Origin: Natrinema pellirubrum DSM 15624
GTDB taxonomy: Archaea; Halobacteriota; Halobacteria; Halobacteriales; Natrialbaceae
NCBI RefSeq assembly: GCF_000230735.2
Contig: NC_019962.1
Location: forward strand, 2,666,001 to 2,730,000
DNA length: 64,000 bases
Direction of reading: 5' to 3'
Position 1 is the first letter of the stretch, and each line of letters begins with the position of its first letter. This document shows positions 1 through 64,000 of the stretch, one piece after another. A model generated the notes under the pieces. That model was not told where the DNA came from. It did no database searches and saw only the letters and a list, made by a program, of their open reading frames with translations. Both the position numbers and the translations under genes were made by a program.

Positions 1-328
1 CGATCAGTAACCAGAGTATGTTTTTTGTTTGTTGAACCCAAGGTTTGTACGCCAATATAATCTCCACTTCGATCTTGCACAGCAAGAGCAGTTTTGAGTG
101 TGCAAAGTATCCTCAAGTGCGATCATCTCTTGCGATAGTTATGTCAGTTTCAGACCTGAACTGTCCTGTTTATATCTTAGTAGGAGTATCGCGATCGCGT
201 AGAACGATAATTCTGGGGAGTTGTGCAAAAGAGGACTGCCTACACCTGATCTCAGAGCAAGACCTAAACTAGTTATCACTCCCGATAATGTCCATCAATT
301 AGAAGTTCAATCACTCTAAGAGAACTAT
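1..328. other. AT-richer stretch with no supported gene
   Basis: This stretch is lower in GC than the rest of the window. A 75-codon open frame at 45-272 does not have the acidic composition of the neighbouring proteins and resembles nothing recognised. I see no RNA gene or clear repeat. The last bases before 329 probably hold the promoter of the broken lipoprotein gene. Confidence 0.5.
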
Positions 329-678
329 ATGGTTAACCGACGGGACTTTATAGGAACTGCAGGGGTTCTCACAATGGGTTCTTTTGCTGGGTGTCTCGGT
401 AGCGAAAATGGTGGGGATGAGGAGAAAGACACTGGCCAGAATACCGGCGTAGACCAACTTGAAGAGGACGCGACTCGCCGAGACATCTCGCAGCAATATC
501 AATTGGGGACCACGAGCGTAGAAGGGGGGGAAGGCAGGGATTCAGAACGGAATCATCGACTTCAACATCGATAGATATAGTTCAGCAATTGATAGCTTCG
601 AAAGTGCTATAGAGTCCTTTGAACGAGCTGAAGAACAGTTTTCAGAGGGAGTTGAGCTAACCTATGAAGTCGAAAATT

Positions 679-694
679 CAGTACATCACAAAGC
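679..694 (+). repeat. Left terminal inverted repeat of the IS
   Basis: CAGTACATCACAAAGC matches the complement of 2052-2067 at 15 of 16 positions. The AAATT target duplication copy lies at 674-678. Confidence 0.88.
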
Positions 695-725
695 CGCTTA
701 GTTAGAACGTCTGCTTGCTGAAGGT

Positions 726-1892
726 GTGTCTACGACCCAGCAAGCAGACAGTGAGATTCACGAGGACCAGCTCCTTAACTTCCTCGTCAACTGCCTTGAC
801 GAGGAAGTTTCTCTCAACCTCGCCAACAACGCTGAAATCGGTGCAGAGGACATCTACGAGGTCCTCGTCGGCGCGACCGCCGACGGGACCTCGATCTCGA
901 CGCTGTGCAACTCCAGTGAAGACTCCCCATCGGCGAACACGATTCTCTATCATCTACGGACGAAGTTCGAGCCGGAACGGCTCGAACGCGTCGCTAACAC
1001 GCTTCTTCGCCGAGACATCGTCGAACTGCTCCCCGAGCAGGTGGAGGTCTGCGCAGACCTCCACCTGCGGCCCTACTACGGTGATGAAGACGACACGGAG
1101 AACCTCTATCACTCGGAAGCCAAGCGTGGAACCACCGCATTCCACGCCTACGCCACACTCTACGCGCGTGTGAAGAACAAACGCTACACGCTGGCGGTGC
1201 GCCGTCTCGAAGACGGCGACACCGCCAGCAGCGTCCTCGCTGAGTTCCTCGGTGTCCTCGACGGCCTTGACACCGACGTCAAGGCCGTCTATCTTGATCG
1301 CGGATTCTACGACAGCAAGTGTCTCACGCTGTTACAGACGCACAACTACGCCTACGTTGTCCCGATCATCCGGTGGGGTGAAGCGATTCAGCAGGAACTC
1401 TCGGAAGGGTGGAGTCGCGTCATCCAACACGATCTGACGGGGAAACTCGACGGTCACAGCTGGACCGTCGAGTTTCCCGTCTACATCGACTGTACGTACC
1501 TGAACGGACGGTACGACGAGCACGGCGTGGCGCGTCACGGCTACGCCGCTGACGCGCCGTTCATCGAGAATCCACGCGACGCTCGATACCACTACTCGAA
1601 ACGGTTCGGTATCGAGTCGAGCTATCGGTTGTCTGAGCAAGCGATAGCGACGACAACGACGCGAGACTCCACGGTGAGACTGCTGTACGTCGTGGTGAGT
1701 CTGCTGTTGCAGAACACGTGGCGGTATCTGCACTACGAATACGTGGCGACGCCGCGCCGAGGCGGGCGTCGCCTCTGGTGGTGGCCGTACAAGGAGTTCG
1801 TGAATATGGTTCGACGGGCAGCGTGGACGGCCCTCGCGGTGCGTCGGGCCGTCCCCGCGAACCGGCCACCAGACGACCGGTTCCACCGGTAG
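726..1892 (+). CDS. ISH3-family-like DDE transposase
   Basis: This 388-residue protein catalyses cut-and-paste movement of the surrounding IS. The likely catalytic triad is visible: Asp111 (in ADLHLRPYYGD), Asp191 (in VYLDRGFYD) and Glu297 (in RFGIESSYR). The last segment resembles the Y-R-E-K region of IS4-type transposases. An N-terminal helical DNA-binding region precedes it and the C-terminus is basic. The start is GTG 726; another GTG lies two bases upstream in a different frame. The gene is uninterrupted and nearly fills the element. It lies in the same direction as the lipoprotein gene it disrupts. Confidence 0.9.
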   Translation: MSTTQQADSEIHEDQLLNFLVNCLDEEVSLNLANNAEIGAEDIYEVLVGATADGTSISTLCNSSEDSPSANTILYHLRTKFEPERLERVANTLLRRDIVELLPEQVEVCADLHLRPYYGDEDDTENLYHSEAKRGTTAFHAYATLYARVKNKRYTLAVRRLEDGDTASSVLAEFLGVLDGLDTDVKAVYLDRGFYDSKCLTLLQTHNYAYVVPIIRWGEAIQQELSEGWSRVIQHDLTGKLDGHSWTVEFPVYIDCTYLNGRYDEHGVARHGYAADAPFIENPRDARYHYSKRFGIESSYRLSEQAIATTTTRDSTVRLLYVVVSLLLQNTWRYLHYEYVATPRRGGRRLWWWPYKEFVNMVRRAAWTALAVRRAVPANRPPDDRFHR

Positions 1893-2051
1893 TCACCCAC
1901 CGAGTACGGCGTCTCCGCAAGTGGCAACGCTGTCGCGTCGGCGGCTGAGCGCCGCCGACAGCGACAGCTCCGCCTTCGATCAGCGTTGCTCAACCGTGAT
2001 CGACGACTCACCACAACAGAACAGATGGCTCAAGTCGGATTAGCCGGCGAT

Positions 2052-2067
2052 GCTTTGTGAGGTACTG
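2052..2067 (-). repeat. Right terminal inverted repeat of the IS
   Basis: Its complement reads CAGTACCTCACAAAGC and pairs with 679-694 with one mismatch. The second AAATT target copy follows at 2068-2072. Confidence 0.88.
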
Positions 2068-2305
2068 AAATTCAGACGCGCGTGAGATCTGTGAACGGGG
2101 AGAATCTCACGCAGCAACACTACGGAACGCAGCGAAACAATATAAGCAAGCAGCTCAAGCCGCAGATAACGATAGAGACCCCGACACGGTGAATTCGCGC
2201 ATTTCAAAAGCAGAAAGTCTTGAGACTGAAGCTGAACAGTCACCACTTCGGGACCAATCTACTCTCGAAAGCGTACTCGACCTATAGGTCGCTCTTACAA
2301 GGTAA

Positions 2306-2494
2306 CTATCGGTATCGACTCTCGATGCTTGTCCGATACCGAAGCCCGACGACCGAGGTGTTGAACCACTGGATCGTCTCCGGTGGCAGTTCGCCGCGAG
2401 CGTCGTCGAGGTTCTGCTCGTGTTCAATTAAGTTCTCGAACGCAGCGTCGATGACGACGGACGTAGGCGGGTCGTCGAAATCGTCTTCGGCCAC
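2306..2494 (-). pseudogene. C-terminal remnant of a small haloarchaeal protein (copy 1)
   Basis: About 60 codons encode DDPPTSVVIDAAFENLIEHE and end in GLRYRTSIESRYR. The same domain recurs at 2997-3185 with about 75% similarity. Both copies begin at the acidic DD-DPP motif with no credible N-terminal half upstream, so both look like truncated remnants of a longer gene. The first start seen here is a GTG just before the acidic motif; upstream sequence in this frame gives no sensible protein. The family cannot be named from the sequence alone, and a short expressed peptide cannot be excluded. Confidence 0.5.
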
Positions 2495-2556
2495 GATTGC
2501 GATCGCCCATGGTAATAGAAAGAAACAAAACAGTGTGATAGGATTACAAGTCTGTC

Positions 2557-2925
2557 ATGGGATTAGATCGAAGAGCAGTAATCAGAGGTGCAGGTGTGGC
2601 GACGACGGCGGCGATAGCAGGCTGTTCTGGAAGTGGTAACGGTGGTGGAATCGGTGGGGGATTATCGGTCGACAACGTCGATTCTCAGACTACTTCGTTT
2701 GGAAATATCGTTCTCACCGTTTCGGTCTCAAACAGCAGTGACTCGTCAAAATCCAACACGCTAATGGGCCAAGTCGATATCTCTGGAGGGGATACCTATA
2801 CGAACCGGCGAGATATTACAGTTTCCGGGGATAGTTCGAACACCTTTGAACTCGAGTTTGATATTGACTTTTCAGAGTCCCTATCCACCAGTGAATACGA
2901 ATACAACGCTCAACTCGAAGGATAG
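2557..2925 (+). CDS. Small Tat-exported lipoprotein, function unknown
   Basis: This 122-residue protein has a Tat-type start (LDRRAVIRGAGV), a short hydrophobic stretch and an AGCSG lipobox (Cys near residue 23). A Gly/Ser linker follows, then about 80 residues rich in Ser, Thr and Val with alternating hydrophobic residues, which suggests a beta-sandwich. The mature protein would be anchored outside the cell by a lipid on the Cys. The gene lies between the two related remnants in the low-GC stretch and is not clearly part of an operon. The ATG lies shortly after an AT-rich promoter-like region. I do not recognise a ligand or partner. Confidence 0.75.
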   Translation: MGLDRRAVIRGAGVATTAAIAGCSGSGNGGGIGGGLSVDNVDSQTTSFGNIVLTVSVSNSSDSSKSNTLMGQVDISGGDTYTNRRDITVSGDSSNTFELEFDIDFSESLSTSEYEYNAQLEG

Positions 2926-2996
2926 ATCTACTTAAACTCGATTTCCGTATTTGTGCCTCCAGCGAGTCGATCTGAGTTGATACGTTAGTATCTGCT

Positions 2997-3185
2997 CTAT
3001 CGCCACCGGCTTTCGACAGATGTCCGATACCGAAGACCGATCACCGACGTGTTCGCGATCGCCTGAATCGTCTCGGGATCGTACTCGCCTCGCGCATCAT
3101 CGATGTTCTGTTCAGACTCGACCAGGTGTGTGAGCGCGGCGTCGATGACGACGGACATCGGTGGGTCGTCGAGGTCGTCTTCGGG
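2997..3185 (-). pseudogene. C-terminal remnant of the same small protein family (copy 2)
   Basis: The frame encodes PEDDLDDPPMSVVIDAA and ends in GLRYRTSVESRWR, matching the copy at 2306-2494. The open frame continues upstream to 3374, but that extension is Pro/Arg/Cys-rich and unlike halophile coding sequence, so it is probably not real protein. The copy looks like a truncated gene whose start was lost next to the tRNA. An alternative is a short expressed protein starting further upstream. Confidence 0.5.
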
Positions 3186-3461
3186 GTCGATTCGTGTCGC
3201 TTGCGGATGAGCGATCGGTCGGTCCTTTATGAACGGGGGTCGGGGCTCCAGCGTGATCACGGTGGGGGTCGGTCGGATCGGCCCCGATTCTATGCACCCG
3301 TGTTTGTGCTGAAAATCGCACGACGTGACGGGGCCGCAACCCGTTTCGAACTGGTATCGGATTTCGTCCCTCACCGCTCGAATGCCGAAACGTCGAAAAT
3401 ACCATCTATCAGGCTCTCTACAGAGGAATTAGAACTAGTCGAGAATCGGGCCGTTTGGGAA

Positions 3462-3536
3462 TGGGCGCTGCAGGATTTGAACCCGCGGCAGCTTGGTCCG
3501 AAGCCAAGTACTCTGTCCAGGCTGAGCTAAGCGCCC
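3462..3536 (-). tRNA. tRNA-Arg (anticodon TCG)
   Basis: The minus strand folds as a full cloverleaf. The acceptor stem is GGGCGCT/AGCGCCC, the D stem GCTC/GAGT, the anticodon stem CTTGG/CCAAG with loop CTTCGGA (anticodon TCG, codon CGA), and the T arm GCGGG-TTCAAAT-CCTGC. The discriminator is A at 3462 and CCA is not encoded. No intron is present. The 3' end faces the decayed low-GC region at 1-3460, a common position for integrated elements. Confidence 0.96.
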
Positions 3537-3685
3537 GCACGAGTTCATTTCCGATGTGTCCATATAAGTCACTCGATTCGGGCCGGTTTCGATAGACACC
3601 ACCACGCTCGCTGCTCGAGAGTTTTCAGTCGGTGACAATCAGCGGCGGGGGTCTTTGTTTTGTACCTGCAACGGCTACGTATAGC

Positions 3686-3868
3686 ATGAGCGAGACCGAA
3701 GCCCCCGTCCCAGACGAGGTCGAATCCGGCGCGACGCCCCTCGAGTTGCTCTCGGACGACGAGGGGAGCTGGACGGCCGTGCCGGCCGACGCGAGCGGCG
3801 ACGACCGGGTGAGCAAATGGCTCGAGATCGATGCTGACGTCCTCTGTGATCTCGAGGAGTGGCGCTGA
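3686..3868 (+). CDS. Small conserved haloarchaeal protein, unknown function
   Basis: This 60-residue acidic protein runs from MSETEAPVPDEVESG to VLCDLEEWR. The middle reads WTAVPADASGDDRVSKWLEI, and the compact hydrophobic pattern and conserved-looking Trp-rich tail suggest a small folded domain. ATG 3686 is preferred over the upstream in-frame start because the extra residues are Gly/Cys-rich and not halophile-like. It stands alone between tRNA-Arg and the ubiA-type gene. I recognise it only as a type of short protein common in haloarchaea and can infer no function. Confidence 0.7.
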   Translation: MSETEAPVPDEVESGATPLELLSDDEGSWTAVPADASGDDRVSKWLEIDADVLCDLEEWR

Positions 3869-4016
3869 GACGCCGGTCGGGAGCCGGTGGCCGGCCGAGA
3901 CGACGCCTTCTCTCCCGTCATCGATCGCGTGAGCGATGCGTGCGATCGTCTTCGGGATGATCCGTCGCCGGGATCGGACCGTACCGTTTAACCAGCCCGC
4001 ATGACCACTCGAGCGT

Positions 4017-4871
4017 ATGACTGTCGGTGAGACGGGTCGCGGGTTGCTCGAATTGACGCGGCCGGTAAACGTGATCGCGGCGAGTGCCCTGACGTTCATC
4101 GGAGCGTTCGTCGCCGGTGGGGTGGCGGAGGAGCCGCTCGCGGTCGCTGCGGCGGTCGTGGCCACGGGGCTGGCGGTCGGTGCGGGAAACGCGATCAACG
4201 ACTACTTCGATCGGGAGATCGACCGGATCAACCAGCCCGGGCGGGCGATCCCCCGTGGTGCGGTGAGCCCGCGCGGTGCGCTCGCGTTCAGTGGCCTCCT
4301 CTTTGCCGGTGCGGTCGCGCTCGCGGTGACGCTTCCGGCGACGGCGATCGCCATCGCGGGCGTGAACCTCCTCGCGTTGGTCGCATACACCGAGTTCTTC
4401 AAGGGGCTGCCCGGCCTCGGGAACGCGCTCGTCGCTTATCTCGTCGGAAGCACGTTCCTCTTCGGCGCGGCGGCAGTCGGCGAGATCGCACCGGCCGTGG
4501 TCCTCTTCGTACTGGCGGCGATCGCAACGCTGACCCGTGAGATCATCAAAGACGTCGAGGACATCGAAGGGGACCGTGAGGAGGGGTTGAACACGCTCCC
4601 GATCGCGGTCGGGGAGCGGAAGGCGTTGGTCGTCGCCGCCGTCTTACTGGTCGTCTCCGTCGTCGCCAGCCCGATTCCGTTCCTCCGTGGCTACTTCGGC
4701 GTCGCGTACCTGCTCGTCGTCGCACCGGCCGATGCCGTCATGCTGCTTGCCGCCTACGAAAGTTTCGCGGATCCGACGACCGGCCAGTCGCGTCTCAAGT
4801 ACGGGATGTTCTTGGCCGCGCTGGCGTTTATCGTCGGTCGAGCCGCCCTCGAGGTCCCCCTGTTGGTGTAG
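4017..4871 (+). CDS. Digeranylgeranylglyceryl phosphate synthase (UbiA family)
   Basis: This 284-residue integral membrane prenyltransferase is the likely enzyme for the second ether bond of archaeal membrane lipids: geranylgeranyl diphosphate plus geranylgeranylglyceryl phosphate gives DGGGP and diphosphate. Both UbiA Asp-rich Mg/diphosphate motifs are present, NAINDYFDREID (residues 58-69) and DVEDIEGDREEG (179-190), among about eight or nine hydrophobic helices. Length is normal. ATG 4017 follows a TATA-like TTTAACC about 30 bp upstream. UbiA relatives make quinones or heme O, but the sequence is typical of the haloarchaeal lipid enzyme. It appears to be a single-gene transcript. Confidence 0.9.
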   Translation: MTVGETGRGLLELTRPVNVIAASALTFIGAFVAGGVAEEPLAVAAAVVATGLAVGAGNAINDYFDREIDRINQPGRAIPRGAVSPRGALAFSGLLFAGAVALAVTLPATAIAIAGVNLLALVAYTEFFKGLPGLGNALVAYLVGSTFLFGAAAVGEIAPAVVLFVLAAIATLTREIIKDVEDIEGDREEGLNTLPIAVGERKALVVAAVLLVVSVVASPIPFLRGYFGVAYLLVVAPADAVMLLAAYESFADPTTGQSRLKYGMFLAALAFIVGRAALEVPLLV

Positions 4872-5149
4872 GACACGCCGACGGTATCGAGGTGTGCGCT
4901 GTAGTCGCGGCCGGCGGGCCGTCGGATACACATCGTATACGCGGGCCGATTGACCGGAGCCGGTTCGCCCAGCGAGTGGTGGGACCGACCCGTCGCCTCC
5001 CTCGTTCAGCGTGCGAAGACAGTGCGAGACGCCAGCTACGTTATCAAAAGTACTATAAGCTGCTTCGCGTATCTTCATACCATACGCCGGCAGTCGGAGT
5101 GGGCTGTGGTACCAGCTCGTCGTTACGGCGATGGATGTGAGTATTCCGT

Positions 5150-5782
5150 ATGTATGACCTCGCAGATGTCCTTCCGGACGTCGAAATCGATCCGGGAACG
5201 AACGTACTCGTCGCGGGTCCGCCACTGACGGGGAAACGGCGGATCGCCTTCGATATCCTCGCGAGCGGGGCGGCCCGTGGTGACGGTTCGATCGTCGTCA
5301 CTACCAAAGACAGTGCCGACAAGGTCCTCGAGAGCCTCGACGACCACGTCGGCGAGGGCGTCGAGCCGGATATCGGCGTCGTCGACTGTGTCACCAAACA
5401 ACGCGGTATCGGAACGATCGACGACGACCCACGGATCAAGTACGCCTCCTCTCCGGTCGACATGACTGGCATCGGGATCAAGCTCTCGGAGTTCCTGCAG
5501 GACTTCTACGAGACCCGCGGGCTGACTCGGAATCGCGTCCTCTTGCACTCGGTGTCGACACTGCTGATGTACTCCGATCTCCAGACGGTCTTTCGGTTCC
5601 TCCACGTCTTCACGGGCCGGATCCAGAGTGCCGACGCCATGGGCGTCTACGTCATCGACTCGACTGCCCACGACGACCAGACGATGAACACGCTCAAACA
5701 GCTGTTCGACGCCGTCGTCGAACTCGAGGAGACGGCCGACGGCGAGGAACCCGAGATCCGGACCGCCGGTTTCTCGGCGTAA
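5150..5782 (+). CDS. RAD55/KaiC-like RecA-superfamily ATPase
   Basis: This 210-residue cytoplasmic protein has a RecA-type core: a P-loop AGPPLTGKRR (Gly23-Lys29), then strands SIVVTTKDS and DIGVVDCV, and a Walker-B-like strand VYVIDS around residue 168. The residue after the P-loop Lys is Arg (30) rather than Ser/Thr, which questions normal Mg-ATP hydrolysis. Related haloarchaeal proteins are annotated as RAD55 family ATPases and often act near signalling genes. A TATA-like ACTATAAG at about 5050 implies a leader of roughly 70 nt. No operon partner is evident. The role is inferred from fold only. Confidence 0.75.
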   Translation: MYDLADVLPDVEIDPGTNVLVAGPPLTGKRRIAFDILASGAARGDGSIVVTTKDSADKVLESLDDHVGEGVEPDIGVVDCVTKQRGIGTIDDDPRIKYASSPVDMTGIGIKLSEFLQDFYETRGLTRNRVLLHSVSTLLMYSDLQTVFRFLHVFTGRIQSADAMGVYVIDSTAHDDQTMNTLKQLFDAVVELEETADGEEPEIRTAGFSA

Positions 5783-5917
5783 CCGGTTCCGAACGCCCGG
5801 CTCCGTTCGCGTCCACTGGCTTCGGTTTTCCGTGACGATCGCTCGACTCGAGTCCGGTCGGTCCCCAACCGATCGACCCCGAAACGTTTCAGCGAGGACC
5901 GCGTACCTTCGGGTACC

Positions 5918-6328
5918 ATGCCAGTCGACACCGCAGCGGAGATCGAGGAGATCCTGGAGTCCGACACCATCGCCGTCGTCGGCTGCTCGAGTACGCCCGG
6001 CAAGGCGGCCCACGACGTGCCGAAGTACCTGCTGAATCACGGCTACGACGTGATCCCGGTCAACCCCTACGCCGAGGAGATCTTCGGCCGCGAGGTCTAC
6101 GACTCGCTGGCCGACGTCGAGGACGAGATCGACGTCGTCTGTATCTTCCGGCCCAGCGAGGAGGTGAGTGGGATCGTCGACGCGGCCCTCGAGCGCGACG
6201 ACATCGACGTCATCTGGACTCAGCAGGGAATCCGTGACGACGAGGCAGCGGCCCGCGCGGAGACGGCGGGTCGATCCGTCGTCCAGGATCGGTGTATGAA
6301 GGTCCAGCACCGCCGGCTCGTCGCCTGA
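5918..6328 (+). CDS. CoA-binding domain protein (YccU type)
   Basis: This 136-residue single-domain protein has a Rossmann-type nucleotide fold of the CoA-binding superfamily. The N-terminal IAVVGCSSTPGKAAHDVPKY carries the glycine-rich loop, followed by GYDVIPVNPYAEEIFGREVY, DVVCIFRPSEEV and a C-terminal VVQDRCMKVQHRRL. These are family hallmarks; the family has the same fold as succinyl-CoA synthetase alpha but no known catalytic role. ATG 5918 is the first start and length is typical. The gene stands alone on the plus strand and converges on the polyprenyl synthase-like gene. Confidence 0.88.
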   Translation: MPVDTAAEIEEILESDTIAVVGCSSTPGKAAHDVPKYLLNHGYDVIPVNPYAEEIFGREVYDSLADVEDEIDVVCIFRPSEEVSGIVDAALERDDIDVIWTQQGIRDDEAAARAETAGRSVVQDRCMKVQHRRLVA

Positions 6329-6348
6329 GCCGACGGTTGAGGGAGTCC

Positions 6349-7479
6349 TTACGAGGCCGGCGCCGATGCGGTCCGAAGGGCCGCGAGCGCATCCTCGACC
6401 GTCGTATGCATGCGGTCGTCGACGACTGACTCGAGATGTTCGAGTCGGATCGCCGTCCGGACGAGCGGTTCGTCGGGGAGGTCGCCGAGGGGTCCCGCGA
6501 TCGCGTCGGGGTCGATCGCCACGGGGGCGTCGGCGGCACGCTCGGCGACGAACTGCCGCGTCGACGCCTCCCCACCGGTTACCCCCTCGCGGATCGCCTC
6601 ACGACGGGTCTGCGAGACCGTCTCGGCGACCGGGACCGAACAGACCGTCTCGCAGTACCACTGGAGCGCGAGTGTGGCGGCCTCGAGCAGCGCCTCGTCG
6701 GAGTAGTCGAGCGACGCGTTGAGGTCGGTAGCCGCCGCATCGATCGCGGCCCGGCGACGGTCGACGAGGGCCTCGAGCCGGTCGGGAACGTCGGACGCGA
6801 GGAGATCGTCGACCAGGGCGGTCGTCGACCGGTACGCGCCGGGATCGCCATCGAACAGGACGACCGGAAGCGTCGCGACGCCGTTGTTGACGTCCTCCGG
6901 GAGGTCCGCCAGATCGTCGACGACAGTCAACACGAACAGGCCGTCCGTCGCGATCGTTCGGATCGACGCGAGTTGTGCGTCCGTGTAGCCGCCGGTGGCC
7001 GCGACGAGTTCGACCGCGAGATCGCCCCAGAGACCGCCGCGTTCGTCGACCCGCGCGATCGCGTCGTCGACGGTCGCCGCCGCGGCGTCGAACGACTCCT
7101 CGGCGAGCTGGCCCGCGCCGATCTCGCGGACGGTCTCGAGGGCGTGGCCTAGATCGACGTCGGCCGGTGCATCGGCGACGGCGGCGGCGACGTTCGCGAA
7201 AACGAGGTCGCCGGTCGTGACGTGTTCGTTCAGCCGTCGCTTGCGATCGTCCCAGGCGTCGATCTCGTCGATCGCGTCGTCGTGGAGCGCGCTCGTCACG
7301 AACAGGTCCGTCGGGATCGACGCGAGCGTTTCCGCGAGGGCCTCGTCGCGGGTCTCGAGATAGGTAAAGAAGTAGGTGAACGCCCCGAGCAGTCCCCCCT
7401 GGTCGGCGTAGGCCTCGATCGTTGGGTGGAGGGCCGACGAGAGTGCGTCGTCCGGGAGGGCATCGGGCAGCCGGCTCAT
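6349..7479 (-). CDS. Divergent polyprenyl synthetase-like protein
   Basis: This 376-residue protein has a class I isoprenoid synthase pattern. A first Asp-rich motif DDAID (67-71) is followed by a KRRLNEHVTTGD segment like the usual RRG...GD region, and a second motif DDLAD (188-192) follows. It is therefore probably an all-helical prenyl transferase or a derived relative. The C-terminal 150 residues are unusual and acidic. ATG 7479 gives a sensible start; the longer open frame upstream is Arg/Ser/Pro-rich antisense sequence. A more typical polyprenyl synthase lies at 63038, so this is a second, divergent family member. Substrate chain length cannot be predicted. Confidence 0.75.
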   Translation of the reverse strand: MSRLPDALPDDALSSALHPTIEAYADQGGLLGAFTYFFTYLETRDEALAETLASIPTDLFVTSALHDDAIDEIDAWDDRKRRLNEHVTTGDLVFANVAAAVADAPADVDLGHALETVREIGAGQLAEESFDAAAATVDDAIARVDERGGLWGDLAVELVAATGGYTDAQLASIRTIATDGLFVLTVVDDLADLPEDVNNGVATLPVVLFDGDPGAYRSTTALVDDLLASDVPDRLEALVDRRRAAIDAAATDLNASLDYSDEALLEAATLALQWYCETVCSVPVAETVSQTRREAIREGVTGGEASTRQFVAERAADAPVAIDPDAIAGPLGDLPDEPLVRTAIRLEHLESVVDDRMHTTVEDALAALRTASAPAS

Positions 7480-7552
7480 ATCCCCAGTGGTTTCGGGGAC
7501 CGCAAAGAGTGTACTGGTTACCGGCGGCCCAGGGCCCGACGACGGTGTCGGC

Positions 7553-8533
7553 CTACGACGTCCACTCCTCGAACGACCGATAGATGCCCTTCGAGAGGTA
7601 GCGCTCGCTCGAGTCCGGGAAGATCGTAGCGACGGTCTCGTGGGGGACGTCGAGGTCGCCGTTGGCGATCCGTTCGGCGACCCGTTTCGAGGCCACGCTC
7701 GCGGCACCCGCACTCGAGGCGACCAGATGGCCCTCCTCGCGGGCGAGCCGGACGAGTTCGTCGTGGGCGTCCTGATCCGAGACAGCACTGACGTCGTCGA
7801 CCAGTTCGGGATCGAACAGTTCGTTGGTCGCGGTGTCGTGCGTGCCGATCCCCTCGATCTTGTACTCGTCTTCCTCGCGCTCGTCGCCGAGGAGTTCGCC
7901 GTAGACCGAGCCCTCGGGTTCGACCGCGACGACGTGTGTCTCGGGGTCCTGTTCGAGCGCGTAGCGGGCGATTCCCATGAGCGTCCCCGCCGTTCCACAG
8001 CCGACGACGACGGCACCGACCCGTCCATCCAGTGCGTCGTAGATCTCGGGGGCGGTCGTCTCGTAGTGTGCTTCGGCGTTTAGCGGGTTCGAGAACTGCT
8101 GGGGGACGACGGCGTCGTCCAGTTCGTCGGCCAACTGCTGTGCCCGGGCGATGGCACCGTCCATGCCGTCCTCGGTCGGCGTGTTGATGACTTCCGCATC
8201 GAGTGCGGCCATCAACTGCTGTTTCTCCACGCTGAACCGCTCGGGAACGACGAAGATCGCCTCGAGACCCAGTTGCTTGGCCGCGATCGCCAGCCCGATC
8301 CCGGTGTTGCCGGCCGTCGGCTCGACGATCGTCCCGCCGGCGGGAACGTTGCCACGCTCGAGCATTCGCTCGAGCATGTACTTCCCGATGCGGTCTTTGA
8401 TGCTGGCGCCGGGATTGAACGACTCGAGTTTGGCGTAGATCGATACGTCTCCGGCCCCGCCCTGGAGGCGGACGAGCGGCGTTCGACCGATCGTCTCGAG
8501 GACCGAATCCACCGGCTGCTCGTGGGTCGTCAT
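7553..8533 (-). CDS. Cysteine synthase (PLP-dependent, CysK/CysM type)
   Basis: This 326-residue fold-type II PLP enzyme makes cysteine from O-acetylserine (or a phosphorylated analogue) and sulfide in the cytoplasm. The PLP lysine is Lys46 in NPGASIKDRIG. The substrate loop is PTAGNTGIG (72-80) and the phosphate-binding loop GCGTAGT (178-184). Length is typical. A C-terminal FPDSSERYLSKGIYRSF region resembles CysK/CysM and cystathionine synthase relatives, so substrate preference is not certain. An AT-rich promoter (TTATTATTA) lies just upstream of ATG 8533. It is transcribed away from the DUF5798-type gene and toward the synthase-like gene. Confidence 0.92.
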   Translation of the reverse strand: MTTHEQPVDSVLETIGRTPLVRLQGGAGDVSIYAKLESFNPGASIKDRIGKYMLERMLERGNVPAGGTIVEPTAGNTGIGLAIAAKQLGLEAIFVVPERFSVEKQQLMAALDAEVINTPTEDGMDGAIARAQQLADELDDAVVPQQFSNPLNAEAHYETTAPEIYDALDGRVGAVVVGCGTAGTLMGIARYALEQDPETHVVAVEPEGSVYGELLGDEREEDEYKIEGIGTHDTATNELFDPELVDDVSAVSDQDAHDELVRLAREEGHLVASSAGAASVASKRVAERIANGDLDVPHETVATIFPDSSERYLSKGIYRSFEEWTS

Positions 8534-8774
8534 CGTGCTGGCAAATGTTGCTTCCGTTGTTAGCTCTTATTATTACGACCGGTGCGGCGGATATCCGAGG
8601 GTACCGGTGAGAAACGGTTACGATCGACCGGACAGCGAAGGTGAGCCGCTACTATCGGACTCCGGTAGCGTCGACGCTGCCGTCCCGGCGGCTCTCCAAC
8701 GCAGTGATCGGGTCGCCCCGAGCCGGAGAAACACGTTTGCGATGGAGACACCGCGTGACAGCCGTCTCACCGTT

Positions 8775-9119
8775 TCACTCGGCGGTTGTGTCCGTGGGTT
8801 CGCTCGCCGTGTTCGCCGTCGACTCGGATGCGTCGCTCGCTGTCGATTCGTCGGTCTCCTCGGCCGCGAGTTCGGCCTCGTCGATGGCCGCCTCGGCGAG
8901 GATTTCCTCGCCGTCGATCCCCTGTTCCTCGGCGATCGCCAGCAACAGTGCGCGCTGCTCGGTGAGTTGGTGGTCCATGCGCGTGACCGTGTCGTGGGTC
9001 TCGTCCATCTCCTCCTCGAGTCCCGTTATCCGGTCCTGGAGCTTCTGTACCTGCTTGTACATCGCTTCGGCACGGTCCGAAAGGCCCTGAATCTTCTTTG
9101 CAGTGCTGCCAAGTCCCAT
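8775..9119 (-). CDS. Small coiled-coil haloarchaeal protein (DUF5798-like)
   Basis: This 114-residue protein starts MGLGSTAKKIQGLSDRAEAM, continues as a long heptad-rich helix (YKQVQKLQDRITGLEEEMDE onward) and ends in a low-complexity Ser/Thr/Glu tail. No membrane segment or catalytic motif is visible. ATG 9119 is chosen because the longer upstream frame is Arg-rich and not halophile-like. Its form fits a family of short haloarchaeal coiled-coil proteins of unknown role, perhaps scaffolding or nucleic-acid-associated; this is inference. It lies between the cysteine synthase and the NAD synthetase-like genes, all on the minus strand. Confidence 0.8.
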   Translation of the reverse strand: MGLGSTAKKIQGLSDRAEAMYKQVQKLQDRITGLEEEMDETHDTVTRMDHQLTEQRALLLAIAEEQGIDGEEILAEAAIDEAELAAEETDESTASDASESTANTASEPTDTTAE

Positions 9120-9297
9120 ACCCGGACGATGTGTCGGAGCGCTAATGGGCCTTTTCCTCCGTCGGACGAGGAGTTCGTCCTTCCGATCGACATGCCGGGC
9201 TTCAAGACCGGGATCGAAGCGGAGTGACCGGTCGCCGCGAGCGGTCGAGGAGCCGCCCCGAAACTGCCTCATCGGCGCCAGCCCCGCTCGAGTCGGC

Positions 9298-10149
9298 TCA
9301 GACCCCCGTTGACGGCCGCACCGGCTGGCGACGCTTGTGACGCGTCCGCTCGACCCACGCCGCGAGTCGCTCGACGGTCTCGGTCTCGACACCGGTCCGG
9401 TCCGCGACGGTTCCCGCGTCGACGCCCTCGTCGATCCTCCGACGCAGGATCCGGTCGACGGTTTCGGGGTCGGCATCGAGTCCCGTCGCCGGCGACCCGC
9501 CGGGATGTAACGGCGAGCCCGCCGCTTCGACCGTCAGGTCCTCGGGGATCCCGACGGCTCGAGCGAGGGCCTCGAGTTCGGCCCGGTAGAGGCCGGCGAA
9601 GGGGAGACAGTCAGCCCCCGTTTCGCCGTGTTTCGCGACCGAGCCGAGGAGGTACTGGGTGCGGTTGATCGGGCCCGCGACGAGCGCGTCCGTCGCGTTC
9701 GCGACGTAGTAGGCGCAGGTCATCCGGAGCCGCGACAGCGCGTTGGTAGTCGCGACTAGGTCGTCGGCCGGCCCGGAAGACCCGCCGATCGTCTCCTGAA
9801 ACGCCGCCAGGACCGGTTGCAGTTGCAGGCGACTGTGGTCGATGCCCAGCGACGTCGCAACCGCTTCCGCGTTGCGCGACACCGCCTCGTGGCTCAGAAA
9901 CGCCGGCATCACGAGCCCCGTCACGTGGTCCTGACCCACCGCATCGACGGCGAACGTCGCCGCCAGCGCCGTCTCGACCCCGCCGTCGAGCGGCACGACG
10001 ACTCCCTCCGCGCCGGCGTCGGCCACCACCCGCTCGAGGAACGTCGGCAGCCGTTCGCGGAGCCGAGACAGCGCGTCGTCAGTCGTCGCGAGGCCGTCGG
10101 AGCCGCGAGGCAAGTCCGCGATCGGCGAATCGAAGCCGGACACCGTCAT
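9298..10149 (-). CDS. NAD synthetase-like protein with lost active-site motifs
   Basis: This 283-residue protein aligns by eye with NH3-dependent NadE: the helix NALSRLRMTCAYYVAN (136-151), KHGETGADCLPFAGLYRAEL (173-192) and LARAVGIPEDL. But the P-loop SGGxDS is replaced by DGGVET (55-60), the TGNKSE motif by GPINRTQ (159-165), and the Lys/Ser-Ala loop before the helix by AAGSPLHPGG. It probably cannot adenylate nicotinate dinucleotide. ATG 10149 overlaps the stop of a short upstream frame. A TATA (GTTATATCG complement, about 10302-10309) lies about 150 bp upstream. Its role may be regulatory or different chemistry. Confidence 0.7.
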   Translation of the reverse strand: MTVSGFDSPIADLPRGSDGLATTDDALSRLRERLPTFLERVVADAGAEGVVVPLDGGVETALAATFAVDAVGQDHVTGLVMPAFLSHEAVSRNAEAVATSLGIDHSRLQLQPVLAAFQETIGGSSGPADDLVATTNALSRLRMTCAYYVANATDALVAGPINRTQYLLGSVAKHGETGADCLPFAGLYRAELEALARAVGIPEDLTVEAAGSPLHPGGSPATGLDADPETVDRILRRRIDEGVDAGTVADRTGVETETVERLAAWVERTRHKRRQPVRPSTGV

Positions 10150-10547
10150 CGCACCCCTCGGATCACGAACGGCAGGGACGCGCTCGAGGGGCTGTCGATA
10201 CCGCTCCGTCGATCTCCCGACCACGGACCGGCTATCGGTCGGCCGTCGGTCGGGCGGCGGGACTGGGATTTCATCAGTTACTCGAGCAAGTACTTTCAAA
10301 CGATATAACCGTTTCTTGGCACAACATTCCCTAATTGAAACTCATACGTGGCCTTTGGGTGAATATATATCGTGAAAGGACCCTGGAGCCCGATTGGATA
10401 CCAACCCGCATTCGGACCGACCCGGCAACCGGTCGGGACCGGGGACGACGATCGGACAGCACTCACCGCGTTGCGACGGGCGGCCGCCGTCACCGGACTC
10501 GAGCGATGGAGACGAAAGGTCCTTAAGTTCCCACCCCCTACGGAGGA
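10150..10547. other. Intergenic region between nadE-like gene and SRP RNA
   Basis: The region holds a minus-strand TATA candidate near 10305, a 42-codon minus-strand frame (10274-10146) whose TGA overlaps the nadE-like ATG as ATGA, a plus-strand GAATATATATCG at about 10360-10372 of unknown use, and a TTAAG element at about 10522-10528 well placed to drive the 7S RNA. No other gene is supported. Confidence 0.5.
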
Positions 10548-10855
10548 GTGGACTAGGTCGGGCAGTTTGGCCCTGCTCGTTACCCGCGCTATGGTCATTA
10601 GCGGGGACCGAACGCCGCGGGCGTCCGGTCAGACCGACCGGGGCCCCGGGAGCCAACATGGAAGCCTCGTCCGTCGGGGACAGCGGTCCACGATGGCCGT
10701 CCGCAGGGACGTCCCATCGTGGTTAGCCGGCGACAGCCCATCAGGCGCGGAAGCGAGCAGTGGACCGCCGGACACCTGTCGCTCGCCGGGTCGCGGGGTG
10801 GAGAAGGCAACCGGGATTCCCCCGGTCGGAACGCCGGGCAACCGCGGTCGTCCAC
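10548..10855 (+). ncRNA. Signal recognition particle 7S RNA
   Basis: The universally conserved SRP54-binding helix 8 is plain at about 10741-10762: AGGCGCGGAAGCGAGCAG, with the GGAAG and AGCAG internal loops. A helix 6 hairpin (CCACGATGG...CCATCGTGG, about 10691-10726) precedes it. The 5' GTGGAC (10548-10553) pairs with the 3' GTCCAC (10850-10855), closing helix 1 as in archaeal SRP RNA, and the 308-nt span fits the family. A TATA-like CTTAAG centred near 10525 supports a 5' end near 10548-10551. It scaffolds SRP19 and SRP54 for co-translational membrane targeting. Ends are good to a few bases. Confidence 0.95.
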
Positions 10856-10866
10856 ATTCATACAAC

Positions 10867-10926
10867 CGACCTTTTACGCTGCGTGAGCGGCGGCGCTGCG
10901 CGCCTTGCTCACTCGGTAAAAGGTCG
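10867..10926 (+). terminator. Long stem-loop after the SRP RNA
   Basis: CGACCTTTTAC (10867-10877) and GTAAAAGGTCG (10916-10926) are perfect inverted repeats, with an inner GTGAGC/GCTCAC pair (10883-10888, 10907-10912). The 60-nt cruciform lies 12 bases past the 7S RNA. It could end or protect that transcript. Confidence 0.5.
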
Positions 10927-11210
10927 ATCAAAAGCCTCTTCCTTCCCCGCCACTCGCTGACTCGCGGTTTCACCGCTCGTCCGTTGGCGGCGCTACGCGC
11001 CGCGCAACCGCTCGCTCCGGGTCAGTCGTCGGCCCGCTCGCGCCTTCGGCGCTCGCGGTCGTACCGGGTAGCCGCCTGCCCTCCCCCGGATCGGACGGTT
11101 CTCACTGTCGTTCGAGCCGTCCTCTCGGCCAAATCCAGCGAACGTGCGTTCGCCTCGAGCCGGACGACCGAAGAGTAACAATTACTACTACTGTCCGAGT
11201 GACTCCGGTA
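10927..11210. other. Intergenic region with short GC hairpins
   Basis: The region is rich in short self-complementary GC blocks (such as GGCGGCGCTACGCGCCGC and GCGCCTTCGGCGC) typical of haloarchaeal non-coding DNA. Open frames through it are not halophile-like. The promoter of the following lipoprotein gene probably lies within the last 60 bases. No gene is supported. Confidence 0.5.
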
Positions 11211-12002
11211 ATGACAACGCGCCGACTCGGTGTCCTGCTCGCCGTTCTGGCCGTCGGACTCCTCCTGACCGGCTGCGTAGCGCTCGAGGACCCCGAAAAC
11301 GGTACCGACGACCCCGACCCCGAAGCGGTCTTCGAGGGCGCGTACGTCCACAGCGAGGACCTCGAGGACCTCCGAGGCGTGCGACGGGTCGAGATGACCG
11401 ACGGGAACCGGACCGTGACGGAAGTCCTCCGGATCGAGAGACGACCCTACGTCGACGAGCGAAGCGAAGTCGTCGAGGCCTCCGACCCGGTCGTGGTCGG
11501 GAACCAGTACGTGTCGAACGGCACCGACAACTGGCTCTACTATCCCGACGCGGCCGTCGCTCAGCACTTCGAGACGGACGAACAGTTCGATAGCGAGGCG
11601 GTCCGGTCGAATCGTGCCGAGATGGCGGCGAACGTCAGCAGCCTCTATGACCTGGAGTACCGGGGTACCGACCGGGTCGCGGATCGGGAGGCCCACGTCC
11701 TCGCGGTCGCGGCGAAAAACGAGACCGTCGAACGCGACGTGTCCCTGATCGTCGGCGACACCGAGTTCGTCTACCCATTGGAGACGGACGATCCGCGGGA
11801 CGAGATCGACGTCGTAGAGCAGCGTCTCTGGATCGATACGGAGTACGACTACCCGCTGAAAGAGCGACTGGTGTACGAAACCCCGAGCGGCGACCGCTAC
11901 GAGTTGCGTATGGAGTATGACTCGATCGCGTTCAACGTCGGCCTCGAGGACGAGCGGTTCGCGTTCGAGCCGCCGGAAAACACGACCGTCGAGGAGTGGT
12001 GA
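11211..12002 (+). CDS. LolA-like lipoprotein
   Basis: This 263-residue protein has a Sec-type signal with an LLTGC lipobox (Cys22). It would be lipid-anchored on the outer face of the cell membrane. The mature part contains repeated beta-strand patterns (VTEVLRIERRPYVDERSE, TDNWLYYPDAAV, YELRMEYDSIAFNVGLEDER) and ends in FEPPENTTV, resembling the LolA/LppX half-barrel seen in haloarchaeal outer membrane lipoprotein carrier proteins. Archaea lack an outer membrane of that type, so the ligand is unknown. ATG 11211 is favoured over an earlier GTG because it starts directly at the signal peptide. It is convergent with the mscS-type gene. Confidence 0.8.
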   Translation: MTTRRLGVLLAVLAVGLLLTGCVALEDPENGTDDPDPEAVFEGAYVHSEDLEDLRGVRRVEMTDGNRTVTEVLRIERRPYVDERSEVVEASDPVVVGNQYVSNGTDNWLYYPDAAVAQHFETDEQFDSEAVRSNRAEMAANVSSLYDLEYRGTDRVADREAHVLAVAAKNETVERDVSLIVGDTEFVYPLETDDPRDEIDVVEQRLWIDTEYDYPLKERLVYETPSGDRYELRMEYDSIAFNVGLEDERFAFEPPENTTVEEW

Positions 12003-12005
12003 GTC

Positions 12006-12935
12006 CTATTCGGCCGGCTGGACGACGCTTTGTCCGTCGCCGCTCTCGAATCTGAGTCCGCCCTCGAGGGTACGGACCGGGTAGGGGATGTCGATTCCCT
12101 CCTCGTCGAAGCGGCGTTTGACGGCGGTGACGTACTCCCCGCGGGTCCGGACGAAATCGGCCCGCGACGGGTTCGAGATCCAGAACCGCGACTGGAGACC
12201 GACATCGGAGTCGCCCAGTTCCGTCAGTCGGACCGAGGGGGCGGGATCGTCCATGATGTCGGGGTGGCGTTCGGCCTCCTCGACGATGATCTCGGTCGCC
12301 CGGTCGATGTCGTCGCCGTAGCCGATCCCGAAGACGAACTTCAGGCGGAGCTTGTCGGCGTCGACGGGGTTTTTGAGGACGCCGTCGGTCAGCGCCGAGT
12401 TGGGGACGGTAAGCAGTTCGTTGTCGAACGTTCGTACGCGGGTGACCCGGAGGCTGATGTCCTCGACGACGCCCGAGTAATCACCGTTATCCCACTCGAT
12501 CCAGTCGCCGATCCGGAACGGCTTATCGGTGTAGATGAACACGCCCGCCACGAAGTTCGAGATCACGTCCTGCATCGCCAGGCCGATCGCGAGCGCGCCG
12601 GCGGCGGCGATGCCGGCCATCGATACCAGGAAGTTTCCGAAGCCGGCGAAGCCAAAGGCGACCGCGAACGCGAGAAATCCAACCCCGAACCGCGTGAGCA
12701 TCAACAGCGGGTTCTTGGCGTGTTCGTCCAGTTCACGCCGGTCGAGGGCACGACCGACCAGCGGAACGAAAACGAGCCGCCCGACGAACCAGATCGCGGC
12801 GAGCGCGGCCAGAAATCGGATGCCACTCTCGGCGACCCCGGCTTGTGCTGCCGTGAGTCCCGCATCCTCGAGCGTCTCACCGATCACGCCCAGGACGATC
12901 CCGGACAGCGATGCGCCGACCGCACCGCCGGTCAT
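12006..12935 (-). CDS. Small-conductance mechanosensitive channel (MscS family)
   Basis: This 309-residue membrane protein has three or four N-terminal hydrophobic helices. The pore-lining helix is AGIAAAGALAIGLAMQDVIS, rich in Gly/Ala as in MscS TM3, followed by the beta domain (KPFRIGDWIEWDNGDYSGVV, then ISLRVTRVRTFDNELLTVPN) and the alpha/beta cage. It releases osmolytes when membrane tension rises. Its start codon overlaps the TGA of the upstream YhbY-type gene (ATGA at 12932-12935), so the two are probably co-transcribed and translationally coupled. Start and length are typical. Confidence 0.93.
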   Translation of the reverse strand: MTGGAVGASLSGIVLGVIGETLEDAGLTAAQAGVAESGIRFLAALAAIWFVGRLVFVPLVGRALDRRELDEHAKNPLLMLTRFGVGFLAFAVAFGFAGFGNFLVSMAGIAAAGALAIGLAMQDVISNFVAGVFIYTDKPFRIGDWIEWDNGDYSGVVEDISLRVTRVRTFDNELLTVPNSALTDGVLKNPVDADKLRLKFVFGIGYGDDIDRATEIIVEEAERHPDIMDDPAPSVRLTELGDSDVGLQSRFWISNPSRADFVRTRGEYVTAVKRRFDEEGIDIPYPVRTLEGGLRFESGDGQSVVQPAE

Positions 12936-13180
12936 CGGTACAGCACCGCGGTATGACCGCGCGTCTCGACGAGATCGGCGTTGACGCGGTCCGCGAGGTC
13001 GGCGGCCTTCTCCGCGGTCGAACTGCCGGCACGGGCCGCGCGCAGGAACTTCACCTTCACGAGGTCTCTATCGTCCAATTGGTCGTTGAGTTCGTCGACG
13101 ACGGCGTCGACACCGCTCTTGCCGACCCAGACGGTAACATCGAGATCGTGTGCGCGGCGCTTGCGTTCTGCTGTATCCAT
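12932..13180 (-). CDS. YhbY/CRS1-YhbY (CRM) RNA-binding protein
   Basis: This 82-residue protein has a single CRM domain: a basic start (ERKRRAHDLDVTVWVGKSGV), then the helix AVVDELNDQLDDRDLVKVKF and a final RGHTAVLYR strand. The WVGKSG segment corresponds to the GxxG RNA-binding loop of YhbY proteins that associate with pre-ribosomal RNA. ATG 13180 is chosen because upstream residues in frame are not conserved in type. It lies between rnp4 and the mscS-type gene in a minus-strand operon, which supports an RNA-processing role. Confidence 0.9.
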   Translation of the reverse strand: MDTAERKRRAHDLDVTVWVGKSGVDAVVDELNDQLDDRDLVKVKFLRAARAGSSTAEKAADLADRVNADLVETRGHTAVLYR

Positions 13181-13261
13181 GGCCCCGTGTAACGAAGCGA
13201 GCCGTTTCAATCTTCGCGATTCGGATGGGGACGCGCCCGCGCGAACGCGTCGACAGCCGGG

Positions 13262-13570
13262 TCACTCCTCGTAGGGGTATCTGGCGTGGGCACCGCAGTC
13301 ACAGGTGATGACGACGTGGCCGTCCTGTAGCCTGACGCGAGCGTTGGTCCCCGGCCGGAGATATGCGTCGCACCGATCGCAGGTGAACCGGCGAAACCGC
13401 CGTGGGAGCGACAGTCGGTTTCGCTCCGCGACTCGTCGGGCGAGTCGGACGTAGTACCGAGCCCGGTCGTCCTCACCGTCCGCGGCCGCCGCTCGAGCGA
13501 GGTCGTGGAGGCGCTCGATCCGCTCGGCCGCGATGTCCATACGCGTGTGTTCGTCGGTCGACGTATCCAT
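13262..13570 (-). CDS. rnp4: Ribonuclease P protein component 4 (Rpp21 homologue)
   Basis: This 102-residue protein has an N-terminal pair of helices (IAAERIERLHDLARAAAADG and YYVRLARRVAERNRLSLP) and a C-terminal zinc ribbon with Cys64, Cys67, Cys90 and Cys92. This is the standard layout of archaeal Rnp4, which with Rnp1-3 helps the RNase P RNA process tRNA 5' ends. It is the first gene of a minus-strand cluster with the YhbY-type and mscS-type genes. An in-frame Met at residue 11 is an alternative start. It is divergent from the solute-binding protein gene at 13741. Confidence 0.93.
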   Translation of the reverse strand: MDTSTDEHTRMDIAAERIERLHDLARAAAADGEDDRARYYVRLARRVAERNRLSLPRRFRRFTCDRCDAYLRPGTNARVRLQDGHVVITCDCGAHARYPYEE

Positions 13571-13695
13571 GTTGCGCTCCGGACCGACCGCCCACTATCT
13601 ATGTCCCCTGAGAACGAGAACCAAGCCCTCGATTACGGCGAATGTACCGTCGATTGAAAAGATTCTTTACCCGTCCACGTATTCGGTAGTAGTAC

Positions 13696-13710
13696 GCAGT
13701 ACTGTTATAT
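13696..13710 (+). promoter_or_regulatory. Promoter of first permuted solute-binding protein gene
   Basis: GCAGTACTGTTATAT contains a TATA box about 30 bp before ATG 13741, implying a leader of roughly 8 nt. It matches 16486-16500 at 14 of 15 bases. Confidence 0.7.
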
Positions 13711-13740
13711 ATCGCATACAAAGAGGTGCAAGAGAACGGA

Positions 13741-15564
13741 ATGAATTGGTCCCCATCCTCGCCCGACGACGGCGTTAGCAGGCGCTCATTTCTGGCCGCC
13801 GGCGCGGCCGCCGCCGCGGTGACGGCAAGCGGCTGTATCGACAGCGTCCGAAACGTCGTCGAACAGGCGGGAGATAACCAGATGACACTCTCGATCACGA
13901 CGCTGCCGGCCGACGCCGACCGGCAAAACGTCCAGATCGCCCGCCGGCTCGAGGCGAACCTCGAGGCCGTCGGTATCGACGTCGCACTGGACATGCGTTC
14001 GCCATCGGAGCTACTGAAGACCGTCCTGATCGACCAGGAGTTCGATCTCTACGTCGGCCGCCACCCCGCCGACTACGACCCCGACTTCCTCTACGACGCC
14101 CTCCACTCTACGTTCGCCAACGAACGGGGGTGGCAGAACCCGTTCGGGTTCGCCAATATGTACTTCGATACCCTCCTCGAGGAACAGCGTCGGGTCGACG
14201 GCGAGCAACGAAAGCAACGCCTCGGGTCGGTCCTGCACGGTCTGGCCCAAGAGAAACCGTTCGAACCGATCTGTTTCCCCGACGAACGTCGCATCGCACG
14301 GACCGACGGATTCGAGGGCTGGGACGAGGGAACGCTCGGCAGTCGACACGGCTACCTCGGGCTCGAGGGCGATGGCCAGCTCCATGCCCTCGCAACCGAC
14401 AGTCGCGTGACGCGGAACCTCAATCCCCTCTCGGCGACGGCACGAGAGCGGGAGACGATGATCGACCTGCTCTACGACTCGCTGTTGAGCGAGCGCAACG
14501 GCGAACTCGTCCCCTGGCTCGCCGAGTCGGTCGAGTGGTCCGCGACGCCGTCCGAAACAGCATCGGGCGACGACACGAACGGCGAGAAAGACGACGCGAA
14601 CGCCGACGAACGCGGCGACGAGCGGCGGACCGTCTCGATCACGCTCCGGGAGGACTGTCGGTTCCACGACGGCGAGCCACTGACTGCATCCGACGTGGCC
14701 TTTACTTACCGGTTCCTCGAGGACACGTCGCTCGGGCGAGCGCCCGAATCGCCGGCATCGAGGTATCGAGGGCAGGTCGAGATGGTCGAATCGGTCGAGA
14801 CCGAAGACGACCGCCGACTGACGATCTCCCTGCGGGGCGAAACGCCGGCCGGGCAACGGGCACTGACCGTGCCGATCCTCCCCAAACACGTCTGGCAGGA
14901 ACTGATCGATCAATGGGCGGCAAGCGGCGAGTTCTCCGCGCCACAGGGCCGGTGGGTGGCCGTCACCGGGGAACACATCCCGCCGGTCGGCAGCGGTCCC
15001 TACCGGTACGAGAGCCACACCGAGGACGAACAGTTGGTCCTCGAGCGATACGACGATCACTTCACGCTGCGAGAAGACGTCGACCTCGGCGAGCCGGTCG
15101 CAGAGGGGCTCCGGTTCACTATCGAGCCCGGGAGCGCAGCGGCGGTCAGACGGGTCACCGACGGCAGCGGTGACCTGACGGCCTCGATTCTCGATGCGTA
15201 CGCCCTCGGTGGGATACCCGATTCGTCGGATATCACGGAACTGACCGCCCCCCACCGGAGCTTCTATCAGATCGGATTCAACGTCCGTAACGCCCCGCTC
15301 AGCAATCCCCACTTCCGACGGGCGATCACGCAACTGATCGACAAGGAAACGATCGTCGACGAGGTCTTTTACGACTACGCGACGCCGACCGCGACGCCGG
15401 TGGCCGACGACTGGGTTCCGTCGAGCCTCGAGTGGAGTGGAGAGGATCCAGTGACGCCGTTCGTCGGCTCGAACGGTCGTCTCAACGTCGAAGCCGCGAA
15501 GTCCGCCTTCGAAACGGCCGGCTTCCGATACGATGATAACGGACGGTTGCTTGGAGGCTACTAA
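13741..15564 (+). CDS. Circularly permuted family-5 solute-binding lipoprotein (copy A)
   Basis: This 607-residue Tat lipoprotein has VSRRSFLAAG, a TASGC lipobox (Cys32) and family-5 (DppA/OppA-type) solute-binding sequence in an unusual order. Residues about 48-205 (NQMTLSITTLPAD, VGIDVALDMRSP, DPDFLYDALHSTF, then a C-terminal-type IARTDGFEGW) match the segment that normally ends these proteins. Residues about 212-607 (TRNLNPLSA, FHDGEPLTASDVAFTYRFLE, VGSGPYRYES, QIGFNVRNAPLSN, FETAGFRYDDNGRLL) match the normal N-terminal and middle parts. The natural linker after NGRLL is thus the new C-terminus. GTG 13726 is an alternative start. It is followed after 5 nt by the PAP2-type gene. No permease or ATPase gene is near. 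Confidence 0.85.
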   Translation: MNWSPSSPDDGVSRRSFLAAGAAAAAVTASGCIDSVRNVVEQAGDNQMTLSITTLPADADRQNVQIARRLEANLEAVGIDVALDMRSPSELLKTVLIDQEFDLYVGRHPADYDPDFLYDALHSTFANERGWQNPFGFANMYFDTLLEEQRRVDGEQRKQRLGSVLHGLAQEKPFEPICFPDERRIARTDGFEGWDEGTLGSRHGYLGLEGDGQLHALATDSRVTRNLNPLSATARERETMIDLLYDSLLSERNGELVPWLAESVEWSATPSETASGDDTNGEKDDANADERGDERRTVSITLREDCRFHDGEPLTASDVAFTYRFLEDTSLGRAPESPASRYRGQVEMVESVETEDDRRLTISLRGETPAGQRALTVPILPKHVWQELIDQWAASGEFSAPQGRWVAVTGEHIPPVGSGPYRYESHTEDEQLVLERYDDHFTLREDVDLGEPVAEGLRFTIEPGSAAAVRRVTDGSGDLTASILDAYALGGIPDSSDITELTAPHRSFYQIGFNVRNAPLSNPHFRRAITQLIDKETIVDEVFYDYATPTATPVADDWVPSSLEWSGEDPVTPFVGSNGRLNVEAAKSAFETAGFRYDDNGRLLGGY

Positions 15565-15569
15565 CAGCG

Positions 15570-16433
15570 ATGCTCGCCGAGGTGCTGACACAGGTCGCCC
15601 TCGTTATCGGGATCTTGCTCCCGGTTTCGGTCCTCGTCTTTATCGGCCGTGAGCGACTCGTCCGGACTCGAGCCGAGTGGCGTGACCGCTTGCGGACGAA
15701 CGCGCCGGTTATCGCCGTCTTGCTCGTCGTTCTCCTGATAAACCGCGTCGCCAGACAGACGGCACCGAAACTCTCTCGGGAGATCGGGATCCATCTGACC
15801 GCGACGTTTTACAACGTCGAGGGGGAGTTTATCCTCCTGTTCAAGTCAGTCGAGACGCCGGAGCTGACGGCATACTTCGCGTCCGTCTACGTCTTCGGCT
15901 ACACGTTCCTGTTGATCTTTCCGGTCATCGCGTACTTCATGCTCTCTGATACGCGGATCTTCCGTCGGCTGTTGACCGCCTACGCCCTCAACTACGCGAT
16001 CGGGCTCCTCCTGTATATCCTCATCATCGCATATGGGCCACGGAACGTGATGCCGGCCGAACTCACTGAGCGGATGCTGTACGACACGAACCCCCAGTAC
16101 CAGTATCTCACCCGCGAGGTAAACGCCAACACCAACGTCTTCCCGTCGCTGCATACCTCGCTGTCGGCGACCGTCGCGGCGTTTGCGTCGATGACGCGCT
16201 CGGCGTACCCCAAGTGGTTCCCCATCGCGGTCGTGTTGGGCGCAAGCGTCGCGATCTCGACGATGTATCTGGGGATCCACTGGGGGATCGACGTCGCTGC
16301 AGGGCTGGTCCTCGCAGCGACCTGTGTCGTCCTCTCGGACAAACTGGTCGACCGCTGGTCGCTGTCCGACCTGTTCGGGGACCGCCTCGAGCGGCTCAGC
16401 GACCGACTACCCCGATTCCACCGGGAGGAGTGA
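15570..16433 (+). CDS. PAP2-family membrane phosphatase/transferase
   Basis: This 287-residue polytopic membrane protein has six or so helices. Two PAP2 active-site motifs are clear: FPSLHTS (His195) and TMYLGIHWGIDVAAG (His237, Asp241). The first, KxxxxxxRP motif is not obvious, as in the inositol-phosphoceramide-synthase-like branch. Such enzymes hydrolyse or exchange lipid phosphate esters at the membrane surface. It starts 5 nt after the first permuted binding protein gene and is almost certainly co-transcribed with it; the second copy follows after 98 nt with its own promoter. The link to the binding proteins is inferred from position only. Confidence 0.85.
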   Translation: MLAEVLTQVALVIGILLPVSVLVFIGRERLVRTRAEWRDRLRTNAPVIAVLLVVLLINRVARQTAPKLSREIGIHLTATFYNVEGEFILLFKSVETPELTAYFASVYVFGYTFLLIFPVIAYFMLSDTRIFRRLLTAYALNYAIGLLLYILIIAYGPRNVMPAELTERMLYDTNPQYQYLTREVNANTNVFPSLHTSLSATVAAFASMTRSAYPKWFPIAVVLGASVAISTMYLGIHWGIDVAAGLVLAATCVVLSDKLVDRWSLSDLFGDRLERLSDRLPRFHREE

Positions 16434-16485
16434 CTCCCGGGCGACCGGCCGATGCCGTCCGGCGGTCGTCGGCCGTTGACTGAGC

Positions 16486-16500
16486 GCAATACTGTTATAT
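16486..16500 (+). promoter_or_regulatory. Promoter of second permuted solute-binding protein gene
   Basis: GCAATACTGTTATAT lies about 32-46 bp before ATG 16532 and differs by one base from 13696-13710, so the two paralogues have nearly identical core promoters. Confidence 0.7.
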
Positions 16501-16531
16501 CGTTGCTCTTCAACTATGATAAACGAACGAA

Positions 16532-18304
16532 ATGAACGGAGGATCAGCCGCGCCGAACCGAACGGACCCCGGTGATGGCGGCCTGAGCGTCAGTCGGCGG
16601 GGCGCCTTGGCGGCGGCGGCCGGCCTGACGGTTTCGACCAGCGGATGCATTCGGCAAGTTCGGGACATCCTCATGCCGGACAACATCCAGCAACTCTCGC
16701 TGACGATCACGACCCTCCCCACGGACAGCGACAGAGAGAGCATTCGGCTCTCCCGGGAGTTGGCCGACGTCTTCGAGGCGGTCGGCATCGACGTCTCGTT
16801 CGATATCCGATCCCCGGTCGATTTCCGTCGGACGGTGCTGTACGATCACGAGTTCGACATCTGTCTCCTCGAGCATCCGGGCGGAATCGATCCGGATTTC
16901 CTCTACGAGGCGTTGCATTCGGTCTATACCGACGAATCGGGCTGGCAGAACCCCTTCGGGTACACCAACCTGACCGTCGATGACTCCCTCGAGACCCAGC
17001 GCCAACTCGAGGGTGAAAAGCGCCGCGAGGCCGTCACGGACGTCCTCGAGGAGGTGGCGATCGAACAGCCGTTCGTCCCGATCTGTATTCCGGACCAACA
17101 CCGTGCGGTCAGGACCGATCGGTTCGACTGGGACGAACGCGCGCTTGCGACCCCGCAGGGCTATCTCGGCCTCGATCCGGCACCGGACGTCTCGACGCTG
17201 CGGGTCACGCATACCGATTCCCGGCCGACGACGAACCTCAATCCGCTTGCGGTCGACTATCGGGGCCACGGTCCGTTCGTCGATCTCCTGTACGACTCGC
17301 TGGCGGCCGAAACCGCCGACGGCGAGATCAAACCCTGGTTTGCCCGCTCGTGGGAGTGGGACGCCAGGACGATCGACGTGCGACTCCGGACCGACTGTCC
17401 GTTCCACGACGGCGAGCCCATGACGGCCGAAGACGTCGCCTTTACCTATCGGTTCCTCGCGGACATGCACCCCGACGACGCCGAGACTTCTGCTCCCGCG
17501 CCCCGATACCGCGGGCTGGTCGAAGCCGTCGACTCGGTCGACGTCGTCCACCGCGATCGACTCGAGTTGCGGATCGACGCCGGCCGGCCGGTCGGTGAAC
17601 GGGCGCTACTGGTCCCGATCCTCCCCGCACATATCTGGCGCGAGCGGGCGAGCGACGCGAACGGACCGGGAGGCGCGACCATCGCGCAGGGAACCACGGA
17701 AGCGGTCGTGACGGACAATATCGAACCGATCGGGAGCGGACCGTTCCAGTTCGTGAGTCGGACCGAAGGTGACGGCCTCACGCTCGAGCGGTTCGACGGC
17801 CACTTCACGCTGCGATCGGGTGTCGATCTCCCGGCACCGAGCGTCGACGAACTGACCGTCAGTATCGATCCACCAGGGTCGGCCGTCCAGCGGGTCATCG
17901 ACGACACCGCTGACGTGACGGCGTCACCTCTCGGGACGAACGTCGTCGGCAGCGTCGATCAGTCCGGCAGTACTCGCGTCCTCGAGTCACCGTCGTGGTC
18001 GTTTTACTGTCTCGGGTTCAACGCGCGGGACGCGCCGTTCAGCAATCCCCGATTCCGCCGTGTCATCGCACAGTTGATCGACAAGGAGTGGTTGGTCGAC
18101 GAGGTGTTCCAGGGCTACGCGCGTCCCATCGCGACGCCCGTGACCGAGGAGTGGGTTCCCGAGAGCCTCGAGTGGAACGGCACCGATCCCGAAACGCCGT
18201 TCCTCGGAACGGACGGCGAGGTCGACGAGGACGCGGTCGAGGCGGCCTTCGAGTCGGCCGGCTTCCGCTACGACGAGCAGGGCCGGCTCCGGGTCAGACA
18301 GTAG
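16532..18304 (+). CDS. Circularly permuted family-5 solute-binding lipoprotein (copy B)
   Basis: This 590-residue paralogue of the product at 13741 has the same permuted layout: Tat motif SRRGALAAAA, lipobox STSGC (Cys39), C-terminal-type segment first (QQLSLTITTLPTD, VGIDVSFDIRSP, DPDFLYEALHSVY), then the N-terminal-type segment (TTNLNPLAVDY, FHDGEPMTAEDVAFTYRFLA, IGSGPFQFVS, CLGFNARDAPFSN), ending FESAGFRYDEQGRLRVRQ. The two proteins are similar throughout, including motifs such as RFRRVIAQLIDKEWLVDEVF. A shorter linker replaces the acidic insert seen in copy A (about residues 268-295). It would bind peptides or another solute outside the cell. No transporter genes are adjacent. Confidence 0.85.
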   Translation: MNGGSAAPNRTDPGDGGLSVSRRGALAAAAGLTVSTSGCIRQVRDILMPDNIQQLSLTITTLPTDSDRESIRLSRELADVFEAVGIDVSFDIRSPVDFRRTVLYDHEFDICLLEHPGGIDPDFLYEALHSVYTDESGWQNPFGYTNLTVDDSLETQRQLEGEKRREAVTDVLEEVAIEQPFVPICIPDQHRAVRTDRFDWDERALATPQGYLGLDPAPDVSTLRVTHTDSRPTTNLNPLAVDYRGHGPFVDLLYDSLAAETADGEIKPWFARSWEWDARTIDVRLRTDCPFHDGEPMTAEDVAFTYRFLADMHPDDAETSAPAPRYRGLVEAVDSVDVVHRDRLELRIDAGRPVGERALLVPILPAHIWRERASDANGPGGATIAQGTTEAVVTDNIEPIGSGPFQFVSRTEGDGLTLERFDGHFTLRSGVDLPAPSVDELTVSIDPPGSAVQRVIDDTADVTASPLGTNVVGSVDQSGSTRVLESPSWSFYCLGFNARDAPFSNPRFRRVIAQLIDKEWLVDEVFQGYARPIATPVTEEWVPESLEWNGTDPETPFLGTDGEVDEDAVEAAFESAGFRYDEQGRLRVRQ

Positions 18305-18315
18305 CGTCGGAGCGA

Positions 18316-18393
18316 TAGTTGCTCTTGAAACGGTTCACACCGATCGCAACGATGTCCTGCGATCGGGTGTCCGGTGACTTTCAAGAGCTACTA
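18316..18393. terminator. 78-bp two-part stem-loop between convergent genes
   Basis: TAGTTGCTCTTGAAA (from 18316) pairs with TTTCAAGAGCTACTA (to 18393), 14 of 15. An inner ACACCGATCGCA pairs with TGCGATCGGGTGT with one bulge. The structure separates the second binding protein gene from the convergent minus-strand gene and could stop transcription from both sides. Confidence 0.5.
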
Positions 18394-18435
18394 GTGGACT
18401 ATCGGGGGCGAAAAACGACGAAAACGGAGCGGACG

Positions 18436-18816
18436 TTACTGGTCCTCGAGCGCGTCGGCGATCCGCTTGAGCGCGCGGGTCTGGTCGCGGAGTTCGTCAC
18501 GCATCTGTCGGACTTCGCGGACGAGTTCCTCGTTGCTTTCGTCCTGTCCGCTGCCGCCGGGGCCGCCCGGACCGGGGCCACCGGGACCGCCGCCCATCAT
18601 GCCGCCCATCATCTGTGCGAACGGGTTGCCGCCGCCCATGCCGCCGGGACCGCCGGGGCCGCCACCGCCGCCGAACGGGCTTTCGGGGGGCTCGCCCTCG
18701 CCGTCTCCTTCTTCGGCGCGTTTCTCGCGGATCTCTTCGACTCGCTCTCGGAAGGATTTCTCCTCGCTTTCCTCGCCGGCGTCGCCGTCGTCGGGTGCTT
18801 CGTTGTCGTCCGTCAT
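18436..18816 (-). CDS. Low-complexity Gly/Pro/Met-rich protein with C-terminal coiled coil
   Basis: This 126-residue protein has three parts: an acidic, charged N-terminal helix (EEKSFRERVEEIREKRAEEG), a Gly-Pro-Met-rich middle of about 45 residues (GGMGGGNPFAQMMGGMMGGG and similar), and a C-terminal helix NEELVREVRQMRDELRDQTR with heptads. No catalytic motif or signal is visible. ATG 18816 is chosen because upstream in-frame codons look non-coding. The design suggests an oligomerising scaffold or condensate-prone protein, which is inference. It is convergent with the binding protein gene and upstream of nothing obvious. Confidence 0.7.
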   Translation of the reverse strand: MTDDNEAPDDGDAGEESEEKSFRERVEEIREKRAEEGDGEGEPPESPFGGGGGPGGPGGMGGGNPFAQMMGGMMGGGPGGPGPGGPGGSGQDESNEELVREVRQMRDELRDQTRALKRIADALEDQ

Positions 18817-19000
18817 ACAATCGGGTTCTGGTGCGGCGGGGAAAAGGGTTGCCATGTCTCGGATGTCTGCCCTCGGCCGTTCTTGCAACGGACCGACTCC
18901 GGCGACTGCCGTATCGGTCGGCTGGCCGAAGACGTACCCGAGACCGTCGAACTGACTTGCCTCGACCGTGAGATGACGTGGACCGATACCGGCTCGGCGG

Positions 19001-19762
19001 TCAGCTGCCGAACGACCCTAGCGACGACTGCAGGTTCCGATCGGGTCGCCCGCCCTCGAGGTCGTAGCCGACGAGGTCGCGCATGTCGACGGCGTAGGCG
19101 GTGCCGCCCGTTTCCAGCACCAGTAGTCGACCCTTGACGCCGACGACGGTCCCCGAGGCGATCGTCTCGCGGACCGGCCGGGCCTCGAGACCGAGCCCGT
19201 AGTCGAACCGATACCGATCGATGACGTCGAACTCGGCGAGGACCGACTCCCAGCCGGCTTCATCGACGGTCGCGGACAGCGAGGCGACCTTCGCCGGCGT
19301 CCGAACGCGGTCGACCAGCCGCTCGGCGATCTCGGCCTCGAGTTCGCGGGCGATGCGGCCGTTCGAGACGGTGTGGACGTGGGCCCCGCGGTCGGCCCCC
19401 TGTTCGCGCAGTCGGGTCTCGAGCCGCCGGCGCTTGGTGACGCCGACTTTGAACGTATCGGGGGCGAAGGCGGCAATATAGACCGCGTGGTCCTCGTAAC
19501 AGTCCATCTCGTCTTTCAGGCAGGTACCGGTACAGCGGGCACAGACCCACGTGCTGGTGTGGTACTCGCAGTAGGGGGCCGGCGGCCGATCGCAGGCGAC
19601 GTGAGCCCCCGATTCATCGATCGTACCGGCACAGTGGCGCTCGCCGAGCGAGTACGCGAGGTCGTCGCCGGCCTCGAGCGGGCGAGCATCGATCTCGGCG
19701 TCGCCGTCGCTGACCAGCAGCGCCGATCCCCGTCCGCTCGGTTCGTAGCCGACCAGTTGCAC
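19001..19762 (-). CDS. DUF2797 family protein
   Basis: This 253-residue protein has a Cys/His-rich N-terminal part (HCAGTIDESGAHVACDRPPA, then PYCEYHTSTWVCARCTGTCL), likely zinc-binding. The conserved DUF2797 core follows: AVYIAAFAPDTFKVGVTKRR and RLREQGADRGAHVHTVSNGR. The core resembles GIY-YIG nuclease-like layouts (an A-Y-I start and K-V-G-V-T strand), although activity is not established. GTG 19762 gives MQLVGYEPSG, the usual kind of start; longer frames upstream are Arg/Pro-rich. It is divergent from the beta-helix lipoprotein gene. Function is unknown. Confidence 0.85.
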   Translation of the reverse strand: MQLVGYEPSGRGSALLVSDGDAEIDARPLEAGDDLAYSLGERHCAGTIDESGAHVACDRPPAPYCEYHTSTWVCARCTGTCLKDEMDCYEDHAVYIAAFAPDTFKVGVTKRRRLETRLREQGADRGAHVHTVSNGRIARELEAEIAERLVDRVRTPAKVASLSATVDEAGWESVLAEFDVIDRYRFDYGLGLEARPVRETIASGTVVGVKGRLLVLETGGTAYAVDMRDLVGYDLEGGRPDRNLQSSLGSFGS

Positions 19763-19872
19763 GACCGGGGGTTGGGACCGGGCGCAAATAGACGTAGCGT
19801 CTCGGTCGACCCCGGCGAGGTGACGAAGCGCACGACCCGTGGCTATATGTCGGCTCGAGAGAGTCGCCCCGT

Positions 19873-20016
19873 ATGGACGGTTCGGAACTGCGGCGGCGGG
19901 AACTGCTCGCCGGGGCGTCGGGTGGGTGTGTGGCGCTTGCCGGCTGTACGGACGGACTCCTCGGCGGATCGCCGGGGTACGGCGAGTCGTACGGTCGGAG
20001 TTACGGGGGGGAGTGA
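19873..20016 (+). CDS. Tat lipoprotein signal segment, frameshifted from the beta-helix protein
   Basis: These 47 codons encode MDGSELRRRELLAGASGG, then CVALAGCTDGLLGGSPGYG: a Tat motif and an LAGC lipobox. The frame ends at TGA 20014-20016, just after a G7 run at 20005-20011. Adding one G there joins it to the beta-helix frame as YGGGVIVADETPRLG. It is therefore most likely the true N-terminus of the next gene, separated by a frameshift, by a sequencing error in the homopolymer, or by a switchable tract. Confidence 0.7.
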   Translation: MDGSELRRRELLAGASGGCVALAGCTDGLLGGSPGYGESYGRSYGGE

Positions 20017-21518
20017 TCGTGGCCGACGAGACCCCGCGGCTCGGGCTCGGAACGTACGAACCGGGCGACGAGTGGGACCACACCGACACGGTCGAGGCGG
20101 TCGACCGACACGCCATCGTCCGCGGGCCGATCGCCGACCGGCCCGAGACGGGCGAGTACGACGACGAACTCTACCACGCCACCGATCAGGGGATCACCTG
20201 GCGGTGGGACGGGGACGGTGGCGACTGGGTCTACTTCGGCGGCCGGGGGAGCCCCGAGCGGCCGGTGCCCGGAACGAGCCACTTCGAGGCGGCGACGATG
20301 ACCCGCGCCAGCACCGCGGAGTCGCCCGTCTGGAACGTCGAGGCTCACGGGATCGAGGGCGACGGCGAGACCGAGGTCGGCGCGGCGGTCCACTCCCTCC
20401 TCGAGACGGTCCACGAGGCCGGCGGCGGGATCGTCTACTTCCCGCCGGGACGGTACCTGCTCGAGCGGACGCCGCTGATCGGCGACGACACGATCCTGCA
20501 GGGCGCGGGCCGAGCGACGATCCTCGAGGGGCCCCGGCCCGAGGGCGAGGAGGGGCGGGCACTGCTCTCGAACAGAGGGTTCGACGCGACGGGGTACGAC
20601 GGCGCGTCGAACTGGGCGGTTCGCGACGTCCGGATCGACGCGCCGGAGGCGACCGGCATCATGCCCGCCCACGCCGAGAACGTCCGACTCGAAGGGATCT
20701 ACGGCGATCGCATCTACTACCACCACGTCGACGTCGTCTCCTCGAAGAACGTCACCGTGGACGGCTATCGGGCGGCCCGCGGCGGCGAGGGCGACTCCGA
20801 CGCACCGGTCCAGTTCGACAACCAGAACGCGGGCACCGGCGCGAACGGGGTCTGGAACGGCAAGCGGGAGTCGCTGGTCACCGACGACGGGACCCCGACG
20901 CGGAACTGCACGCTCACGGACTTCGAGATCGATCCGACCAACGAACCTGAGTACGGGGTCCACTTCCACCGGGACGGCGCCGAGTCGATCACGATCGAAG
21001 ACGGGTACATCACCGGCTGCGGGTATGCGGCTATCAGGGCCGACACCGGCTCCCGCTTCTCGGATCTGACGATCGACGCCGTCTCGTGTCTCGGCAACGC
21101 GCGGGGGATCTCGCTGGGCCACGTCGCCGACGGCCGGCGGGAGCTGACCATCAGCAACGTCACGATCAGGACCGACGACGACGCGACGGCCGCCGGATCG
21201 GGGCTGTACGCGGCCGGCTTCGACGGCGCGACGATCTCGAACGTCGTCGTCGACGGCGAGTTCACGAACGCGGTCGTCTTCGACGACATGGCCGACCTGA
21301 AGCTGACCGGAGTCACCGCGAAGGGAGCCAGACACCAAGCGTTTCGGTTCAGGGAAGGCGTCGATGCGACGTTGACGACCGCCCGCGCGGCCGACTGTGG
21401 TACCGTGGGAGTCTACGTTGGCCCGGACAGCAGCGTCGCCTACGGCGGCGTCACGTTCGAGGACGTCGGCCGGCGGGTCGAGGTCGACGGCGACCTCCGG
21501 GAGTGGGTCACGTCCTGA
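20013..21518 (+). CDS. Right-handed beta-helix (pectate-lyase-fold) protein
   Basis: About 500 residues from GTG 20013. The N-terminal part (GLGTYEPGDEWDHTDTVEAV, YDDELYHATDQGITWRWDGD) is a haloarchaeal accessory region. From about residue 110 the sequence shows pectin-lyase-type features: a start strand (GAAVHSLLETVHEAGGGIVY followed by FPPGRYLLERTPL), then many repeated short strands (VRLEGIYGDRI, NVTVDGYRAA, LTISNVTIRTD). Such surface proteins usually bind or cleave polysaccharides; no catalytic residues can be assigned. Its export signal lies in the other frame (19873-20016), so as read this frame would give a cytoplasmic product. Confidence 0.8.
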   Translation: MIVADETPRLGLGTYEPGDEWDHTDTVEAVDRHAIVRGPIADRPETGEYDDELYHATDQGITWRWDGDGGDWVYFGGRGSPERPVPGTSHFEAATMTRASTAESPVWNVEAHGIEGDGETEVGAAVHSLLETVHEAGGGIVYFPPGRYLLERTPLIGDDTILQGAGRATILEGPRPEGEEGRALLSNRGFDATGYDGASNWAVRDVRIDAPEATGIMPAHAENVRLEGIYGDRIYYHHVDVVSSKNVTVDGYRAARGGEGDSDAPVQFDNQNAGTGANGVWNGKRESLVTDDGTPTRNCTLTDFEIDPTNEPEYGVHFHRDGAESITIEDGYITGCGYAAIRADTGSRFSDLTIDAVSCLGNARGISLGHVADGRRELTISNVTIRTDDDATAAGSGLYAAGFDGATISNVVVDGEFTNAVVFDDMADLKLTGVTAKGARHQAFRFREGVDATLTTARAADCGTVGVYVGPDSSVAYGGVTFEDVGRRVEVDGDLREWVTS

Positions 21519-21573
21519 GCCCGAGCGCTCGAGACGGCCAAGACCTATCCGAGGGGACCGCCAACACGGAGCC

Positions 21574-21918
21574 ATGACCCTCGAGGGCTCGCTCGAGACG
21601 ACAGCCGACGGCTCCAGAGATGCCGTCATGTTCGTGTTCACCGTGACCAACGCGGGCGAGGCGGCGATCGAACTCGATTTCGCCGACGCCTGCAAGGCGG
21701 AGTTTCTCGTTGTAGACGACGGCACCGAAGTCTGGCGGTTCAGCGAGGGACGGGCCTTCGCACAGATGCTCAGTTCGGACCGGCTCGATCCCGGCGAGTC
21801 GACGACCTACGAGGCCGAGTGGACCGATCCCGAGTCGGGCGAGTACACCGCCGTCGCGAAACTGCGGGCACGAGAGCGGACCTGCGAAGCGACGACGACG
21901 GTCGCGGTTTCGGACTGA
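21574..21918 (+). CDS. BsuPI-like (intracellular proteinase inhibitor) domain protein
   Basis: This 114-residue single-domain beta-sandwich protein runs from MTLEGSLETTADGSRDAVMF (then VFTVTNAGEAAIELDF) to YTAVAKLRARERTCEATTTV. The pattern, including FxVTN and the D-x-G-T-E-V-W-R-F-S strand, matches the BsuPI-related domain of small inhibitor-like proteins. No signal peptide is present, so it is probably cytoplasmic. ATG 21574 follows the beta-helix gene by 55 nt and may share its transcript. The TGA stop is embedded in an inverted-repeat element. Confidence 0.8.
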   Translation: MTLEGSLETTADGSRDAVMFVFTVTNAGEAAIELDFADACKAEFLVVDDGTEVWRFSEGRAFAQMLSSDRLDPGESTTYEAEWTDPESGEYTAVAKLRARERTCEATTTVAVSD

Positions 21919-22001
21919 TACGGATTGCTGTCCCGATGTCCCGGCGCACCCGCGACCCGGGCGACGGGTGTGCCGTGACTGACTGACAGTAAACCGTATG
22001 A
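21916..22001. repeat. Nested inverted-repeat element starting in a stop codon (copy 1)
   Basis: The left arm ATACGGATTGCTGTC (21918-21932) pairs with GACAGTAAACCGTAT (21985-21999) at 12 of 15. An inner GGCGCACCCG pairs with CGGGTGTGCC. The TGA of the upstream gene is the first triplet of the element. Related elements lie at 36987 and 54977. Confidence 0.6.
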
Positions 22002-22151
22002 ACGGGTAAGAACTCCCGCGAGGCGGAGCCGATAGTGAATTTGGATTTCTGAAATCAGTTTTAACCGTACCCGAACTCTCGTTCGTCAGACGAAGGGGAA
22101 CTATTGTGCTTCTCCATAGGGTATAAACCGGCTCCGTCCGAACGGTCGCGC

Positions 22152-23051
22152 ATGCAAGCGCTGGTCATCGCGGCACACGGATCGCACCTGAATCCGGACG
22201 CCTCGGACCCCACCTACGCCCACGCGGACACGATCCGCGAGACGGGCGCGTTCGACGAGGTCCGCGAGGCGTTCTGGAAGGAGGAACCCCACTTCCGGGA
22301 GGTCATCCGAACGCTCGAGTCCGACGAGGTGTTCGTCGTCCCCCTGTTTATCAGCGAGGGCTACTTCACCGAGCAGGTCATCCCGCGGGAACTCCGGCTC
22401 GACGACTGGGACCCCGACAAGTGGGAGTCCGACGGCACCAGCGCCTCCCAGGCCACTCTCGAGGCGGAGGACGTGGGCAAAACGATCCACTACTGTGGGC
22501 CGGTCGGGACCCACGACGCGATGACCGACGTGATCGTCCAGCGGGCCGAGACCGCGACGGAAGACCCCGACGTCGGCGAGGGCTTTGGCCTCTCGGTCGT
22601 CGGCCACGGTACCGACCGCAACGAAAACTCCGCGAAGGCGATCGAGTACCACAGCGACCGTATCGCCGAGCGCGACCGCTTCGACGAGGTGAAGGCGCTG
22701 TTCATGGACGAGGAACCGGAGGTCGACGACGTCACCGACTACTTCGAGAGCGACGACATCGTCGTCGTCCCGCTCTTTATCGCCGACGGCTACCACACGC
22801 AGGAGGACATCCCCGAGGACATGGGCCTGACCGAGGACTACCGGCTCGGCTGGGACGTGCCGGCCGAAGTCGACGGCCACCGGATCTGGTACACCGGCGC
22901 GGTCGGCACCGAGGATCTGATGGCCGACGTCGTCCTCGAGCGGGCGGCGGACGCCGGGGCCGACATCGGTGACGCCCGGGAGGCGGTCCGCGAACTGGCC
23001 GCGTCGGCCGCCGAGTCGGAACCGCACGCGGGAGCGGGCGCGGGGGACTGA
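22152..23051 (+). CDS. cbiX: Sirohydrochlorin cobaltochelatase, two-domain CbiX
   Basis: This 299-residue protein consists of two tandem chelatase domains, each starting with a metal-binding His strand: LVIAAHGSHLNPDASDPTYA near the N-terminus and LSVVGHGTDRNENSAKAIEY near residue 157. Both continue with matching FVVPLFISEGYFTEQVIPRE and VVVPLFIADGYHTQEDIPED segments. It inserts Co2+ into sirohydrochlorin in the anaerobic cobalamin pathway, or Fe in a siroheme route. ATG 22152 lies about 25 bp after a TATA box (GGGTATAAACC), so the message is nearly leaderless. The DR2241-type gene follows after 3 nt. Confidence 0.93.
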   Translation: MQALVIAAHGSHLNPDASDPTYAHADTIRETGAFDEVREAFWKEEPHFREVIRTLESDEVFVVPLFISEGYFTEQVIPRELRLDDWDPDKWESDGTSASQATLEAEDVGKTIHYCGPVGTHDAMTDVIVQRAETATEDPDVGEGFGLSVVGHGTDRNENSAKAIEYHSDRIAERDRFDEVKALFMDEEPEVDDVTDYFESDDIVVVPLFIADGYHTQEDIPEDMGLTEDYRLGWDVPAEVDGHRIWYTGAVGTEDLMADVVLERAADAGADIGDAREAVRELAASAAESEPHAGAGAGD

Positions 23052-23054
23052 CTC

Positions 23055-24227
23055 GTGACGGTGACGACGGCGGATCTCGATGACCTCCTCGAGCGCGCGT
23101 CGGCGGGCGTCTCCGTCGACGGGCTCCGCGTGGAGGAGACCGACGACGGCTATCGGCTCGCGACGCCGGACGACGAGTGGACCGGCCTCAACGAGGACGA
23201 ACTGCGGCGCGCACTCGACGCCGCCGACGAGTACGTCACGAACTGGCGCTACTGGCAGGAGACCGTCGGCGGGGAGGGGACCGCTCGCCGCGCGTTCCTC
23301 CGCTGGTGCGAGCGAGCGTCGCTCGCGGACGCCGAGACCGGCAACGCGACGACTGGGCCCTGGAGCGAGAGCGGAGAGGGCGATGCGGATGCCGGCGAAG
23401 ATCCCCTGGCAGTGCCCGAGCGCTACGACGCGCTCCGCGACGGCATCGACCGAGAGTGGGGACAGCTCTCGATCACCGCCCGCTTCGTCGACGTCGACGA
23501 CCCCGACGGGGAGCGCGTCTACGACCTCTGGCACGTCGACGACGCCGACACCGATCTCGCCGACCTCGAGGTTTACGACGATCCACGGGACGCCCGCGAA
23601 CTCGCGACCTACGACGGAGACGGCCGCTACCGGCCGTTAAAGACCGCACCGACGCTGCCCGGTGGCTGGGCCTTTACCGGCCTCTCGGGTGGCGACCTCG
23701 TCGAGGCGGTCGAGTTCTTCTATCCCGCGACCGTCGCCAACTGGCACCGCGAACTGCGGGGGAACTTGGATGTCGACCACTGGCTCGAGACCGCCGAGCG
23801 CCAGACGGGGATCTACGACGTGATCGACGAACTCCCCCGCGAGGCCGTCGAGTGGATGGCCGAGGCCTGCTGTGTCGACTCACAGTGTCTCCGCCGCCGC
23901 GAGTGGGAGTACGAAGAGGGCGACGACCTCGACGTCGATGGTGGCGACGGCCCCTTCCCCTGTCGCGAGCCGTGTTCGCTCGTCGTCGCCGCCGCCCGCA
24001 AGTGGACGACCCTCGAGTCCGAGGAGGAACACACCTACGAACTCGAGTTGACGACCAGCGAGATCAACCAGCTCACGGAGCTGATCGACGCCGTCGCCGA
24101 GGGCCGTACCGACGAGATCCGCGAGGCCGACGTCTACGACGGCGCGAACCGCTACCGGGCACGATACCTCCGGGCCAAACGGTTCGACGACGAGGGCGAC
24201 CTCGAGGCGACCAGAGTCGACGACTGA
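23055..24227 (+). CDS. DR2241 family protein (CbiX-linked Fe-S protein)
   Basis: This 390-residue protein starts at GTG 23055, three bases after cbiX, so the pair is one transcript. A C-terminal Cys cluster (ACCVDSQCLRRREW, then PFPCREPCS) is suited to hold a 4Fe-4S centre, as described for DR2241 proteins, which are fused to or next to CbiX in other genomes. N-terminal sequence is acidic and mostly helical. It is probably an accessory or redox partner in cobalamin or siroheme synthesis; the exact step is unknown. Confidence 0.85.
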   Translation: MTVTTADLDDLLERASAGVSVDGLRVEETDDGYRLATPDDEWTGLNEDELRRALDAADEYVTNWRYWQETVGGEGTARRAFLRWCERASLADAETGNATTGPWSESGEGDADAGEDPLAVPERYDALRDGIDREWGQLSITARFVDVDDPDGERVYDLWHVDDADTDLADLEVYDDPRDARELATYDGDGRYRPLKTAPTLPGGWAFTGLSGGDLVEAVEFFYPATVANWHRELRGNLDVDHWLETAERQTGIYDVIDELPREAVEWMAEACCVDSQCLRRREWEYEEGDDLDVDGGDGPFPCREPCSLVVAAARKWTTLESEEEHTYELELTTSEINQLTELIDAVAEGRTDEIREADVYDGANRYRARYLRAKRFDDEGDLEATRVDD

Positions 24228-24242
24228 GCCCGACCTCGACCG

Positions 24243-24827
24243 TTATCGAACGAGTAACAAGAGTGCAACGGCGACGCCGACGAAGACGATCACCAGGCCG
24301 GCCGCGGTGACGGGGCCGCCGATCGTCGCGGCGGTCGCGCCCCCGACGCCGATCGCGACCAGCCCCAGCGCGGCGACCGCCAGCGTCGCCGGCTCGAGGC
24401 CGCCGATGAGTCGAGCGAGCGGCTGCTCGACCTCGGCCGACGCCGGCTCGGGACTGGCCGGCTCGGCCAGCGAGTCGTCGACGTCGACGGCCGACGGGCC
24501 GGGAACGACGGTGACGGGAATCGTGATCGATTCCGCCCCGTACCCCGTGAGTACCTCGAGAGTCCCCTCGACGGGTCCGTCGATCCCGTCGGCGTCGACG
24601 GCGACGGGGACGGTGGTGACGGCGTTCGGTTCGACGTAGTAGTTCCCCTCTTCGAGAGCAGCGATCCGCTCGAGGTCACCGGCGAGCCGACAGTGGGCGT
24701 GTGCGGGCGCGCTATGGCCCTTCAATCGAAGGGAGAACGAGCCGTCGACCTCGAGCGCGCTCGCGGCCGTCTCGAGGGTGCCCGTGGACTCGCGGTTGAC
24801 GTGAACGGTGACCTCGGTGTCGGGCAT
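24243..24827 (-). CDS. Haloarchaeal membrane-anchored protein, unknown function
   Basis: This 194-residue protein has an N-terminal beta-rich domain (MPDTEVTVHVNRESTGTLET onward, resembling a COG1470-type or immunoglobulin-like fold) of about 110 residues, a Pro/Glu-rich linker, and two C-terminal hydrophobic helices (ATLAVAALGLVAIGVGGATA and AAGLVIVFVGVAVALLLLV). No signal peptide is present, so the soluble domain position relative to the membrane is uncertain. It is convergent with the DR2241 gene and 12 nt downstream of the Trm112-type gene. I recognise no enzyme motif. Confidence 0.75.
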   Translation of the reverse strand: MPDTEVTVHVNRESTGTLETAASALEVDGSFSLRLKGHSAPAHAHCRLAGDLERIAALEEGNYYVEPNAVTTVPVAVDADGIDGPVEGTLEVLTGYGAESITIPVTVVPGPSAVDVDDSLAEPASPEPASAEVEQPLARLIGGLEPATLAVAALGLVAIGVGGATAATIGGPVTAAGLVIVFVGVAVALLLLVR

Positions 24828-24839
24828 GACTGGCTGGCC

Positions 24840-25034
24840 CTATGCCGGGGTCTCCTCGCGCATGTCCGGCGGCAGCAGGTTCGGGATGCCGTCCTCGATG
24901 GGGTAGGATTCGCCGCACTCGGTACAGACGAGCGCGCCGTCGACGACCTCCTCACCGTCGTAGTCGGCGTCCTCGAGTTCCAGATCGTGTTTGTCGAGCG
25001 GACAGCAGAGAATCTCCAGCAGCGACTCCTTCAT
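24840..25034 (-). CDS. Trm112-family methyltransferase activator
   Basis: This 64-residue zinc-ribbon-like protein starts MKESLLEILCCPLDKHDLEL, with Cys10/Cys11 and a later CTECGES pair, then SYPIEDGIPNLLPPD. This is the Trm112/UPF0434 pattern. In archaea these small proteins bind and activate several methyltransferases that act on tRNA, rRNA or release factor. ATG 25034 starts exactly at the conserved MKE. It is probably co-transcribed with the membrane protein 12 nt downstream. Confidence 0.9.
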   Translation of the reverse strand: MKESLLEILCCPLDKHDLELEDADYDGEEVVDGALVCTECGESYPIEDGIPNLLPPDMREETPA

Positions 25035-25111
25035 ACTACGTAGGCGAGTCGCCTCCAGCAAAAGGTTTCGGGAACGCTCCGAGCGATTCGACCCCGTTCG
25101 GTCGCTGACGC

Positions 25112-26476
25112 CTACTCGTAGGGGTTCTTGACGACGACGGTCTCCTCACGGCCGGGGCCGACGCCGACGGCGTAGACCGGCGCATCGAGTTCGTCGCTGA
25201 CGTACTCGAGGTAGGTCCGGGCGTTCTCGGGGATCGCCTCGTAGCCGTCCTCGGCGACCGCGGCCCAGTCGACCTCGGGCCAGCCGTCGAAGGACTTGAA
25301 CGTGGCCTCACAGCGGCCCCACTGTTCAGTCGTCGAGGGCATCGTGAAGATCTCCTCGCCGTCGAACTCGTAGCTGTGGCCGACTTTGACCTCGTCGAGG
25401 CCGGCCAGCACGTCGACGTGGTTGACTGCGAGCCCGGTGAAGCCGTTCGCGCGGGCCGCGTGGCGCAACATTGGCATGTCGAGCCAGCCGACGCGGCGGG
25501 GGCGGCCGGTGACGGTGCCGTACTCCCCGCCCTCGTCGCGGATGTAGGTCGCGAGTTCCTCCTCGTCTTCGGCGGCTCCCTCGTCGGGATCGTAATCGGG
25601 CGTCTGTCCCTCGACACCGCCGAGTTCGGTCGGCAGCGGGCCGGTACCGACCCGCGAGAGGTAGGCTTTGACGATGCCAATGACCTCGCCCTCGCCGACG
25701 ACGGTCGGACCGAGGCCGGTGCCGACGGTCGCCCCGCCCGCGGTCGGGTTCGAGGAGGTGACGTAGGGGTAGACACCGTGGTCGATGTCGAGGGAGGTCC
25801 CCTGCGCGCCCTCGAGCATGACGTTCTCGCCGGCGTCGATGCGCTCTTGCAGGAAGGTCCCGCAGTCGACAGTCATCCCCTCCTCGGCGAGGCGCTCGCC
25901 GTACTCGCGGTAGGTGTCATAGAGGTGGTCGATGTCGAACGCCTCGCCGGTCTCCTTGTCGAAGACGTCCTCGGCGAGGGCCTTCTTCTGGGGAACGACG
26001 TACTCGAGGCGTTCGCGCAGCGTGTCGGGGTCGAGCAGATCGCCGATCCGGACGCCGCGGCGGCCGGCCTTGTCCTCGTAGGTCGGGCCGATGCCGCGTT
26101 TGGTCGTGCCGGCGGCCAAGTCGTCTTTCTCCTCCTCCTCGATCCCGTCGAGCGCGCGGTGATAGGGGAGGATGACGTGGGCACGCTCGGCGACGCGGAC
26201 GTCCGGATCGAGCCCGCGTTCGCGGAGCGTGTCGATCTCGTCGAACAGCGTCTCGGGGTTGACGACACAGCCGTTGCCGAGGACGCCGATCTTGCCCCGG
26301 ACGGCACCGGAGGGTACCAGCGATAGTTTGTACTTCTCACCGTCGTGAACGACGGTATGGCCGGCGTTGTCGCCGCCCTGATAGCGGGCGACGACATCGG
26401 CGGCGTCGCCGTAGAGGTCGACGACGCCACCCTTGCCTTCGTCGCCGAGTTGCGACCCGACGATAGTGACGGTCAT
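25112..26476 (-). CDS. purA: Adenylosuccinate synthetase
   Basis: This 454-residue enzyme makes adenylosuccinate from IMP, aspartate and GTP, the first step from IMP to AMP. The N-terminal GSQLGDEGKGGVVDLYGD is the GTP-binding loop with catalytic Asp. Other conserved parts are GDNAGHTVVHDGEKYKLSLV, GTTKRGIGPTYEDKAGRRGV and EGAQGTSLDIDHGVYPYVTS. The C-terminal half has the GTP-binding NHVDVL. There is a halophile acidic insert after GGVEGQTPDYD. ATG 26476 is chosen because upstream residues do not fit the family. It is divergent from the small regulator at 26721. Confidence 0.96.
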   Translation of the reverse strand: MTVTIVGSQLGDEGKGGVVDLYGDAADVVARYQGGDNAGHTVVHDGEKYKLSLVPSGAVRGKIGVLGNGCVVNPETLFDEIDTLRERGLDPDVRVAERAHVILPYHRALDGIEEEEKDDLAAGTTKRGIGPTYEDKAGRRGVRIGDLLDPDTLRERLEYVVPQKKALAEDVFDKETGEAFDIDHLYDTYREYGERLAEEGMTVDCGTFLQERIDAGENVMLEGAQGTSLDIDHGVYPYVTSSNPTAGGATVGTGLGPTVVGEGEVIGIVKAYLSRVGTGPLPTELGGVEGQTPDYDPDEGAAEDEEELATYIRDEGGEYGTVTGRPRRVGWLDMPMLRHAARANGFTGLAVNHVDVLAGLDEVKVGHSYEFDGEEIFTMPSTTEQWGRCEATFKSFDGWPEVDWAAVAEDGYEAIPENARTYLEYVSDELDAPVYAVGVGPGREETVVVKNPYE

Positions 26477-26720
26477 AACAGCGGCGGGTTCATGCCGGGC
26501 CGATAAACAGATTACGGTATACGGGTCCGTCCAGAAGGTATCAGTATTTATGCGCACAGCACCAACGACGGGATAACGTGTGACACGACCGATACTGTGT
26601 CGTGGCGTTGCCCCGATCGGAAGCGTTAACTACTGACAGGAACGAGCATTGAGTTGAGAGTGGACGTTTCAGTTCTCGAGGGCAACCTTTAAAAGGTCCA
26701 AAGACAAGTTAACAAATGCC

Positions 26721-27026
26721 ATGATAGACCGACTTGAGAAGGAAGTCGATATGCTGGAACGCCATCTGCAGGTCCTGAAGATGGTCATCGAGAACGAGCC
26801 GATCGGCATCGTCAAGATGTCGAACGAGACCGGCTACCCCCACCACAAAGTCCGGTACTCCCTCCGGGTCCTCGAGGAAGAGAACCTGATCGAGCCCTCG
26901 AGCCAGGGTGCGATCAAGACCGAGCGCACCGCCGAGTTCGTCGACGAACTCGACGGCAAGATCGACGACATCGTCGACAAGCTCGAAGGCATGAAGATCG
27001 AAGACGTCGCCGAGATCGAAGGATAG
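26721..27026 (+). CDS. Small winged-helix transcriptional regulator
   Basis: This 101-residue protein begins with a helix (MIDRLEKEVDMLERHLQVLK), continues as a winged helix-turn-helix (GIVKMSNETGYPHHKVRYSL, RVLEEENLIEPSSQGAIKT) and ends in a C-terminal coiled coil (DGKIDDIVDKLEGMKIED). It probably binds DNA as a dimer. A perfect-looking CTTTAAAAGG TATA element lies 24-34 bp before ATG 26721, so the message is nearly leaderless. It is divergent from purA. Targets are unknown. Confidence 0.85.
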   Translation: MIDRLEKEVDMLERHLQVLKMVIENEPIGIVKMSNETGYPHHKVRYSLRVLEEENLIEPSSQGAIKTERTAEFVDELDGKIDDIVDKLEGMKIEDVAEIEG

Positions 27027-27177
27027 TCCCTCCGCTCGCTTCGGACATCGCCCGTCCCCGCGATCGGAGTCGACGCGAACCGATTTCTCATCGCCGTTTT
27101 CAACCGCGGTAGCGACTGCCAGAACCCGTCGAGCGATCGCCGGACAGCCGTCGAAAACGAGTTCGGAACCCGCGAGC

Positions 27178-29841
27178 CTACAGTTCGGGCACGTTCATGT
27201 GGAACCCTTCCGATCGCGATTCGACCAGACAGAGGTGATACCCCGTCTTGCGCGAGAGGTTGACGTAACTGAGCTTCGAGCCGCGGCTAAGCAGTCCGCC
27301 GCTGGTGGCCTGCTCGGCCACCTCGAGCGCGCCGGGTTCGAAGAAACTCGAGGTGACCGCGATCGCCGCGGCCAGATCCGGGTAGTTGGCCTTGACCGCG
27401 GAGGCGGCCGCCTCGAGTTCCTCGAGGGTGTCCTGGGTCGCAGGCTCTCGCGAGTCGTTGAGCGCGACCAGCACGAGCGGATTCCCCATCTTGTCGAACG
27501 CGACGATGTCGAAGGTGACCTCGTCGGGGACGTCCTCGGTGTCGTCGTCCTCGAGCGAGATCGTCGCGCCGAGTTCGGCCCGGTCGATGCGGGGGATCGC
27601 GTCGTAGAGGTCGCCCAGCCCGTCGGCGTTGCCGGTGTCACGGATCTCGTACAGCAAGGTCGCGGTGAGCCAGTCGACGAACCGGTACTCCATCGAGGCA
27701 GCGAGGAACTCGTCGTACGGCCGGCCGTCGACGGCCGCATCGGCCGAATCGAACTGCGTGTGATGTTCGAGTTGCAGGTTCGATGCGACCTCGCTGCGGT
27801 CGGCGTCGCCGTCGTGGGCCGTCTCGAGGGTCGGCTGACTCTTCGAGGCGTACCGGACGAAGAGGTTCGTCCCCGCGAGCGCTCGCTGGGCCGAGAGCTG
27901 GGTACTGGCACCGGAGTCGGTCGTTTCACTGTCGGCTTCTCGCGCCCGTTCGAGTTCCGTCTCGAGGCTCTCGATCCGGGACTGGAGCCGCTCGACCGTC
28001 GACGAGAGGTCGTCGTTCTCCGATCGCAGCCGGTCGCGTTCGGCCTCGAGTTCCTCGGCTCTCGTCTCGAGAGCCCCGTATCGCTCCTGAAGCGTCTCGA
28101 GTTTCTCGGTCAGTGCGGCGACCCGCTCGCTTGCGGCATCGGTCGCGGCCGACCGACCGCTCGCGTCGGTGTCCCCGCTACCGGCGGCCCGGTCGCGGGA
28201 CGCGTCCTGACTCGCTCCCGTCGTGGTCGTCTCCGCCGTCGTCGACGGGGTTTGGGTCGCGCTCGAGTCAGTCCGCCCGTCGCTCGACCGGGAACCGGTC
28301 GCCGTCGCGGACCGGTCGCCCGAACGCGTGCGCTCGTCGGACGCCGACTCCGACTCGCTGTTGTCCGGATCGATCGACGGGATGCGCCGCGTCTCCCGCC
28401 ACTGTTCCTCGCGCTCGAGTTCCTCCTCGAGGTCGCCGTCGGGCGTCTCGGCGTCCTCGGCCGTCGTGGGATCGGTGGGTGTCGCGGGACCCTCGACCGT
28501 CGAGTCCGCGTCGTCCTCGTCGACCCACGAAATATCGTTGCGGTCCAGTTCCTCGGCTGCCGCCTCGACCTCGGCGAGGTCCGGGTCCGTGGGACGGTCC
28601 GTCTCGACTCCGGTCGGTTCGCTCGAGTCGGTGGCGTCGTCCACGGGTTCGGCCGCCTCGGCAGATGCCGCCGGCTCCGTCGCTGTCGGGCCGTCGGCGG
28701 CCCCGTCTTCGGCCCCGGTGGTCGTGGGATCGGCCGGCTCCGTCGTCCCTCGATCGGCGTCGGACTGCGAGGTCGCGCTAGTGTCGGCGGCGTCTTGCCG
28801 TTTCGTCTCTGCAGCCGCGGGGCTCGTCACCGAACCGGCGTCGGCAGTACCGTCGGGGGCCGGCTCCTGACTGCCGGACGGGTCGGTATCGATAGCCGAC
28901 TCCGCGTCGGTAATACCGGTCGGTTCGGGTTCGGTGTCGACCTCGTCGGTCGCGGTGATCCCCGACGGGTCCTCCGTCAGATCGATCTCCGACGACAGCG
29001 ACGACGCGTCGTCGGCCACGCCCTCGGTCGATTCGGTGTCGGCGGCGGCCACGTCCTCGATCGGATCGGCCTCGACCGAGTCCGCTCCCGAAACGTCGAT
29101 CGGCTCGATAGACGAGTCCGTCGGATCGGTCGTCGGGCTGTCGGCCGCGGATGCGGTCGAGTCGGAAGCCGGATCGGCATCGGTCGCGGCGTTTGCCCCG
29201 GCCCCGGCCGTCCCGGTACTGGACGCCGAGTCGGTGCCCGCTGTCCGACTCGAGCCGGCCGCGCTGTCGGTCGTGTCCCCGGCCGCCGGCTCGTCGTCGG
29301 CCGCACCCGGAACGTCGGTCACGTCGATATCGACGTCGATGACTTCGTAGATGCCGACCTCGTCGGCCGCGCGCTCGAAGGCCTCGTCGCCGGTCAGCAG
29401 CCGTTCGGCGTTGCCGATGTAGGCGGCGGCCATCCGGCGACCACCGTAGTAGACGGCGTAGTAGTCGCCGCTGAGGACGTTCTCGCTCAGTTCGATGTAG
29501 CCGGTAAACGAGCCGCTCTGGAGGGTGTTATCGACCTCCCGGAGCGGCGTCTCGTTGGTGTAGTACTTCGCCCTCGTGTCGCCGCCGCGTTCCTCCATCG
29601 CACAGAGTAGCGGCAGCGACGGGTGTGGTGCCTCGTAGCGGGTCCCCGAGGCGGTTTCGAAGTCGTCGATGTCGCCGTCGACGACGCCGACGATCCGGCC
29701 ATTGAGCATAAAGAGCCACGTGCCGTGTCCCGAGACGGCACCCGAGAAATCGGCGGCAGCGAGATCGGAGAGGCCATCGAAACCGCCGCTGAACGGGCGG
29801 GAGTCCCACTCCTCGACGCGCTCTTGCGTGCGCGGGTCCAT
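27178..29841 (-). CDS. 887-residue tripartite protein: N-terminal sensor-like domain, disordered linker, C-terminal nuclease-like domain
   Basis: The N-terminal 170 residues form a compact domain (GTWLFMLNGRIVGVVDGDID, LSENVLSGDYYAVYYGGRRM, LLTGDEAFERAADEVGIYEV). Then come about 400 residues of highly acidic Asp/Ser/Thr/Ala low complexity, a coiled coil of about 60 residues (AALTEKLETLQERYGALETR, ELEAERDRLRSENDDLSSTV), and a C-terminal 240-residue domain (LFVRYASKSQPTLE, TFDIVAFDKMGNPLVLVALN, LVESRSEGFHMNVPEL). That last domain resembles a restriction-endonuclease-like core by its D...xVxx pattern. The ATG at 29841 is the first. It stands alone. Function is unknown. Confidence 0.75.
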   Translation of the reverse strand: MDPRTQERVEEWDSRPFSGGFDGLSDLAAADFSGAVSGHGTWLFMLNGRIVGVVDGDIDDFETASGTRYEAPHPSLPLLCAMEERGGDTRAKYYTNETPLREVDNTLQSGSFTGYIELSENVLSGDYYAVYYGGRRMAAAYIGNAERLLTGDEAFERAADEVGIYEVIDVDIDVTDVPGAADDEPAAGDTTDSAAGSSRTAGTDSASSTGTAGAGANAATDADPASDSTASAADSPTTDPTDSSIEPIDVSGADSVEADPIEDVAAADTESTEGVADDASSLSSEIDLTEDPSGITATDEVDTEPEPTGITDAESAIDTDPSGSQEPAPDGTADAGSVTSPAAAETKRQDAADTSATSQSDADRGTTEPADPTTTGAEDGAADGPTATEPAASAEAAEPVDDATDSSEPTGVETDRPTDPDLAEVEAAAEELDRNDISWVDEDDADSTVEGPATPTDPTTAEDAETPDGDLEEELEREEQWRETRRIPSIDPDNSESESASDERTRSGDRSATATGSRSSDGRTDSSATQTPSTTAETTTTGASQDASRDRAAGSGDTDASGRSAATDAASERVAALTEKLETLQERYGALETRAEELEAERDRLRSENDDLSSTVERLQSRIESLETELERAREADSETTDSGASTQLSAQRALAGTNLFVRYASKSQPTLETAHDGDADRSEVASNLQLEHHTQFDSADAAVDGRPYDEFLAASMEYRFVDWLTATLLYEIRDTGNADGLGDLYDAIPRIDRAELGATISLEDDDTEDVPDEVTFDIVAFDKMGNPLVLVALNDSREPATQDTLEELEAAASAVKANYPDLAAAIAVTSSFFEPGALEVAEQATSGGLLSRGSKLSYVNLSRKTGYHLCLVESRSEGFHMNVPEL

Positions 29842-29908
29842 ACGTCAACAAGCGGGAACCACACCAAATACGTTTCGCCTAGACTACGGCGCTAAATTCC
29901 GCCGCGAG

Positions 29909-30187
29909 TTATATTTTCGATTCGGCGTCCTCGGCCAGTTCCTTCATCCGCTTGCCGATCCGGCCGGCGCTCGAGAACTCGTCTTCGCTCATCGCACTCG
30001 CTAGGGCGTTGCCAAGCACGAAAACGGCGTGTTTGTGTTCGCTCTTGGACTTGTGGACGTGCGAGGGATCGACGTCGAGTTGGCGGTAGGGATCGAACAG
30101 CGTTTCGTCGACCTCCTCGCGCTCCGAGAAGTACTCCATGATGACGACGAGTTCTTCGTGGAGCTCGAGAAGTTCGTCTTTATGCAT
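29909..30187 (-). CDS. UPF0058 family protein
   Basis: This 92-residue helical protein begins MHKDELLELHEELVVIMEYF and has the SKSEHKHAVFVLGNALASAM segment typical of UPF0058. The family is conserved in archaea and seen as a dimer of helical bundles, with no known activity. The MHKDE start at 30187 is preferred over an ATG two codons earlier because it is the family norm. It lies between the large tripartite gene and the DUF998 gene on the same strand. Confidence 0.88.
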   Translation of the reverse strand: MHKDELLELHEELVVIMEYFSEREEVDETLFDPYRQLDVDPSHVHKSKSEHKHAVFVLGNALASAMSEDEFSSAGRIGKRMKELAEDAESKI

Positions 30188-30256
30188 ACACACCGCTTGG
30201 AACGGTTTGAAGTTAAGCGTTGTGTGGCGAGACGTCGCAAATCCGGCTCGAGGCGT

Positions 30257-30898
30257 TCAGCGTGCCGACCAGCCGGTGTCGTCGTTCCGGGATGCGATCG
30301 TGACCGCGAGCAGGAGGACCCAGCCGCCGAAGGCGACGGCGGCGACGAACTCGGGGACGGCGAACCACGTGTCGGTATCGGCCCCGCCGTCCAGCGAGAG
30401 TATCCACACTGCCCACGCGAGCGGGTGGACGAGTCCGATGAGAATCGACGAGAGGGCCAATCGGCGGTCGCCGGCCAGCGCCGCCCCGGCCCCGTAGACC
30501 CAGCCCGCGAACGGGGCGACGCCGAACACCGATAGCGCCGCGACGGCGTGGAAACTCCGCTCGAGGTAGACGGCCGTATGCTCGAGAAAGAAGATCCCGA
30601 CGCCGATCTGTCCGAGTACGGTCACCGCGAGCAATACGATGCCGGCCCGCTCGAGTCGGTTGCGACTCGCGGTCCACAGCCGCCAGGCGAATGGGAAGCC
30701 GATCAGTCCGCCGACGATCAGACCGCCGTTGAAAAGCGGGAACGTCGGCGCACCGTACCGGCCCATGTCCGAGAGCGCTCGCGTGCGCCAGGTAAACGTC
30801 TCGGGGGGAGCCACGAACGTCGCGAGGAGGATGGCCCCGAGCGTGACGACCGGGGCGGCGATTCCACAGTAGGTCGCGATTCGCTTCGTCTCAGTCAT
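30257..30898 (-). CDS. DUF998 membrane protein
   Basis: This 213-residue polytopic membrane protein has about six hydrophobic helices, such as IAAPVVTLGAILLATFVAP, NGGLIVGGLIGFPFAWRL, IVLLAVTVLGQIGVGIFF and FVAAVAFGGWVLLLAVTIAS. The loop RTRALSDMGRYGAPTFPLFN, with its conserved S-D-x-G pattern, is the DUF998 hallmark. The family is widespread in archaea without known activity. ATG 30898 overlaps a divergent frame on the plus strand. Confidence 0.85.
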   Translation of the reverse strand: MTETKRIATYCGIAAPVVTLGAILLATFVAPPETFTWRTRALSDMGRYGAPTFPLFNGGLIVGGLIGFPFAWRLWTASRNRLERAGIVLLAVTVLGQIGVGIFFLEHTAVYLERSFHAVAALSVFGVAPFAGWVYGAGAALAGDRRLALSSILIGLVHPLAWAVWILSLDGGADTDTWFAVPEFVAAVAFGGWVLLLAVTIASRNDDTGWSAR

Positions 30899-31139
30899 GG
30901 ATAGCGTCGCGGGAGTTCCGTTCTGGACGGAGTCCCGAAGACATATATCTATTTCCGATTATGTTTGTTTAATTACAGGAGTCGTCCGGCGACTGAACGC
31001 GGTCATCGGACTCCAGGTCGTGATCCTCAGTGTGATCGTCGCCTCGACGCTTCCGGCCGCGGTACTACCGGTGGTTGTCCTCGGTGGAGTCCGGCTCAGT
31101 CCGACGCTCGTACTGGCGCTGTTGCTCGTCTACTCGTGA
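30897..31139 (+). CDS. Possible small membrane protein, start unresolved
   Basis: The last 40-45 codons encode a convincing hydrophobic pair of helices: VIGLQVVILSVIVASTLPAA, then a second stretch ending SPTLVLALLLVYS. The 5' part is weak: it overlaps the start codon of the divergent DUF998 gene and contains a TATA-like ATATATCT at about 30941. An internal GTG at 31020 would give 39 residues. It could be a genuine small membrane protein or chance. Confidence 0.3.
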   Translation: MDSVAGVPFWTESRRHISISDYVCLITGVVRRLNAVIGLQVVILSVIVASTLPAAVLPVVVLGGVRLSPTLVLALLLVYS

Positions 31140-31159
31140 CGTCGGGGCGACAGTCCGTT

Positions 31160-32338
31160 TCAGTCGTCGTCGGAGGTCACAGCCGCGTCGGTCTCGTCCT
31201 CGCGGTGGTCGGCGGGGAACCACGCGAGGTCGTGATCGGCGGTGACCCGGACCCCGACGCGTTCGTCAAGATCGATCCGGTCGGAGTGGTTGTGCATGCA
31301 CTCGATCGTTTCGCCGCCGTCGAGTTCGACCCGATAGAGGACCGTCGGACCGAGATAGCGGCGGTAGACGACCCGGCCGTCGGCCTCCGCCCCCTCTGCG
31401 GGGTAGGCCGTCACGTCGTCGGGCCGCACCAGCAGGTCGACGATGCTGCCGTCGTACTGGTGGGCGAGCCCGTTGACGTCGTCGCGGAGGACGCGCCCGA
31501 GCGCGGTATCGACGTGATCGCCATGGACCTCGCCCGGGAGGAAACTGGCATGGCCGAGAAAGCCCGCGACGAACCGTGATTCGGGCTGTTGGAAGACCCG
31601 CTGTGGGGTGTCGATCTGTTCGATGTCGCCGTCGTTCATCACGGCGACTCGGTCGGAGATCGACAGCGCCTCCTCCTGATCGTGAGTGACCGAAACCGCG
31701 GTCACGCCCGTTTCTTTGATGATCCGGCGGACCTCCTCGCGCATCTCGACGCGGAGGTCCACGTCCAGATTCGAGAAGGGCTCGTCGAGCAACAGCATCT
31801 CCGGCTCGGGCGCGAGCGATCGGGCGAGCGCGATCCGCTGTTGCTGGCCACCCGAGAGTTCGTCCGGGTGGTCGTCGCCGTGGTCGGCAAGCCCGACGAG
31901 TTCGAGCAGTTCGTCGACACGGGCGTCGCGCTCGCTCTCCGTCCAGTCTTTCAGCCCGAAGGCGACGTTTTCGCGTGCGCTCAGATGTGGAAAGAGGGCG
32001 AAGTCTTGAAAGACGACCCCGACGTCGCGTTGTTCCGGCGGCACGAACCGGCCCTCACCGGCGACGGTGTCGCCTTCCAATCGAACCCGGCCGTCGTTGG
32101 GTCGCTCGAGGCCGGCGATCAGCCGGAGCGTCGTGGTCTTCCCACAGCCGGAGGGGCCAAGCAGGGTCAAGATTTCGCCGTCGCGAACTGACAGCGACAG
32201 GTCGCCGATGACGTCCTCGCTGCCGTATCGCTTGGCGATGCCGTCGAGCTCGAGGACCGCCTCATCGGCCGTCGGCGCTCCAGTAGGTTCCCGCGTTCCG
32301 TCCTCGGCGGCCGTAGTAAGTAGGTGTCCGTTCGCCAT
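31160..32338 (-). CDS. ABC transporter ATPase, Fe3+/CysA-PotA type
   Basis: This 392-residue nucleotide-binding subunit has Walker A GPSGCGKTT (61-69), signature LSGGQQQ (161-167), Walker B MLLLDEP (181-187) and a switch His in SVTHDQEEA. A C-terminal TOBE-like regulatory domain follows (VDLLVRPDDVTAYPAEG, then RVVYRRYLGPTVLYRVE). This fits importers of ferric iron, spermidine/putrescine or sulfate. ATG 32338 is chosen; the longer upstream frame is Arg-rich. No permease or binding protein gene is adjacent, so it is an orphan here. A TTTAGG-N4-CCTAAA palindrome lies between TATA and start, which favours iron transport. Confidence 0.9.
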   Translation of the reverse strand: MANGHLLTTAAEDGTREPTGAPTADEAVLELDGIAKRYGSEDVIGDLSLSVRDGEILTLLGPSGCGKTTTLRLIAGLERPNDGRVRLEGDTVAGEGRFVPPEQRDVGVVFQDFALFPHLSARENVAFGLKDWTESERDARVDELLELVGLADHGDDHPDELSGGQQQRIALARSLAPEPEMLLLDEPFSNLDVDLRVEMREEVRRIIKETGVTAVSVTHDQEEALSISDRVAVMNDGDIEQIDTPQRVFQQPESRFVAGFLGHASFLPGEVHGDHVDTALGRVLRDDVNGLAHQYDGSIVDLLVRPDDVTAYPAEGAEADGRVVYRRYLGPTVLYRVELDGGETIECMHNHSDRIDLDERVGVRVTADHDLAWFPADHREDETDAAVTSDDD

Positions 32339-32372
32339 GGGTCCTCTCCGGCGTCTGCCGGCGTACATTCCC

Positions 32373-32388
32373 TTTAGGCGGCCCTAAA
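32373..32388. promoter_or_regulatory. Candidate DtxR-type iron operator for the ABC ATPase gene
   Basis: TTTAGG-CGGC-CCTAAA is a 16-bp interrupted palindrome. It lies just downstream of the minus-strand TATA (complement of CTTATAATT, about 32391-32399), near the expected transcription start and 35 bp before ATG 32338. Form and place suit repression by an iron-responsive DtxR-family protein. Confidence 0.6.
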
Positions 32389-32427
32389 ACACTTATAATT
32401 GCCGGTCGGCTCCCAGTCGCTGGGAGC

Positions 32428-32898
32428 CTAGAGTTCGACGCCGCTCGGGATCAGGCTGTGCTGGCGAAGCAGGCTCCCGTCGTCGTCGTAGACGAGGAAC
32501 GTTCCCTTGTCGTAGCTGACGAACTGGTCGCCATCGAGCGTGATCGTGACCTCGTAGCGGCCGTCGTCCTCGGCGGCCGCCTCGCCGTAGCCCCGGGCCG
32601 CGCGGATGAACTGCAGGACGTCGTCAGCGTCCTCGTTGAGTTCGAGAATGAACTCGCCGGTGACCCGGTTGGTCACGCTCACGACTCCCTGAGTGTCGTC
32701 CCCGAGCGGCCCCTGGAGCCGGAGTGCGACGTCGGTCTCGCTCGCGTCGAGGACGTCGCCGTCGGGGCCAGTCAGGCGCTCGCGAAGCATCGTCGCCGGG
32801 CCGGTGAAGTCGATCGATACCGATGGCTTGCGTGGTTCGCCGTCGGTTTCGACCCAGTCGATGTGCGTGACGTCTAGCGTGAAGTGCTCGCGCCTCAT
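32428..32898 (-). CDS. Haloarchaeal conserved protein (DUF5793-like)
   Basis: This 156-residue acidic protein starts MRREHFTLDVTHIDWVETDG and continues GPATMLRERLTGPDGDVLDA, GVVSVTNRVTGEFILELNED and ITLDGDQFVSYDKGTFLVYD. It is probably a single beta-rich cytoplasmic domain. I recognise it as a family confined to haloarchaea, with no known role. ATG 32898 is preferred to the GTG-led Arg-rich upstream extension. A GTATGAACG-N15-CGTTCATAC palindrome lies about 30 bp upstream of the start. Confidence 0.8.
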   Translation of the reverse strand: MRREHFTLDVTHIDWVETDGEPRKPSVSIDFTGPATMLRERLTGPDGDVLDASETDVALRLQGPLGDDTQGVVSVTNRVTGEFILELNEDADDVLQFIRAARGYGEAAAEDDGRYEVTITLDGDQFVSYDKGTFLVYDDDGSLLRQHSLIPSGVEL

Positions 32899-32926
32899 TC
32901 CGTACGCGGTAGTTCGGACTCCCACG

Positions 32927-32959
32927 GTATGAACGTAACGCACAGCAACCCGTTCATAC
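32927..32959. promoter_or_regulatory. Palindrome upstream of the DUF5793-like gene
   Basis: GTATGAACG (32927-32935) and CGTTCATAC (32951-32959) are perfect 9-bp inverted repeats with a 15-base spacer, 29 bp upstream of the minus-strand ATG. This is an operator or 5' UTR hairpin candidate. Confidence 0.4.
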
Positions 32960-33069
32960 GACGGGGTCGACGCACGTCGCCTCGCCGTCGCACGCGCTAC
33001 GTCGATCGGTGATCGAAACGGCCGCCTCATTTATGCCGGTCGCGTCCGGACTGTCACGGAGCCCTGATC

Positions 33070-34926
33070 ATGGACCAGCGGGACACGACTCCTCGAGCCG
33101 ACGACGAGCCGGCGGTCGCGGGCGCGACCGATAGCGCAGCCGACGGGGCCATCGAGGAGATCGCGGAACCGGCCGCGGCCGCGGGCGGCGACGCCGAGGA
33201 TTCGACGATCGAGACCGCGCGGCGGGTCGTCCGGCGGGTCGTCGAGACGCTCCGTGGATCGACCGTCGATGTCGGCGACTACGAACCGGACACGCACGGG
33301 CCGCTCGTCGAACTCGACGATCCCGGAGACCTCGAGGTGATCGAACGCTACTGGGTCGACGCCCCCTTCTCGTACATCACGATCGGCTACGATCACGAGG
33401 CCAACGAACACCGCTACCGGCCCGTCGAACCGCGGCTGCGCGATGACGAAGCGGTGCTGCTCGAGACGCTGTTCGAGGACGTCCGCGATCCGCTCCTGTA
33501 TCGCGCCGAGGACGGCGACGACGTCGAGTCTTTGCTCCGGGAGACGGTCCGCGAGTACCTCGAGCGCTACGGTGCCGCGGTCGACACCGCGACGTTCTAT
33601 CGCCTGTTTTACTACCTCTACCGGGATTTCCGGGGCTACGGCCGGCTCGCGCCGATCATGCACGATCCCCACGTCGAGGACGTCTCCTGTGACGGCTACG
33701 AGCTGCCGATCTTCGTCTATCACGACGAGTACACCGACATCGAGACCGACGTCTCGTTCGAGGCGGACGCGCTCGATCGGTTCGTCGTCGGACTCGCCCA
33801 ACACTCGGGGCGACACATCTCGATCGGCGATCCGATGGTCGAGACGACCCTGCCGGACGGCTCGCGGGCCGAACTCGCGCTCGGTGAGGAGGTCACTCCC
33901 CGCGGCTCGGCCTTTACCATCCGCAAGTACGCCGACGAGCCGTTCACCCCGATCGACCTGCTCGAGTACGGGACCTTCGGCGTCGAACAGTTGGCCTACC
34001 TCTGGCTGGCGATCGAACACAACAAGAGTCTGATCTTCGCGGGCGGGACCGCCTCGGGGAAGACGACGAGCATGAACGCCGTCTCGATGTTCGTCCCGCC
34101 CCGGTCGAAGGTGGTGACGATCGAGGACACCCGCGAACTGCAACTCTCTCACGACAACTGGCTCTCCGCGATCACCCGCGAGCGGGTCCACGAGGGGACC
34201 GACGTGACGATGTACGATCTGCTGCGATCGGCGCTGCGTCACCGCCCGGAGTACATCGTCGTCGGCGAGGTCCGCGGCGAGGAGGCGATGACGCTCTTCC
34301 AGGCCATGAACACCGGCCACACGACCTATTCGACGATGCACGCCGACTCGGTCCAGACGGCGATCAACCGCCTCGAGAGCGAGCCGATCAACGTTCCCCG
34401 ATCGATGGTCCAGAGTCTCGACATCCTCTCGGTCCAGACCCTGACCCGGGCCGGCGACGGGCGCGTGCGCCGCAACAAGGTCCTCGCCGAGATCGAGGGC
34501 GTCGACCAGCGTACTGGCGAACTCGACTACTCGACGGCCTACAGCTGGGACAGCGAGAGCGACAGCTTTCGGAGCGCCAAGAGCCGCGTCCTCTCGGAGA
34601 TCCGCGACGAACGTGGCTGGAGCCAGACGGAGTTGCTCGCCGAACTCGAGAACCGCAAGCAGTTCCTCGAGTACCTCCGCGAGAACGGGATCAGCGACTA
34701 CCGACGGTTCACCGCCATGGTCAACGAGTACTACAGCGACAAGGCGGGCGTCCTCGAGCGGATCGGGGTCGAGAGCCGGCTCGAGGCCGAAGACGGGGCC
34801 GACGAGGGGCACGGGGACGAGAACCGAACCGGAGGCGAGGACGGGCTCGCGGACGGGAGTGTTCCGGCCGCCGACTCCGATGCTGCGGACTCGAGCGGGG
34901 GACCGGACGTCCCTCGGGACCGATGA
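33070..34926 (+). CDS. Type II/IV secretion (TadA/PilB-type) ATPase
   Basis: This 618-residue hexameric motor ATPase probably drives assembly of type IV pili or a related filament. Walker A is GGTASGKT (325-332), followed by the Asp box IEDTRELQL, the secretion-ATPase Walker B YIVVGEVRGEEAMTLFQAM and the His box TGHTTYSTMHADS. The N-terminus is low-complexity acidic (about 60 residues), and there is a long C-terminal acidic tail. It overlaps the next gene by ATGA, so the two are coupled. No prepilin gene was recognised nearby. Confidence 0.93.
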   Translation: MDQRDTTPRADDEPAVAGATDSAADGAIEEIAEPAAAAGGDAEDSTIETARRVVRRVVETLRGSTVDVGDYEPDTHGPLVELDDPGDLEVIERYWVDAPFSYITIGYDHEANEHRYRPVEPRLRDDEAVLLETLFEDVRDPLLYRAEDGDDVESLLRETVREYLERYGAAVDTATFYRLFYYLYRDFRGYGRLAPIMHDPHVEDVSCDGYELPIFVYHDEYTDIETDVSFEADALDRFVVGLAQHSGRHISIGDPMVETTLPDGSRAELALGEEVTPRGSAFTIRKYADEPFTPIDLLEYGTFGVEQLAYLWLAIEHNKSLIFAGGTASGKTTSMNAVSMFVPPRSKVVTIEDTRELQLSHDNWLSAITRERVHEGTDVTMYDLLRSALRHRPEYIVVGEVRGEEAMTLFQAMNTGHTTYSTMHADSVQTAINRLESEPINVPRSMVQSLDILSVQTLTRAGDGRVRRNKVLAEIEGVDQRTGELDYSTAYSWDSESDSFRSAKSRVLSEIRDERGWSQTELLAELENRKQFLEYLRENGISDYRRFTAMVNEYYSDKAGVLERIGVESRLEAEDGADEGHGDENRTGGEDGLADGSVPAADSDAADSSGGPDVPRDR

Positions 34927-36989
34927 GACTGGTCCCTTTCCTCCCGCTGGCGCTCGCACTGGCGTGTCTCGTCCCGATCGCGGCGGCGAGATACGTCGCC
35001 CGGGTCGATCGCGTTCTCGCCCGGATCGCGAATCGCTGCTTCGGGTCCCACGTCGATCTGTTTCGCGGCGAGCGACCGGACCGACGGGCGGCCCTGCGGG
35101 CCGCACAGCTCCCGACGACCGATCGCGAGTACGGGGCGACGACGCTGCTGTACGCCACGATCGCCACCGTCGTCGGTGCCGTCCTCGGGATCTACGCCGG
35201 CTGGGGACTGCTGTCGCTGCTCGCGATCGATCCCGAGACCATCCGGGCAGCGGTCCCGGGACCCCTCGCGTTCCTCGCGGGGCTGGCCGGTGTCCCGTCG
35301 CTGTCCGCGATCGAACTCGCCGCGCTCTTGCTCGGCTCGGCGGTGACCGTCGGGGCCGTCGCCGGCGCGGGGACCTACTGGTTCCGGTGGTGGTATCCGA
35401 GCTACCTCGCGGACGGCCGTGCCCGCCGAATCGAGGCGAGTCTCCCCGCGGCCGTCGCCTTCCTCTATGCCCTCTCGAAGAGCGGGATGGCCGTCCCCGA
35501 TGCAGTCCGGGTCCTCGCCGACCAGGAGGACACCTACGGCGAGGTCGCCGCCGAGTTCTCGGTCGCGGTCAGGGAGATGGACACGTTCGGTACCGACGTG
35601 ATCACCGCCCTCGAGACGATGGGGCGGCGCTCGCCGAGCCCCCAGTTCCGGGAGTTCACCGAGAACCTCGTCGGCGTCCTCCGGAGCGGACAGCCCCTCT
35701 CGACGTTCCTCGAGCGCCAGTATCGAGACTACCGGGAGGAGGCCGAGTCCCAGCAAGAGAGCGCGCTCGGGCTGCTCGCGACGCTTGCCGAAGCCTACGT
35801 CACGGTGCTGGTCGCCGGGCCGCTCTTTCTGATCACCATCCTCGTGGTCATCGGGATCGCCGCGGGCGAGACGTTCGGGCAACTGCAGCTCCTCGTCTAC
35901 CTGTTCCTGCCGCTTGCAAACCTCGGGTTCGTCGTTTACCTGAGTACGGTAACCGAGGACCTCACGCCGGGCCGTGGCTCCAGCGGAGGTGAACAGGCCC
36001 TCGAGTCCCCGTCGGTCGACGCCGTCCCGACCGAACGCGCCCCCGATCTGCCGGGGGCGCGGCCGCATCCCAACGTCGAGCGCGTTCGGTACTACCGGCG
36101 GCTCCGTGGCCTTCGAGAGCGGCTCGGGCAGCCACTCCGAACGCTCGTCGGACGGCCGTCGCTGACGTTCGTGATTACCGTTCCCCTCGTCCTCGCGGCG
36201 TTCGTCGGTCGCCACTCGCCCCTCGCGGGCGAGGTCGCCGTGACCGCGGTCGACGACACCATCGCAGTCGGGGCGCTGTTCGCGATCGGCGTCTTCGCGG
36301 TCGCCGAGGAGGTTCGGCGTCGCCGGCTCTCGGCGATCGAGGCCGCGGTGCCGGACCTGCTCGATCGACTCGCCAGCGCCAACGAGGCCGGATCCTCGAT
36401 CGTCGCGGCGATCGACCGCGTCCGGGACTCCGAACTCGGGCCGCTCGGCGACGAACTCGACCGCGTCTGGGCCGACGTCGAGTGGGGTGCGGACCTTCAG
36501 ACCGCGCTCCGCCGGTTCGAGGGTCGCGTCGGCACCCGGTCGGTCTCCCGGGTCGTGACGCTGCTGACCGAATCGATGGCGGCCAGCGGCAACCTCGGGA
36601 CCACGCTTCGCATCGCCGCTCGCGGCGCCGCCGCCGACCGTCGACTCGAGCGCGAACGCCGGCAAGCGATGCTCGAGTACGTGGTCGTCGTCTACGTCTC
36701 CTTTCTGGTCTTTCTGTTCATCATCGGCGTGCTGTCGGGCTATCTCCTGCCGAACCTCCCGACCGAGGGGGCGGAGATCGCCTCGGGGACCGGCACGACC
36801 GAACTGGGAGGTCTCTCGGGAGGCGACGCCGAGGCCTACGCGACGCTGTTTTACCACGCGACGCTGGTACAGGGGCTGCTGTCGGGACTGATCGCCGGCC
36901 AGTTGAGTACCGGCGACGTCAGGGCCGGCGCGAAACACGCCGCGATCATGCTCGCACTTACCATCGGGCTCTTCACGGTCGTCCTGTGA
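34923..36989 (+). CDS. Type II secretion F-domain membrane platform (TadC/PilC type)
   Basis: This 688-residue membrane protein has two T2SSF domains. The first (RIEASLPAAVAFLYALSKSG to QESALGLLATLAEAYVTVLV) is followed by helices. A second follows a Pro/Gly-rich linker (AIEAAVPDLLDRLASANEAG to LERERRQAMLEYVVVVYVSF), with helices near the end. Together with the preceding ATPase it makes the membrane base of a pilus-like machine. The start overlaps the ATPase stop (ATGA, 34923-34926). The TGA stop at 36987 begins a repeated inverted-repeat element. Confidence 0.9.
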   Translation: MRLVPFLPLALALACLVPIAAARYVARVDRVLARIANRCFGSHVDLFRGERPDRRAALRAAQLPTTDREYGATTLLYATIATVVGAVLGIYAGWGLLSLLAIDPETIRAAVPGPLAFLAGLAGVPSLSAIELAALLLGSAVTVGAVAGAGTYWFRWWYPSYLADGRARRIEASLPAAVAFLYALSKSGMAVPDAVRVLADQEDTYGEVAAEFSVAVREMDTFGTDVITALETMGRRSPSPQFREFTENLVGVLRSGQPLSTFLERQYRDYREEAESQQESALGLLATLAEAYVTVLVAGPLFLITILVVIGIAAGETFGQLQLLVYLFLPLANLGFVVYLSTVTEDLTPGRGSSGGEQALESPSVDAVPTERAPDLPGARPHPNVERVRYYRRLRGLRERLGQPLRTLVGRPSLTFVITVPLVLAAFVGRHSPLAGEVAVTAVDDTIAVGALFAIGVFAVAEEVRRRRLSAIEAAVPDLLDRLASANEAGSSIVAAIDRVRDSELGPLGDELDRVWADVEWGADLQTALRRFEGRVGTRSVSRVVTLLTESMAASGNLGTTLRIAARGAAADRRLERERRQAMLEYVVVVYVSFLVFLFIIGVLSGYLLPNLPTEGAEIASGTGTTELGGLSGGDAEAYATLFYHATLVQGLLSGLIAGQLSTGDVRAGAKHAAIMLALTIGLFTVVL

Positions 36990-37068
36990 TACGGTCTCCT
37001 GTCAGTCATTGCCGATGGGACCGCGACCGCCCTGCGATCCCAGGGACATCGAGACAGCGAACCGTCCG
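36987..37068. repeat. Degenerate inverted-repeat element starting in a stop codon (copy 3)
   Basis: The left arm ATACGGTCTCCTGTC (36989-37003) pairs poorly with GACAGCGAACCGTCC (37053-37067), about 10 of 15, but starts with the same TGATACGG as copies at 21916 and 54977, in the TGA of the upstream gene. Confidence 0.4.
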
Positions 37069-37240
37069 AGGCGTTGACCGGCGATGAGAAACCCTTTAGT
37101 CTCCGACCCCGGAAGCGGTAGTGGGAAGCGCACGGCCGCAAATCCGACTCCGCCGCCCGCTCTTTGGGGCGGCTTGGGATTGCGGAAGTGCAGACGAGAG
37201 CAGTACAACGCAGCGGTCAGTGCGATTCCTATCCTCAACA

Positions 37241-37714
37241 ATGGCACGAATGCACACCCGCCGACGCGGCTCGTCCGGTTCGGACAAGCCCTCGGCAGAC
37301 GAACCACCGGAGTGGAGCGACGTCGACCCAGAAGACATCGAATCGCGGGTCGTCGAACTGGCCGAGCAGGGTCACGACCCGAGCCAGATCGGGATGAAGC
37401 TGCGTGACGAGGGCGTCACCGGCACCCCGATTCCGGACGTCAAGCTGGCGACCGGGAAGAAAATCACCGAGATCCTCGAGGAGAACGACGCGCGAGCGGA
37501 CATCCCCGAGGACCTCTGGAACCTGATGGAGCGTGCGGTGCGCCTGCGCGAACACGTCCAGCAGAACCAGCAGGACCACCAGAACAAACGCGCTCTGCAG
37601 AACACCGAAGCGAAGGTCCGTCGCCTGGCCGACTACTACCGCGGCGACGAACTCGAGCCTGACTTCACGTACACGCCCGAACTCGCGAAGGAACTCATCG
37701 AAGACGCCGAGTAA
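37241..37714 (+). CDS. rps15: 30S ribosomal protein S15 (uS15)
   Basis: This 157-residue protein is of the archaeal/eukaryotic uS15 (S13e) type. The N-terminal extension MARMHTRRRGSSGSDKP precedes the S15 core (YSPELAKELI-like end, here YTPELAKELIEDAE, and KRALQNTEAKVRRLADYYRG). It binds 16S rRNA early in small-subunit assembly. ATG 37241 fits the conserved MARMH start. It is the first gene of a four-gene operon with the RecJ-like gene (6 nt later), pcc1 and rps3ae. Confidence 0.96.
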   Translation: MARMHTRRRGSSGSDKPSADEPPEWSDVDPEDIESRVVELAEQGHDPSQIGMKLRDEGVTGTPIPDVKLATGKKITEILEENDARADIPEDLWNLMERAVRLREHVQQNQQDHQNKRALQNTEAKVRRLADYYRGDELEPDFTYTPELAKELIEDAE

Positions 37715-37720
37715 CGCCAC

Positions 37721-38935
37721 ATGGCAACCGAGGGTCGATCCGCACCGTCGTCGTCCGCCACGACCGCGCTCGAGAGCGCCGGCTTCGTCCGGCTGATCGC
37801 GCGGGCCGACGGCGACGCCATCGCCGCCAGCGCCCTCCTCGCGAGGGCGCTTGCCGAGCGCGATACGCCGTATCAGATCACCGTCGGCCGGACGATCGCC
37901 GAGCGGGCGCGGCGCATGCGCGCGCCGACCGCCGACGGCGACGCCACGGTCGTCGTCGGCACCGCTGACGCGGCTGCCACCGATGCGATCCGGCTACCGG
38001 CGACCGACCGACCCGCGGCGCTCGAGGCCGTCGATCTCGTCCGCGATCTCGGCACGATTCCGGATCCAGTCCTCGCGCTGGCCGGCGTCGTCGCCGCCGG
38101 GGGCGACCCCGGCGCGGGCGAAAGCGAGTGGCTCGTCGAACGCGCGCTCGAGCGCGGCGTCGTCGACCGGCGACCCGGCGTCGCGGTGCCGACCGCCGAT
38201 CCGGTCGACGGACTCGCCCACTCGACGCGGCTGCACGCGCCGTGGTCCGGCGACCCGGAGGCGACGCGCGAGGCGCTCGCCGACCTCGCCGCCGATCCCG
38301 ACGCGCTCGAGGCGGACGATCGCCGCGCGATCGGATCGCTGGTCGCGCTCGATACCGTCGGTGCCGACGCGGCGACCGACGCCGCCGCCGAGGCGATCGG
38401 CCGGGCGCTCCGGCCCTACGCCACGCCCGAGGCCGCCGTCGCGACGCTGGGCGGCTTCGCCGACGTCCTCGCGGCACTGGCCCGGACCGAGCCCGGCACC
38501 GCAACGGCGCTCGCGCTCGGCCACGACGTCCGCGACCGGGCGCTCGAGGGCTGGCGCGATCACGGCCGCCGCGCCCACGCGGCGCTTGCCGACGCCTCGA
38601 TCGACCGCTACGACGGGCTGGTCGTCGTCGACGTCGACGACGCCCCCGTCGAGACGGTCGCACGGCTCGCGGTCGACTTCCGGTCGCCGGAGCCGGCCGC
38701 CCTCGCACTCGGCGAGGACGAGGCTGCGATCGCGACCCGCGACGCCGACGCTCTCGGCGCGGCGCTTGAGGCGATTTCGCGGGACCTCGCGGATGCGGTC
38801 CCGGCGACCGACACGGCTGAGCCCGACGCCGATGGCGGCGTCGAATACGACGTCGGCCATCGCCGCGGCTACCTGCGCTTCGGCCCCGGACTCGAGGACG
38901 AGACGATCGTCACGACAGCGAGGGAACTGCTATGA
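37721..38935 (+). CDS. RecJ-like DHH-family protein with degenerate catalytic motifs
   Basis: This 404-residue protein has the general DHH/RecJ layout: an N-terminal domain beginning VRLIARADGDAIAASALLAR, where active proteins have a His and Asp pair (xHxDADG), and a C-terminal DHHA1-like part (YDGLVVVDVDDAPVETVARL, EYDVGHRRGYLRFG). The DHH triad itself is not visible; LPATDRPAAL stands where it should. It is probably inactive as a nuclease, like Cdc45-type relatives, and may act in DNA replication or in tRNA/RNA quality control. It lies between rps15 and pcc1, overlapping pcc1 by 4 nt. Confidence 0.75.
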   Translation: MATEGRSAPSSSATTALESAGFVRLIARADGDAIAASALLARALAERDTPYQITVGRTIAERARRMRAPTADGDATVVVGTADAAATDAIRLPATDRPAALEAVDLVRDLGTIPDPVLALAGVVAAGGDPGAGESEWLVERALERGVVDRRPGVAVPTADPVDGLAHSTRLHAPWSGDPEATREALADLAADPDALEADDRRAIGSLVALDTVGADAATDAAAEAIGRALRPYATPEAAVATLGGFADVLAALARTEPGTATALALGHDVRDRALEGWRDHGRRAHAALADASIDRYDGLVVVDVDDAPVETVARLAVDFRSPEPAALALGEDEAAIATRDADALGAALEAISRDLADAVPATDTAEPDADGGVEYDVGHRRGYLRFGPGLEDETIVTTARELL

Positions 38936-39222
38936 GCCGGCGAGCGACGATCCGGACGACCCACGACGACGCAGCGCTGGTCGCACGGGCGCTCGAGCCG
39001 GACAACACCGACGAGATGGCGACGACGGTCGACGACGGCACGGTCGTCACGCGGATCGACCGCGAGACGACCAGCGGCCTGCAGTCGACGGTCGACGACT
39101 ACGTCGTCAACCTCGCCGTCGCGATCGACGTCGCGTCGACGGCGCGAACCGAACAGGACGACCGACCGACGGACACGGGACCTGTGTCCGACCACGACAC
39201 CGATACAACATACAATGAGTGA
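38932..39222 (+). CDS. pcc1: KEOPS complex subunit Pcc1
   Basis: This 96-residue small alpha/beta protein includes ATIRTTHDDAALVARALEPD, IDRETTSGLQSTVDDYVVNL and AVAIDVASTA, the Pcc1 fold pattern. It dimerises the KEOPS complex that installs threonylcarbamoyl adenosine (t6A37) in tRNAs reading ANN codons. It overlaps the RecJ-like gene by ATGA and rps3ae by 8 nt, so all three are coupled. The C-terminal tail is acidic and longer than usual. Confidence 0.9.
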   Translation: MSRRATIRTTHDDAALVARALEPDNTDEMATTVDDGTVVTRIDRETTSGLQSTVDDYVVNLAVAIDVASTARTEQDDRPTDTGPVSDHDTDTTYNE

Positions 39223-39835
39223 ACGATCAGTTTCACGCGCGAAACAGGAGAAGCGGTGGTACACCGTCCTGGCACCCGAACAGTTCGACCGCCAGGAACT
39301 CGGCGAAACCCCCGCTGACGAACCGGAGAAAGTCTACGACCGAACCATCGAAACGACGCTTGGCGACCTCAACAACAACGCCAGCGAGAACAACACGAAG
39401 CTGACCTTCAAGATCACGGACGTCGGCAGCGACTCGGCCTACACCGAGTTCGTCGAGCACTCGCTGACGCGGGACTACCTGCGCTCGCTCGTCCGACGCG
39501 GTGCCTCCAAGATCGAGGCCTACGTCACCGTCCTCACGACGGACGACTACCGCGTCCAGATCCAGCCCGTCGCCTTCACGACCAAGAAGGCCGACGCGAG
39601 CCAGGAGAAGGCCATCCGCGAGCAGATGGTCGAGATGATCGAGGAAGCCGCCGAGGAGCGCTCCTTCGAGGAACTCGTCGACAGCGTCGTCGAAGGTCGT
39701 CTCTCCTCCGCCATCTACGGCGAGGCCAAGACGATCTACCCGCTGCGACGCGTCGAGATCCAGAAGACCACCCTCGAGGCCCACCCCGAGGAAGTCGCCG
39801 AAGAGGAAGCGACCGCGGTCGACGTCGAGGACTGA
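39215..39835 (+). CDS. rps3ae: 30S ribosomal protein S3Ae (eS1)
   Basis: This 206-residue archaeal/eukaryal small-subunit protein has MSERSVSRAKQEKRWYTVLA as a conserved start, followed by the KWYTVLAPE-like region, ETTLGDLNNNASENNTKLTF, and RREVEIQKTTLEAHPEEV-like residues near the end (LRRVEIQKTTLEAHPEEVAE). It sits near the mRNA exit on the 30S subunit. It is the last gene of the operon with rps15, the RecJ-like gene and pcc1. Confidence 0.95.
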   Translation: MSERSVSRAKQEKRWYTVLAPEQFDRQELGETPADEPEKVYDRTIETTLGDLNNNASENNTKLTFKITDVGSDSAYTEFVEHSLTRDYLRSLVRRGASKIEAYVTVLTTDDYRVQIQPVAFTTKKADASQEKAIREQMVEMIEEAAEERSFEELVDSVVEGRLSSAIYGEAKTIYPLRRVEIQKTTLEAHPEEVAEEEATAVDVED

Positions 39836-40011
39836 CCGCGATCGGCGCGGCTCGTCATCGCTCGCCCGACCGAAATTTCGTATTTTGACGACGACCTGAA
39901 CCGTGAGCCGTCGCTATTCCGGCTCGCCCGAACCGACGCAGCTACCGGTGGGCAGCGCCGCCGCCGCTCCGCTCGAGGTGGTCGCCGATCGCTCGAGCGA
40001 GTAGCTGGCCG

Positions 40012-40326
40012 CTACAGTTCGACGTCCGCGGCCGAGTCGACGTCGAACCGGGTGACCTCGGGCTCGCCGGCGAGCAGGTCCGGCAGCGTGGCTTCGAACT
40101 CCTGGTAGTGGTCGCTCCGGGCGTGTGCGCCGACGGCCGCTTCGTCCTCGTAGCGCTCGAAGAAGCGGACGACGTTCGGCTCGGCAATATCGGTCGTGGC
40201 TCGGTAGTCGAGGATGCCGTCTTCGGCCTGCGATTCGGCGACGAGGTCCGCGATCAGCTCGAGGGCCTCTTCGCGGCGGTCAGGGTCGATCGGGAAACTC
40301 GCGTGGATAACGATCGTGCCGGGCAC
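40012..40326 (-). CDS. Antibiotic biosynthesis monooxygenase (ABM) domain protein
   Basis: This 104-residue ferredoxin-like alpha/beta-fold protein begins GTIVIHASFPIDPDRREEAL and continues ESQAEDGILDYRATTDIAEP and RFFERYEDEAAVGAHARSDH, the core of ABM-type domains. Members range from quinol monooxygenases to heme-degrading enzymes and small-molecule binders. GTG 40326 is chosen; the longer upstream frame is Arg/Pro-rich. It is probably a cytoplasmic dimer. It lies in the same direction as the blue-copper gene, 68 nt downstream of it. Confidence 0.85.
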   Translation of the reverse strand: MPGTIVIHASFPIDPDRREEALELIADLVAESQAEDGILDYRATTDIAEPNVVRFFERYEDEAAVGAHARSDHYQEFEATLPDLLAGEPEVTRFDVDSAADVEL

Positions 40327-40394
40327 ACGGTGCGGGCGAGGCGTGATAAAGGTAGGCACACGGGCAAGGCGGGACCCCGTTTTTGGTCCGCGGC

Positions 40395-40832
40395 TCACTC
40401 GGTGACGACGATTTCGCCCAGCATCTCCGCTCGCTCGTGGGGGATACAGACGTAATCGTAGGTGCCGGGAACCTCGAAGGTGTGTTCGAAGGTCTCGCGG
40501 GACGAGAGACGACCGCCTTGATCCTCGTGCCAGGCTTCGTACGCCGTCGCCTGGTCCTCGAACCCGCCGGTGGCGAAGTAGTCGGCCCCGTCGGGGATGC
40601 TCGACTCGAAGGCGGTCACGGTGTGATAGGCCTCGCTCGTGTTCTTCCAGACGACGGTCTCGCCGACGGAGACCTCGTAGGATTCGGGCCGGAACTCGGT
40701 CCGAGTCATGCCGATATGACAGTCTTCGCCAGTACAGGAATCGTCGTCGAACACGCTGAGCGCGGACGAACAGCCGGCCAGTCCGACAGCGGTGGCAGTG
40801 CCGACGGTAGCGAGATAGGCGCGCCGGTTCAT
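40395..40832 (-). CDS. Halocyanin-like blue copper lipoprotein
   Basis: This 145-residue exported type 1 copper protein has a Tat-like start (MNRRAYLATVGTATAVG), an LAGCSS lipobox (Cys21), then the cupredoxin domain. Copper ligands are His near YHTV (about residue 70) and the Cys-His-Met loop in YDYVCIPHERAEMLGEIVV. An extra CTGEDCHIG pair precedes the domain. It would carry electrons on the outside of the membrane. ATG 40832 fits the signal peptide. It is upstream of the ABM-type gene on the same strand. Confidence 0.9.
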   Translation of the reverse strand: MNRRAYLATVGTATAVGLAGCSSALSVFDDDSCTGEDCHIGMTRTEFRPESYEVSVGETVVWKNTSEAYHTVTAFESSIPDGADYFATGGFEDQATAYEAWHEDQGGRLSSRETFEHTFEVPGTYDYVCIPHERAEMLGEIVVTE

Positions 40833-40969
40833 ACGGGCGCTTAGGGGACTCCCGGTATAATCACCCCGGTTCGATTCCCGGTCCGTAGGAGTAGCCTCCG
40901 CCCCGACTCGCGGACGGCCGATCCGTGGAAACGAAAACACGTAAGGGAACGCCCCGCCGACTCGGCGAT

Positions 40970-41695
40970 ATGCTCCCCCGGTTCGTCGGTCGACTCGGTG
41001 TCGCCGACGCGGTGACGATCGCGAACGCCGCCCTGGGATTCGTCGCCGTCGTCGTCGCGGCCGTCGACATCGATCTGGCCGCCCGACTGATCCTCCTGGC
41101 GGCGATCGCGGACGGGCTCGACGGCATCCTCGCGCGCCGCTACGGCGGCACCGAGGCCGGGCCGTACCTCGACTCGCTCGCCGACGTCGCCTCCTTCGCC
41201 CTCGCCCCCGCGGTCCTCTCCTTTACCGTCGTCACGGACGGCCTCGCGGTCGATTTCGACACGATCACGCCGGAACTGCTCGCGGTGGCCGGCGTCTGTG
41301 CGCTGTTCGTCGCCATGGCCGTCACCCGGCTCGGGATGTACACCGCCTACGACATCTCCGGCAGTTACACCGAGGGCGTCCAGACGACACTAGCTGCGAC
41401 CGTGCTGGGTGCGGCGATCCTCGCCGGCGAGACCCAGCCGTGGCTCGTCCTCGGCGTCACCGGCGCGTTCTGTTACCTGATGGTCTCCCGGATCCAGTAC
41501 CCCGACCTGCTCGCCCGCGACGCCGGCATCATGGGGATCGTCCACGCGCTCGCGATTCTCGTCCCCGACCTCGCCGGCCGGACGTTCCCCTACGCCCTCC
41601 TGACGCTCGGGTTGGCCTACATGACACTCAGCCCCTGGTTCTACTGGGGCGACGCCGAACGCACCGGCGAGGTCGACGTGCATGGAAACGCTTAG
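40970..41695 (+). CDS. pssA: Archaetidylserine synthase (CDP-alcohol phosphatidyltransferase)
   Basis: This 241-residue polytopic membrane enzyme couples CDP-archaeol and L-serine. The family signature D(x2)DG(x2)AR(x8)G(x3)D(x3)D is DGLDGILARRYGGTEAGPYL, followed by DSLADVASF. The close archaeal type is known to supply archaetidylserine for the archaeosortase (ArtA) protein-sorting pathway in Haloferax; no sorting gene is seen here. ATG 40970 is preferred over the GTG 40925; a TATA-like ACGTAAGG lies about 30 bp upstream. It may share a transcript with the HEAT-repeat gene. Confidence 0.9.
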   Translation: MLPRFVGRLGVADAVTIANAALGFVAVVVAAVDIDLAARLILLAAIADGLDGILARRYGGTEAGPYLDSLADVASFALAPAVLSFTVVTDGLAVDFDTITPELLAVAGVCALFVAMAVTRLGMYTAYDISGSYTEGVQTTLAATVLGAAILAGETQPWLVLGVTGAFCYLMVSRIQYPDLLARDAGIMGIVHALAILVPDLAGRTFPYALLTLGLAYMTLSPWFYWGDAERTGEVDVHGNA

Positions 41696-41761
41696 GGCCG
41701 TCCTGACACGACCGTAGGATATGTACACCGTCACGCGTCGGCGTCGTCCCGAGGTGGAACC

Positions 41762-43105
41762 ATGAGCGAGGACGAGGCAACTGACGACGCGGCCGAAGCG
41801 GGGGCAGACGAGCAAGAACCCGTAGACCTCGAGGCGATCCGGGAGCGCCTCGACGGACTCGCCGCCGACCTCGAGGCCCTCGAATCGAGCCTCGAGGCGG
41901 CCGAGACCGAGGACGACTTAGATGTCGTCGAGGCCGACCTCGAGTCGTTCCGGGCGGAACTCGAGAGCGTCGAGGTGCCGGAGCCGCCGGAAACCGACGA
42001 CGAGGACGAGGAAGACGAGGAGCCGGCCCCGGAGGAGGAACTCCAGGAGCAGTACGACGAGATCGAGAGCGATCTCTCGGATCTCGAGTCCGACCTCGAG
42101 GACCAGCGCGGTCCCTACGGCGAGGACGTGGTGAGCGAGATCGAGGGCGTCAGCGGGACGATCACGGGCACCCGCTGGACCGAGGAGGGCAACGCCGAGC
42201 TGATCGAGGCCGTCGATAGCTTCCTCGACGAGCTGAACGACCTGCTCGAGACGTCGGTCACGCTGGTCAACGAGGGCGACGACGTGTCCGACCAACTCGA
42301 GGCCACGCTCGACGACGCGGCCGACGCCGTCGCCGACGCCGGTCTCGACGCCGACGACGACGCCGAGACGATCGCCGGCCTGCTCACGGCCACCGACGAC
42401 CTGGAGGGCGGCGTGGACGACGCCACCGAGTGGACCGACCTCGAGATTCGCGAACAGCTGCGCCGCGAGGGCTACTACGATGTCCTCGATCACGTCAAGG
42501 ACTTCCCGCCGGAGTGGCACGCGCTGAAGGTCCACGAGAAGCAGGGCAACGTCGAGATGATCCTGCTTGCCCTCGAGACCTTCGACTCCGATTTCATGGA
42601 AGAACACTGCATGGAGTCGCTCGAGCGCATGGGCTCGCGCGCGGAACCGGCCACCGACGCAATGTTGCAGAAGGCCAACCGCCGCGATAAGGCCGCCATG
42701 CGCATCCTCGGGAAGATCGGCGTCGCCGACGAGGAGGTCGTCGAGACGCTGGTCGACTACGTCGACTCCAATCCGAACCTCCAGCAACCCGCCTTCCGTG
42801 CCCTCGGCGAGATCGGTGCCGAAGACGCGGTCGAGCCGATCGCCCAGCAACTCGTCGCCGAAGAAGCCGACGTCCGCAGCTGGGCCGCCCGCGCGCTCGG
42901 CCTGATCGGCGACACCCGTGCCATCGAGCCGCTCGCGGACGTCCTCGCGGACGACGAGGCCGACCGCGTCCGGGCCAGCGCCGCGTGGGCGCTCAACCGC
43001 ATCGGCACACAGGAGGCCCTCGAGATCGTCGCCGACTACGACGACGACCGGGCCTATCTCGTCCAGGCCGAGGCCGAGAACGCCGACCTCGAGCCCGCGG
43101 CCTGA
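41762..43105 (+). CDS. HEAT-repeat protein with acidic coiled-coil N-terminus
   Basis: This 447-residue cytoplasmic protein has two parts. Residues about 1-220 are an extremely acidic coiled coil (LDGLAADLEALESSLEAAET, DEDEEDEEPAPEEELQEQYD, DLSDLESDLEDQRG). Residues about 230-440 hold HEAT/PBS repeats of about 30 residues (AMRILGKIGVADEEVVETLV, AFRALGEIGAEDAVEPIAQQ, AARALGLIGDTRAIEPLADV, AAWALNRIGTQEALEIV). HEAT arrays bind proteins; the coil suggests oligomers. It follows the pssA gene by 66 nt. Partner and role are unknown. Confidence 0.85.
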   Translation: MSEDEATDDAAEAGADEQEPVDLEAIRERLDGLAADLEALESSLEAAETEDDLDVVEADLESFRAELESVEVPEPPETDDEDEEDEEPAPEEELQEQYDEIESDLSDLESDLEDQRGPYGEDVVSEIEGVSGTITGTRWTEEGNAELIEAVDSFLDELNDLLETSVTLVNEGDDVSDQLEATLDDAADAVADAGLDADDDAETIAGLLTATDDLEGGVDDATEWTDLEIREQLRREGYYDVLDHVKDFPPEWHALKVHEKQGNVEMILLALETFDSDFMEEHCMESLERMGSRAEPATDAMLQKANRRDKAAMRILGKIGVADEEVVETLVDYVDSNPNLQQPAFRALGEIGAEDAVEPIAQQLVAEEADVRSWAARALGLIGDTRAIEPLADVLADDEADRVRASAAWALNRIGTQEALEIVADYDDDRAYLVQAEAENADLEPAA

Positions 43106-43747
43106 CGCGGTGTCGGCGGTGGTTTGTCACGTCGTTCGGTCCTGCCCAACAGCCGCTGCTGCGGTGGCGCGCGCTGGATCGCGGCTCACCCGCGGGTTCG
43201 CCGCGATTCGACACTGCGCGAGGTCGTCGCGAGTGAAACGAGCGACTGCTTGGAAGACGCGAAGCGTCTTCCAGTGGCTGAGCGAGGGAGCAAGGCGACC
43301 GAGCGTTAGCGCGGGACCTGCGGTCCCGCGAACCATCCGAACGGGTGCGTCGCACCCGTGAGGAGAAATCGGCTGGGGAGGATGTGGATCCCCTAGCTGC
43401 CACGATAGCAGGACGCCCGTCCGGTTTCGGAAAGACGGGTATCGATCGATACTCGTCCTGCTATCGTGGCGACGGGGAGTCGCCACGCCCTCCCCAGCCG
43501 ATTCACTCACGTACTCGCGCGGCGCGAAGCGCCGCGCTCCGTTCGTTCGCTCATCCCTCGCACAGTGTCATCGGCCGCCTTCACGTTCGTTCAGTCGACC
43601 GACAGCGCGCGCCACCGCACGTCGGCCGGTCAGTCCGTCGGAAGCCGTCGGTTCCCTCATCTCGTACGGGCCGCTCGTCCGGTCGGTACCCAGTCCGCTC
43701 GAGTCGGCCCCGACAGTTTAAGTACGAACGGCCGGCCAGACGGAGCG
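43106..43747. other. Intergenic region with palindromic structures
   Basis: This 640-bp stretch has no credible gene. It contains GC hairpins (GGGACCTGCGGTCCC at about 43314-43328, ACGGGTGCGTCGCACCCGT at about 43341-43359), the large cruciform at 43370-43500, and GCGCGGCGCGAAGCGCCGCGC (about 43519-43539). The last 40 bases probably contain the promoter of the next gene. Confidence 0.5.
43370..43500. repeat. 131-bp cruciform-forming inverted repeat
   Basis: Outer arms CGGCTGGGGAGG (43370-43381) and CCTCCCCAGCCG (43489-43500) are perfect. Inner arms GCCACGATAGCAGGACG (43399-43415) and CGTCCTGCTATCGTGGC (43454-43470) are perfect over 17 bp. A self-complementary GTATCGATCGATAC lies at 43439-43452. 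It could be a mobile non-coding element or a structured RNA. Confidence 0.65.
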
Positions 43748-45577
43748 ATGGATCCCCTGCGGGCCGCCCTCGCGGCCGCGGTCGTCTGTGGGCTCGTCGT
43801 CAGCACGGCGCTACTGGCGGGCTTTGCCGTCGCCAACGAACCGGCAGTAGCCGATCGTGCCCTCGCTCGAGCGACCGCCGATCAGCCGGCGAACGCAACC
43901 GACCTCGCCTGCCCGCCTCGAGCGGGCGAAACGAACTCCACCAGCACGGAGACGCCTGACGAACCCCGGATCGCCGGCCTCTATCCGAATCCGACGACCG
44001 ACGAGAACGTCGGCGAGTTCGTCGTCCTCGAGACGCCGCCCGATACCCGACTCGGGAACCTGACGCTGACCGACGGCCACACGACGGCCCGGCTTCCGAA
44101 CGAAACCGTGACCGGACGGATCGCCCTCTCGATGGCCCCCAACGTGACGGAGACACTGACCGACGTTCCCGTCAGAGAACTCGAGGGTCGGCTCCGGCTT
44201 GCGGCCGACGGCGACGACCTCCGGCTCCGAAACGCGACGGCGACCGTCGACTCGGTCTCCTACGACCGGGCACCGACGGCCGAAAAATGGTATCGAACGG
44301 CACCGGCCGACGGCGAGGCGAACCGCCGGAGCGACGGCCAGTGGTGGCCCCGCGACGCCACCTGCCTCCCCGTTTCGACGGCCGCCGTCGACGACGCCAC
44401 GGCGTTCGTCCTCCCCGACGGTCCCGGGATCCCGCGGGAGACGATCCGCAACGCCGACGACCGACTCCTGCTGGCCGGCTACACCGTCACCTCCGAGGCG
44501 ATCGCTGCCGACCTCGTGGACGCGGCCGATCGCGGCGTCGAGGTCGCGGTCCTCCTCGAAGCCAGCCCAGTCGGGGGTACGCCCGCGGCGACCGAGGGCG
44601 TCCTCGAGACGCTCGCGAACGGCGGCGTCGAGGTACGCGTCATCGGCGGCGAGGACTCGCGATACCGGTATCACCACCCCAAATACGCCGTCGCCGACGA
44701 CCACCTGCTGGTCACCACCGAGAACTGGAAGCCGTCCGGTGTCGGCGGCGAGAGCAGCCGCGGCTGGGGTATTCGCCTCGAGTCCGACCCCCTCGCGGCC
44801 GACCTGGCGACCGTCTTCAGGGCCGACTTCGCGGGCCGGGATACGACCACGGGCGCGGCCTATCGCAGGAACACGACGTTTACCGACGACGGGCCGGTCT
44901 ACTCCTCGTCCGCTCCCGAGTATCCCACGACCCACGAGCCGACTCCGGTGCCAGTCGAGTCGGCCGAACTCCTGCTCGCGCCGGACAACGCCGACGCCCG
45001 GCTGACGGCGATGCTCGCAAGCGCCGACGAGGAGATCCTCGTCCTCCAGCCGTCGATCGCCGACGACGTCTCGCTGCTCGAGGCCACGCTCGCGGCCGCC
45101 CGCCGTGGGGTCGAGGTCCGTATCCTGGTCGGCTCGGCGCGGTACAACGCCGCGGAGAACGAGGTGCTGGCGGCGGATCTCGAGCGGATCGCGGATCGGG
45201 AGAACCTGCCCCTCGAGGTTCGACTCGTCGGTGACACGGACCGCTTCGAGAAGATACACGCGAAAGGGATCGTGATCGACGGCGAGACGGCGGTCGTCGG
45301 CAGCGCCAACTGGAATTCGAACTCGCTCGAGAACAACCGGGAGGTGTTGGTGGCACTTCACGGCGAGGCGGTCGCCGACTACTACGCGACCGTCTTCGAG
45401 TCGGATTGGGCGGGCGACTCGTGGTCGTTCCCGATCGGTGCCGGCGTCGCGGTCGCGGTTGCACTTGCTGTCGCCGCGGTCGTCGGCCGGCGCTATGTCA
45501 GGTTCGGGGGCGAGTCGGCCGTGGAGAACGAGTCGGCTGTGGACCCGGTCACGCCGGACGCGAACGACGAGGACTGA
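43748..45577 (+). CDS. Exported phospholipase D-like protein
   Basis: This 609-residue protein has an N-terminal signal helix (MDPLRAALAAAVVCGLVVST), a short domain resembling a lamin-tail module (PRIAGLYPNPTTDENVGEFV onward) and two PLD-type halves. The second HKD motif is canonical (IHAKGIVIDGETAVVGSANW). The first is divergent (HHPKYAVADDHLLVTTENW). A C-terminal helix (IGAGVAVAVALAVAAVVG) anchors it, with a short charged tail. It would act on phosphodiesters at the cell surface, as a nuclease or lipase. ATG 43748 fits the signal. It is convergent with the DtxR-family gene. Confidence 0.85.
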   Translation: MDPLRAALAAAVVCGLVVSTALLAGFAVANEPAVADRALARATADQPANATDLACPPRAGETNSTSTETPDEPRIAGLYPNPTTDENVGEFVVLETPPDTRLGNLTLTDGHTTARLPNETVTGRIALSMAPNVTETLTDVPVRELEGRLRLAADGDDLRLRNATATVDSVSYDRAPTAEKWYRTAPADGEANRRSDGQWWPRDATCLPVSTAAVDDATAFVLPDGPGIPRETIRNADDRLLLAGYTVTSEAIAADLVDAADRGVEVAVLLEASPVGGTPAATEGVLETLANGGVEVRVIGGEDSRYRYHHPKYAVADDHLLVTTENWKPSGVGGESSRGWGIRLESDPLAADLATVFRADFAGRDTTTGAAYRRNTTFTDDGPVYSSSAPEYPTTHEPTPVPVESAELLLAPDNADARLTAMLASADEEILVLQPSIADDVSLLEATLAAARRGVEVRILVGSARYNAAENEVLAADLERIADRENLPLEVRLVGDTDRFEKIHAKGIVIDGETAVVGSANWNSNSLENNREVLVALHGEAVADYYATVFESDWAGDSWSFPIGAGVAVAVALAVAAVVGRRYVRFGGESAVENESAVDPVTPDANDED

Positions 45578-45583
45578 GCCGGC

Positions 45584-46018
45584 TCAGTCGGCGTGGCCGC
45601 TGGCCTCGAGTTCGAGCAGCTCACAGCAGTCCTCCTCGGCGTCGAAACAGTCGGGACACTGGTCGGGTCGGTCGATGATCGTGTCGAGCCGCTCCGCGAC
45701 GGTGTCGTCGATGACGCTCTCTAGGGCGCGGGCCTCGTCTTTGAACTCCTCGACCTCGAGGACGTTCGCGAGGAACCGCTCGATGATACAGTAGGTCTGG
45801 AGGGCGTCGTGGGCGCGCTCGAGCCCCTCGTTGGTCAGACTCGCGCCCTTGTACTTCTCGTGGTCGACTAGCTCGCGGTCCTCGAGTTTGCCGATCATCT
45901 CGTTGACGCTGGCCGGGCTCACCTCGAGCAGGTCCGCGAGCGTACCGGTCGATGCAGGCCCGTCCTCGATGCGCTGGGCCAGATAGATCGCCTTGAGGTA
46001 TTGATCTGCAGTGTTCAT
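45584..46018 (-). CDS. DtxR/MntR-family metal-dependent repressor (SirR type)
   Basis: This 144-residue protein has an N-terminal winged helix (QYLKAIYLAQRIEDGPASTG, LLEVSPASVNEMIGKLEDRE), a metal-binding and dimerisation domain (YCIIERFLANVLEVEEFKDE, ARALESVIDDTVAERL) and a Cys-rich tail with Cys121, 124, 131 and 132. In haloarchaea this family controls iron or manganese genes. ATG 46018 is the normal start (MNTADQYLKAIY). It lies 130 nt downstream of the ferritin-like gene, next to sufDBC. Candidate operators are at 32373-32388 and perhaps the suf promoter. Confidence 0.93.
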   Translation of the reverse strand: MNTADQYLKAIYLAQRIEDGPASTGTLADLLEVSPASVNEMIGKLEDRELVDHEKYKGASLTNEGLERAHDALQTYCIIERFLANVLEVEEFKDEARALESVIDDTVAERLDTIIDRPDQCPDCFDAEEDCCELLELEASGHAD

Positions 46019-46151
46019 GCCGTCCCTCCGTCGGTGTGTGACACGTCGGTTCCTCGCCGGCAGTCTCGCGGCCGGGCGTCGATACGCGTCATGGACGATG
46101 CCGCCGACTCCGCGGCCGTTCCAGCCCCGGTCGCGGTGACGATCGCCCCGA

Positions 46152-46646
46152 TCATGCTCGCTGCTCCATAATTGCGGTCACTTCCTCGACGCCCTCCTTT
46201 TCCTCCTCGCGGATGCCGGACAGCGTCTCGAGGAGTCGCTCGCGGTCGACCGCGAACTCGGAGTCGGAGGCCTCGATCGCCTCGATCAGGTCGTCGTAGA
46301 ACTTGTAGGCGGTCTCCTCGTTTGCAAGTTGGTCATAGAGGACGCCGTCCGTGTCCTCAGGCGGTCCGTACTGGGCGTCGACTAAGGCGTTTATCTCCTC
46401 GTATCCGACCGTCTCGGCCTCGAGATCGTCGATCAGCGCCTCGAGTCGCTCGCGGTGGTCGGCCGACTCCGTGGCGGCCTCCGCGAGCAACTCCTCCACC
46501 TCCGCGTCGACCGTCGCCCGCTCGTCGGGCGGGAGCGACTCGATGTGGTGGGCGGCGCGTGACTCGACGAGTTCCTCCAGCACGACCCCGATCTGTAGCA
46601 ATCGGGTCAGCTGGTGGTCGCTCGAGACACGCTGTCCCAGACTCAT
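46152..46646 (-). CDS. Ferritin-like/rubrerythrin-like protein
   Basis: This 164-residue all-helical protein starts MSLGQRVSSDHQLTRLLQIG. It has four long helices with repeated acidic pairs (LEELVESRAAHHIESLPPDE, AATESADHRERLEALIDDLE, LANEETAYKFYDDLIEAIEA, LSGIREEEKEGVEEVTAIME). The helices and Glu/His pattern resemble a ferritin-like di-iron bundle, but the usual ExxH pairs are incomplete, so metal binding is uncertain. It is placed between the sufD and SirR-type genes on the same strand, which suits iron or oxidative stress. Confidence 0.75.
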   Translation of the reverse strand: MSLGQRVSSDHQLTRLLQIGVVLEELVESRAAHHIESLPPDERATVDAEVEELLAEAATESADHRERLEALIDDLEAETVGYEEINALVDAQYGPPEDTDGVLYDQLANEETAYKFYDDLIEAIEASDSEFAVDRERLLETLSGIREEEKEGVEEVTAIMEQRA

Positions 46647-46734
46647 ATCACGACAAGGGAGCCGCGGTTACTTAGTCGTCTCGGAGCGCGGATGTCGGAA
46701 TCGCGGAAAAACGACGGTCGATCGGCGACGGCGC

Positions 46735-47949
46735 TCAGTCTCGCTGGCGGAGTCGCGCTCCGATCAGGTCCTCGAGGTCCTCGCGGAGTTCGTCGACGTC
46801 GATCTCCGCGAGAACGGGCACGAAGAAGCCCTCGACGAGCATGTTTCGGGCCGCGCGGGGGTCGACACCGCGGGAGGTCATGTAGAACAGGTCCTCCTGA
46901 TCGATCTGGCCGACCGTCGCGGAGTGGCTGGCCTCAGTGTCGTGGTTGTTGATGATCAGCTTCGGGGAGGCGTCGGCCTCGCTCTCGTCGGAGAGCATCA
47001 GCGTGTTCTCGCGCTGGTAGGAGCTGGTGTCCCACGCGTCGGAGCCGACGTCCTGGACGCCCTCGTAGACCGAGCGGGCGACGTCGTCGGTGACGCCGCG
47101 GGTCACGAGGTCGGCCGTCGTGTGTTCCGCACGATGCCAGACCTTCGCGTCGAGGTCGAAGTGCTGGTCGTTGTGGCCGTAGAAGGCACCGACGATCTGC
47201 GTCTCCGAGGAGTCGCCGCGCAGTTCCGTCGAGACCTCTGTCTTCGTCAGCTGGGTGCCGAGGTTGCCCTCGATCCAGTCGATCGTGGCGTAGGTGTCAG
47301 CGACACCGCGCTTGAGCGTGAAGTTGTAGGCCTCCTCCGAGAGGTTCTGGAGGCTGCCGTACTGGACGTAGCTGTTCTCGCCGGCGGCGACCTCGACAAT
47401 CCCGCTGTAGTACTGCTCCTCGGCCTCTTCGCCAGTCGACTGGCGCTCGAGGATCGTGACCGAGGACGACTCCTCGGTGACGACGAGCGTGTAGTTAAAC
47501 AGCGAGCGGGAGTTCTGCTCGGTCCGGACGGTGACGTCCTCGGCGTCGACGCCCTCGGGGACGTAGATTACCGTGCCGGTGCTAAACAGCGCCGTAGAGA
47601 GCGCCGTCAGGTAGTTCTCCTGGGGGTCGACGATGCTGCCGAAGTGGTCCTGCAGGAGGTCCTCGTGTTCCTGGACCGCGTCGGCCCACGAGAGAACCTC
47701 GGCCTCCTCAGGGCCGACCTGGTCCTTGTCCTCGGCCGCGTTCAGCGGATCGACGAGGGACTCGAAGTCGAGTTCGTGGAGGTTCGTCCAGTCCCGACCC
47801 GGCGTCCGGATGACTTCGGGCATCTCGAGGTCCTCGAGCGCCGCAAGCGCCTCGAGACGCGTCTCGAGGAGCCAGTCGGGCTCGTCGAGGTCGCCCGAAA
47901 TTTCGCGTACCTGTTCCTCCGTCAGATTGGCGTGTACCTGCGTACTCAT
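46735..47949 (-). CDS. sufD: Fe-S cluster assembly protein SufD
   Basis: This 404-residue protein has the SufD pattern: beta-helix repeats (VTVRTEQNSRSLFNYTLVVT, SSVTILERQSTGEEAEEQYY) and a C-terminal helical part (TSSYQRENTLMLSDESEADA, QEDLFYMTSRGVDPRAARNM). The late Asp/Glu-rich tail is halophile-like. With SufB it makes the heterodimer that builds [Fe-S] clusters from sulfide and Fe, powered by SufC. It follows sufB by one base, so the order is sufC-sufB-sufD on the minus strand. Confidence 0.94.
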   Translation of the reverse strand: MSTQVHANLTEEQVREISGDLDEPDWLLETRLEALAALEDLEMPEVIRTPGRDWTNLHELDFESLVDPLNAAEDKDQVGPEEAEVLSWADAVQEHEDLLQDHFGSIVDPQENYLTALSTALFSTGTVIYVPEGVDAEDVTVRTEQNSRSLFNYTLVVTEESSSVTILERQSTGEEAEEQYYSGIVEVAAGENSYVQYGSLQNLSEEAYNFTLKRGVADTYATIDWIEGNLGTQLTKTEVSTELRGDSSETQIVGAFYGHNDQHFDLDAKVWHRAEHTTADLVTRGVTDDVARSVYEGVQDVGSDAWDTSSYQRENTLMLSDESEADASPKLIINNHDTEASHSATVGQIDQEDLFYMTSRGVDPRAARNMLVEGFFVPVLAEIDVDELREDLEDLIGARLRQRD

Positions 47950-47950
47950 A

Positions 47951-49381
47951 TTATCCGAGGCTCCCCTCCATCTCGAGTTCGATGAGGCGGTTGAGCTCGA
48001 CCGCGTACTCGATCGGCAGTTCCTCCGTGATCGGCTCGATGAAGCCGGCGACGATCATCTTCTTGGCGTCGTCGTCGTCCAGTCCGCGCGACTGCAGATA
48101 GAAGATGTCCTCGTCGCCGATCTTGCCGACGGTCGCCTCGTGGGCGACGTCGACCTTCGACTCCTCGATTTCCATGTACGGCATGGTGTCCGAGGTCGAC
48201 TCGTTGTCGAACATCAGGGCGTCGCACTCGACGGCGGTCGAGGCGTTCTCGGCGCCGTCGGCGATGTGGACGAGGCCGCGGTAGTTGGTGCGGCCGCCGT
48301 CCTTGGAGATCGACTTGGACTCGATGGTCGAACTCGTCTCGGGCGCGTTGTGGTAGACCTTCGCGCCGGTGTCGATGTCCTGTCCTTCGCCCGCCAGGGC
48401 GATGGTGATGTGGGTGTCGGTCGAGCCGCGACCCTTGAGGATGGTACACGGGTAGAGCATGGTCACTTTCGAGCCCATGCTGCCAGAGACCCACTCCATC
48501 GTCCCGTTCTCCTCGCAGATGGCGCGCTTGGTGTTCAGGTTGAACGTGTTCTTCGACCAGTTCTGCACGGTCGAGTACTGAACGTGAGCGTCCTCGCCGA
48601 CGAAGACCTCGACGCCGCCGGAGTGGAGGTTGTGGGTCCCGTACTTGGGCGCGGAACAGCCCTCGATGTAGTGGACCTCGGAGCCTTCCTCGGCGATGAT
48701 GAGCGTGTGTTCGAACTGGCCCATCCCTTCCGAGTTCATCCGGAAGTAGGCCTGCACCGGCATCTCGACGGTCACGTCTTCGGGGACGTAGACGAACGAC
48801 CCGCCGGACCAGACGGCCCCGTGCAAGGCGGCGAACTTGTTGTCGCTCGGGGGCACGCAGGTCGTCATGAAGTGCTCTTTGACGAGCTCGGGATGTTCGC
48901 GGACGGCCTCATCCATGTTACAGAAGATGACGCCTTTCTCCTCCCACTGCTCTTGCATGTTCTGGTAGACGACCTCGGACTCGTACTGGGCACCCACGCC
49001 CGAGAGGGCGTTCTTCTCCGCTTCCGGGATGCCGAGCTTGTCGAAGGTGTCCTGAATCTCGTCGGGCAGCTCCGTCCAGTCGTCGACGCCTTCGCGTTTG
49101 TCGACGTCCGGTCGGATGTAGGGAATGATCTCCTCGACATCCAGTTCGGAGAGGTCGGGCATGCCGGGCCAGTCGGACGGCATCGGCATGTTGTGATACT
49201 GCTCGAGCGCACGGAGACGCCGCTCGAGCATCCAGTCGGGCTCGTCCTTGTCCTCGGAGATCATGCGGATGACCTCTTCGGTCAGGCCTTTGCCGGATCT
49301 GACGGCGGAGTTCTCCTCTTTCTTGAACTCGAACCGGGCCTCAGTGTCTGTCTCTTTTAGGTGGTCTTGATCGGAACTCAT
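47951..49381 (-). CDS. sufB: Fe-S cluster assembly protein SufB
   Basis: This 476-residue scaffold component of the SufBCD system has conserved parts WSGGSFVYVPEDVTVEMPVQ, AYFRMNSEGMGQFEHTLIIA, EEGSEVHYIEGCSAPKYGTH, WVSGSMGSKVTMLYPCTILK and EATVGKIGDEDIFYLQSRG. Several Cys are present, including that in EGCSAP. It holds nascent clusters with SufD and SufC. The N-terminal 100 residues are a helical region typical of haloarchaeal SufB (TEEVIRMISEDKDEPDWMLE). ATG 49381; spacing to sufC is 59 nt. Confidence 0.95.
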   Translation of the reverse strand: MSSDQDHLKETDTEARFEFKKEENSAVRSGKGLTEEVIRMISEDKDEPDWMLERRLRALEQYHNMPMPSDWPGMPDLSELDVEEIIPYIRPDVDKREGVDDWTELPDEIQDTFDKLGIPEAEKNALSGVGAQYESEVVYQNMQEQWEEKGVIFCNMDEAVREHPELVKEHFMTTCVPPSDNKFAALHGAVWSGGSFVYVPEDVTVEMPVQAYFRMNSEGMGQFEHTLIIAEEGSEVHYIEGCSAPKYGTHNLHSGGVEVFVGEDAHVQYSTVQNWSKNTFNLNTKRAICEENGTMEWVSGSMGSKVTMLYPCTILKGRGSTDTHITIALAGEGQDIDTGAKVYHNAPETSSTIESKSISKDGGRTNYRGLVHIADGAENASTAVECDALMFDNESTSDTMPYMEIEESKVDVAHEATVGKIGDEDIFYLQSRGLDDDDAKKMIVAGFIEPITEELPIEYAVELNRLIELEMEGSLG

Positions 49382-49440
49382 GATTGATGTAGTTGTGTTT
49401 ACGGCTGTAGCGTTATTACGGTTGTTCTAGTCGAATCCGG

Positions 49441-50352
49441 TTACGCAGTGCCGTAGACGTCTTCGCGGACCCAGTCGTACCCTTTGTCCTCGAGTTTCTC
49501 GGCGAGTTCGGGACCGCCGCTTTTGGCGATCTGGCCGTCGAGCATCACGTGGACGTGATCGGGCTCGACGTAGTCGAGGATGCGCTGGTAGTGGGTGATC
49601 TGCAGGATGCCGGTGCCCTGCTCGTCGCGCAGGGCGTTGATGCCCTCCGAAACGTCCTGCAGGCGGTCGATGTCGAGCCCGGAGTCGATCTCGTCCAGTA
49701 CGGCGACCGAGGGCTCGAGGATGGCGGCCTGCAGCACTTCGTTTTGCTTCTTCTCGCCGCCGGAGAAGCCGGCGTTGAGATAGCGCTGGGCGAACTTCTC
49801 GTCCATCTCCAGCTGCTCCATCTTCTCCTGGAGGATGCCCTGGAACTCGGCGACGCCGACCTCGCCCTCGTCCGCGGGGCCTTCCATCGGCGAGTTCTCG
49901 AAGCCTTCGTCGTCCTCTTCCGCTTCGTCCTCGCCGTCCTCGTCCTCGAAGAGTTCCTCGCGCTCTTCGATCTTGGCGTTCAGCGCCGTGCGGAGGAAGT
50001 TCGTCATCGTGACGCCCTCGATCTCGGCGGGGTACTGGAAGCCGAGGAAGATCCCGAGCGCGGCACGTTCGTTGGGTTCGAGATCGAGCAGGTTCCAGGT
50101 GCGCTGGTCCTCGTCGATCTCGATGTCCTCGCCGAACTCGTCGTCCTCGAGGTGGAGAAGAACCTCGCCCTCGGTGACCTCGTAGGCGGGATGGCCGGCG
50201 ATGACCTTCGCGGTCGTCGACTTCCCGGAGCCGTTCGGGCCCATCAGGGCGTGGATCTCGCCCGACTGGACCTCGAGGTCGACCCCCTCGAGAATCTGCT
50301 CGTCGCCCTCCGCTACTTCCGCGTGCAGGTTGGATAGTTCGAGACGTGCCAT
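49441..50352 (-). CDS. sufC: Fe-S cluster assembly ATPase SufC
   Basis: This 303-residue ABC-type ATPase has Walker A GPNGSGKST (38-46), signature FSGGEKKQNEV, Walker B SVAVLDEIDSGLDID and the switch His in ITHYQRIL. A halophile-specific acidic insert (EEREELFEDEDGEDEAEEDD) lies between Walker A and signature, longer than in bacteria. It drives SufB-SufD cluster assembly. It is the first gene of sufCBD. Its promoter has a TATA-like CTTATTTT (complement of 50429-50438) and a 16-bp palindrome near the expected start of transcription. Confidence 0.95.
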   Translation of the reverse strand: MARLELSNLHAEVAEGDEQILEGVDLEVQSGEIHALMGPNGSGKSTTAKVIAGHPAYEVTEGEVLLHLEDDEFGEDIEIDEDQRTWNLLDLEPNERAALGIFLGFQYPAEIEGVTMTNFLRTALNAKIEEREELFEDEDGEDEAEEDDEGFENSPMEGPADEGEVGVAEFQGILQEKMEQLEMDEKFAQRYLNAGFSGGEKKQNEVLQAAILEPSVAVLDEIDSGLDIDRLQDVSEGINALRDEQGTGILQITHYQRILDYVEPDHVHVMLDGQIAKSGGPELAEKLEDKGYDWVREDVYGTA

Positions 50353-50399
50353 AGTACTCTGTCACTCGAACGATGGGCCGTATGACTGATAACGGTTTC

Positions 50400-50415
50400 G
50401 TATCCAATTGGATAC
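50400..50415. promoter_or_regulatory. Perfect 16-bp palindrome at the suf promoter
   Basis: GTATCCAATTGGATAC is a perfect palindrome. It overlaps the predicted transcription start of sufCBD (about 50406), just downstream of the TATA at about 50429-50438 and 48 bp before the sufC ATG. The place and symmetry suit a repressor operator. Confidence 0.6.
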
Positions 50416-50624
50416 AGTCCTGCATTAGCAAAATAAGTTTCCCATTCGAAAACCAGCCTTTGGGTAGATGGAGAAATACCGCCATATAGACCCCTATTCC
50501 CCGATGGGATCGGCAGGGCCACAGGAACGGATTACGGGGCTGTTCGAACCCCGAAGACGGCGGGAAAACTCGTCGGAACGGCTGCGATAAGAAGCGACGA
50601 CCGGGACCGAAGCGTCCCGACGTG
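50416..50624. other. Region between suf and polB
   Basis: It contains the minus-strand TATA element for suf (about 50429-50438) and no credible gene. Bases 50517-50624 hold only the 3' flank of polB and no clear terminator structure. Confidence 0.4.
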
Positions 50625-53600
50625 CTACATAAAGGAGTCGAGACCTTTCTGTTCCTGGCCGTTTTTCACTTCGTCCCAGGAGATGTCCAGTGCTTCGAGG
50701 ATGCGCTCGATCGGCCCCTGCAAGGTCTTCTCGAGCATCTTCTCGTAGTCGACCGCGAACGCCTCGGGGATCTGGTCCTCGTACTCGAAACAGATCACGT
50801 CGGGATCGCGCTTGAACGCACCGTAGAGCGGGTCAGTCCGGGCGTCGAACCCTTCCTCCGCCTCGAGCCGTTCGAAGAACGATGGATCGACCCGCTCGAG
50901 ATAGAGTCGCTTGGGCTTGCTGCCCCGCTGGAAGTTGGTGCCGAGCAGCAGGTTGGCATACTTGGCGCCGCGGACCTGTGCCGTGTCGGTGTCGTAGTTG
51001 TCGAGTCGCTTGCCGATCCCGCCGGGGATGGCGATCTCCTCGAGGGAGATCTCGCCCGCCAACACGTCTTCGATGACGCCGTTGACGTACTCCTTGGCAC
51101 CCTCGATGTCGCCCTCGCGGACGATCATCTCGATGACGCGGTGCTGGACCTCCTTGGTGATCGGTGCGATATCGGACCGCTGGTACTCGAAGCCGACGAT
51201 GTCGACGTCGTTGACGTCCTTGCCTTCCTTCCAGGTGATGTGGCCCGCGTAGCGTTTCTTCTTGCCCGCCTGGAAGAACCGCCGGTAGAGCTTCTCGAAC
51301 TCGATCTGGAAGCGATGGAACTCAGCGTTCAGATCGTCTTTCGCGAAGTCGTCGTAGCGGCCGTTGATGTACTCCTCGATCTCAAAGGACTGCTCGAGAG
51401 CCTCTTCCTTGGGCACGTCGGGGCCCAACTCGAGCATGACGCTGTCCGTGTCCCCGTAGGTGACTTGGTAGTCCAGTTCCTGTGCGGCCGAGTCAGTAAA
51501 CTCGATGACTTCGCGACCGGTGGCGGTGATCGCCGAGGCGGCCTCCTTGTCGTAGAGCCGGAACTGCTCCCAGCCGGAGACGCCGTACAGCGACTGACCG
51601 ACGAACTGGAACTTCCCGTTTCGACCTGCGAGCAGCGTGTGATTATCCTCGACAGTGACACAGTAGACGCCGTTTTCGGCCGTGCTTCGGGAGGAACTCC
51701 GGTGCATCCGAAGCGTATTCTTCGACTCTTCAGTAACGTAGATCCGCCACGTGCCGCTGTCTCGACTGTAGTTGGCCGTTAAACCAAGGTGCGCACAGAG
51801 TCGAAGGACATCATCTCGAAGCCGGTCGCTGGATGTGGAGTAGCGCCATGAATTTACCTGACGGTCGCCATCGCCGTCGATGAGTCCCTCGAGGAACCGT
51901 CGTTTCTGTCGGCGACTGCAATCGAAGACGAACTCCGGGATTCGCTTCTCGAAGCTCCCGTCCCCACAGAGAGACCGCAGCAGATTACCGAGAAGCTTCG
52001 ACGTGACCGAATACGAACGGTCGTCGACGTAGTAGTCGAATCCCATATCGTCGAGTAGTTCGCCGATCGTCGCGTGGTGATTACCACCCCCATCGGTCAT
52101 GGGGAGTTTTTCCTGTGCAAGTTGTATTTTCGTCGCCGATCCACGGAAGTTCTCGCCGAACTGCTTGTCTTCAGACGTGTAGACGTTCCCCTCCGTCACG
52201 AACCATGCCAGCAGGTCGAGGAAGTCATCGCCATCGTACGTCCGTGGAATCCACTTCCGGCCGGATTCTCGGTGGACGAAGCTCGTCTCACAGACACTTT
52301 CGATATATTCACGGTGTTCTTCGAACTCCTCGGCAGTGAAGACGTACCCCGTTTTCCCGATATCGGCCTTCGGAACACGACGGGGAGTCCAACCGAGTTC
52401 TGCGGTGAACGTCCGACCATGAACCGACGGTCGGACCCAAACCTCGTATTCACCGTCTATCAGTTCCGTGAGATCGACTTCCGCTAGTTCCTCTCCGCCG
52501 GGCCCGTCCCAATCGTGTGGTAGCTCGTAGTTCGTTGCTCGGTCGAGGTCCCCGGCCTCGACGAACCCGTATTCGTCCTCGGTGATCCCGTTCGTCTCGT
52601 TCTTGCGGACGAGCATCCGGTGGTTCGGCGTAACGCGGAAGTCGATTTTGCTCGTCTCGATGTCTATTAGGTCACCGTCGTAGTCGGGATAGTCGTGCGT
52701 TTCGACGACGGGCTTAACCTCTAGTTCTTCCGTCTCCGGATCGAGTGAATACACCTCGTCACCGACCTCGAGGTCGGTGATATCGCGAACGCCGTTCGGA
52801 GTCAAGACCTCCGTATCCGGCGTAAAGCAGTTCATGATGACCTTTACCGCGCCCTGCTGACGGTCGTACTGTTCGTACTCTGGCGAGCCGGGTTCGTGCT
52901 GGTCTCGCAGTTCCTTTTTCTCCTCGCGCTCGGCGAGCAGTTCCGTGATCATCTCGCGGTTGACGCCGTCGGGTTCCTTCCGGAAGTGGGTCCCCGTCGG
53001 CGCAACGTAGGTCTCCCCGTCGTACTCGTCGGGGTCGACTTTCGTTTCCGGGGAGGCGTTGATCGTCGTCATACACATCGGGTACAGCGACTTCAGGTCC
53101 AGTACGGTGACGTTCTCCTTGACGCCCGTGATGGGCTCGAACACCGCGCCACCCTCGTATTCCTCGCCGGCCTCCTGTTGGCCCTTCGAGGGCAGCGCGA
53201 AGCGGCCGTGGGCCTCATGGAGGACGTACATGTCGACCGCATCGCCCGGCGTCGGCGCGTCCTCGAGTTTGCAGCCGACGAACGCCCGGACTTCGTCCCA
53301 GAAGGGGATGATCTCCTGCTGGCGGTCGAGTTCGACACAGAGTTCGACGTCCCGGAGGTTGTACGCGAGCAGTTGGGTCGGGTCCTCCTCCCAGAGGTCG
53401 CCGATATCGCCGGCGTAGCGTTCCTTGCCGACGCCCAGCTCCGCCTCGCCGACGGCGTCGAGCCGGTAGGAATCCAGCTCGGAGAAGACCATCCGCTGAT
53501 AGCCATAGAGCAGGTCGAAGACGACGCGACCCTTGATGTCCGGGCCGCCCCAGTTGCTGCGCCAGACCTCGTCGACGCGTGAGAGCCGATCGATCGAGAG

Positions 53601-54590
53601 GTCGTACTCGTGGTGGGACCCGGCGAGTTCCTCGAGTCGGTCGAGGAAATAGGGCGCGTCGAAGTCCTCGAAGTTCCAGCCGGTCAGGACGTCGGGGTCG
53701 GTCTCGTCGACGTACTCGATGAAGGCCTCGAGCATGGCCTCCTCTTCCTCGAAACTGCGGACCTCGTGGTCGATCTCGCCCTCGATCGGGTCGTAGTCGT
53801 CGATCTCGGCCGGAGTCTCGCCGTCGCCGATCGGGGCCTCGTAGAGCCACATCACGTACTCGTCGCGGTAGGAGTCGTGGCTGGTGAGACAGACGATCGG
53901 CTCCTCGCCGTCCTCGGGAAAGCCCGACCGGTCGTCGACCTCGATGTCGAAGGTGTTGATGCGGGGGTCGGCGTCGACGTCGACCGGTTCGACCTCGTCG
54001 TGGGGGACGACCAGCGAGTCGTCCTCGGCCCGTCGTTCGGGTACCCGCATTCCGCTGCGGATGTCCTTGTCGATCAGAAAGCGGTTCGGGAACAGGATAT
54101 CGGCTTCGTAGTGTTCGAAGTCGTCGCGGACCTGCCCGACGTCGCGGGGGGTCTGGCCGAAGATTTTGGTGAGTCTCTCCCCCCGGATGCTCTCGTAGGG
54201 GTCGCCGTCGTGGTCGTACTCCCTGCTGCCGGTCAGTCGGTCGTACTCTTCCGCCGGCGGTCGCTCGAGGCTCTCCGTCGGCGCGTAGAAGTAGGGTTTG
54301 AAACCGACGATCTGGACGTGTTCGAGTTCCTCATCGGGGGTACGCCCGAACACGTGCATGATGGGTCGTTCCTCGTCGCCGTAGCCGACGATGGTGTAGT
54401 CGACCTGCATCACGGCGAGTTCGAGGTCGCCCTCGGATTCGGGGAGGGTTTCCTCGACGACGTCGATCACCTCCGCGGCGTCGCTACCGCCGTTGCCGGC
54501 GACGGCGACGGCCTCTTCCTCCGGCCGGTCGTCGGCTGCCTCGGAGTCGCCGCCGAACTCCGTGAGTCCGGTCTGGCCCGCCTCAGTCAT
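50625..54590 (-). CDS. polB: DNA polymerase B family with an intein
   Basis: The open frame has 1321 residues; removal of the 412-residue intein leaves 909, normal for archaeal family B replicative polymerases. Exonuclease motifs are FDIEVD (Asp215, Glu217), WNFEDFDAPYF and YNLRDVELCV. Polymerase motif A is DLKSLYPMCMTTINASPETK, and motif C is YGDTDSVMLE. The intein sits between VIMN and SLYGV, within the conserved motif B-type helix. ATG 54590 follows a TATA-like TTTTTATCC by about 25 bp, so the message is nearly leaderless. The N-terminus is acidic and disordered. It is the last gene of no obvious operon. Confidence 0.96.
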   Translation of the reverse strand: MTEAGQTGLTEFGGDSEAADDRPEEEAVAVAGNGGSDAAEVIDVVEETLPESEGDLELAVMQVDYTIVGYGDEERPIMHVFGRTPDEELEHVQIVGFKPYFYAPTESLERPPAEEYDRLTGSREYDHDGDPYESIRGERLTKIFGQTPRDVGQVRDDFEHYEADILFPNRFLIDKDIRSGMRVPERRAEDDSLVVPHDEVEPVDVDADPRINTFDIEVDDRSGFPEDGEEPIVCLTSHDSYRDEYVMWLYEAPIGDGETPAEIDDYDPIEGEIDHEVRSFEEEEAMLEAFIEYVDETDPDVLTGWNFEDFDAPYFLDRLEELAGSHHEYDLSIDRLSRVDEVWRSNWGGPDIKGRVVFDLLYGYQRMVFSELDSYRLDAVGEAELGVGKERYAGDIGDLWEEDPTQLLAYNLRDVELCVELDRQQEIIPFWDEVRAFVGCKLEDAPTPGDAVDMYVLHEAHGRFALPSKGQQEAGEEYEGGAVFEPITGVKENVTVLDLKSLYPMCMTTINASPETKVDPDEYDGETYVAPTGTHFRKEPDGVNREMITELLAEREEKKELRDQHEPGSPEYEQYDRQQGAVKVIMNCFTPDTEVLTPNGVRDITDLEVGDEVYSLDPETEELEVKPVVETHDYPDYDGDLIDIETSKIDFRVTPNHRMLVRKNETNGITEDEYGFVEAGDLDRATNYELPHDWDGPGGEELAEVDLTELIDGEYEVWVRPSVHGRTFTAELGWTPRRVPKADIGKTGYVFTAEEFEEHREYIESVCETSFVHRESGRKWIPRTYDGDDFLDLLAWFVTEGNVYTSEDKQFGENFRGSATKIQLAQEKLPMTDGGGNHHATIGELLDDMGFDYYVDDRSYSVTSKLLGNLLRSLCGDGSFEKRIPEFVFDCSRRQKRRFLEGLIDGDGDRQVNSWRYSTSSDRLRDDVLRLCAHLGLTANYSRDSGTWRIYVTEESKNTLRMHRSSSRSTAENGVYCVTVEDNHTLLAGRNGKFQFVGQSLYGVSGWEQFRLYDKEAASAITATGREVIEFTDSAAQELDYQVTYGDTDSVMLELGPDVPKEEALEQSFEIEEYINGRYDDFAKDDLNAEFHRFQIEFEKLYRRFFQAGKKKRYAGHITWKEGKDVNDVDIVGFEYQRSDIAPITKEVQHRVIEMIVREGDIEGAKEYVNGVIEDVLAGEISLEEIAIPGGIGKRLDNYDTDTAQVRGAKYANLLLGTNFQRGSKPKRLYLERVDPSFFERLEAEEGFDARTDPLYGAFKRDPDVICFEYEDQIPEAFAVDYEKMLEKTLQGPIERILEALDISWDEVKNGQEQKGLDSFM
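51594..52829 (-). other. PolB intein with LAGLIDADG homing endonuclease
   Basis: This is a 412-residue self-splicing insert (host residues 588-999). It starts Cys (CFTPDTEVLTPNG), with block B Thr/His in TPNH (67-70). Two dodecapeptide motifs, LLAWFVTEG (206-214) and LEGLIDGDG (313-321), mark a homing endonuclease. The C-terminal blocks read VTVEDNHTLLAGRNGKFQFV then GQ, followed by extein Ser. The last residues are Gly-Gln instead of the usual His-Asn, so splicing would go through Gln cyclisation. Both domains look complete. Confidence 0.93.
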
Positions 54591-54793
54591 GGTACTCCGG
54601 TTGGCAGTCGCCGGATAAAAACCCCTGCAATCCCCGCCCGCGAAGGGCTCGCGGCGGGTCGTTCGGAAGGGGGCGGCCATTGCGAACAGTCACGCGCAGG
54701 ACACGGTCTCATCGGACCAGCGAGACGGCGTTCGAGGGAACACTTGCGGGGGCAACAAGACATATAACGTGGTAACACTTAGCATGCGTTCAG

Positions 54794-54979
54794 GTGATCG
54801 ATGTGTCCACCTACCTAAACGACGACGCGACGGACCGGCGCGAACCGAGTAGCCAGCCGGCGGGGACTGCGACCATCGAGTCCTACGAGACCGAGGACGG
54901 CGTCGTCTTCTATGACGCCGAGAACCCGCTCGCCTGGGTGGAAACCTCCCGGACGCTTACCCTCTCAGAACTGGCCTGA
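54794..54979 (+). CDS. Small haloarchaeal protein, unknown function
   Basis: This 61-residue acidic protein (or 58 from GTG 54803) ends with the conserved-looking block TIESYETEDGVVFYDAENPL then AWVETSRTLTLSELA. It has no membrane segment or metal motif. A TATA-like ACATATAACG about 30 bp before GTG 54794 suggests a leaderless message. Such short proteins are common and conserved in haloarchaea, but I know no function. The TGA stop forms part of the next inverted-repeat element. Confidence 0.7.
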   Translation: MIDVSTYLNDDATDRREPSSQPAGTATIESYETEDGVVFYDAENPLAWVETSRTLTLSELA

Positions 54980-55059
54980 TACGGTCCGTTGTACCGAGCC
55001 CGGTGCAACCGCAAGGCGGTCGGGGTTGCACCGTAAATGACGTACAACAGGCCGTATGA
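54977..55059. repeat. Nested inverted-repeat element starting in a stop codon (copy 2)
   Basis: The outer arm ATACGGTCCGTTGTAC (54979-54994) pairs with GTACAACAGGCCGTAT (55042-55057) at 14 of 16. The inner GGTGCAACC (55002-55010) pairs perfectly with GGTTGCACC (55024-55032). The first triplet TGA is the upstream stop, as at 21916 and 36987. Confidence 0.7.
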
Positions 55060-55108
55060 ACCGGCCGCGAAGCGAACGCTTTTCCTTCCGCTGCCCGACG
55101 GTTCGCGT

Positions 55109-55651
55109 GTGGTCTTCGACCGGACCGAGAACGAACCCGAGGAGTGGGACCCCGAAGAGGAGTACTACGACCCCGACAGCGACGGGTTGACCATCCCACA
55201 GGTGTCGGGAGACGACGGTCCGGACGATCTCGATGACCTCTCGAGCGCGATCGAACCCCCCGAAGTGGAGATGGGGGAAACGGACGCATCCGCGGACCTC
55301 CTCCAGACCTTCTGGGCGCTCGTGTTGGTTCTCAACGCCGCCGTTCTGGCCGTCTCGCTTGGGTCCCTCATGCTGGTGTTCGAGGGAGGCTCGACACACG
55401 CGGTTGCACTGGTCGTCGCCGGCGTGGTACTGTTCGGGTTCGCCGTCCGGCGCTACCGGCGGTTTCGCGATGGGGCCGACGAACCCGACGAGGCCGATCC
55501 CGACCCGTCATCGGACTCCGACGGGGGAGAGTCTGGCGCTGCGGTGGAGGCCGACGGCCAGCCGGCCGAGACGGCATCCGACGACGCGGCCGAAACTACT
55601 TCAGGGTCGGTGACCCAACGCCAGTCACCGAACGGAAACGACCGCTCATGA
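55109..55651 (+). CDS. Haloarchaeal two-helix membrane protein, unknown function
   Basis: This 180-residue protein runs from GTG 55109 (MVFDRTENEPEEWDPEEEYY). An acidic N-terminal stretch of about 65 residues precedes two hydrophobic helices (LLQTFWALVLVLNAAVLAVS and HAVALVVAGVVLFGFAV), then a basic cytoplasmic loop RRYRRFRDG and an acidic low-complexity tail. The upstream ATG 55037 lies in the inverted-repeat element and gives a non-acidic extension, so it is less likely. It overlaps the next gene by ATGA and is coupled to it. Confidence 0.75.
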   Translation: MVFDRTENEPEEWDPEEEYYDPDSDGLTIPQVSGDDGPDDLDDLSSAIEPPEVEMGETDASADLLQTFWALVLVLNAAVLAVSLGSLMLVFEGGSTHAVALVVAGVVLFGFAVRRYRRFRDGADEPDEADPDPSSDSDGGESGAAVEADGQPAETASDDAAETTSGSVTQRQSPNGNDRS

Positions 55652-56106
55652 ACACAGTCGAGGACGATACCGGAAAGCGGTACCTGCTTCGCAAACGCTC
55701 CGAGGGCGCGAGCCTGGTCCGCGATCCCGAAACCGGCAACGAGTGTTACATCCGAAACGACCGCCTCGAGGCCGTCGATCAAACGGCCCTCGAGACGGCA
55801 GCACAAAGCGTCCCAGACCCGGTTCTTACCCTCCTGACGAACGTTCACGACGCGGAGACGCTTGGCCTCCTCATCGAACTCACCGAGCGGGGGCCGCTCG
55901 GGGTCCGGACCCTGCTCGACGCCTACGACTTCTGCGAGAGCGACCTGCACGGCCGCCTGACGGTCCTCTCGGCCGCCGGCCTGCTCGAGGAGACCGAGGT
56001 CGCGGGGGAACGCGGGTATCGAGTGACCGCAGACTGCGAGACGGCGCTCGAGACGATCCGACCGACCGTCGACTCGACGGCCGAGTCGGATGACGACACC
56101 GCCTGA
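55648..56106 (+). CDS. Helix-turn-helix-type haloarchaeal protein
   Basis: This 152-residue protein has a short beta N-terminus (KRYLLRKRSEGASLVRDPET) and a C-terminal winged-helix-like part (AETLGLLIELTERGPLGVRT, AYDFCESDLHGRLTVLSAAG, LLEETEVAGERGYRVTADCE). It probably binds DNA, with targets unknown. It starts inside the preceding membrane-protein gene (ATGA, 55648-55651), so the pair is co-expressed. It is convergent with rad50. Confidence 0.75.
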   Translation: MNTVEDDTGKRYLLRKRSEGASLVRDPETGNECYIRNDRLEAVDQTALETAAQSVPDPVLTLLTNVHDAETLGLLIELTERGPLGVRTLLDAYDFCESDLHGRLTVLSAAGLLEETEVAGERGYRVTADCETALETIRPTVDSTAESDDDTA

Positions 56107-56124
56107 GCGGGCGGTCCCGTTTCC

Positions 56125-58812
56125 TCAGTCCGACGCGAGCAGTTCCGACTCGGGCGGCTGGCCTCGCTCGAGTCGCGAGCGGTTCGACGTGGCGTCCTTT
56201 TCGACGCGGACGAGCGAGTCGGCCGCGCCGACGAGTTCCTCGTCGTGGCTGACGACGACGATCTGTTCGACGCCGAAGTCGTTGCGCATCGACTCGATCA
56301 GCGAGACCAGTTGCGTGACGTGGCCCGAATCGAGGAAGACCGTCGGCTCGTCTAAGATCAGCGGCGGCATCGGTGCCGATCCCTCGACGCCCTCCGCGAG
56401 CAGCCGGTAGATCGCACACCGCAGACTGAGGTTGAACAGCGCCCGCTCGCCGCCCGAGAGCTGTTCGGGTTCGAGGGCCTCGCCGTCCTTCTGATAGACC
56501 GTCAATCGATAGTCGCCGTCCAGATCGATCGCGGCGTAGGAATCGTTCTGATAGACCAGTTCGAACGTCTCGTTGAGCAATCGCTCTAACGTCTCGACGT
56601 TGCGCTGGCGCAGTTCCGCGCGCAACTCGCCGTAGGTGGTCTGGAGCGTCTCGGCCTCCTCGTACAGCGACTCGAGACGCTCACACCGTTCTTCGACGGT
56701 TTCGAGTTCCTCGCGTCGTTCCTCGAGTTCCGCGAGTTCGTTCTCGGCGGCACCGATCGCGTTCTGAATCTCGTCGCGCTGGGCCTCGAGTTCGTCGAGT
56801 TTCCCGTCGACCTTGTCGATGTACTGCTCGGCGTTGGCCTTGTCCTCGCGGGCGGTCTCGACGCGGTCCTCGTCGAACTCCGACTCGAGGTCGCGCTTGC
56901 GGTCGCGCTTTTCCGAGAGCGTCTCGCGGCGCTCGTCGTTCATCGTCTCCCAGTCGGCTCGCCGCTCGCGCAGGTTCTCGATCTCCGTCTCGAGAGCGGC
57001 CTGCTCGTCGGTGATCTCCGAGATTCGCTCGAGCGTCTCGAGCGTCTCTTTGATCTCCCCCCGCTCGGTGTTGATTTCGCCGAGTTCCGCCCGGGCATCG
57101 GCGACCTCGTCCTCGCGGTCTGTGGCTGCCGCCCGTTTCTCCTCGGCCTCGGCCTCGTACTCCTCGGCGTCGTCACGGAGCCGATCGCGCTGCTCGCGCC
57201 GGTCCGCGAGGCTCTCGCGTTTTTCCGCGAGCAGTTGTTCGATGTTGTCCCGGTTTTCCTCGAGCCGGTCGACCCGCCGCTCGGCGTCTCGCAGTTCCTC
57301 GGCGCGATCGATCCGCTCGTCTATCTCGTCGCGCTCGGTCTCGAGAGTCGCCCGCTCGGCTTCGAGGTCGGCGAGTTCCTCCCGGCGATCACCCAGGACA
57401 TCCACGTGCGGTGAGTCCTCGACCGGCTGGCCGCACTCGGGACACTTCCCTTCCTCGAGCAGTCGTTCGCCATCCTCGATCGCGTTCTCGGCAGTCCTGA
57501 TATCGGCGGTGACGTCGTTGATTCGCGACACCAGTTCGTCGCGCTCGGTCTCGAGGTCCTCGAGGTATGATTCGGCCGCGCCGAACTCGACCGGCGCGTC
57601 GTCGAACGTCGCCTGCGCGGATTCGATGTCGTCGTCGAGGTCGTCGAGTTTCGCCTCGCGATCCGCGATGGCTGCCTCGTCGGCCTCGATCTGTTCCTCG
57701 AGGTCGTCGGCCTCCTTCCGGGCCGCTTCGGCGTTTTCCTCGAGGTCGTCGGCCTCCTCACGGAGCCGCTCGACCTCGTTGTTCCCCTCCGTGATCGTCA
57801 CGCGAACGTCTTCGAGTTCGTCCCGGAGTTCCTCGTCGCGGTCCTCGAGGTCGTCGATGTGGTCCTGAACCACTGTTTCGTCGGGTTCGTCGACCTCGAG
57901 ATCGACGGCCGCAACGAGGTCGGCGCGCTCGTCTGCGAGTTCCTCGCGTCGGTCTCGGATCTCGCTGATCTCGTCGCCGGCCTCGTCGCGCTTGCGCTCG
58001 GTGTCGCTGATCTTCGAGCGCAACTCCTCGATCTCCTCGTCGAGCGTTGCGATCTCCTCGCGGGTCTCCTCGTGACGTTCGAGGACGTCCACCGCGGCTT
58101 CCAGGGTTTCTTGGGCCTGCTCGCGCTGTGTCTCGTAGTGATCGATCTCCTCTGTGACGTCGTTCCGGTTGGACTCGAGGCTGTTCAACCGCTCGTGGAG
58201 GTCCTTCTTTTCTTTCTCCTGAACCTTTCGTCGGACGTTTTCGAGGATCTCCCGCTGGCCGTCGAGTACCGTTTTGACGCCGAGTCGGGCCTCGCTGGCC
58301 CGCTCGCGGTAGTCCTCGAGCGCGCCCAGTTGGAGGAGGTCGTCGATCATGTCCTGGCGGTCGCTCGGCGAGGCGTGGATGAGCTTGTTGACCTCGCCCT
58401 GGCGGACGTACGCGCAGTTGACGAACGCCTCGGCGTCCATCCGCAGGAGTTCCGTGACTTCGCGGCGGACGTCGCGGGCCCCCTCGATCGTCTCCATTGG
58501 CGTCTCGAGGACGCACTTGGTCGTAGTCGCGCGGTCGCCGCGCAGTTTGAGCCGGCGCTCAATGTGGTACTCGTGGCCGTCGTGGGTGAACCAGAGTTCG
58601 ACCTCGGCCTCCTCCTCGCCGGTCGTGATCACGTCGTCGAGGGTGCGGTCGTCCAAGGCCTTCGAGCCGTAGAGCGCGAAGAAGACCGCCTCGAGCAGCG
58701 TCGACTTCCCGCTGCCGTTGACGCCGTGGACGACGGTGACCCCGCGCTCGAGCGTCAGGTCGGCGTCGCCGTAACACTTGAAATTCAGCAGGCGAACGCG
58801 GTCGACCCTCAC
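56125..58812 (-). CDS. rad50: DNA double-strand break repair ATPase Rad50
   Basis: This 895-residue SMC-like protein has N-terminal Walker A VNGSGKST (31-38), two long coiled-coil arms with the zinc hook CPECGQP at the apex (Cys457, Cys460), and C-terminal signature [14 protein letters not shown], Walker [20 protein letters not shown] and D-loop. It works with Mre11 in detecting and processing DNA ends. Its ATG (58812) overlaps the mre11 stop (58809-58812), so the pair is coupled as mre11-rad50. Confidence 0.96.
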
Positions 58813-60182
58813 GCGAAATCACCCAGCGAGGCGGTGTCGGCGTCAGCGTCGGCGTCGTCGTCCGCTCGGGCGTCTCCCTCTCCGGACCCGTCGGCCGCAT
58901 CGGCGACTGCACCGTCCTCGTCGGTGGCCGCCCCACCGTCGCCGTCGGCGGCCGTCGGCTCCGTCTCACCGTCGGCTCCGGCACCGCTCGAGTCGGCTTC
59001 CGCCGTCTCGAGTTCGTCGGCGACCGTCGTCACGTCGTCGTCGGCTGGCTCCCGGTCGGGCGCGGGCTCGAGCGCCGACGTGTCCTCCTCGAGGAGGTCC
59101 CGGACCCGGCGTTCGACGCGCTCGCGGACGTTCGCGTCGGCCAGGTCGTCGGTCCGGACGGTTTCGTCGATCTCGCGGGCGGCGTCGCTCAGGCCCAGTT
59201 CGCGCACCCGCTCGCGGACGGCGGCGTCGGGGTCGGCGAAGCTCACCGAGACATCCTCGTCCTCGTCGGGTAGCTCCCGGCGGTCGTTGACCCGGGCGAC
59301 CAGCGCCCCGCGATCGATCGCGAGTTCCTCGATCGCAGCGGGGGTGATCGGCCGGCCCTCGCCCTCGACGGTGATGATAACGACCGCGTCCGCGAGGTCG
59401 TGCTGGCGGACCCGCTCCTGAACGCGGTCGACGCCCTCGCCTTCGGCCAGGTCCACGTCGACGAAGACGAACTCGCGGGTGTCGGTCAGCCCGCGGCGAC
59501 TGATCGCGACCTCGTCGTCGAAATCCACGAGGTTGTAGCCCCGGTCCGCGCGCTCGCTGGCGCTCGCTCGCTCGGTCGACCCGCAGTAGGTGACCCAGGT
59601 GTCACGCACCTCGGCGGTATCCGGTTTGTGGTTGTCCCCCACTAGGAGGGCGTCGAAATCGACCGTCGACGCCGCGAGGACGGTGTCCGTATCCCAGTCC
59701 GCGTGCGCGAACGGTTCGAAGAGACCGTGGCTCACGAGGGTCGCATGGTCGGCCTCGGCGGGGACGGGATCGAACTCGTACTCGAGGTCCTCACGCCGGG
59801 ACCGGGGGACGAAGTCGAGGCCGTAGACGGCGACGTCGTCGACGACGACCGGTTCGGCACCGAGTCGCGTCGCGAGGCCGAGATCGGCGAAGAGATCGAG
59901 CCACTGGGCGTCGCGTTTCGACTCGTGGTTGCCGACGACGGCCAGAAAGGGGATTTCGGCCGCCGAGAGTGTTCGGAGGATATCGACGGTGCCCTGCAGG
60001 TCGACGAGGCTCGGCCGGCGGTCGTGAAAGAGGTCGCCGGCGTGGATCACCGCATCGACGTCATCGGCGACGGCGTCCTCGACGACCGAGCGGAAGGCCT
60101 CGAGGAAGTCCCGTCGTCGCTCGGGCGAGTTGTACTGCTGGTACCCGATGTGGGTATCGCCCGTATGGATAACCCGCGTCAT
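58809..60182 (-). CDS. mre11: DNA double-strand break repair nuclease Mre11
   Basis: This 457-residue calcineurin-like phosphoesterase shows all main metal motifs: [11 protein letters not shown] (Asp9, His11), [33 protein letters not shown] and LLVGDNHKP. It is a nuclease that trims and opens DNA ends with Rad50. The C-terminal 140 residues are a long acidic disordered tail, unlike shorter homologues. ATG 60182 gives [11 protein letters not shown], the normal start. It is the first gene of mre11-rad50. Confidence 0.96.
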
Positions 60183-60400
60183 TGGCCAGTCGTTGGCGAG
60201 CCCGCCCTAAAGGGGTTCGGTGATCGAGGTGAAAGTAAACCGGCCGGTCCGAACGGCGGCGAGACCCGACAGACCGAGGGAAGCGTCGGAGCGATCGAGT
60301 CGACGCAGGGCCCGTCGGCAACGTGGCTACGTCCCGTTCCGCTCGAGGCGGACTACCCTGTTGACGTAACTAATATATAAATAAAAATTAAATTATTTGT

Positions 60401-61096
60401 ATGGATTCTAACAAGTTGAAAACAAGCGTCCTGCTGTTGATCGGCGTAGGGCTGTTACTGAATCCGATCTATCTGGTCCCCGAAACTCTCGACGGATCGG
60501 AAACACGAGTCAGGTACGACATCGAGCGAGTTACCAACGAGTCGACCGCGAAAACGGTCATCCATCGATCCGATCAGACCCTCCAGTGTGGTGGTGACCC
60601 CGTCGAACGGGCGTGTACACTCGAGAGGAGAATACTGGAGCAGGGACCGATCGAGTCCGATCGACCCATGGGCCGATTGAACGTCTCGACGGAGCGGTAT
60701 AAGCGGGCGTGGAGCAGATATACGCTCGTGTCGATTGACGACGGGTTCTACGTCCCCGACACACGGACCGAGGGGAACACGACGCGACTGTCGCTGCGCG
60801 AGGTCTCGCCCATGGACGCAGTCGAGCGGATCGCAGTTCCGAGCCGACGAATGCCCGTCGCGGTACGGGAAGCCGCCGAGACGGGATCAGTTACCGTCCT
60901 CGACCGGCGACTACCCGTATTCGAGCGGCATGATCCGGTCGTCCACGACGGCGACGTATACTATCGGACGGCGAGGGAAGTACAGCGTCCGCGAGAGCCG
61001 ACCCAGCTCGTCGGTGTTCGTCTCCTCGCGTTTGTCGGGGGCGGAGTGTGCATCGCTATCGCTTGGAAGCGGCGGGGTCAGCGACGCTCTTCTTGA
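60401..61096 (+). CDS. Membrane-spanning protein with extracellular domain, unknown function
   Basis: This 231-residue protein has an N-terminal hydrophobic helix (LKTSVLLLIGVGLLLNPIYL), a beta-rich central domain of about 150 residues (ETRVRYDIERVTNESTAKTV, YTLVSIDDGFYVPDTRTEGN, VERIAVPSRRMPVAVREAAE) and a C-terminal helix (GVRLLAFVGGGVCIAIAWKR) with a basic tail. An AT-rich promoter (AATATATAAATAAAAATTAA) lies directly upstream. It is lower in GC than its neighbours. No relatives are recognised beyond haloarchaeal hypotheticals. Confidence 0.75.
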   Translation: MDSNKLKTSVLLLIGVGLLLNPIYLVPETLDGSETRVRYDIERVTNESTAKTVIHRSDQTLQCGGDPVERACTLERRILEQGPIESDRPMGRLNVSTERYKRAWSRYTLVSIDDGFYVPDTRTEGNTTRLSLREVSPMDAVERIAVPSRRMPVAVREAAETGSVTVLDRRLPVFERHDPVVHDGDVYYRTAREVQRPREPTQLVGVRLLAFVGGGVCIAIAWKRRGQRRSS

Positions 61097-61139
61097 ACGG
61101 ACTCGGAGACGAGAACAGCGACGTCTACTCGAATGAGGG

Positions 61140-61409
61140 CTACGACTGAATGTCGAGGCTGTACAGCCGCTTGCGGGCGTCGGAGAACGAAAAGCGCGAG
61201 TCGATGACGTTCTCCTCATCGAGTCGGTTCAGGGCGTACCGAACCGTCCGCGAGGGCAACAGCGTCTCGTCGGCGAGCTGTTGCTGAGTCATCGTGTCGT
61301 TGTACTCGAGGACCTTCGCGACGAGTTTCGCACTCGGGGGCAGGTCTCGGACGTCATCCCACGTTCCACGCTCGTTGGTCTCCTGTCGAAGCGGCTCTGA
61401 AGCACTCAT
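61140..61409 (-). CDS. Winged helix-turn-helix regulator
   Basis: This 89-residue MarR/ArsR-like DNA-binding protein has DLPPSAKLVAKVLEYNDTMT, QQQLADETLLPSRTVRYALN and RLDEENVIDSRFSFSDARKR (wing), then LYSLDIQS. The helix-turn-helix is clear and it probably dimerises. It is divergent from PAN, with an AT-rich spacer holding both promoters. The target is unknown; autoregulation or control of PAN is possible. Confidence 0.85.
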   Translation of the reverse strand: MSASEPLRQETNERGTWDDVRDLPPSAKLVAKVLEYNDTMTQQQLADETLLPSRTVRYALNRLDEENVIDSRFSFSDARKRLYSLDIQS

Positions 61410-61534
61410 CTTACTCCTCCATTCCGAATACGGGGTAATAATATTTTCTATTCCTATTAATGTCCATCAGTTATACCTCGAGTTGAGTGCACCTACCCGA
61501 AGTCTCTTAAGAACCAACACCCAAAGGTCGGGTG

Positions 61535-62752
61535 ATGAGCGACACCGTGGACGACGTCGACCTCCCATACGACGAGGACGAGGCGTCCCAACAGGAGAAA
61601 ATCCAGGCGCTCGAGGAACGGCTGGAGATCCTCGAGGCGCAAAACGAGGAGATGCGCGACAAACTCCTCGACGCCAACGCCGAGAACAACAAGTACCAGC
61701 AGAAACTCGAGCGGCTCACACACGAGAACAAGAAGCTCAAGCAGTCCCCGCTGTTCGTCGCCACCGTGCAGGAAGTCACGGAGGAGGGCGTCATCATCAA
61801 ACAGCACGGGAACAACCAGGAGGCCCTGACCGAGGTCACCGACGAGATGCGCGACGATCTCGAACCCGACGCCCGGGTCGCGGTCAACAACTCGCTGTCG
61901 ATCGTCAAGCCCCTCTCGAACGAGACCGACGTCCGCGCCCGTGTGATGGAAGTCACCGAGAGCCCCGAGGTCAGCTATGAGGACATCGGCGGGCTCGAGG
62001 AGCAGATGCAGGAGGTCCGCGAGACCGTCGAGATGCCCCTCGAGAAGCCCGAGATGTTCGACGACGTGGGCATCGATCCGCCGAGCGGCGTTTTACTCTA
62101 CGGGCCGCCGGGGACGGGGAAGACGATGCTCGCGAAGGCCGTCGCCAACCAGACCGACGCCACCTTCATCAAGATGGCCGGCTCGGAACTGGTCCACAAG
62201 TTCATCGGCGAGGGCGCGAAGCTGGTTCGAGACCTCTTCGACGTCGCCCGCGAACACGAACCCGCAGTTATCTTCATCGACGAGATCGACGCCATCGCGG
62301 CAAAGCGAACGGAGTCGAAGACCTCCGGCGACGCCGAGGTCCAGCGGACGATGATGCAACTACTCAGCGAGATGGACGGCTTCGAGGAGCGAGGCGAGAT
62401 CCGGATCATCGCCGCGACCAACCGCTTCGACATGCTCGACCGCGCCATCCTCCGGCCCGGTCGGTTTGACCGCCTGATCGAGGTACCAAAGCCCAACGCC
62501 GAGGGTCGCGAGATCATCTTCGAGATCCACACCCGTGGGATGAACGTCGCCGACGACGTCGAATTCGCCGAACTGGCCGAAGAGGCCGACAACGCCTCCG
62601 GTGCCGACATCAAAGCCGTCTGTACCGAGGCCGGCATGTTCGCCATCCGCGACGACCGCACCGAGATCCGGATGGAGGACTTCCGCAACGCCTGGGACAA
62701 GGTTCAGGCCGAGTCCGACGAGACCGAGGACGTCTCGAAGACCTTCGCCTGA
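61535..62752 (+). CDS. pan: Proteasome-activating nucleotidase (PAN)
   Basis: This 405-residue AAA+ ATPase unfolds substrates and feeds the 20S proteasome. An N-terminal coiled coil (EKIQALEERLEILEAQNEEM, LDANAENNKYQQKLERLTHE) is followed by the OB-type domain and AAA core: Walker A GPPGTGKT (from residue 190), Walker B VIFIDEIDAI, arginine-finger region RPGRFDR and sensor GADIKAVCTEAGMFA. The C-terminus reads VSKTFA rather than a clear HbYX motif. ATG 61535 lies about 30 bp after TCTTAAGA, a likely TATA element. Confidence 0.96.
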   Translation: MSDTVDDVDLPYDEDEASQQEKIQALEERLEILEAQNEEMRDKLLDANAENNKYQQKLERLTHENKKLKQSPLFVATVQEVTEEGVIIKQHGNNQEALTEVTDEMRDDLEPDARVAVNNSLSIVKPLSNETDVRARVMEVTESPEVSYEDIGGLEEQMQEVRETVEMPLEKPEMFDDVGIDPPSGVLLYGPPGTGKTMLAKAVANQTDATFIKMAGSELVHKFIGEGAKLVRDLFDVAREHEPAVIFIDEIDAIAAKRTESKTSGDAEVQRTMMQLLSEMDGFEERGEIRIIAATNRFDMLDRAILRPGRFDRLIEVPKPNAEGREIIFEIHTRGMNVADDVEFAELAEEADNASGADIKAVCTEAGMFAIRDDRTEIRMEDFRNAWDKVQAESDETEDVSKTFA

Positions 62753-62908
62753 GACCGCGTCGGGAGGTCGACGCCGTTTCTCACACCGCTTTCGACGCAA
62801 ACCGCGGTCGGTGCCGTAACTACTGGCTTCGTTGCAGAACGACGAGCGACTCGTTCGGTCGAGCCCCCTCGAGAGCGGACGGGACCACAAGACATATTCT
62901 GCCCAACG

Positions 62909-62967
62909 CCTACCCATCGGGTAGGACGGTGGACAGCGGGTAGGGGTACTCGCAGTTTCTGTCCACC
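62909..62967 (+). other. Two tandem hairpins, small RNA candidate
   Basis: Hairpin 1 is CCTACCC-ATC-GGGTAGG (62909-62925). Hairpin 2 has arms GGTGGACAG (62928-62936) and CTGTCCACC (62959-62967), with an inner GCG/CGC. A TATA-like CATATT at about 62893 lies 15-20 bp upstream. It lies between convergent genes (pan, and the polyprenyl synthase), so it may instead be a terminator pair. Confidence 0.4.
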
Positions 62968-63037
62968 GATTTATCACCGCTCTCGAGCGGCGTCAGTGCC
63001 GTTCGACGGCCGAAGCGACGCCCGTTTCGACCCGGCG

Positions 63038-64000
63038 TCACTCGTCGCGTTCGATGACGAACTCGGTGAATTCCTCGAGCTTGCGGGTCGTTTCGTCGTC
63101 GAAGCCGAGACCGTCGATCTCGGCACGGGCCTGCGCCGCCAGTTCGAGGGCGCGATCGCGAGCGTACTCGATGCTGCCGGCGTCGGCGATGATCTCGAGG
63201 GCCTCACTGACGTCGTCGTCGGTGGTGTCGTCGGCCGCCAGAATCGTCTGGAGTCGGTCGGCGCGTTCGGGATCGCTCGCTTCGATCGCGTGAATGACCA
63301 TGAGCGTCTTCTTGCCCTCGCGGATATCGTTGCCGAACGCCTTGCCGAAGTCGCCGGCCCGCCCCAGCGAGTTCTCGACGTCCAAGATGTCGTCGCCGAT
63401 CTGGAAGGCGACCGCGGTCAGTTCCGCGTACTTCGCGACCGCCGCCTCGACTTCGGAGGGCTGGTCGGCGATGATCGCGGCCAGTCGCGCGACGATCCGC
63501 CCGAGACAGCCGGTCTTGCACGCGCACATCTCGAGGTATTCCTCGGTACCGATTCGGACCTCGCGCTCGTTGTGCCAGCAGATGTCCATGCCCTGCCCGA
63601 GATGCGTCCGGTTGAGTTCCTCCATGAGCATCTCGTAGGCGGCGAGTTGCCGGTCGGCCGGGAGGTCGGCCGGGTCGTTCGTGATGATCTTCAGCGGCAG
63701 GAAGTACATCGCGTTGCCGGCGTTGAGCGCGATGTCGCGGCCGTAGACGCGGTGGAGCGCTGGCTCTCCACGACGGATCGTGGCCCCGTCCTCGACATCG
63801 TCGACGATAATCGTCCCGTTGTGCAGGATCTCCGGAATGCAGGCGTAGGGGAGATACTCGGCGGGATCCTCCCCGAACCCCTCCATGAAGACGAGAAAGA
63901 GGACCGCCCGCCAGCGTTTGCCGCCACGGTCGAGCAGGTCCCACAACGGTGTCGCGAGGGCTTGCTGGATACCCTTGGGATCGTACGCGTAGGTCGGTGA
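63038..64000 (-). CDS. Polyprenyl (geranylgeranyl-type) diphosphate synthase, 5' end outside window
   Basis: This class I prenyl transferase has the first Asp-rich motif IIVDDVEDGATIRRG and second IGDDILD, with basic residues for diphosphate binding (GGKRWRAVLF, EGKKTLMVIH). At least 320 residues are visible and the frame continues past 64000, so the start lies outside. It makes C20 or C25 prenyl diphosphates for membrane lipids from DMAPP and IPP. It would supply the substrate for the UbiA-type enzyme at 4017. Length cannot be compared. Confidence 0.9.
   Translation of the reverse strand, partial: SPTYAYDPKGIQQALATPLWDLLDRGGKRWRAVLFLVFMEGFGEDPAEYLPYACIPEILHNGTIIVDDVEDGATIRRGEPALHRVYGRDIALNAGNAMYFLPLKIITNDPADLPADRQLAAYEMLMEELNRTHLGQGMDICWHNEREVRIGTEEYLEMCACKTGCLGRIVARLAAIIADQPSEVEAAVAKYAELTAVAFQIGDDILDVENSLGRAGDFGKAFGNDIREGKKTLMVIHAIEASDPERADRLQTILAADDTTDDDVSEALEIIADAGSIEYARDRALELAAQARAEIDGLGFDDETTRKLEEFTEFVIERDE

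Follow-up and report, generated by a model that had tools for sequence, protein, structure and literature searches.

The locus examined here raises the question of whether two neighboring genes of Natrinema pellirubrum DSM 15624 encode family-5 solute-binding proteins (SBPs) whose parts stand in swapped order, and, if so, how this order arose and what such proteins would be used for. The window, that is, the whole stretch of 64,000 nucleotides that was analyzed, contains the two open reading frames concerned at 13741-15564 and 16532-18304, where a first-pass annotation had placed them and where both were confirmed. That annotation had read them as a circular permutation that was later duplicated. 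The features of the two proteins, referred to below as A and B, and of the gene between them are as follows:

13741..15564, + strand: SBP A, read as a circularly permuted family-5 solute-binding lipoprotein of 607 aa (ORF, PF00496)
13741..13836, + strand: Tat signal (SRRSFLAAG) and lipobox of A up to Cys32, still in front (sequence; weak Pfam TAT_signal and NCBIfam TAT matches)
13882..14379, + strand: displaced segment of A, corresponding to the canonical C-terminal part (LSITTLP ... DPDFLY ... IARTD)
14353..14388, + strand: joint of A, old C-terminus to old N-terminus (GYLGLEGDGQLH)
14380..15561, + strand: canonical N-terminal and middle part of A (NLNPL ... FHDGEP ... GSGP ... GFRYD-GRL), now last (PF00496 1-284)
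15570..16433, + strand: PAP2_3/PAP2 family membrane enzyme of 287 aa with conserved GPRN, PSLH and IHWxxD (PF14378, E 2e-15)
16532..18304, + strand: SBP B, read as a second permuted copy, 590 aa (ORF, PF00496)
16694..17188, + strand: displaced canonical C-terminal segment of B
17189..18301, + strand: canonical N-terminal and middle part of B, now last (PF00496 1-279)

An alternative in-frame GTG start at 13726 would add 5 residues to A.

The order of the parts can be followed with the PF00496 profile, which has a length of 368 positions and a gathering score of 32.4 bits. As read, both proteins exceed this cut-off: residues 255-601 of A match profile positions 1-284 with 169.9 bits, and residues 265-579 of B match positions 1-279 with 144.8 bits. 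The only binding-protein profiles matched in Pfam and NCBIfam are those of family 5. The N-terminal fragment of A, taken alone, matches positions 289-360 (E 2.4e-4, 20.8 bits, below the gathering score), so that the end of the profile lies ahead of positions 1-284, and one continuous stretch is obtained only after rejoining. Rejoining the parts in canonical order, which the first-pass annotation had suggested as a check, gives a single match in each protein, covering 1-360 in A (182.8 bits) and 1-358 in B (156.5 bits). Alignment of A with AppA (1xoc) is likewise swapped: residues 298-543 of the query correspond to chain residues 82-301, and residues 56-194 to chain residues 368-502, the second match being weak alone.

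The displaced segment was also searched separately, using a profile of the first ~150 mature residues of 16 relatives. Against the PDB, this profile matched 25 distinct sequences at E<=1, and all 25 are binding proteins of this type. The matches lie nearly all in the last third of the chain, the best being 5u4o 369-500 (E 1.3e-6), with 1xoc matched at 363-495. A profile-profile comparison (hhalign) of the A/B segment with unpermuted haloarchaeal SBPs gave a probability of 58 at template positions 434-552, against a maximum of 0.5 for 20 column-shuffled controls. The corresponding segment of a further class, T, scored 25 against unpermuted relatives. The likeness of the displaced segment to unpermuted proteins is thus weak in A/B and T, and its assignment there would rest on the clade that these classes form with class U (see below). 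Both parts of A and B are homologous to one protein, their order is swapped, and the old termini are joined. These observations support, at the level of sequence, the earlier proposal that A and B are true natural circular permutants among family-5 (cluster C, DppA/OppA-like) lipoproteins. The two copies are 51% identical to each other.

To locate the cut, a canonical model of 629 positions was built from unpermuted haloarchaeal SBPs (29 close and 3 distant members). On this model, the A/B class runs over about 433-504 and beyond and then over about 63-450, with the cut at ~450. The cut separates the helix that ends in ..AGFRYD-GRL from the strand LSITTLP, or, in the canonical model, '..ARxVMEEAGYGPDNR' from 'YELTLTVYE', and by alignment it lies near residues 350-360 of MppA (3o9p). 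The first-pass annotation had placed the new ends at the natural hinge linker. They instead lie inside the C-lobe, which in OppA (domain III) comprises about residues 271-486. The joints of the permuted proteins connect the canonical C-terminus to the canonical start with few residues between (GYLGLEGDGQLH in A). The signal peptide and lipobox are always kept at the front, and the lipid anchor is therefore predicted to sit on the other lobe: it would lead into the C-lobe in A/B, T, U, P and Q, as opposed to the N-lobe in canonical proteins, and in class R into the subdomain carrying the N-lobe insertion.

Permuted proteins of the A/B type form a widespread clade, and at least three other permutations with different cuts exist beside it, so that the pair is no isolated case. 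In the haloarchaeal survey proposed in the first-pass annotation, which covered a drawn sample of genomes, A-type matches at E<=1e-50 were found in 238 of the 392 genomes sampled from the order, representing 67 of 95 genera. Among the best matches listed, most are colinear over nearly the whole length. A search of plasmids revealed the same permuted order in alphaproteobacteria, namely in Microvirga (5-603), Nitratireductor (43-595), Neorhizobium and Ketogulonicigenium, and a bacterial query added permuted proteins in Roseomonas and Maritalea. Aligned to AppA, the Ketogulonicigenium protein again shows the swapped order, its two pieces scoring 88 and 29 bits. Across the archaeal phylum, matches spanning the joint were confined to haloarchaea with the single exception of one genome (G550), whose permuted SBP aligns with residues 27-168 to 448-605 and then 202-499 to 75-412. 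The C-terminal end of this SBP carries a hydrophobic stretch and a basic tail and looks like an archaeal C-terminal anchor. The profile also leaves a trace of the cut: 26 sampled haloarchaeal genomes gave 127 PF00496 matches that begin at the start of the profile, of which 36 end at 276-300 and another 7 at 255-267, and an early stop at 276-300 occurs in none of 47 matches in 25 genomes of another archaeal family.

The genome of the window itself encodes seven family-5 proteins. Two of the others are also permuted: P0003 (class T) shares the cut of A/B, and that of P0004 (class P) lies at another site. Relative to the 629-position model, class P covers 542-625 and then 68-544 (cut ~543), class Q about 414-620 and then 67-420 (cut ~420), and class R 197-624 and then 67-184 (cut ~190). 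Class P is represented by 11 genes and class Q by 8, each spread over several genera and families, and class R was found in two genera. When rejoined, the P, Q and R proteins each give one match of ~555 positions to the canonical model, with median scores of 650, 623 and 736 bits, compared with 582, 425 and 579 bits for the best single piece as read. As a control, an artificial cut of canonical proteins lowers the score from 873 to 574 bits. The class P protein L085, once rejoined, is 66% identical over 584 residues to the unpermuted protein L092 of a different genome, and Q and R proteins reach 46% and 48% identity to unpermuted proteins over 570-585 residues. With similarity so far beyond chance, there is little doubt, judging from these alignments, that P, Q and R are permutations of one protein. 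They arose within an ordinary haloarchaeal subfamily.

The number of events was assessed with a maximum-likelihood tree of 102 proteins placed in canonical order, a quick tree with long branches among the distant canonical rows. In this tree, a single clade (SH-aLRT 99) unites A, T and U with the bacterial proteins, and one old permutation therefore explains them all. The A/B clade is thus one old permuted clade common to haloarchaea and alphaproteobacteria. Class Q likewise forms one clade (SH-aLRT 100), P and R are placed among unpermuted proteins, and unpermuted rows surround Q and R. The unpermuted L092 is nested inside class P, for which a single clade is not rejected (AU p 0.08). Class P may therefore represent two events or include a reversal. 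Given the different cut sites together with the separate positions in the tree, haloarchaea have permuted family-5 SBPs at least four times, at four different places.

As for the mechanism, we infer a route of duplication followed by trimming. In the likely first step, the mature SBP domain would be duplicated in tandem and in frame. In the second, the N-terminal part of the first copy and the C-terminal part of the last copy would be trimmed, leaving a permuted product with the signal still in place. This would fuse the old C- and N-termini via a short linker and leave new ends in the C-lobe, with the helix '..AxxxLExAGY-D' on one side of the opening and the following beta-strand on the other. 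Such a route predicts a fused tandem as its intermediate, and one is encoded by a gene of genome G003, an in-frame tandem of two family-5 SBPs with 1197 residues in total, in which the copies are 69% identical and only the first carries a signal peptide. This tandem, seen in a single genome, belongs to another SBP subfamily. Among long open frames considered as double proteins, L236 and L238 were rejected, each holding one SBP, and L233 only is a true double SBP. The earlier proposal that A and B arose by permutation and then duplication agrees with their mutual identity and with the tandem arrays of relatives described below.

Three other histories would leave similar proteins. One of them takes the ~200 N-terminal residues of A and B for an unrelated domain placed ahead of a truncated SBP. 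It can appeal to the score of the N-terminal segment of A, which alone stays under the Pfam gathering score (20.8 vs 32.4 bits), and to an AlphaFold2 prediction with 6 sequences only, which gave a mean pLDDT of 34. Because of this value, the closed two-lobe fold of A and B is put forward here as a probable consequence of their sequence rather than as a predicted structure. Yet the segment profile finds binding proteins of this type only, mostly in their last third, the shuffled controls do not exceed 0.5, the rejoined Pfam match extends over 1-360, and AppA aligns to both parts in swapped order. An unrelated domain, which the first-pass annotation had named as the outcome that would overturn its reading, is thus largely refuted and rejected here as hardly credible. 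A chimera, in which recombination placed the front segment, taken from another SBP gene, ahead of an SBP that had no C-terminal part of its own, deserves somewhat more weight, although we consider it unlikely. The parts might have come from two genes, divergence is far greater in the displaced segment of A/B and T than in the rest, and a similar origin was considered for the treponemal protein TpMglB-2 (PMC4990184). The idea retains some probability for A/B because the segment resembles its unpermuted relatives weakly (hhalign 58, and 25 for T). However, both parts of class P match one and the same unpermuted homologue (66% over 584 aa), Q and R do likewise at 46 and 48%, and at the joints only a few residues separate the canonical C-terminus from the canonical start. 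A single ancestral permutant whose cut later shifted or reverted could also have given rise to all permutations. The canonical row nested in class P would fit this, as reversal or repeated change occurs there or the tree is imprecise at that point. A single P+Q+R clade is nevertheless rejected (AU p 0.0003), and unpermuted rows lie around Q and R, which makes this history very improbable, more so than the chimera. Duplication and trimming on separate occasions remains the preferred reading.

Gene neighborhoods divide the permuted proteins into two groups. P, Q, R, T and U genes lie directly before DppB/DppC-type permease genes, with ATPase genes present as well at nearly all loci, and the annotated bacterial U proteins likewise stand directly before permease/ATPase genes. 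Consequently, these proteins are very likely working binding proteins of peptide-type importers, and most permuted classes are very likely the binding protein of the adjacent DppBCDF importer. Of the seven family-5 proteins of the genome, A and B alone lack a permease, and the five DppB-type permeases each lie beside an SBP other than A or B. An inspection of 19 A-class loci revealed no DppB/DppC-type gene. What follows instead, immediately downstream and with a gap of a few bases, is a PAP2-family gene, in 47 of 51 A-class genes from many families. Three of the four exceptions are Natrinema B copies, already situated behind an A-PAP2 pair, and a recognizable PAP2 is absent at L138. Some relatives carry tandem arrays of the form SBP-PAP2-SBP-PAP2 (Natronorubrum; L142, L143). 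The GPRN, PSLH and IHWxxD motifs of the PAP2 protein resemble the residues of active PAP2/Aur1-type enzymes.

This neighborhood points to a partnership between A/B and PAP2. In the manner of an ordinary Venus-flytrap protein, A and B would bind a ligand outside the cell, and they would serve the co-encoded PAP2-type membrane phosphatase or phosphotransferase, with the ligand being captured or sensed, rather than a dedicated importer. The main rival is that A and B are orphan SBPs feeding one of the five DppBCDF importers and that PAP2 is merely a neighbor. The genome does possess five permeases, and several DppA proteins of Pseudomonas aeruginosa are reported to share one permease (PMC4206461). 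This is possible but doubtful, since the SBP-PAP2 pair is kept within a few bases in many families and the 19 A-class loci yielded no DppB/DppC-type gene.

The partnership with PAP2 forms part of the overall reading, which we regard as highly probable: A and B are true permutants from an old clade, accompanied by three further cuts and probably formed by the duplication route, and they would serve a PAP2-type enzyme rather than an importer. Natural circular permutation is usually regarded as a rarity known from isolated examples. The present family, by contrast, was permuted several times and cut at different sites, and it includes close unpermuted relatives that share the operon setting. A broader interpretation, on which we judge the evidence to be evenly balanced, is that haloarchaeal family-5 SBPs form a natural series in which permutation has happened again and again, with no fewer than four cut sites and four separate events, with permuted and unpermuted homologues in equivalent operons that are 66% identical, and with a fused tandem that survives as an intermediate; the A/B branch would have left ABC transport to work with a PAP2-type enzyme. 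Repeated permutation with close unpermuted relatives makes several questions testable: how permutations arise, for which the fused tandem gene provides a starting point; at which sites a two-lobe binding protein can accept a cut; and whether it matters for transport which side is tethered to the membrane. Current annotation has a blind spot in this respect, as the checked proteins are labeled 'ABC transporter substrate-binding protein' and the PF00496 match breaks off early in the ~450 class. Finally, the A/B branch, paired with a PAP2 enzyme in place of a permease, may represent a non-transport use of a binding protein.

Among known systems, the family-5/cluster C SBPs (PF00496; DppA, OppA, AppA, NikA) are the closest, resembling the permutants in sequence family over all parts and in Tat/lipoprotein export, and their SBP-B-C-D-F gene order also occurs in most permuted classes. 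They differ in having an unswapped mature domain, whereas the permutants show the swapped order and a predicted anchor on another lobe, and in that DppABCDF components adjoin a permease, unlike A/B. In DppA of E. coli, R383 and D436 hold the peptide ends (PMC12136057). Both positions fall inside the displaced segment, and that of D436 is, by eye, Ala in A and Gly in B. In permutation by duplication, as reviewed in PMC3320104, fused tandem copies serve as the intermediate and the old termini become joined. The G003 tandem fits such an intermediate. A difference is that the signal peptide and lipobox here remain in front, and the retained 5' end therefore lies outside the permuted unit.

The first-pass annotation knew of no earlier description. 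This stands for family 5, for which none was found in the full-text literature searched, which covered non-subscription journals, but not for SBPs in general. TpMglB-2 (Tp0684) of Treponema pallidum is a permuted, lipid-anchored, glucose-binding protein of cluster B, for which 'cluster Bc' was proposed; related proteins occur in other treponemes and in Gram-positive bacteria (PMC4990184). It is, like A/B, a natural lipid-anchored circularly permuted SBP. It is, however, a sugar SBP with a single cut in the N-lobe and a displaced part of poor sequence similarity, whereas the haloarchaeal permutants belong to cluster C, show at least four cut sites, and include permuted and unpermuted homologues at 66% identity; A and B, matching family-5 profiles only, are not MglB-like cluster B proteins. 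Natural permutation of an SBP is thus known once in the literature searched, and its occurrence in family 5 is unusual for its recurrence.

Arrays in which genes for family-5 solute-binding proteins (SBPs) and PAP2 genes alternate as SBP-PAP2-SBP-PAP2 are found at loci L142, L143 and L173, the last on a Natronorubrum bangense plasmid. The window carries SBP-PAP2-SBP, and the second PAP2 gene seems to have been lost there. Two genes are located upstream of this group, the second adjoining the first:

11199-12002, plus strand: lipoprotein, weakly LolA/RseB-like by sequence similarity
12006-12935, minus strand: MscS-type channel

The permuted class U operons at L171 and L172 are accompanied by hydantoinase/oxoprolinase, M28 or M20 peptidase, and creatininase genes, and these neighbors hint at amides or cyclic peptides as class U ligands.

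Two further loci encode family-5 SBPs:

L226:4230-5972, minus strand: permuted family-5 SBP (genome G550, not haloarchaeal)
L233:4111-7704, minus strand: two family-5 SBPs fused in-frame as a tandem (genome G003)

The L226 protein, whose gene is adjoined by dppBCDF genes, has a Thr/Pro-rich stretch and, judging from sequence, an anchor-like hydrophobic C-terminal end. The L233 fusion comprises 1197 aa, with 69% identity between its copies, the second of which lacks a signal peptide. Elsewhere, G003 also encodes a paralogue in single-copy form, at 74% identity.

The canonical-order SBP L092/L232 (genome G052) is placed by the tree within permuted class P, possibly reflecting a return to canonical order or else a second P event, and is 66% identical to class P rejoined in canonical order.

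Follow-up and report, generated by a model that had tools for sequence, protein, structure and literature searches.

A palindrome conserved upstream of sufCBD in Natrialbaceae is a candidate operator

A perfect 16-bp palindrome, GTATCCAATTGGATAC, lies at positions 50400..50415 (no strand assigned) of the window, which is the whole 64,000-nucleotide stretch of DNA analyzed here, and is conserved before sufC in most Natrialbaceae. On the basis of its sequence and conservation, we propose it as a candidate sufCBD operator, probably read by a regulator that binds DNA as a dimer, controls sufCBD and acts most simply as a repressor. To our knowledge, the regulation of Fe-S cluster assembly in archaea is poorly known. 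Bacterial suf operons have SufR and IscR sites upstream, which are palindromic operators controlling Fe-S assembly genes. The sufC palindrome resembles these sites in its palindromic form and in its place before Fe-S assembly genes, and differs from them in sequence. An operator is in itself an ordinary kind of object; the interesting part is the restricted distribution of this one and its mutual exclusion with a DtxR-type box at the same gene. The site was not named in the part of the literature that our search covered, which is no proof that it is unpublished.

All genes of the operon are on the minus strand: sufC (49441..50352), encoding the Fe-S cluster assembly ATPase (TIGR01978, 294 bits with a cut-off of 213), sufB (47951..49381; TIGR01980, 744 bits) and sufD (46735..47949; TIGR01981, 285 bits). 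Downstream of sufCBD follow a gene for a 164-aa protein (46152..46646, minus strand), which is ferritin-like by eye only and matched no family, and then a DtxR-family metalloregulator gene (45584..46018, minus strand; PF01325, 64 bits; PF02742, 46 bits). Because sufC is read from the minus strand with its ATG at 50352, the palindrome lies 48 bp upstream of that ATG. The stretch 50625-54680 holds a 1351-aa reading frame for a B-family DNA polymerase, apparently intein-containing as judged by eye from the translation. An 18-bp perfect palindrome (GACTGAGCCGGCTCAGTC, 45572-45589) is located where the DtxR-family gene and a convergent 703-aa frame end, a terminator-like position.

The exact sequence and position bore out the first-pass annotation, which had reported a perfect 16-bp palindrome at this place: 8 of 8 pairs are complementary, and GTATCCAATTGGATAC had no other match in the window at up to 3 mismatches. 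Palindrome length alone was weak evidence, because 13 perfect palindromes of at least 16 bp were observed in the window against approximately 2 expected from base composition. A perfect 32-bp palindrome was also seen at 1037-1068, within a 388-aa reading frame (726-1892) that is transposase-like by eye. Within the 272-bp sufC intergenic region, GTATCCAATTGGATAC was the sole perfect palindrome, the expected number being 0.004 at the GC content of the region itself and 0.008 at that of the window. For the consensus arms, the chance of an 8/8 match at one given centre was approximately 3e-5, and 0.004-0.008 across the intergenic region. The dyad symmetry therefore exceeds chance at its place, as that of a palindromic operator should, and an origin as a chance palindrome was ruled out by the conservation described below, despite the 13 perfect palindromes in the window.

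Conservation was analyzed in a sample of 80 sufC loci, 30 further sufC loci and the window. Upstream regions of identical sequence were merged, and the distinct region L072 was dropped because it had no match to the alignment anchor; the aligned set comprised 57 distinct sufC upstream regions from Natrialbaceae and 42 from other haloarchaeal families. When the palindrome was scored as intact with at most 1 mismatch per arm, it was intact in 48 of the 57 Natrialbaceae regions and in none of the 42 regions from other families (0/42). Among the remaining Natrialbaceae, only the right arm was intact in 5, only the left arm in 1, and neither arm in 3. All 8 pairs were complementary in 22 of the 57 regions. 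The mean number of complementary pairs was 6.05 of 8 in Natrialbaceae versus 2.17 of 8, equal to background, at the same place in the other families, and no scanned centre had a stronger dyad than -8/-7 (0.76 paired; mean over the centres 0.27, standard deviation 0.12). The left arm (columns -15 to -10) had a mean of 1.36 bits in Natrialbaceae and was thus about three times as conserved as the adjacent spacer between the TATA box and the palindrome (0.44 bits), whereas the same columns in other families reached 0.20 bits. Since none of the 42 non-Natrialbaceae promoters has the palindrome, it is not a haloarchaea-wide sufC element, and among the regions compared it is restricted to Natrialbaceae. 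The conservation that the first-pass annotation had proposed to look for before sufC in haloarchaea was accordingly found in most of the close relatives, the Natrialbaceae, and not in the other families. Within the family the palindrome is kept as sequence before orthologous genes, as operators are.

In the sufC tree, the nearest sufC was 99% identical to that of the window, the Natrialbaceae formed one side of a starred branch, and the presence of the palindrome needed 6 changes. The deep-branching Natrialbaceae rows L102, L030, L064 and L074 carried the palindrome. This number of changes, together with carriage by deep branches, fits a single gain on the Natrialbaceae stem followed by several losses. 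The nine exceptions were three distinct Halovivax regions, four rows of the Natrialba hulunbeirensis clade, L069 and L084. The Halovivax regions had lost both arms together, with the adjoining ACGAAACCGTTAT still intact. In the N. hulunbeirensis clade and L084 the left arm was lost and the right arm still passed, indicating that joint loss of the arms is not general.

The symmetry might also be incidental, the two arms being conserved separately, as start-site context and leader element, with no dimeric protein reading both. Consistent with this, single-arm losses do exist (5/57 with the right arm only and 1/57 with the left arm only), the right arm borders on an element that all families conserve, and the 13 perfect palindromes in the window indicate that symmetry alone is common. 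However, general start-site context does not explain the left arm, whose columns do not rise above background in other families, and the small chance of an 8/8 match, per centre as well as per intergenic region, and the joint loss of both arms in Halovivax also argue against separate conservation. We therefore consider incidental symmetry unlikely and favour the operator of a dimeric regulator, with part of the right-arm conservation possibly having another cause, because this arm adjoins, and may belong to, a leader element conserved in all families.

The pattern of changes pointed to DNA rather than RNA as the conserved form. Compensated (both-side) changes in the palindrome pairs were found in 0 cells across the 57 Natrialbaceae sequences; since changes were never compensated across the dyad, the palindrome is kept as a DNA sequence and not as an RNA stem, and conservation of this type fits protein binding to DNA. 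A search of 50200-50700 against Rfam gave no match at E up to 10. An RNA hairpin or structured leader at the palindrome was rejected on these two results. Another candidate, a GAAA-capped hairpin just downstream (AATGC-GAAA-GCATT), was set aside, since it forms in a part of the other families and not in Natrialbaceae (Watson-Crick pairs, 0.52 versus 0.20). A second, weaker dyad (50375..50388, no strand assigned), of the GGGTC..GACCC type in other species, is located in the predicted leader; it was centred at 18/19 in both groups, and both-side changes were found in 7 cells in Natrialbaceae and 19 cells in the others. At 50375-50400 of the window, CGAAAnCnTTAT is followed by a dyad of the GGGTC..GACCC type, and this arrangement is conserved within the sufC leader in every haloarchaeal family examined. 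One study describes processing sites conserved between Halobacterium and Haloferax as enriched in Fe-S assembly genes (PMC8303175), so that post-transcriptional control of these genes may exist too.

The position of the palindrome relative to the promoter bears on how a bound protein would act. The published haloarchaeal promoter consensus (PMC4983044) consists of a BRE (CGAAA), a TATA box (TTWT) and WW at -10. Two candidates were found on the minus strand. P1, GGGAAACTTATTTT (50430..50443), is a candidate core promoter with BRE and TATA box, called from sequence, consensus and conservation in both groups; it lies approximately 25 bp upstream of the palindrome centre, and its predicted start coincides with that centre. 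P2, CGAAACCGTTAT (50389..50400), is a second BRE/TATA-like match directly after the palindrome, and might equally be a leader or operator element; as a promoter it would set the start approximately 43 bp downstream of the palindrome centre. The geometry differs accordingly: with P1 the palindrome straddles the start, which is repressor geometry, and with P2 it abuts the BRE from upstream, which is activator geometry. Lineage-restricted conservation is equally compatible with a repressor and an activator and cannot tell them apart.

If P2 were the real promoter, the palindrome would be an activator site directly upstream of its BRE, from which an activator would recruit TFB/TBP. In support of this, P2 matches the haloarchaeal BRE CGAAA and a TATA box of the form TTAT (PMC4983044). 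All haloarchaea examined share CGAAACCGTTAT in conserved form, and no other stretch is as well conserved in either group; columns 3, 4 and 8 show no variation in 99 of 99 aligned regions, in a part of the sequence that doubled as the alignment anchor. In addition, the DtxR-type box found 0-9 bp before the ATG in 18 of the 42 other regions would overlap a P2 start. On the other hand, the loose BRE/TATA pattern at P1 was present in 54 of the 57 Natrialbaceae regions and 30 of the 42 others, and P1 is similar to the promoters of tupA in these genomes (AAA-N-CTATTT), 27 of 29 of which have TATWT beginning 30-31 bp ahead of the ATG. The alignment of both groups showed no conserved WW at the corresponding place of P2, and the AA approximately 10 bp before the P1 start is kept in 35 of the 42 other regions. 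The WW at -10 of P1 was nevertheless found in 21 of the 57 Natrialbaceae versus those 35 of 42, which counts against a reading based on P1. Taken together, we prefer P1 over P2 as the sufC promoter, with the start site as a prediction, and an activator site at P2 appears rather improbable. Of the earlier placement of the palindrome over the sufCBD start site, the centring on the P1 start stands as a prediction, and P2 would allow a later start.

The candidate sufCBD operator is thus most likely that of a repressor. With the palindrome centred on the P1-predicted start, a bound dimer would most simply block the recruitment of RNA polymerase or initiation, and a demand for Fe-S assembly would lift the repression. 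Sensing of Fe-S clusters or redox state by the regulator, as the first-pass annotation had suggested, is no more than a sensible guess based on the target genes. Its suggestion of a second regulator was strengthened by our results: a regulator other than those of TTAGG boxes is likely, because the sequence is not of the DtxR/TTAGG type, is conserved in most Natrialbaceae and is centred on the P1-predicted start.

Genomes were searched for such a regulator and for further targets. Matches to Rrf2, the family of IscR (PF02082), were found in 15 of 15 genomes and were weak and mostly partial, covering the HTH part; the best reached 34.6 bits (cut-off 30) over positions 8-64 of 132 only, and longer matches fell below the cut-off, so that no convincing Rrf2/IscR protein was seen. 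The pattern GTATCCN4GGATAC occurred in 70 of 125 genomes of the family with all genomic places pooled. When six copies outside sufC were opened, five were inside long reading frames and the sixth (G000:C2) had no clear promoter context. The looser GTATCN6GATAC gave 19 sites in six genomes, namely sufC in 6 of 6, the start of tungstate-type tupA in 4 of 6, and 9 others, and no shared place was recognized in these genomes beyond sufC and the tupA start. Allowing one mismatch gave 32 sites in four genomes, 4 of them at sufC, and on the sites themselves no other shared place was recognized. A coding motif, RLYPNLDTL, found in 14 of 14 copies opened (PadR-like proteins by eye), inflated the N6-spacer control, which is therefore a poor background control. 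The palindrome is apparently unique in the genomes searched, and the operator seems to be unique to sufC at the stringency used, at which weaker sites would escape. These searches yielded neither the regulator nor a second target, which counts against an operator and is unusual, though known, for operators. A single conserved operator before sufCBD is, at the same time, a clean bait for finding its regulator.

The DtxR-family gene downstream of sufCBD, which we take to be a probable TroR orthologue from gene order in Haloferax, keeps its linkage to sufCBD, and the palindrome might therefore be a site of this neighbouring regulator with altered specificity. However, its recognition-helix sequence SPASVNEM is identical in Natrialbaceae and in lineages with TTAGG boxes (Halorussus, Haladaptatus), and TTAGGN4CCTAA boxes are intact in the genome, with 21 sites versus 1 for the reversed pattern. 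The palindrome, GTATCC-N4-GGATAC, contains no TTAGG half-site, so that the first-pass annotation was correct in finding it unlike the TTTAGG motif. Altered specificity of the neighbouring regulator is thus very unlikely. A DtxR-type box at the palindrome was also sought and rejected, the best match to TTAGGTNNACCTAA in the 57 Natrialbaceae having at least 4 mismatches in 12. Six genes beside TTAGGN4CCTAA sites were scanned and included those for a FecCD permease, a periplasmic-binding protein, an ABC ATPase, a glycosyltransferase and a CARDB protein. One of the 21 sites, the TTTAGGCGGCCCTAAA box at approximately 32373-32388 of the window, lies just before an ABC-transporter ATPase gene with TOBE_2.

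A DtxR-type box (TTAGGTnnACCTAA), scored as a match to TTAGGTNNACCTAA that has no more than 2 mismatches and lies within 9 bp of the sufC ATG, was found in 18 of the 42 non-Natrialbaceae promoters (among them L028, L079-L081, L087, L092, L093, L095, L099, L100 and L110-L112) and in 0 of the 57 Natrialbaceae, and no row had both this box and the palindrome. Like the palindrome, the DtxR/IdeR-type iron box of other haloarchaea (TTAGGTnnnCCTAA) is a short palindrome in the control region of the same operon, but the two are unrelated in sequence, and the box lies 0-9 bp before the ATG whereas the palindrome lies approximately 48 bp before it. The box needed 4 changes on the sufC tree, compatible both with loss in Natrialbaceae and with gain elsewhere, and putative DtxR-type control at the sufC start is seen in two parts of the haloarchaeal tree outside the Natrialbaceae. 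This exclusive pattern suggests operator turnover and offers a test case of it upstream of an essential operon. A bolder and doubtful extension is that control of sufCBD passed, in the ancestor of the Natrialbaceae, to a dedicated regulator with one operator per genome, DtxR-type control of sufC being absent or lost. If true, this would make the regulator a candidate for an archaeal sensor of Fe-S clusters or redox state, of a kind so far undescribed.

The tupA start shares the core GTATC-N6-GATAC with the sufC palindrome, each near a predicted start, which raised the question of a ModE-type (molybdate/tungstate) operator at sufC. The core is present at the ATG in 26 of 30 tupA loci and is identical at sufC, and the tup operon encodes an HTH_1+TOBE protein of ModE type. 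All 5 genomes of the genus Halovivax that were tested lacked a ModE-like gene, and the 3 of them with the sufC region read had lost the palindrome, a joint absence that is taken as coincidence. The outer boxes differ, however: the CGT/ACG boxes of the tupA operator are invariant (29 of 29 have G at -2 together with CG at +19/+20), whereas the sufC site lacks the outer CG boxes (-3/-2 and +19/+20), and 48 of 48 intact sites carry A at -2. The two sites have also evolved differently in Natrinema, where the tupA start now reads CGTTATTCC..GGAATATCG in 2 of 3 genomes and TTGTTCC in the remaining one, the palindrome at sufC being perfect, and genome G071 has tupA and a ModE-like gene and has lost the palindrome. 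Because of the differing outer boxes, the divergence in Natrinema and G071, the shared core was not taken to mean the same regulator, and we give a ModE-type operator at sufC next to no credence. The tupA operator nonetheless provides a ready positive control in the same genomes. At the tupA-like loci (L178-L207, L211 and L213), the ModE-type operator CGTDGTATCN6GATACAWCG spans the start codon and thereby fixes ATA as the Ile codon.
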